Assembly: GCA_016210785.1 (NCBI GenBank)
Contig: JACQTN010000496.1
Span: forward strand, 1 to 19,356
Source: Armatimonadota bacterium
Lineage (GTDB): Bacteria; Sysuimicrobiota; Sysuimicrobiia; Sysuimicrobiales; JACQTN01
DNA length: 19,356 nucleotides
Reading direction: 5' to 3'
Shown one piece after another: positions 1 through 19,356 of the stretch. Every line of letters begins with the position of its first letter. Within the stretch, counting starts at the first letter, position 1. Made by a program: the position numbers and the translations under genes. Under the pieces are notes generated by a model. It was not told where the DNA came from and did no database searches. It was given only the letters and a program-made list of their open reading frames with translations.

Positions 1-93
1 CACCAGGGCTGGCACCTGGGGAAGATCGCCACGCTGCGGGCGATGCTGGGCAAGCCGCGCCTGTTCGATGCGCCGCCGCCCAGCGGCGCGTAG
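1..93 (+). CDS. C-terminal end of a protein, possibly DinB-like (partial)
   Basis: The first 30 codons are open and end in TAG at 91-93; the start lies outside the window. The visible tail contains HQGWHLGKIATLRAMLG followed by a proline-rich end. A His-x3-His-Leu-Gly-x-Ile helix near the C-terminus resembles the last metal-binding helix of DinB/DUF664-type four-helix proteins, which often act as thiol-dependent or metal-dependent enzymes. Only this fragment is visible, so the family call is a weak inference, while the existence of a coding tail is reasonably supported by codon bias. Confidence 0.45.
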   Translation, partial: HQGWHLGKIATLRAMLGKPRLFDAPPPSGA

Positions 94-215
94 GAACGTC
101 TGGCGAAGACGCGCACCGGGGACGCGCACCGGACAATGAAGGGCCGGCGCCCGGTGCCGCCTGAATAGCCAGGGTCGCGGCGGGACCGAATCTCATAGCG
201 CGGGGGAGGAGCGAG
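94..215. other. Short intergenic region with a tandem 12-base repeat
   Basis: The stretch GACGCGCACCGG occurs twice, at 108-119 and 121-132, a 13-base period. A small G/C hairpin (gggc/gccc around 144-155) follows. The repeat may be regulatory or chance in G+C-rich DNA. A strong ribosome-binding site (GGGGGAGGAG) at about 202-211 precedes the VOC gene. Confidence 0.3.
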
Positions 216-565
216 ATGCCAAATCCAGTGGTGCACTTCGAGATCCTGGGCAAAGACGGCGCGAAGCTGCAGAAGTTCTACGCGGACTCGGCTGGACCAT
301 CGATGCCAACAACCCGATGAACTACGGCCTGGTGAAGACGGGCAGCGATCGGGGCATCAACGGAGGGGTGGGCGCGGGCCAGGGGGGAATGGCCTGGGTC
401 ACCGTGTATGTCGAGGTGGATGACCCCCAGGCCTACCTGAAAAGGATCGAGCGCATGGGCGGCAAGACCGTGGTGCCGGTCACGGATATCCCCGGCATGG
501 TCACGTTCGCGGTCTTCGCCGATCCGGAGGGGAACAAGGTGGGCCTGGTCAAGTCGATGCGCTAG
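216..565 (+). pseudogene. VOC (glyoxalase/bleomycin-resistance fold) family gene with a frameshift
   Basis: An ATG at 216 sits after a good ribosome-binding site (GGAGGAG, about 5 bases away). It opens MPNPVVHFEILGKDGAKLQK then FYAD, a typical start of a VOC-superfamily protein. This frame stops at about 320, but the second half continues in another frame to the TAG at 563-565 with ITDANNPM-like and VYVEVDDPQAYLKRIERMGG and FADPEGNKVGLVKS motifs. The break is at about 287-292 (gcggac/tcggctgg), where VOC relatives usually read FYADLFGW. Net loss of 1 base (or 4) restores one protein of about 116 aa. It may be a true pseudogene or an assembly/sequencing error. Catalytic activity and substrate cannot be inferred. 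The final TAG overlaps the thrC stop on the other strand in a shared CTAG. Confidence 0.7.
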
Positions 566-1842
566 ACCCGGAAGCCGTACGCCTTCGCCAGCGCGGCCTC
601 CATGGCCGCGGCCGTCGGCTCGATCAGCGGCACCTGCGGCAGGCGGGCGGCCGTCGCCTCGGGGTCTTTCAGCCCGGAAGAAGTCATGACGGCCACCACC
701 GTGGCTTCGGGCGCGACGGCGCCCGAAGCCACGAGCTGCCTGACGCCCGCCAGCGCCACAGCCGAGGACGCCTCCACGTAGAGCCCTTCCGTGGACGCCA
801 GCGAGAGTTGCGCCTCCATGGTCTCGGTATCCTCTACCACCACGGCCCGGCCGCGCGACTCGCGCAGGGCCAGCAGGCCCTGGTAGGTTGGCGTGCGGGT
901 ACCCACGTTAAAGGCCACCGTGCGCCGCCCCGGCACCGTCACCAGTGCCCCGCCTTCGCCGGTCCCCGTGCCGGCGCCGCGCTCCAGGACCACGGCATAG
1001 GCGGGGAAAGGTTCCACCGCCATCATCGTCGGCAGATCGTCGATCCACCCCAGCCGCCGCAGATCGGTGAACCCCTTCCAGATCCCGAAGAGCGCGTCGC
1101 CGGCGGAGACGGGGACCACGACCACGTCGGGCGTCTCCCAATCCAGCTGATGCATGATCTCGTAGGCGATGGTCTTGTATCCTTCCACGCCGAAGGGCGT
1201 GCTGCCCACCGGCGGCACCGACACGTTGGTGGTGGAGAACCATCCGTGCCGCGCCACCCACTCCCCCACCACCTTCCACCGGTCCTCATCGGTGGGGACC
1301 GCCACCACGCGGGCACCGTACGACTGCATCAGCACGCGGACGGTCAGCGGGGCGTCGGCGCGCGTGACGATGATGCACGGCAGCCCGGCCCGCGCCGCGT
1401 AGGCGGCGGTGGAGGCGCCGTGATTGCCCGTGGTGGACGCGATGATGCCCGGCGCGCCCATCTCGCGGGCCTTGGAGATCGCCACGCTGCACAGGCGGTC
1501 CTTGAACGACCAGGTGGGGTTGCGGGTCTCGTCCTTCAGGTAGAGGTCGCGCACGCCCAGCGTCGCGCCGAGCCGCGGGCACGGCATCAGCGGCGTGCCG
1601 CCCTCCCGCATGGTGACCCGGTGCACGGGATCCACGGGCAGGAACTCCGCGTAGCGCCAGAGCCATCCCAGGCGCGCCTGCAGGGTCTCCACACGGGTGG
1701 CCTTGCGGATGGCCTCGTAATCGTAGGTGCACGTGAGCGCGCTGGCAAAATGCGGAGTCCGGCAGCGCTCACACCCCATGGGCAGGTCCGCCGCCGGATA
1801 CTCCGCTCCGCAGTGCAGACATCGCAGGCCGGTCAGGAACAT
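562..1842 (-). CDS. thrC: Threonine synthase (PLP-dependent)
   Basis: Catalyses O-phosphohomoserine to threonine, the last step of threonine synthesis, in the cytoplasm. The 426-aa product has an N-terminal zinc-ribbon-like segment (C8-x2-C11 and C24-x2-C27) seen in some threonine synthases. It then has the fold-type II PLP signature NPTWSFKDR, whose lysine (about residue 114) should bind PLP, and the STTGNHGAST loop that holds the cofactor phosphate. Length fits the family. I chose the ATG at 1842 because GGGGGAGAG lies at a proper distance; a TTG at 1848 is also in frame. The gene begins 2 bases after the methyltransferase stop, so it is probably the last gene of the minus-strand cluster. 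Its stop is shared (CTAG) with the convergent VOC gene. Threonine-synthase-like paralogues with other substrates exist, so the exact reaction is likely but not certain. Confidence 0.85.
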   Translation of the reverse strand: MFLTGLRCLHCGAEYPAADLPMGCERCRTPHFASALTCTYDYEAIRKATRVETLQARLGWLWRYAEFLPVDPVHRVTMREGGTPLMPCPRLGATLGVRDLYLKDETRNPTWSFKDRLCSVAISKAREMGAPGIIASTTGNHGASTAAYAARAGLPCIIVTRADAPLTVRVLMQSYGARVVAVPTDEDRWKVVGEWVARHGWFSTTNVSVPPVGSTPFGVEGYKTIAYEIMHQLDWETPDVVVVPVSAGDALFGIWKGFTDLRRLGWIDDLPTMMAVEPFPAYAVVLERGAGTGTGEGGALVTVPGRRTVAFNVGTRTPTYQGLLALRESRGRAVVVEDTETMEAQLSLASTEGLYVEASSAVALAGVRQLVASGAVAPEATVVAVMTSSGLKDPEATAARLPQVPLIEPTAAAMEAALAKAYGFRV

Positions 1843-1844
1843 GG

Positions 1845-2588
1845 TCAATCTCTCCCCCGCATCTTGATCCCGGTGACGATCGCGTGCTCCCGCCGCCAGC
1901 GCACCACCCTGTCGGGGAAGCGCGCCATCAGGCGGTCCCGGAACTTCACCATCCTTTCCCGAAACGTCTCCTCATCCATGGCGCGGTAGGCCGGCAGTGG
2001 CCGCGTCCGCGCCCACCGCAGGAATCTCTCCGCCGGCACAGCCTCCGCGCCCACCGTGCACAGGTGGTGGCGCACCTGCTGGAAGCCGGCCAGGCGCACC
2101 CGCGTCTTGAGCGCTGGCAGGGCTGGCCACCTCGGCCGGTCCAGCGCGAAGGCGCCCGGGAAGAGGTGGACCGGCAGACGCGCCACCTGGCCCTGTGACA
2201 TGGTCAGGATCGTCAACCGCCCGCCGTTGGGTGCAAGGACGCGGTAGACCTCGCGCAGGACACGATCCAGGTCGGGCAGATCCTGGACCACCAGGATCAT
2301 GGTGCACGCCGCGAAGGCCCCCGGCGCAAACGGCAGCGCCTCGCATCCGCCCAGCACCCACCGGACGCGCGCTCGCGACCTGCCGCTCGCCGGGGGCGGA
2401 TCCGCCAGGGAGCGATCGAGCCCGACGATCTCCGCGCCGGTGCGCTGGGCCAGCAGCCGCGCGTAACGGCCGGCACCACAGTTGAGGTCCAGCACCCGCG
2501 TCCCCCAGACGATGCGGCTCACGCGCGCGACCGCGTCCACCACCGCGGCTGCCTGAGGATCGGTGCGGGACGGCCGGACACGTCCCAC
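1845..2588 (-). CDS. SAM-dependent class I methyltransferase
   Basis: About 247 aa with a Rossmann methyltransferase core. Motif I is VLDLNCGAGRYARLLA near residues 32-47, followed by an acidic strand end (EIVGLDRS). The GCEALPFAPGAFAACTM segment matches the post-motif region of UbiE/Methyltransf_11 proteins, and LREVYRVLAPNGGRLTIL is the usual motif III helix-strand. The substrate is unknown. I chose the GTG at 2588, two bases after the GAF gene stop and behind a weak GGCGG site; a longer reading would overlap the GAF gene by about 80 bases. It ends 2 bases before the thrC ATG, so the three genes are probably co-transcribed. The arginine-rich C-terminal third is not recognisable. Confidence 0.8.
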   Translation of the reverse strand: MGRVRPSRTDPQAAAVVDAVARVSRIVWGTRVLDLNCGAGRYARLLAQRTGAEIVGLDRSLADPPPASGRSRARVRWVLGGCEALPFAPGAFAACTMILVVQDLPDLDRVLREVYRVLAPNGGRLTILTMSQGQVARLPVHLFPGAFALDRPRWPALPALKTRVRLAGFQQVRHHLCTVGAEAVPAERFLRWARTRPLPAYRAMDEETFRERMVKFRDRLMARFPDRVVRWRREHAIVTGIKMRGRD

Positions 2589-2590
2589 CG

Positions 2591-3076
2591 CTATCCGCCG
2601 TGGGCCGGTGCCCCGTGCGCACGCGCCGCGCACCGCGGTGCCAGCAGCGCGGCCACCTCCTCCAGCAACCACTGATCATCCGCGGTGAAAGCGTTCAGGG
2701 TGGAGCTGTCGATGTCGATCTCGCCCAGGACGCGCCCCGCGTGAATGATCGGCACCACGACCTCCGACCTGGTGGAGAGGAAGCACTGCAGGTAGCGAGG
2801 GTCTTGGGACACGTCGGGGACCAGTTCGGTCCGGCCCGACGCGGCGGCGGCGCCGCACACGCCCTTGCCGATGGGGATGCGCACGTGCTCGGTGGCCTCC
2901 GGCCCGCGCCAGGGCCCCAGCACCAGATCCGGGCCCTCGACCCAGTAAATGCCTGCCCAGTCGTAGTGGGGAAACCGCTGGTGCAGGTAGTCGACCACCG
3001 CGGCCGCCGCCGCGGCACCGTCGCGGGCCCGCCCGGCCATGGCGCGAATTTCGTCCAGGGACTCCCGGTAGTCCAT
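2591..3076 (-). CDS. GAF-domain protein, free methionine-(R)-sulfoxide reductase-like
   Basis: A 161-aa single GAF domain covering nearly the whole protein. The order YDWAGIYWV, LVLGPWRGP, VRIPIGKGVCG, RSEVVVPI and GEIDIDSS follows the fRMsr family (E. coli MsrC/YebR, yeast YKG9), which reduces free methionine-R-sulfoxide using thioredoxin. C74 (in GKGVCG) and C98 (in YLQCFLSTRSE) align with the family's C94 and catalytic C118. The position of the third cysteine (E. coli C84) is His64 here. The start is the ATG at 3076, seven bases after GGGAGG; a GTG at 3082 lies too close to that site. It precedes the methyltransferase by 2 bases. Alternatives are a GAF sensor without catalysis, but the two retained cysteines favour a reductase. 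Confidence 0.75.
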   Translation of the reverse strand: MDYRESLDEIRAMAGRARDGAAAAAAVVDYLHQRFPHYDWAGIYWVEGPDLVLGPWRGPEATEHVRIPIGKGVCGAAAASGRTELVPDVSQDPRYLQCFLSTRSEVVVPIIHAGRVLGEIDIDSSTLNAFTADDQWLLEEVAALLAPRCAARAHGAPAHGG

Positions 3077-3167
3077 CCCCACCCCTCCCGCGTCGCCGCG
3101 GCACCCTGACCCTGTGAGGCATCCCGACTTGTATTTCAGGTTGCGGGACCGGAACTCCTAGATCACC

Positions 3168-3198
3168 CCAACAAATCGCGCAGTGTGCGATTTCTTGG
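3168..3198. repeat. Inverted repeat / stem-loop
   Basis: CCAACAAATCGC (3168-3179) pairs with GCGATTTCTTGG (3187-3198) with one mismatch in 12 and a 7-base loop. It directly abuts the larger inverted repeat at 3199-3271, so the two may form one composite structure. It is not followed by a T-run on either strand, so it is not a standard intrinsic terminator. Confidence 0.6.
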
Positions 3199-3276
3199 TG
3201 AACCCCCTGAAACATCCAACGGCGTCGCTTGAGGAGCGCTGACAGACGCTCCGGATGTTTCAAGGGGTTCAGGGGA
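3197..3276. repeat. Palindromic intergenic element, copy 1
   Basis: A 19-base arm at 3199-3217 (TGAACCCCCTGAAACATCC) pairs with 3253-3271 at 18 of 19 positions. Inside, GGAGCG (3233-3238) and CGCTCC (3247-3252) form a second stem. The left end GGTGAACCCCCTGAAA matches, at 15 of 16 bases, the end of the palindrome at 6288-6358. The common end and intergenic location suggest a dispersed REP-like or MITE-like family. No transposase or target-site duplication is visible. Confidence 0.6.
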
Positions 3277-3308
3277 CCCCGATCGCGATCGCGGGAGGTG
3301 TGCCGGCC

Positions 3309-3659
3309 TCAGGCGGACTCGCCTTCGGTGGGGTATCCGCGCTGCACCCACGCGAACAGGCCACCGCGCAGCGCCATGACGCGCTCGTACCCCAGGTCTC
3401 GCAGAGCGGCCGCCGCACGGGCAGCCGAGGCTTCAGCCGTTCACGTTCAGTAGAAGACCATGGTCTTCTCGCGCGGCAACTCGTCCAGGCGCTCCAGCAA
3501 CTGGCGCCCGGGGATGTGCCGCGCGCCGGCGATGTGCCGTTCCCGATAGGACTCCGGCTTCCGCACGTCCACGATCAGGATGTGGTCGCCGCGCTGCATC
3601 GCGGCGTAGAGGTCGTCAGGGTCAATCCGTGGGATCGTCTGCAGTGCCGCTTCGGCCAT
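3309..3659 (-). CDS. Rhodanese-domain sulfurtransferase, likely selenoprotein with Sec-x-Sec active site
   Basis: A 116-aa single rhodanese domain if two in-frame UGA codons are read through. The first 70 codons give the N-terminal half (IVDVRKPESYRERHIAGARH, then ending KTMVFY). The frame then reads UGA-ACG-UGA (3449-3441) and continues uninterrupted through TAEASAARAAAALRDLGYER and ALRGGLFAWVQRGYP to a UGA at 3309-3311. Related rhodaneses read FYCTCPNEATSAR here, so both UGAs fall exactly on the two cysteines of the active-site loop; the second is at the persulfide-carrying position. A hairpin with SECIS geometry follows. The ATG at 3659 has GAGGG eight bases upstream. Rhodaneses move sulfane sulfur (or selenium) via a Cys/Sec intermediate. 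The alternative is a pseudogene with two nonsense changes at just these sites, which is less likely. Ordinary callers would stop at residue 70 and miss the C-terminal half. Confidence 0.8.
3407..3427 (-). promoter_or_regulatory. Candidate bacterial SECIS hairpin
   Basis: On the minus strand, CGGCUGCC (3427-3420) pairs with GGCGGCCG (3414-3407): 8 base pairs with one G-U, closing a 5-base loop CGUGC. The loop starts 22 bases after the second UGA and 28 after the first, with G as its second base. Known bacterial SECIS elements sit inside the coding region just after the UGA, with an apical loop roughly 16-37 bases away and a G among the first two loop bases; all are met. G+C-rich DNA forms hairpins readily, so this supports but does not prove Sec insertion. 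Confidence 0.55.
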
Positions 3660-3750
3660 CGATGGTGCCCTCGCGGATCATCACGCATTCCACGCTATGA
3701 CTTCCCGCTCTACGACATTCCGCCCGCACGGGTGCCGTGCTTCTTCGCGG

Positions 3751-3779
3751 ATGATCTCCCGTTCCCTGCCCGGTGTCAA
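3751..3779 (-). promoter_or_regulatory. Candidate sigma70-type promoter for the rhodanese cluster
   Basis: On the minus strand a perfect TTGACA (3779-3774) is followed after 17 bases by GATCAT (3756-3751), which matches TATAAT at 4 of 6 positions. It would give a leader of about 85 bases before the rhodanese ATG at 3659. No other convincing promoter is seen in the 3660-3928 gap between this divergent pair of genes. Confidence 0.45.
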
Positions 3780-3928
3780 ATGTGCGCCGTGGGCGTGAGA
3801 GGATTCTCCGCCGGGCCGCCAAAAGAATGGTGCACTCCGAACACGCGATCACGGAGCGGGCCGACCACTTCGGCACGCTGGTGCTGGTGCCGTAGCCGTG
3901 AGACCATCTCGATACGGGAGGCGCATCC

Positions 3929-5305
3929 ATGGAACGCATCCTCGCCCACATCGACGACCACTTCGACGCCCACCTGGACCAGGCGCGCCGCTTCGTCCGC
4001 CAGCCCAGCATCAGCGGGGAGGGGATCGGCATGCCGGAGATGGCGCGCCTGGTGGCGGACCGGATCACGGAACTCGGCGGGCGGGCCGAGATCGTGCCCA
4101 CGGACGGCTGGCCGGTGGTCTACGGCGAGATCGACCAGGGCGCGCCGCGCACCCTGCTCGTCTACGGGATGTACGACGTGCAGCCGGTGGAGGGCGAAAC
4201 GTGGATGGCCCCGCCCTTCGAGGGCCAGGTGGTGTCCCTGGAAGGACACGGCCCGTCCATGGTGGCGCGCGGCGTCTACAACACCAAGGGGCCGCTGGCC
4301 GGCTTCTTCAACGTCGTCCACACCCTCCGGGAGGTCGAGGGCCGGCTGCCGGTCAACCTCAAGTTCATGATCGAGGGTGAGGAGGAGCTGGGGAGCGTCC
4401 ACCTCCCGCAGTTCGTGGCCCGGCATCGCGACCGGCTGCGCGCCGACGCCGCCTACTTCCCTTTTTACATGGAGAACGCCCAGGGCAAGCCGGTCATGTG
4501 GCTGGGCGTGAAGGGCATCCTCTTCTTCGAGCTGACCTGTCGCGGCGGCGACTGGGGCGGCCCCACGGTGCGGGGCATCCACGGCAGCAACGCGGTGTGG
4601 ATCTCCAGCCCCACCTGGCGGCTGGTGCAGGCGCTGCGCACCATGGTGGGTCCGGACGAGCGGATCCTGGTCGACGGCCTCTACGACGGCGTCGCGCCCG
4701 TGAGCGCGGATGATGAAGAGCTGCTGGCGGCGCTGGCCCGGACCTTCGACGAGCAGACGATCCTGCAGGACCATGACGTGAAGCGGTTCAAGTACGACCT
4801 GCGCGGCGTGGACCTGCTCCGTCGCTACCTCTATGATCCCACCCTGAACATCGACGGCCTCGTCTCGGGGTACGTGGGCGCAGCCACCAAGACGCTGCTG
4901 CCGCATGAGGCCCGCGCCAAGATGGACGTGCGCATGGTGCCCAACATGGAGCCGGAGACGGTGGTGGCGACGCTGCGCGCGCACCTGGACCGCCACGGGT
5001 ACGCCGACATCGAGCTGCGGGTGAACGAGGGCTATCCGCCGGCCAAGACCAGCGTCCGGCAGCCCGTGGTGCAGGCGCTCATCCGCGCCGTCCGGCGGCT
5101 CGGAGTGGAGCCGGAGATCTGGCCGCACCTGGGCGGCTCCGCGCCGTTTTACCTCTTCACCGGGGAACTACGGCTTCCGTTTGCCATGGGCGGCCTGGGG
5201 CACGGCGGCAGGCCGCACAGCCCCAACGAGTACGCGACCGTGGAGGGGATGAAGCGCTTCGAGAAGTCGGTGGCCGCGTTCCTGGTGGAGTTTGCCCGGG
5301 GCTAG
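3929..5305 (+). CDS. M20-family metallopeptidase-like hydrolase with altered metal ligands
   Basis: A 458-aa protein with the M20/ArgE/DapE/CPG2 layout: a catalytic domain split by a dimerisation domain. YGMYDVQP (residues 79-86) corresponds to the usual YGHYDVQP, so the first zinc-binding His is Met81. VYNTKGPL (116-123) corresponds to the usual SDDKGPL, so the bridging Asp is Asn118. The EGEEELGS glutamates (about 149-156) and the last ligand His430 (PHSPNEY) are kept. The dimerisation domain starts near residue 210 (RGIHGSNAVWISSPTW). The start follows GGGAGG by 7 bases. I recall a subgroup of M20 proteins with similar MYDV/NTKGPL motifs, so this may be a distinct lineage rather than decay. 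Substrate is unknown; the altered site suggests changed metal use or a non-peptidase role. It stands alone, divergent from the rhodanese cluster. Confidence 0.8.
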   Translation: MERILAHIDDHFDAHLDQARRFVRQPSISGEGIGMPEMARLVADRITELGGRAEIVPTDGWPVVYGEIDQGAPRTLLVYGMYDVQPVEGETWMAPPFEGQVVSLEGHGPSMVARGVYNTKGPLAGFFNVVHTLREVEGRLPVNLKFMIEGEEELGSVHLPQFVARHRDRLRADAAYFPFYMENAQGKPVMWLGVKGILFFELTCRGGDWGGPTVRGIHGSNAVWISSPTWRLVQALRTMVGPDERILVDGLYDGVAPVSADDEELLAALARTFDEQTILQDHDVKRFKYDLRGVDLLRRYLYDPTLNIDGLVSGYVGAATKTLLPHEARAKMDVRMVPNMEPETVVATLRAHLDRHGYADIELRVNEGYPPAKTSVRQPVVQALIRAVRRLGVEPEIWPHLGGSAPFYLFTGELRLPFAMGGLGHGGRPHSPNEYATVEGMKRFEKSVAAFLVEFARG

Positions 5306-5332
5306 GCGCGGGGGAGTTTGGCTACCAGTTTG

Positions 5333-5362
5333 TTTACATTCTCGGGGCCCGCTTGTTACAAT
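5333..5362 (+). promoter_or_regulatory. Promoter of the Fe-S-type regulator gene
   Basis: TTTACA (5333-5338) and TACAAT (5357-5362) match the -35 and -10 consensus at 5 of 6 each, with an 18-base spacer. The -10 runs into the inverted repeat at 5362-5398, and the start codon at 5401 follows shortly, giving a very short leader. Confidence 0.65.
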
Positions 5363-5398
5363 GTACCTGGCGCATCTGACCAGCGGGTGCCAGGTACA
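5362..5398. promoter_or_regulatory. Inverted-repeat operator, probably autoregulatory
   Basis: TGTACCTGGC (5362-5371) and GCCAGGTACA (5389-5398) are a perfect 10-base inverted repeat with a 17-base centre. It begins at the last base of the -10 box and ends just before the regulator ATG, so a bound dimer would block transcription initiation. The right arm also carries AGGT, the likely ribosome-binding site. Binding by the adjacent regulator is inferred from position. Confidence 0.6.
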
Positions 5399-5400
5399 AC

Positions 5401-6039
5401 ATGCATTCCACGCGCAAAGAGATCCTGGGATTGCTGAAAAAGCGCGGGCCGATGACCGTCCGCGAGTTGAGCGAGTCCCTGGGGATCACGCCCATGGGCG
5501 TGCGGCAGCATCTGGCCACCCTGGAGCGGGACGCCTACGTGGCCGTGGAGGGCGTGCGGCGTGGACAGGGCCGGCCCAGCCGCATCTACGCCATCACGCC
5601 CGAGGGGGACGACCTGTTCCCCCGCACCTATCAACAGTTCACCGTCGCCATCCTGGACAGCCTGCAGACCCTCGCCGGGGAGGACCAGGTGGCGCGCGTC
5701 CTCGACCTGTGCAAGGACCGCAACCTGGAATCGTACCGGCAGCGCATGGAGGGCAAGGGCTTCTCCGAGAAGATCATCGAGCTGGCCAGGATCCGCGACG
5801 AAGAAGGGTACGTCGCGGAGTGGAAGCAGGTGGACCCGGAGACCTTCCTGCTCATCGAACACAACTGCCCCATCCGCTTCGTGGCCGGCAGGTTCCAGCA
5901 GGCATGCCGGTGCGAGCTGGACCTGTTTGCGGAGGTCCTGGGGGCGGAGGTGGAGCGGACGCACCACATCGTCAACGGCGAGCCCTACTGCTGCTACGTG
6001 ATTCGGCGGCGCCAGGAGGCCGGCAGGCCCCAGAAGTAG
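5401..6039 (+). CDS. Helix-turn-helix regulator with C-terminal Fe-S cysteines (SufR/DeoR-like)
   Basis: A 212-aa cytoplasmic DNA-binding protein. Residues 1-70 form a winged helix (TRKEILGLLKKRGPMTVREL, then GITPMGVRQHL, and a GQGRPSRIY wing). The C-terminal part has the SufR-type cysteine pattern: C156-x12-C169 and C198, with C171 and C197 nearby. In SufR a further cysteine lies midway; that position is Glu183 here. SufR proteins bind an Fe-S cluster and repress Fe-S biogenesis genes, but no suf genes are in view. The target may be the gene's own promoter, where a perfect inverted repeat overlaps the -10, and perhaps the downstream heme genes; the latter is speculation. The ATG at 5401 has only AGGT upstream. 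Confidence 0.8.
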   Translation: MHSTRKEILGLLKKRGPMTVRELSESLGITPMGVRQHLATLERDAYVAVEGVRRGQGRPSRIYAITPEGDDLFPRTYQQFTVAILDSLQTLAGEDQVARVLDLCKDRNLESYRQRMEGKGFSEKIIELARIRDEEGYVAEWKQVDPETFLLIEHNCPIRFVAGRFQQACRCELDLFAEVLGAEVERTHHIVNGEPYCCYVIRRRQEAGRPQK

Positions 6040-6287
6040 CCCAGGCGCCTCCTCCCCGCATCCCTCACCGCGAGCGAACGGAGGAACCGTCCAGTGGTCA
6101 AGGTACCCTGACCAACAACGGTGTGCAGAACGCGCACCCGCTGCACCTGGGCGGGAGCCGGGCGTTTCCCTTCGGCCCGGCGAAGCTTACCATCGCCCAC
6201 CCTACCACGCTCACCCACTCACGGCGCCCCTTTCGATGCCTCTCCCTCCCCTGATTTCCCTCTCCACGGTTCGCTGCCATGCGGCTC

Positions 6288-6358
6288 ACCCCCCTGAAAT
6301 CTCTGGAGACCCCCTTCGCGGTAGACCGACGCCTTTCAGAGATTTCAGGGGGGTCACC
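6288..6358. repeat. Palindromic intergenic element, copy 2
   Basis: ACCCCCCTGAAATCTCTG (6288-6305) and its exact complement at 6337-6354 form an 18-base perfect stem around a loop of about 31 bases. Read from its right end, the outer bases GGTGACCCCCCTGAAA match the left end of the element at 3197 at 15 of 16 positions, whereas the loops differ. This is the pattern expected of a dispersed palindromic repeat family with conserved ends. Confidence 0.65.
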
Positions 6359-6443
6359 GGCGCCGTCGGTTCGCATGGCGGGTTTCCAGGTCAAGTTCCC
6401 AGGGTCTGCCCCCTCCCCCGATCGGGCATTTTGGCGTATTATG

Positions 6444-6478
6444 GGTGATGCCCGGTCGCGCGATGGCCGGGCATCACC
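6444..6478. promoter_or_regulatory. Perfect 12-base inverted repeat upstream of the plsY-AAR/hemE/hemH run
   Basis: GGTGATGCCCGG (6444-6455) and CCGGGCATCACC (6467-6478) pair perfectly around an 11-base centre. It follows a possible -10 box (TATTAT, 6437-6442) and ends 29 bases before the ATG at 6508. It could be an operator or a leader hairpin. No T-run follows, so a terminator is unlikely. Confidence 0.5.
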
Positions 6479-6507
6479 TGTGAAGGGCGGACATCAACCT
6501 GCGCACG

Positions 6508-8334
6508 ATGATCACCGGCATCGCGACGCACACACTCTTGCTCATTGGCGCCTACCTGTGGGGCTCACTCCCATTGGGGTACTGGCTGTTGCGGGAGCGC
6601 CGCGGGATCGACGTGCGGCGGTACGCGCCCCACAACGTGGGCGCGGGCACGCTGGTGGCGATGGCCGGTCCCTCGCTGGTGGCGGCGGTGGCCGCGGATT
6701 TGGCCAAGGGGCTGCTCCCCGTGCTGGTGGCGCACGCCCTGTGGGCGTCGCCGTGGGCAGGTCCGGTCGCCGCCGCGGGCGCGGTGCTCGGACACGCGTA
6801 CTCCGTGTACTTCTTCGCGACCGAACGCCACTTCCCGCGCGCCATGAGCGTCACGCCCGCGGCAGGGACGCTGCTCGCCCTGTGGTGGATCGGCGCCCTG
6901 TCGACCGTCGCGGCGGCCGCCGCGGCGGCCGCCGCGACGCTGGCGGGGGCGGCGGCGCTGGTGGTGCCGCGCCTGTTCGGCCGCGGTTGGGGCTACCTGT
7001 CGCTGGCGACCGTGCTGGGAGGCCTGGCGCTCCTCGCGACGCTGGTTGCCGTGGGCGCGAACGACCCGGCGCTGGCGTTTGGGGTGCTCCTGGCCTCGCT
7101 GATGCTGTGGCGCCACAAGGAGCACCTGGCCCGCATCCTGGACAGCGTGGAGCCGCGCCTGGGCGAGCGACTGCCCATCACCGGTCTGGACGACGAGGTC
7201 GCCTGCGCCTTCATGATCCATCCCCTCACCATCAACGGCTGGTGGGAGTCGCGCCGCTTCGCGTGGATGCGACCGCTCGTTGAGCGCGGCATCATCCCCG
7301 AGCGGTTCCTGCTGTGGCTGGGGCGCATGGCCCGGCCCATGAAGGTGGACGAGATCCGTCCGGTGGTCACCCGTGACGGCCACCGCGCCCGCGTCTATCT
7401 CATCGGCACGCCGATGCTGCCCACGCAGATCAAATCGCACCAGAAGCTGGCCACCCGGCGGGCGATCCAGGCGGCGCGCCTGGCGCGCGACCTGGGGGCT
7501 ACGGTGCTGGGGCTGGGTGCATACTGGTCCGTGGTGGGGCGCAAGGGCGAGGACGTGCAGGCGCGCAGCGAGATCGCCATCACCAACGGCGGCGGCTACA
7601 CCGCGGGCACCATCCGCGTAGCGGTGCCGCAGATCATCCGGCGGCTGGAGCAGCGCGGCGTGGACCCGCGCCGGGCCACCGCCGCCGTGGTGGGCGCCAA
7701 CGGCGTGGTGGGTTTTGGCATCTGCCGCATGATCGCCGACAAGGTCGGCACCATCGTCATGGTGGGGACCAACCCGGAGCGCCTGGAGCGCTCGCGCGAG
7801 CTGCTGGCGCGGCGCTATCCCGGGGTCACCCTGGAGATCACCACCGACGCGGCCGACGCGCGGCGCGCCGACCTCATCTTCACCGCCACGAGCCAGGGCG
7901 AGCCGGTGATCTTCCCCGCGCACGTGAGGCCGGGGTGCCTGATCTACGACCTGGGACGGCCGCCCGACGTGCATCCGTCGGTGGCGGAGGTGCCCGGCGT
8001 GGAGGTGGTCCCGGGCGGCATGATCCGCCTGCCGGGCGGCGCCCAGTGGCGTGTGGACCTGACGCTGGGGCACGGCCTGGTCCCCGCGTGCCTGGCGGAA
8101 GTGCTCATCATCGCCATCGACGGCGCGCACCAGCGGTGCAGCCTGGGCGACGGCACGCGCAGCGAGGACATCGAGTACTTCGTGCGCCGGGGAGAGGAGA
8201 TGGGATTCGAGGTGGTGACGGGCCTGGGGCCCGACGGCGCGCCGGCCGACCTCACGCCGCGCGCGCCCACGGCCGCCGCGGCGGCGGGCGGACCGCCCCT
8301 GGCCGGACGCGGGAACCCCGACCGGGCCACATGA
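6508..8334 (+). CDS. Fusion of a PlsY-like membrane domain with an acyl-ACP-reductase-like domain
   Basis: 608 aa in two parts. Residues 1 to about 215 are hydrophobic with several membrane segments and PlsY features: AYLWGSLPLGYWLL at the N-terminus, a GID-R...HNVGAGT stretch where PlsY has GSGNIGATN, and the closing RHKEHLARILDSVEPRLGER. The PlsY GGKG motif is absent. From about residue 230 the protein resembles cyanobacterial acyl-ACP reductase (AAR): AFMIHPLT, GLGAYWSVV, ITNGGGYTAGT, an NAD(P) motif GANGVVGFG (396-404) and PACLAEVLIIAIDG, whose Cys528 aligns with the AAR catalytic cysteine. AAR reduces acyl-ACP to aldehyde; PlsY uses acyl-phosphate for glycerolipid synthesis. A role in acyl-chain or lipid metabolism at the membrane is inferred. 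The last 30 residues are Ala/Pro-rich. Its TGA overlaps the hemE ATG (ATGA). The start has only a weak ribosome-binding site. Confidence 0.65.
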   Translation: MITGIATHTLLLIGAYLWGSLPLGYWLLRERRGIDVRRYAPHNVGAGTLVAMAGPSLVAAVAADLAKGLLPVLVAHALWASPWAGPVAAAGAVLGHAYSVYFFATERHFPRAMSVTPAAGTLLALWWIGALSTVAAAAAAAAATLAGAAALVVPRLFGRGWGYLSLATVLGGLALLATLVAVGANDPALAFGVLLASLMLWRHKEHLARILDSVEPRLGERLPITGLDDEVACAFMIHPLTINGWWESRRFAWMRPLVERGIIPERFLLWLGRMARPMKVDEIRPVVTRDGHRARVYLIGTPMLPTQIKSHQKLATRRAIQAARLARDLGATVLGLGAYWSVVGRKGEDVQARSEIAITNGGGYTAGTIRVAVPQIIRRLEQRGVDPRRATAAVVGANGVVGFGICRMIADKVGTIVMVGTNPERLERSRELLARRYPGVTLEITTDAADARRADLIFTATSQGEPVIFPAHVRPGCLIYDLGRPPDVHPSVAEVPGVEVVPGGMIRLPGGAQWRVDLTLGHGLVPACLAEVLIIAIDGAHQRCSLGDGTRSEDIEYFVRRGEEMGFEVVTGLGPDGAPADLTPRAPTAAAAAGGPPLAGRGNPDRAT

Positions 8335-9404
8335 GCGTAGACCGCTTCCTGCGCGCCTGCCGGCGCGAGCCGGTGGACCGCACGCCGGTGTGGTTCATGC
8401 GCCAGGCCGGCCGGTCGCTGCCCGAGTACCGGGCGCTGCGAGAGCGCCACACGCTGCTAGAGGTGGTCGCCCAGCCGGACCTGTGCGCGGAGGTCACGCT
8501 GCTGCCCGTTTCGCGGCTGGGTGTGGACGCGGCGATCCTGTTCGGCGACATTACCCTCCCCCTGCCCGGCATGGGGATCGCGTTCGATCTCCAGGAGAAC
8601 GTCGGCCCCGTCATTCATCACCCCATCCGCACCGCCGCGGACGCGGCGGCCCTCCGCCTCTTCGAGCCTGAAGAGCACATCGCACCGCTGCTGGAGGCGG
8701 TGCGGATCGTGCGGCGGGAGTCGCCCGTGCCGCTCATCGGGCTGGCGGGCGCGCCCTTCACCCTGGCCGGCTACGCGGTAGAGGGCCGGCCGTCGCGCGA
8801 CTTCCTGCACGCCAAGGGCATGATGCACGGGGCGCCGGAGGTGTGGGCGGCGCTGATGGACCGGCTGGCGGACGCCACCATCCGCTACGTGCAGGCGCAG
8901 GCGGCGGCAGGCTGCCAGGCCGTGCAGATCTTCGATAGCTGGGTCGGGTGCCTGAGCCCGATGGACTACCGGGATCACGTGCAGCCCCACATGGCCCGCA
9001 TCGTCGCCGCGGTGCGGCCGCTCCGCATCCCCATCATCCACTTCGGCACGGGAAACCCCGCGCTGCTGCCGCTGATGGCCGAGGCGGGCGGCGACGTGAT
9101 GGGCGTGGACTGGCGCGTGCGCCTCGACGACGCGTGGGCGGTGGTCGGCGGCGGTGTGGCGATCCAGGGAAACCTGGATCCCGCGGCGGCGCTGGCGCCC
9201 TTTGAGGTGGTGGCGCGGCGGGCGCGAGAGGTGCTGGATCAGGCGGGCGGCCGGCCCGGGCACATCTTCAACCTCGGCCACGGCGTGCTGCCCAACACGC
9301 CTGTGGACAACCTGCGCCGGCTGGTGGACTTTGTGCACGAGCAGAGGACCAGGGAGGCGTGCTCCGACACGCCCGGCACGAACGGATCTCAACGCGCAGG
9401 GTGA
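8331..9404 (+). CDS. hemE: Uroporphyrinogen decarboxylase
   Basis: Cytoplasmic enzyme that removes four carboxyls from uroporphyrinogen III to give coproporphyrinogen III. The 357-aa product has both family signatures: PVWFMRQAGRSLPEY at residues 19-33, with the substrate-binding arginines, and GLAGAPFTLAGYAVEG further on. The catalytic-region Asp73 is in ILFGDITLP, and FNLGHGVLPNTPVDN closes the barrel near the C-terminus. Length is normal; the last 15 residues are non-conserved. The ATG overlaps the preceding stop as ATGA, and hemH follows directly, so the three genes are very probably translated from one mRNA. Confidence 0.95.
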   Translation: MSVDRFLRACRREPVDRTPVWFMRQAGRSLPEYRALRERHTLLEVVAQPDLCAEVTLLPVSRLGVDAAILFGDITLPLPGMGIAFDLQENVGPVIHHPIRTAADAAALRLFEPEEHIAPLLEAVRIVRRESPVPLIGLAGAPFTLAGYAVEGRPSRDFLHAKGMMHGAPEVWAALMDRLADATIRYVQAQAAAGCQAVQIFDSWVGCLSPMDYRDHVQPHMARIVAAVRPLRIPIIHFGTGNPALLPLMAEAGGDVMGVDWRVRLDDAWAVVGGGVAIQGNLDPAAALAPFEVVARRAREVLDQAGGRPGHIFNLGHGVLPNTPVDNLRRLVDFVHEQRTREACSDTPGTNGSQRAG

Positions 9405-9415
9405 CCCACTCGACA

Positions 9416-10333
9416 ATGATCGGCATCCTCTTGATGGCCTACGGCACCCCAGCGACGCTGGATGACGTGGAGGCCTACTACACCCACATCCGCGGCGGGC
9501 GGAAGCCCTCGCCTGAACACCTGGAAGAACTCCTGGCACGCTACAAGGCCATCGGCGGCCGCTCGCCGCTCCTCGAGATCACGCAGCGGCAGGCCGCGGG
9601 CCTGGAGGCGACCCTCAACCGGGAGACGCCGGGGACCTACCGGGTCTATGTCGGCATGCGGCACGCGCCGCCCTTCATCGCGGACGTGGTGGTGCAGATG
9701 GTGGGCGATCGGCCGGAGCGCGCGATAGGCGTGGCGCTGGCGCCGCATTACTCGCGCATGAGCATCGCGGCCTACATCGCCGCGGCACGGAAGGCGCTGG
9801 AGGAGTGGGGATCGCCGTTCCCCATGGAATTCGTGGAGACCTGGCACGACAACCCGCTCTACCTGGACGCGCTGGCTGCCCGGGTGCGGGAGGCGCTCGG
9901 CCGCTTCCCGTCGGATGAGCGTCCACACGTGCCCGTGGTCTTCACCGCGCACAGCCTGCCGCAGAAGATTCTGGAGTGGAACGATCCCTACCCGCGCGAG
10001 CTGCAGCGGACGTGTGAAGGCGTGGCGCAGCGGGCGGGCGTCACGCCCTGGTCGTTCGCCTACCAGAGCGCGGGCCGGACCGCGGATCCCTGGCTGGGAC
10101 CGGACATCACGGAGAAGTTGCGGTCGCTGTATGAAGAGGGCGGGCGGGCGGTGGTGTTCTGCCCGGTGGGGTTCGTGGCGGACCACCTGGAGGTGCTGTA
10201 CGACATCGATGTGAACCTGCGGCAGATGGCGCGGGCCATGGGCGTACGGCTGGAGCGCGCGCCGTCCCTGAACGATAGCCCCGATTTCGTGGCCACGCTG
10301 GCCGACGTGGTGCGGCGCCGCGCGGCAGCCTGA
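9416..10333 (+). CDS. hemH: Ferrochelatase, coproporphyrin ferrochelatase (CpfC) type
   Basis: Inserts Fe2+ into the porphyrin. The 305-aa product closely follows Bacillus HemH/CpfC: LLMAYGTP at the N-terminus, YYTHIRGGRKPSPEHLEELL, TAHSLPQKI with metal-site His179, QSAGRTADPWLGPD, and PVGFVADHLEVLYD with Glu259. It lacks the C-terminal extension and Fe-S cysteines of some ferrochelatases. With hemQ also in the window, coproporphyrin III is the likely substrate. I used the ATG at 9416; a GTG at 9401 (overlapping the hemE stop as GTGA) would add five residues, as in Bacillus, and is a fair alternative. It is the last plus-strand gene of the run and converges on the ACT-like gene. Confidence 0.93.
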   Translation: MIGILLMAYGTPATLDDVEAYYTHIRGGRKPSPEHLEELLARYKAIGGRSPLLEITQRQAAGLEATLNRETPGTYRVYVGMRHAPPFIADVVVQMVGDRPERAIGVALAPHYSRMSIAAYIAAARKALEEWGSPFPMEFVETWHDNPLYLDALAARVREALGRFPSDERPHVPVVFTAHSLPQKILEWNDPYPRELQRTCEGVAQRAGVTPWSFAYQSAGRTADPWLGPDITEKLRSLYEEGGRAVVFCPVGFVADHLEVLYDIDVNLRQMARAMGVRLERAPSLNDSPDFVATLADVVRRRAAA

Positions 10334-10480
10334 CGGCGCCCACCGTCCCAGGCTCTCTGCGTCCGGACGCGGCGTCTCAACTCAGGGGCATCACCCCCCC
10401 GGCGTCTCGATAGTCCGGCGTTCTGGCCGGCCATCTCGCGCGCACGCGCGGCCGCCCGACCCGCCGCGCGGCATCTCGCC
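10334..10480. other. Convergent intergenic region between hemH and the ACT-like gene
   Basis: It contains a perfect 12-base palindrome GCGTCCGGACGC (10359-10370) and several G+C-rich self-complementary stretches, such as GGCCGGCC near 10424. None has the T-run of a textbook terminator, though one of them may end both transcripts. Confidence 0.35.
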
Positions 10481-10891
10481 CTATCCGGCGCCCAGCGCCT
10501 TCGCCGCCTTCCTCACGTCGCGCGGCTTGACCCAGATGATGGCCCCGTAGGAGCCTCCCGCGGCGACGGCATCCACGGCCGTGATGTTCACCTTCGCCGC
10601 TGCCAGCGCCGCGAAGTGGTCCACCAGCGCGCCGGTCCGGTCGTCGCCCTGGACGAGGAACGCCTTCTTCGGCCCCACCAGCTTCCACCTGGCCTTGCGC
10701 GCCGCGGCCCGGAGTGCCGCGGGATCGGACGGCACGAAGTCCAGTTGGGCGCGGCGTCCCGTGGGGAACCCGTGGAAGGCCAGCAGGTGCACGCCGGAGT
10801 CCTTGAGATGGTTCAGCACCGCGGCGCCCTCGCCGGGTTTGTCGCTGATCTGGATGTAGAAGTAGTCCACCAGGCGGATCGTGTCGGGCAT
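10481..10891 (-). CDS. Small protein with two ACT-like halves, function unknown
   Basis: 136 aa. The first half (VDYFYIQISDKPGEGAAVLN, then LKDSGVHLLAFHGFP) has the beta-alpha-beta start and the DKPGE turn typical of ACT domains, which bind small ligands, often amino acids. The second half (AFLVQGDDRTGALVDHFAAL, then AKVNITAVDAV) repeats the pattern, so it is probably a tandem ACT protein without an enzyme domain. The start is the ATG at 10891 with an excellent AAGGAGG eight bases upstream; a longer in-frame reading to 10963 is not needed. It lies 107 bases after the Uma2 gene on the same strand. Ligand and partner are unknown. Confidence 0.7.
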   Translation of the reverse strand: MPDTIRLVDYFYIQISDKPGEGAAVLNHLKDSGVHLLAFHGFPTGRRAQLDFVPSDPAALRAAARKARWKLVGPKKAFLVQGDDRTGALVDHFAALAAAKVNITAVDAVAAGGSYGAIIWVKPRDVRKAAKALGAG

Positions 10892-10944
10892 CTCTTGCCC
10901 CTCCTTCCGGGGGAACCGTGTAAGGTCCCTCACATGGTTATTCC

Positions 10945-10963
10945 TTGCCGCCCCGGGGGGCAA
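10945..10963. terminator. Weak hairpin between the Uma2 and ACT-like genes
   Basis: TTGCC and GGCAA flank a G+C-only centre, giving a stem of 5 base pairs, one mismatch and 2 more pairs. There is no U-run on the minus strand after it, so termination or attenuation is only a possibility. Confidence 0.2.
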
Positions 10964-10998
10964 CCTTCTTGACCTGCGCCTGGGTGACCGGCGTCGGG

Positions 10999-11544
10999 CT
11001 AGAAAATCTCACGAACGGGAAGGGCCAGCCCGGGAAGCAGGGGGGATTCGAGCGTCTCGGCCGCCGCGTAGGTGGCGATCGGGGCGAGCTCCGTTCCGGA
11101 CAGCCGAAAGACCTCGACGATGCGTTGATCAGGGTGCACCAACCAGTACTCCTTGACGCCGTGCCGCCCGTAGATCAGCCGCTTGGTCACCAGGTCTCGC
11201 TCTCTGGTCGTCGGAGAGATCACCTCAACCACCAGGTCGGGAGAGCCCTGGACTCCTTCAGACTTGATGATGTGCGTCCTGGACTTCACCACGTAGATGA
11301 CACCGGGCTGCACCACCGTGTGCTCGGACAGGATGACGTCAAACGGCGCCACGTAGACTGCACCCAGGTCGCGTTCTTTCACGAACGCCCGCAAACATGC
11401 AAACACGTTGCCGACGGCTTCCTGGTGGGCTTTCCCGGGCGATGGCACCATGACGAGTTCGCCCTCGAGAAGCTCGTAGCGCTTCGTCTCGGACTCCGGC
11501 AGATCCCGGTATTCCCGGTAGGTGTACCGGACCACCCGGCTCAT
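10999..11544 (-). CDS. Uma2 family (DUF820) PD-(D/E)xK nuclease-like protein
   Basis: 181 aa, the usual length. Landmarks are YELLEGELVMVPSPGKAHQ (23-41), PDLVVEVISPTT (102-113) with Asp103 and Glu107, Lys121, and YGRHGVKEYWLVHPDQ (125-140), the restriction-endonuclease-like core of this family. Most members have a VVQPD motif before the core; here it is VVQPG, with Gly81 in the Asp position. That may weaken catalysis. The ATG at 11544 has GGGAGG upstream. Members are abundant in cyanobacteria and other bacteria with a poorly known role, and the neighbours give no further hint. Confidence 0.88.
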   Translation of the reverse strand: MSRVVRYTYREYRDLPESETKRYELLEGELVMVPSPGKAHQEAVGNVFACLRAFVKERDLGAVYVAPFDVILSEHTVVQPGVIYVVKSRTHIIKSEGVQGSPDLVVEVISPTTRERDLVTKRLIYGRHGVKEYWLVHPDQRIVEVFRLSGTELAPIATYAAAETLESPLLPGLALPVREIF

Positions 11545-11687
11545 TCACCCGCCTCCCCTGTCCCCGCACCTGAAGGTCTGGCCATCTGACGTTCCGCTAC
11601 GTCGCCGACAGGTCCTTCTCCTCGATCCGCACGCACCTCCGTGACGAGAACCTCGGGCGGAAAGTTCATCCGGCAGAGGCGCGGAGA

Positions 11688-12452
11688 TCAGCGTCCCTGT
11701 GCCCAGTCGACGACGGGATCGAGCCACTCGCTCCGCGGCCGGTAGAACAGGCCGTGGCCAAGGCCGGTGCTGAACTTGGTCTCCCTGGGCTCCAGGCCCG
11801 GCGCGCGGGCAAAGGCGTCCTGGCACGGCCCGGCCTCTCGATCGGCGGCGTCATAGATGGAGAGGATGCGCCCCCGGAGCCGCGGCGCGACCTGCTCGAC
11901 GATCTGCCGGTACCCCGAATCGGGACCGGTGTGGCCGCACCCGGCCATGACCACGAAGTTCACTTTGGGCTGACCCAGCACGGCCGACGTCCTCAGCGTC
12001 AGCGCCCCGCCCTTGGAAAACCCGGCCACGGTGATGCTTTCCGGCGCCACGCCGCCCTCCAGCAGGGTGCGCACGTATCCGGCGACCTTCTGAGCGTACT
12101 CCGGCGTGGTGTTGGCGGGACGGATCTCGCTGATCACCACAAACCCGCGGTCGGCCAGGGCCTTGATGATGTCATCGTAGCAGTAGGCGCCGTGCTCCCG
12201 GCTCACGGCGTTCCGCCCCTGGTCTTCGAGAATCTTGCCGTGCAGATAGAAGAGATACTTCCGCGAGGCGTCGATGGAGGACGGCATGGCGTATGAGCCG
12301 GGCGAGACCGCGCAGTCCCGCGCCGGCGCGGGCCGCGGCGCGGACGGCCCGCTCCCGGGCGGCCGGGATGGGGCAGCACGCGACACGCCCGACGCCCACA
12401 CCAGCGCGGCCAGCATCAGCACCATGCGCCACGGCGCGCGGAGCGTACGCAT
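11688..12452 (-). CDS. Secreted alpha/beta hydrolase
   Basis: 254 aa with a Sec-type signal peptide (MRTLRAPWRMVLMLAALVWA, then cleavage probably after SRA near residue 26). The mature part is an alpha/beta hydrolase: YLFYLHG oxyanion-loop strand near 67-72, nucleophile elbow GFSKGG with Ser146, an acid in IYDAAD (Asp201 or Asp204), and His233 in GLGHGLFYRP. It may be an esterase or peptidase acting outside the membrane. The ATG follows GGAGGAGGAG. It lies 27 bases after hemQ and is probably co-transcribed with it, though a link to heme is not evident. Confidence 0.8.
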   Translation of the reverse strand: MRTLRAPWRMVLMLAALVWASGVSRAAPSRPPGSGPSAPRPAPARDCAVSPGSYAMPSSIDASRKYLFYLHGKILEDQGRNAVSREHGAYCYDDIIKALADRGFVVISEIRPANTTPEYAQKVAGYVRTLLEGGVAPESITVAGFSKGGALTLRTSAVLGQPKVNFVVMAGCGHTGPDSGYRQIVEQVAPRLRGRILSIYDAADREAGPCQDAFARAPGLEPRETKFSTGLGHGLFYRPRSEWLDPVVDWAQGR

Positions 12453-12479
12453 CGGCTCTCCTCCTCCGGAGGGATCGGG

Positions 12480-13148
12480 TTACCCGAGATCCTGAAGGAC
12501 CGCGTCGACGTCCTTGCGGATGCCCAGCAGGATGGGCGTGTCCTTGAGGGTGTACTTGCGCACCTCCGCGGCACGCAGGCGCTCCACCATCGCGACAAAA
12601 TCGGGCAGGTCGTCGGTCTCGAAAGCCAGGATGAACTCGCCGTCGTTGATGCCGAAGGAGGAGACGGTGTTGGTCAGCGTGCTGTGGGGCTCGGCCAGAT
12701 CGCCGTGCTGGATCATCAGCCGCCGCCGCTCTTCAAAGGACAGCAGATACCAGTCCGCGGTCTTCACGAAGGGATACAGGCTCAGGTACTTCCGCGGCGG
12801 TTTCCCTTGCACGAAGGCGGGCAGGTGATCCGCCACGTACCGCGAGGCACCCCTGGCCATGCCCACGAAGACCTGCGTGGTCTCCAGGTACTGCCCCAGG
12901 CGCGTGCGCAGCAGCCGCGCCGCCAGATCCTGCAGCGGGTCCACCGACTCCGCGACCAGCCACAGGGTGAAGTCGGCGTCGTGGCGCAACCCCACCATGG
13001 AGTAGCAGCCGCGGACGGTGACCCCCGGGGCATCGAAGAGGACGGCGGCGAACTCGGCGCGCGCCGCGGCCTTCCCCGCCGCGGGCAGCGCCCGGTAGGC
13101 CCGGTCCGCGCGGTAGACCAGGAAGTCGGCAAAGTAGCTATTGGTCAT
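12480..13148 (-). CDS. hemQ: Coproheme decarboxylase (HemQ/ChdC, chlorite dismutase family)
   Basis: Converts coproheme to heme b with peroxide, the last step of the coproporphyrin-dependent pathway. The 222-aa product has the hallmark YPFVKTADWYLLSFEERRRL with catalytic Tyr125 and Lys129, the proximal heme ligand His148 in LMIQHGDL, then SSFGINDGEFILAFETDD and YTLKDTPILLG. Length is slightly under the usual 230-250. The Arg of true chlorite dismutases is not apparent, and the Tyr125 motif favours HemQ. The ATG overlaps the stop of the upstream unknown gene (ATGA). hemE and hemH lie on the other strand about 2 kb away, while no coproporphyrinogen oxidase is in the window. Confidence 0.92.
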   Translation of the reverse strand: MTNSYFADFLVYRADRAYRALPAAGKAAARAEFAAVLFDAPGVTVRGCYSMVGLRHDADFTLWLVAESVDPLQDLAARLLRTRLGQYLETTQVFVGMARGASRYVADHLPAFVQGKPPRKYLSLYPFVKTADWYLLSFEERRRLMIQHGDLAEPHSTLTNTVSSFGINDGEFILAFETDDLPDFVAMVERLRAAEVRKYTLKDTPILLGIRKDVDAVLQDLG

Positions 13149-13585
13149 CGCTCAAACCACAGGGTCTCGGGACGGAGATTCCGCGACACGCCCATCTGGG
13201 TGGCCATGTCGGCGCTCCAGGTGATGAAGCCCTCGATGATCTTCAGCGCTTCCTCCTCCACCTCGTCCGGGTCCAGCGGCGAGTACTGCACGCGGGCCAG
13301 CAGGTCGCCCACGCCGTGGCAGAAGGTGTCGATGTCGTCCAGCAGCACCCGGCCGATGCGCAGCGCAGAGGCGGAGACCAGGTGCGGCCGGTGCGCGCTG
13401 CGCGGCGACAGCCGCCGGCGGTGCGAGACCGCCCATTCCGCCAGCTCCTCCAGGGCGTAGTAGGCCTCCTCTGGCCCGCGCTCCACGCACACCGCCACGA
13501 AGATCTGGCAGTGGCGCCACACCTGGTGGACGATGCCCGCCAGAAAGCGCTTGTCGTGCGTGGACAGACCGCGAACCGTGGCCAT
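13145..13585 (-). CDS. Unknown protein coupled to hemQ
   Basis: 146 aa, not recognised. It looks all-helical, with regular amphipathic stretches (DKRFLAGIVHQVWRHCQIFV, EEAYYALEELAEWAV, ALRIGRVLLDDIDTFCHGVG, EEEALKIIEGFITWSADMA). It has several His, Cys and Trp residues but no signal peptide or known motif. I chose the ATG at 13585, because an in-frame ATG at 13669 would overlap the preceding gene by 47 bases and the segment between looks non-coding. No good ribosome-binding site is seen. Its TGA overlaps the hemQ ATG, so the two are translationally coupled. A cytoplasmic partner role in heme synthesis or delivery is a guess from that arrangement. Confidence 0.65.
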   Translation of the reverse strand: MATVRGLSTHDKRFLAGIVHQVWRHCQIFVAVCVERGPEEAYYALEELAEWAVSHRRRLSPRSAHRPHLVSASALRIGRVLLDDIDTFCHGVGDLLARVQYSPLDPDEVEEEALKIIEGFITWSADMATQMGVSRNLRPETLWFER

Positions 13586-13622
13586 CGTGATAGGGGTTCG
13601 ACCAACGCGGAGGCACTTCCTT

Positions 13623-14516
13623 TCATCTCGCTTGAGCCCCGGGATCCGCGACGTCCACCGTGAGCACAAACGGGGAGCCGCCGCCGGAGACGGGATGAAT
13701 CGTGATGGTGTAGGTGCCCGGCTCTCGGGCGCGGTAGCCCTCTTCCACCAGGTCCAGGCGCCGATCGGGGGCGATCACGGGGATGCCGCCGCCCCCTTCC
13801 CGCACCAGGTACAGGATCTGCCCCACTGCCACGCGCACACGCCGATCGGCGGCAACTACTCCCCGCCGCGCGGCGTACCGCCAGTACGCCCTGGGCAGCG
13901 TCTCGGGCAGGGTGCCGCGGAATGGGGTCGGCACCATACGCCTGTCCTCCATGGTCCACGCCAGCGCGCCGACGGCGCCGCGCTCCACAACCTTCCGGTC
14001 AACCAGGACCACGGCACCCGCGATGCCCTGCCGCCGCAGCAGCACAACGGCGCGCCGGCCGTCGAATCCGACCACGTCGTAGGCCAGGCGCGGGCCGGGC
14101 CAGGCCAGCGAAGGAAAGACGACCACCCTCGACCGCGAGGACTGCGCACCGCCGGCGAGCGGCCCGATGAGCGGTGGGAGGAATCCCCGCCCGGCGAGTT
14201 GCTCCCGATACACCAGCGTCCACGCCGGGGCGCGGCCCGGGCCACCGACCGGCGCCACCGCGGCGATGACGCCGTGCAGCACGTCTTGCGGCGCCCCCGG
14301 AAACGCCGGCACCTGCCCCACCAGGATCACCTCATGCGGGGGACGCCCATCCAGGTCGGCGCGCGCTCTGAACAGGATGAGGGTGCCGCGGGGAAACAGG
14401 GTCAGCGGGGACGGCTCGGGGGGCACGGCCTGCGTCGGCCCGGGCGCCACCGACATGACGATGAGAATCGCGATGAGCGCCCGCAGAATCGTGGTGCGCA
14501 ACACTCCCGGTCTCAC
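13623..14516 (-). CDS. Secreted protein of unknown function
   Basis: 297 aa. The N-terminus is a signal peptide (basic start, hydrophobic RALIAILIVMSVAPG, cleavage probably at TQA-VPP near residue 30). The mature part is rich in beta-type segments (RGTLILFRARADL, ESWTL-like strands, GTYTITIHPVSGG, SPFVLTVDVAD). The last 60 residues resemble an Ig-like or pre-peptidase C-terminal-like sandwich, but no family is recognised. The start is a GTG at 14516 without a clear ribosome-binding site and is uncertain. It follows the M16 pair by 25 bases and is probably in the same transcript, so a role at the cell surface with those peptidases is possible. Confidence 0.65.
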   Translation of the reverse strand: MRPGVLRTTILRALIAILIVMSVAPGPTQAVPPEPSPLTLFPRGTLILFRARADLDGRPPHEVILVGQVPAFPGAPQDVLHGVIAAVAPVGGPGRAPAWTLVYREQLAGRGFLPPLIGPLAGGAQSSRSRVVVFPSLAWPGPRLAYDVVGFDGRRAVVLLRRQGIAGAVVLVDRKVVERGAVGALAWTMEDRRMVPTPFRGTLPETLPRAYWRYAARRGVVAADRRVRVAVGQILYLVREGGGGIPVIAPDRRLDLVEEGYRAREPGTYTITIHPVSGGGSPFVLTVDVADPGAQAR

Positions 14517-14541
14517 GGCACGCTAGCGGCGGCCGGGCGCG

Positions 14542-15882
14542 TTACGGCGCGCCGGGCGCCAGGATCACCACGGTGGGGACGTCCAGATACTTCCGCGCCA
14601 CCCGCTGCACGTCTTCCGAGGTGACCCGCGCGATCAACTCCGGGTAACGCGCGTCGTATGCGAACCCCAGGCCCAGCGCCTCGTACCAGGCCGGGTACCA
14701 GGCCTGCCGCTGGATGCGTTCGTGGCCGATGGCGTGGTTGCCGATCAGGTACCCCTTCGCCCGCTCGACCTCATCCGCCGGGACCGGGCCGGCCCGCAGT
14801 CCCGCCACCACCTTCAGCATGTCGTCCCGCACGCGTGCCGCCTGTTCCGGCGTCGTTCCCGCGTAGGCCAGCAGGTAGCCGGGCCCGGCGCGCGTCGGCA
14901 TCACCGAGCCAACCTGGTAGGCGAGCCCCTGCTTCTGCCGGATCTCCGCGTACAGGCGGGAGCTCTGCATCTCTCCCATCACCGCGTTGAGCACCTTCAG
15001 CGGGGGATAGTCGGCGCTGTGCGCGCCGGGGGCCAGGAAGCCGATCGCGAGCCAGGCGGCCCGCGTCTGACGCGGCTCGCGCAGCTCCCGCAACGCCGTG
15101 GGGCGCGGCGCCAGCGCCCGTTCCACCGACGGCAGCAAGCCCACGCGCGCAGGCAGCCGCGCCGGCCGCATCTCTCCCAGCGCGCGGCTCACGCGGGCCA
15201 CTGCCTCGTCTGCGCGCAGCGCCCCGGCCACGGAAACCACCATGTTGTTGGGGACGAAGAAGGTCCGGTAGTAGTCGAGGAGATCCTGCCGCGTGAAGGA
15301 CGCCACCGCCTCAGGCGTGCCGGCCAGCGGGCTGCCGTAGGGATGGTGCGGGTACAGGGCGCGCAGCAAACGCTGCCACACCAGATCGAGGGGACGGTCC
15401 CCCTGGGCGCGGATGCGGGCCAGGATGAGCCGGCGCTGCCGCTCCACCTCCGCGGGATCGACGGTGGCGCGCTGGAGGATGTCCGCCACCATCTCCAGCG
15501 CCAGACCCGCGTGAGCGGGCGTGACCACCGCGGTGACCTCGATGTAGTCGGGCGCGGCGGTGGCCGTGAGTTCTCCCCCCACCGCCTCCATCCCCAGGGC
15601 GATGTCCTGCGCCGTGCGCGCGCCCGCGCCCTTCAGCAGCATCTCTGCCACGAAGGTGGCCAGCCCCGTCGTCTTCGGCGTCTCGTAGCGTTGGCCGCCG
15701 CGCACGAGCACCTCCACCGCCACCAGGTTCACGCCCGGCATCTGGCGGGCCAGAACCACCAGCCCGTTGGGCAGCACCGCGCGGTGCACCGCGGGCGGCG
15801 CCTGCGCGTTGAGCGGCGCGGCGAGAAGAGCGAGCCCCACCACGATCACCGCGGCGGCGGCAGGACGGCGCGCGCGGCCCAC
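14542..15882 (-). CDS. M16-family peptidase, non-catalytic subunit
   Basis: 446 aa with a signal peptide (VIVVGLALLAAPLNAQA, cleavage near residue 27). It has the two-lobed M16 fold: VLPNGLVVLARQMPG near residues 36-50 and the C-terminal SSRLYAEIRQKQGLAY motif. Where active members have HFLEH, this one reads TFVAE (76-80), so the zinc site is lost. In the M16B subgroup, catalytic and inactive subunits often form a heterodimer encoded side by side, as here. The start is a GTG at 15882, one base after the stop of the active partner, behind GGAGGG. Exported, probably periplasmic or extracellular. Confidence 0.88.
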   Translation of the reverse strand: MGRARRPAAAAVIVVGLALLAAPLNAQAPPAVHRAVLPNGLVVLARQMPGVNLVAVEVLVRGGQRYETPKTTGLATFVAEMLLKGAGARTAQDIALGMEAVGGELTATAAPDYIEVTAVVTPAHAGLALEMVADILQRATVDPAEVERQRRLILARIRAQGDRPLDLVWQRLLRALYPHHPYGSPLAGTPEAVASFTRQDLLDYYRTFFVPNNMVVSVAGALRADEAVARVSRALGEMRPARLPARVGLLPSVERALAPRPTALRELREPRQTRAAWLAIGFLAPGAHSADYPPLKVLNAVMGEMQSSRLYAEIRQKQGLAYQVGSVMPTRAGPGYLLAYAGTTPEQAARVRDDMLKVVAGLRAGPVPADEVERAKGYLIGNHAIGHERIQRQAWYPAWYEALGLGFAYDARYPELIARVTSEDVQRVARKYLDVPTVVILAPGAP

Positions 15883-15883
15883 G

Positions 15884-17209
15884 CTACCGCCCTCCCCGAG
15901 GCCGCAGGACGGCGACCACGTGGTCCTGCGGGGTCAGGTACTTTGCGGCGACGCGCTTCACGTCGTCCGGCGTGACGCGCCGCATCCGTTCCATGTACGT
16001 GTCGACAAACTCCAGGTCGGCCAGCACGGCATAGTAACCCAGCACCCGCGCCATCCCGTCGGTGGTCTGGGTGCCGCGGGCGACCTGCGCTTCCAGCAGC
16101 GTCTTCGCCCGCCGGACTTCATCCTCCGTGACGCCGTCGGCGCGGATCCGCCGGATCTCCTCCAGGATGACGGCCTCGGCGCGCGCCGCCTGCTCGGGAT
16201 CCACCACCGCGCCCACGCTGATGGGCCCGGAGTCCTCTTGGGTCAGGTAGAACGCGTCCACCTCGTGGGCGATGCCGGGGTCGCGCAGGGCCCGGTACAG
16301 CCGGGACGCCCGCCCCTCGCCCAGGATCGTGGCGAGCACGTCCAGGGCATAGGTGTCGGGATCGCGCACGCCCGGCCCCGGGAAGGCCAGTCGCAGGTAG
16401 GCCTGCCGCACGTCGCCGTCCTCCACGGAGCGGCGAACACCCCGCAGGGGAGGCTCCGCCGGCCGCGGCGGCCTGGCCGGCGGCCGGCCGCGGAAGCTCT
16501 GGTATGCGCGGCGAACCCTGGCCAGCGTCTCCTCCGCGCGCACGTCGCCCACGACGACCACGGCCATGTTAGACGGCACGTAGTAGGTGCGGTAGAAGCC
16601 GGCCAGCGCGTCGCGGCCCATGCCCGTGACGCTCTCCCGCGTGCCGAGCACGCGATGCCGGTAGGGATGCACGGTGTACAGCACGGCAAACATCTGGTCA
16701 AAGAGCAGGGCGGGCGGGTTGTCGTCGCGCCGGTTCATCTCCTCCAGGATGACGCGCCGCTCGCGCTCCACCTCCTGCGCGTCCAGCGTCGAGTTCATCA
16801 CCGCGTCCACCTGGAGGTCCAGCACGCGGTCGAAGAACCGGCTGGCCGCGACCAGCCAGTAGTACGTGAAGTCCCGGGAGGTGGCGGCGTTGACGCGCCC
16901 GCCGATGCTCTCAATCTCCCGCTCGATCTCCCCCACCTTCCGCCGGCGCGTGCCCTTGAACAGCATATGCTCCAGGAAGTGGGCGGCGCCGCTGGTCTCC
17001 GGCGTCTCGTCCTTGGACCCCGCCCGCACCCACACTTGAAGAGAGACGATCTCCGCGGCGCGGTTCTCGGCTACCACCACGGTGAGGCCGTTGTCCAGCA
17101 CCGCCCTGTGGACGCGCGGCGCGGGCGCCCCCTGGCCGGCCTCCCGAAGCCCCGGGAGGACCAGCAGAAACAGGCAGGCGATTGCCAGCAGGCGTCTTCC
17201 CCGGCGCAT
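15884..17209 (-). CDS. M16-family zinc metallopeptidase, catalytic subunit
   Basis: 441 aa with a signal peptide (LLAIACLFLLVLPG, cleavage probably near residue 27). HFLEH (residues 77-81) is the inverted zinc motif HxxEH. The third ligand is a glutamate in VILEEMNRRDD (156 or 157), at the expected spacing. GGRVNAATSRDFTYYW and ASRLYRALRDPGIAHEV are further M16 landmarks. It degrades peptides or processes exported proteins; the substrate is unknown. The ATG at 17209 follows GAGGG by 7 bases. It is the first gene of the long minus-strand run and is directly followed by its inactive partner. Confidence 0.93.
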   Translation of the reverse strand: MRRGRRLLAIACLFLLVLPGLREAGQGAPAPRVHRAVLDNGLTVVVAENRAAEIVSLQVWVRAGSKDETPETSGAAHFLEHMLFKGTRRRKVGEIEREIESIGGRVNAATSRDFTYYWLVAASRFFDRVLDLQVDAVMNSTLDAQEVERERRVILEEMNRRDDNPPALLFDQMFAVLYTVHPYRHRVLGTRESVTGMGRDALAGFYRTYYVPSNMAVVVVGDVRAEETLARVRRAYQSFRGRPPARPPRPAEPPLRGVRRSVEDGDVRQAYLRLAFPGPGVRDPDTYALDVLATILGEGRASRLYRALRDPGIAHEVDAFYLTQEDSGPISVGAVVDPEQAARAEAVILEEIRRIRADGVTEDEVRRAKTLLEAQVARGTQTTDGMARVLGYYAVLADLEFVDTYMERMRRVTPDDVKRVAAKYLTPQDHVVAVLRPRGGR

Positions 17210-17590
17210 CCATCAACCCTCGGCAGCGCGTGATGGCCGCTACACTAGATTTATGACCGGGCCAGGGTAGTCCCTGCACGCGCCCGGCCCCGCGCACCTC
17301 CGTATGCCCGCCTGCGCCATCCCGCCCGAAGTGCGTCCCGCCGTCGCCGCATCCCGCGGGGCCGCGCCCGGGCCCGCAGGCAGGTCAGGGCTCTGCTCCA
17401 CGCGGGCGAGGCAGGAGCACCCCCCGCAACGGGGCGAATAGCGGTATGCGGGCGGACGCGGATCGCGCCCGATCCCACCGGTCCCACAGGTCGCGGACAC
17501 GCTCGACGACGTGCCCCGCCCGCGGAAATCCACGCGGCGCGGCCGGGGGAGCATCTGGCTCACAACCAGGGGAAGGGAGGCGGAGCCAGC
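17210..17590. other. Divergent intergenic region, nothing recognised
   Basis: This 381-base gap separates the M16 genes (minus) from the solute-binding protein gene (plus) and should hold both promoters. I see no convincing -35/-10 pair, repeat or small gene. The open frames through it have the composition of random G+C-rich DNA. The right end has GGGAAGGGAGGCGGAG, a good ribosome-binding site for the gene at 17591. Confidence 0.5.
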
Positions 17591-19213
17591 ATGGCACAGC
17601 AGACGCGCCAGCAGCGTGCAGTACGGGTGACGCGGCGTGACTTCCTCAGGACCGCCGCGGGGACAGCGGCCGCCACCGCGGCCGGCGGCCTGGTCACCAG
17701 CCCCTACTTCAGCCCCGCCCAGGCCGGACCGGCAGCCACCGGCAAGAAGGATCTGGCGGTCGGGCTCTTCGCCGAGCCGCCCCAGTTCAACCCCTTCTAT
17801 CGCCTCGACATCATCGGGACCATCGTGGGCGACAACATCCACGGCAAGCTGGTGCGGGTCAACCCCAGAACCCGCAGCGTCGAGCCGGAGCTCGCCGAGT
17901 CCTGGAGCCAGAAGGACACCCTGACCTGGATCATCAAGCTCCGCCAGGGCGTGCAATGGCATAAGGGCTTCGGTGAGTTCACCGCCGAAGACGTGGACTA
18001 CACCTGGAACTTCGTCCTGGAGAAGAAGACCTTCCAGTTCGCCACCGCCCTCTTCCCCGTGCAGCGGGTGCGCGCGCTAGACAGGTACACCGTAGAGGTG
18101 CGCCTCAAGATCCCCTTCGGCGCCTTCCCGCTGGTGACCATGGAATACGGCGGCATGATGGTGTGCAAGAAGGCCCACGAGCAGATGGGCCCGGAGCGCT
18201 ACGGCCGGGAACCCGTCGGCGCCGGCCCCTTCGAGCTGGAGTCCTGGACGCGGGGCAGCAGCCTGGTGCTCAAGAAGAACGCGCGCTACTGGAAGCGCGG
18301 CCTGCCGCACCTGGAGCGCATCGTCTACCGGGTGATTCCCGACGCCACGGTGCGCATGGCTTCCCTGATCCGCGGCGAGATCGACTTCATGAGCCACCCC
18401 GACGCCAAGGACGTCCCGGAGGTGAAGGCAGGCCGGAAGGGAGGCAACCTGGTCTACACCAGCATCCCCGGCTGGAACTGGGATTACATGGCCTTCACGT
18501 TCCCGCCCCACATCAGCGCCGACTTCCCCACGGCGAAGTCCAAGGAACTCCGCCAGGCCATCAGCTACGCCCTGGACCGGGAGACCATCGTCAAAGAGAT
18601 CTACTTCGACGAGGCACTGGTCACCGACAGCCCCATCCCGCCCGGCTACATGGCCTACCGCCCCGTGCCCATCCGCTATCCGCGCCGGCGCGACCTGGGC
18701 CGCGCCCGGGAACTGATGCGGCGGGCCGGCATCTCCCGCCTCGACCTGGAGGTCATCACCTCCGACAAGGAGTGGCTGCGCCGCGAGACGGAACTGGCCG
18801 CCTCCATGCTCAACGACATCGGCATCCGCATCAAGATCGTCGGCCTGGACATCGGCACCTTCAACCAGCGCTGGCTCATCCGCAAGGACTTCCAGGCCCT
18901 CCTGGAAGACATCTCCATCGTCTCTCCCGACACCGACTCCACCGTGTACTGGTTCCACCGCACCGGCACCACGAGCTGGAACGGGTGGCAGCGCCCCGGG
19001 ATGGATGAGATCCTCGACCGGTCCCGGATGGTCTCCAATCCGGAGGAGCGGACCAAGCTCTACCACCAGGCCGTGGACGTCGTGCTGGAGGAGTGCCCCT
19101 TCATCTACATCGCCCACGTCAACAACGTGCGCATCCACAAGAAGGGGCTGGTGGGGTACGACCCGCACCCGCAGGAGTACGTCGTCCGGTTCGAGCAGGC
19201 GCGGTGGGAATGA
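17591..19213 (+). CDS. Tat-exported ABC transporter substrate-binding protein, family 5 (DppA/OppA-like)
   Basis: 540 aa. The N-terminus has a twin-arginine motif (TRRDFLR, residues 14-20) followed by an Ala-rich hydrophobic stretch and a likely AQA-G cleavage near 45, so it is exported folded by Tat. The mature part is an SBP_bac_5 protein: LAESWSQKD then TWIIKLRQGVQWHKG near 100-125, FTAEDVDYTWNFVLE, VGAGPFELESWTRGSSLVLK, and LRQAISYALDRETIVKEI. It binds peptides or similar solutes for import. The start follows GGGAGG. Permease and ATPase genes expected downstream lie outside the window. Confidence 0.93.
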   Translation: MAQQTRQQRAVRVTRRDFLRTAAGTAAATAAGGLVTSPYFSPAQAGPAATGKKDLAVGLFAEPPQFNPFYRLDIIGTIVGDNIHGKLVRVNPRTRSVEPELAESWSQKDTLTWIIKLRQGVQWHKGFGEFTAEDVDYTWNFVLEKKTFQFATALFPVQRVRALDRYTVEVRLKIPFGAFPLVTMEYGGMMVCKKAHEQMGPERYGREPVGAGPFELESWTRGSSLVLKKNARYWKRGLPHLERIVYRVIPDATVRMASLIRGEIDFMSHPDAKDVPEVKAGRKGGNLVYTSIPGWNWDYMAFTFPPHISADFPTAKSKELRQAISYALDRETIVKEIYFDEALVTDSPIPPGYMAYRPVPIRYPRRRDLGRARELMRRAGISRLDLEVITSDKEWLRRETELAASMLNDIGIRIKIVGLDIGTFNQRWLIRKDFQALLEDISIVSPDTDSTVYWFHRTGTTSWNGWQRPGMDEILDRSRMVSNPEERTKLYHQAVDVVLEECPFIYIAHVNNVRIHKKGLVGYDPHPQEYVVRFEQARWE

Positions 19214-19300
19214 GGGGTAGGTGCGTATCTGGGAAATCCGCATTGCGTACATGCGCAGGACCGACTCTGCCGAGTCCGAGCATCACCAGTATGTTGGAGT

Positions 19301-19348
19301 CCCCACTATCGCGGGTGGGGGTCATGGGGGCGACGAAGAGTCGCCCCC
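19301..19348. terminator. Tandem hairpins downstream of the binding-protein gene
   Basis: CCCCAC (19301-19306) pairs with GTGGGG (19315-19320), and GGGGGCGAC (19326-19334) pairs perfectly with GTCGCCCCC (19340-19348) around a 5-base loop. A smaller GACTC/GAGTC hairpin lies at 19263-19276. No U-run follows in the visible sequence. They could end or process the mRNA, or separate the abundant binding-protein message from the transporter genes. Confidence 0.4.
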
Positions 19349-19356
19349 GTCCGGAG

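Follow-up and report, generated by a model that had tools for sequence, protein, structure and literature searches.

We describe a gene on the minus strand of the window (the whole stretch of 19,356 nucleotides that was analysed) which we consider highly likely to encode a real selenoprotein, namely a single-domain rhodanese with selenocysteine (Sec) at residues 71 and 73, probably served by one SECIS element; it would act in a redox role, in the window's order with a GAF-domain partner. Within this reading, the identity of the protein is strongly supported, and we infer the chemistry and the partner. The first-pass annotation had located the gene correctly without giving its strand, and had noted that the frame runs through two in-frame UGAs in the active-site loop to a full rhodanese and a normal stop. 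Indeed, with both TGAs read as sense codons, the frame from the ATG at 3659 to the TGA at 3311-3309 gives a product of 116 residues with the active-site loop Y-U71-T-U73 (Table 1). Under the standard code it terminates after residue 70, and ordinary gene calling thus misses the protein; a large protein database returned it in truncated form, plus four ordinary rhodaneses. The product matches the Pfam Rhodanese family (PF00581) at 73 bits against a gathering cut-off of 22.2 (3e-20, residues 14-106), and its AlphaFold model (mean pLDDT 91.9) has the rhodanese fold with the catalytic residue in the loop following the central strand. There is an in-frame UGA at the place where homologues have Cys, and a glutamate of the same loop, E76, is invariant.

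Table 1. Positions of the features discussed, numbered from the first letter of the window
Feature	Position	Strand	Basis
Predicted double-Sec rhodanese gene (116 aa and TGA stop)	3309..3659	-	Translation with TGA as U, Pfam, AlphaFold model
First in-frame UGA (residue 71)	3447..3449	-	Aligns with the rhodanese loop Cys (BH2092 alignment)
Second in-frame UGA (residue 73)	3441..3443	-	Same site as the Sec of CxU relatives
Candidate bacterial SECIS (6-bp stem, 5-nt loop)	3409..3425	-	RNAalifold, pair counts, synonymous-codon test
GAF-domain gene, free methionine-(R)-sulfoxide reductase-like	2591..3082	-	Pfam GAF, matches to solved structures

Rhodaneses with the same two UGAs were found well beyond the window. 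A search of 100 genomes with the window protein revealed double-UGA rhodaneses in three (G006, G027 and G074) besides the window's own, and a profile search of the window's order gave double-UGA matches in 3 of 43 genomes (G000, which is the window's own bin, G027 and G006). A degenerate DNA motif pattern had 31 matches in genome_contigs (84,980 species); reading their translations, we recognised eight UTU rhodaneses, the other 23 matches lying outside a rhodanese frame. These eight come from Nitrospinota (L065, the G074 contig), Methylomirabilota (L066, L067, L070, L072 and L081), Planctomycetota (L092) and Armatimonadetes RBG_19FT_COMBO_69_19 (L087, the G027 contig), the last of which we take to belong to the CSP1-3/Sysuimicrobiota lineage. 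A profile search of 95 genomes from the phylum of L072 found, among the matches listed, UTU in at least seven (G101-G105, G117 and G120) and UGU in at least three (G104, G105 and G115), and in 199 sampled genomes from the phylum of L092 there was no double-UGA match at 1e-20 beyond L092's own gene. Overall, the UTU form is present in at least 12 genomes (three of the window's order, seven Methylomirabilota, one Nitrospinota and one Planctomycetota MAG) and the UGU form in at least three, two of which have UTU as well, giving at least 13 genomes with UxU; given the pattern and the cut-offs, these counts are lower bounds.

The recurrence bears directly on whether the reading frame is intact. A pseudogene or an assembly artefact would mean a frame broken by nonsense codons and a protein ending at residue 70, and the state of the window's bin, which is fragmented into 616 contigs, 72.39% complete and 4.23% contaminated and in which selA, selB and selC were not found, would fit such an origin. 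Against it, at least 11 further genomes have UGA at the corresponding pair of codons, which agrees with the earlier judgement that chance nonsense mutations at just these codons are improbable. Furthermore, over the 38 codons past the second UGA, dN/dS was 0.15-0.47 in nine of ten pairs, which overlap and cover short stretches, and the tenth pair was identical over the same codons. To judge from these comparisons, the coding stretch 3' of both UGAs is under constraint. With the retention of a SECIS-like hairpin at synonymous sites (see below) also speaking against a broken gene, we regard a pseudogene or artefact as very improbable. Even less credible is a change of the genetic code that would make UGA an ordinary amino acid in the window's organism, in favour of which we saw nothing: both UGAs fall at Cys/Sec places, relatives possess Sec machinery, and, as had been observed before, UGA is an ordinary stop elsewhere in the window, with TGA ending 8 of the 17 window genes that we picked and the rhodanese gene itself.

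The search for Sec machinery recommended in the first-pass annotation succeeded in part. A Sec-type selD was detected over the cut-off in the window's bin (G000:C269:9458-9925, L096), cut by the contig end; its motif CAGUASK contains a single in-frame TGA and fits the UxxK Sec motif of SelD given in the available part of PMC13188914. That this selD and the window belong to one organism rests on the binning. In the same bin (72% complete), selA, selB and tRNA-Sec were not found over the cut-off. A tRNA-Sec candidate of 46.9 bits was rejected, being a tRNA-Ser (GCT) by ARAGORN. In G027, a genome of the same order with a UTU rhodanese, a region of about 3.4 kb contains selA (546 bits), selB (321 bits) and tRNA-Sec together; a single gap in the window's bin could therefore account for the absence of all three. 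At 1e-40, selD was not found in G027 (80% complete) or G042; in the order's family f7, 11 of 12 selD loci contain one TGA. SelB was over the cut-off in 58 of 100 genomes and in seven of the eight named UTU genomes, the exception being the genome of L067. Taken together, the recurrence, the constraint, the SECIS-like hairpin, SelB in relatives and the selD of the bin support the reading of both UGAs as Sec, on comparative grounds.

For the insertion of Sec we obtained a single candidate element. RNAalifold, run on 14 double-Sec sequences, predicted one hairpin, with columns 25-30 pairing with 36-41 and a loop starting 21 nt past the second UGA and 27 nt past the first. According to the available part of PMC13188914, a bacterial SECIS has a loop of 3-9 nt, a stem of 4-16 bp, a G in loop places 1-2, a spacing of 16-37 nt and an energy of at most -7.5. 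The window hairpin, at -10.0 kcal/mol, agrees with these printed rules for both UGAs; energies across the set range from -9.0 to -12.2 kcal/mol, and a G occupies one of the first two loop places in 14 of 14 sequences. With one further outer pair counted, 91.8% of cells are paired, which was matched by 33 of 500 shuffles. The covariation score was matched by 7 of 500, as was the number of cells changed on both sides, the number of pairs changed on both sides by 192 of 500 and the number of further pair types by 259 of 500; two of these five measures of covariation are thus rarely matched by shuffles and three are not striking.

A clearer signal for the hairpin came from a position-specific test at synonymous sites. 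Third codon positions pair with third codon positions in three of seven pairs (outer pair included), and all six pairs form in 13 of the 14 double-Sec sequences (the exception being L112), compared to 11-19% of 4000 codon-usage-weighted synonymous recodings; the product over eight representatives, 3e-7, assumes independence and concerns a hairpin picked after inspection of the data. In L112 and in L067 one pair is broken (C-A). By loop type, all six pairs form in 11 of 13 UTU rows (with the gene of G006 counted twice), 3 of 3 UGU, 22 of 23 CTU, 6 of 9 CAU, 2 of 2 CGU, 1 of 3 CSU and 0 of 1 CDU rows, and RNAalifold, given just the 23 CTU rows, predicted this hairpin again. Neither of the two Cys forms (CTC and CSS) has all six pairs and both keep five, a weak control because two rows are few and some Sec rows also keep five of six. 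The folding energy of the whole region was unremarkable against synonymous recodings (p 0.05-0.63 over 15 rows, 0.40 for the window), and Rfam gave nothing above the gathering score within the window.

Probably, therefore, this one hairpin directs both Sec insertions: situated just 3' of the UGAs and within working distance of both, it would act on each of them. The protein might instead be effectively a single-Sec one, with one UGA decoded as Sec and the other read as a different residue or mostly terminating, as the presence of one hairpin only, and of the same hairpin serving the second position in CxU relatives, could suggest. This we think improbable, since both UGAs lie inside the 16-37 nt spacing window and 12 UTU and three UGU genomes have UGA at the first position even though a single change would give a Cys codon. 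On the double-Sec reading, the double form would have arisen from a CxU ancestor by one Cys-to-UGA change within reach of an existing SECIS, which suggests a route by which one SECIS comes to decode two UGAs.

The relatives are consistent with such a history. Our loci contained 97 rhodanese rows, reduced to 96 after dropping L053, a partial duplicate. Aligning them at positions 71 and 73, as had been proposed, showed Cys or Sec at both sites in 56 rows (38 CxU, 15 UxU, 2 CxC and 1 UxC), the remainder being one U-then-other, 36 Cys-then-other and three rows without a type; this mix is not a census, because the rows were gathered by UTU queries among the loci listed. The earlier expectation of Cys-x-Cys in relatives was right only in part, most of the near relatives seen being Cys-x-Sec. 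Sec at the first site only was seen as UTC in L148 and as UGF in L143.

The tree comprises 64 rows, namely 57 in which both sites are Cys or Sec or the first alone is U, and 7 of the 36 Cys-then-other rows, and excludes the other 32; Sec was coded as Cys, and the tree has few columns and many open forks. Eleven UTU rows fall into one weakly supported group, which includes two long-branched rows (L148 and L160). The Planctomycetota UTU sequence stands apart from this main group, beside two CAU rows, and three UGU rows sit inside a starred clade of CAU, CGU and CDU rows. UxU needs four changes on the tree, of which the starred branches force at least two, consistent either with two gains or with one gain and one loss. 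As the UGU rows group with single-Sec CxU relatives in a clade distinct from the UTU rows, more than one origin of double Sec seems probable. In Methylomirabilota (L117-L139 and the genomes searched), Sec rhodaneses of the CTU, CAU and CSU types are numerous. A single genome can have as many as 12 rhodanese matches at E 1e-12, and among the matches listed the majority contain one in-frame TGA. The UGU double-Sec rhodaneses L140-L142 come from three Methylomirabilota genomes and are nested among single-Sec relatives.

Comparison with known families placed the window protein closest to a single-Sec form. The best NCBIfam match of the window protein and of eight relatives is NF041203, rhodanese_LYCAU ('rhodanese form 3, CxU' in the available part of PMC13188914), with which it shares the second Sec site and, in most CxU relatives, a SECIS hairpin at the same place; the family differs in having one Sec (CxU), whereas the window protein has two (UTU). 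We rejected membership on scores, as the window rhodanese, at 82.8 bits, falls short of the cut-off of 115 and the eight relatives tested, CxU and CxC forms included, reach 62.3-95.5 bits, with L087 also below the cut-off. TsoB (NF045694), described in the accessible text of PMC13188914 as a rhodanese/DsbD fusion selenoprotein with two Sec (UxxxxU), is likewise a single protein with a rhodanese domain as well as two Sec, but it is a long fusion (572 model positions) with another Sec spacing, and the window rhodanese scores 40 bits against its cut-off of 805. The UxxU Prx-like and other two-Sec motifs mentioned in that text also contain a closely spaced Sec pair within a redox motif, but belong to other folds and, for UxxU, place two residues between the Sec instead of the one in UTU.

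In the same text, a 2026 review, the table of 119 selenoprotein families lists five rhodanese forms and no UxU rhodanese. We also found none in the accessible portions of PMC9312934, PMC2398784 and PMC5029168, and a term search of the searchable part of PMC12013277 gave no match to rhodanese, UxU or related words. 'UxU' and 'selenoprotein' both occur in the retrievable text of PMC11818150 and PMC3281104. Thus, the literature searched, as far as its text was available, contains no UxU rhodanese; absence from print is not established by this, and Haft and Tolstoy 2025 and Deng et al. 2026 may bear on it. The latter, according to the available part of PMC13188914, predict 63 selenoprotein genes in one Methylomirabilota MAG.

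The genomic context offers a candidate partner. The next gene downstream of the window rhodanese is the GAF gene, and in L087 the rhodanese frame continues stop-free into a GAF domain, an in-frame fusion, with 66% identity between the fused domain and the window's downstream gene. The GAF gene matches solved structures including 3mmh, whose entry names a free methionine-(R)-sulfoxide reductase, and 1vhm, which we take to be yebR, an enzyme of the same activity; the resemblance concerns the GAF protein, as partner candidate, and not the rhodanese. A GAF relative is beside or fused to 2 of 12 UTU genes (the window and L087), most loci having short flanks, and no common operon partner was seen in the other UTU gene neighbourhoods, read by eye. 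Between the two window genes lies a 19-nt inverted repeat (3199-3217 and 3253-3271, 95% complementary, 35-nt spacer), so the rhodanese and the GAF gene need not share one transcript.

With regard to function, the first-pass annotation had considered that a double Sec site could favour selenium transfer, diselenide or selenosulfide chemistry, or very fast persulfide handling. In our reading, Sec71, at the rhodanese catalytic position, would accept either an oxidising equivalent or a sulfane sulfur, which Sec73 would then resolve by forming a diselenide, and the pair would be reset by a thiol reductant; in the window's order, the likeliest partner would be the adjacent or fused free-methionine-sulfoxide-reductase-like enzyme. 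A possible but rather unlikely alternative is that the protein carries selenium or sulfur, for example in selenium delivery to SelD, and is not a redox partner. Sec at the catalytic position of a rhodanese fold, SelD in the same bin and the persulfide-handling rhodaneses 5ve3 and 3nta among the structural matches of the model would agree with a carrier. However, the presence of another chalcogen two residues further along would fit resolution better than transfer, the invariant E76 is unlike the Arg-bearing active-site loops of thiosulfate rhodaneses, and the fusion in L087 directs attention to the GAF enzyme.

Returning to the redox reading, a pair of Sec codons spaced by six nucleotides would be expected to lower the yield of translation, and that double Sec is kept in several phyla despite this cost argues for chemistry beyond that of Cys-Cys or Cys-Sec. 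We therefore suggest, tentatively and as the bolder and less probable part of our proposal, a new type of enzyme in which the rhodanese fold has become a diselenide redox protein, with two Sec from one SECIS forming a fast resolving pair, which in one lineage would be dedicated to supplying a free-methionine-sulfoxide reductase with electrons and which would have evolved more than once from single-Sec rhodaneses. On a practical matter, CxC, CxU and UxU on one fold form a natural series for testing the benefit of the second selenium.

Two further observations concern gene neighbourhoods. In L070, L072 and L081, one similar gene, presumably acyl-CoA-reductase-like, lies 0.3-1.2 kb from the UTU rhodanese, tail to tail. 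Elsewhere in the window, at 6508-8334, a glycerol-3-phosphate acyltransferase-like domain is fused to a shikimate-dehydrogenase-like domain.
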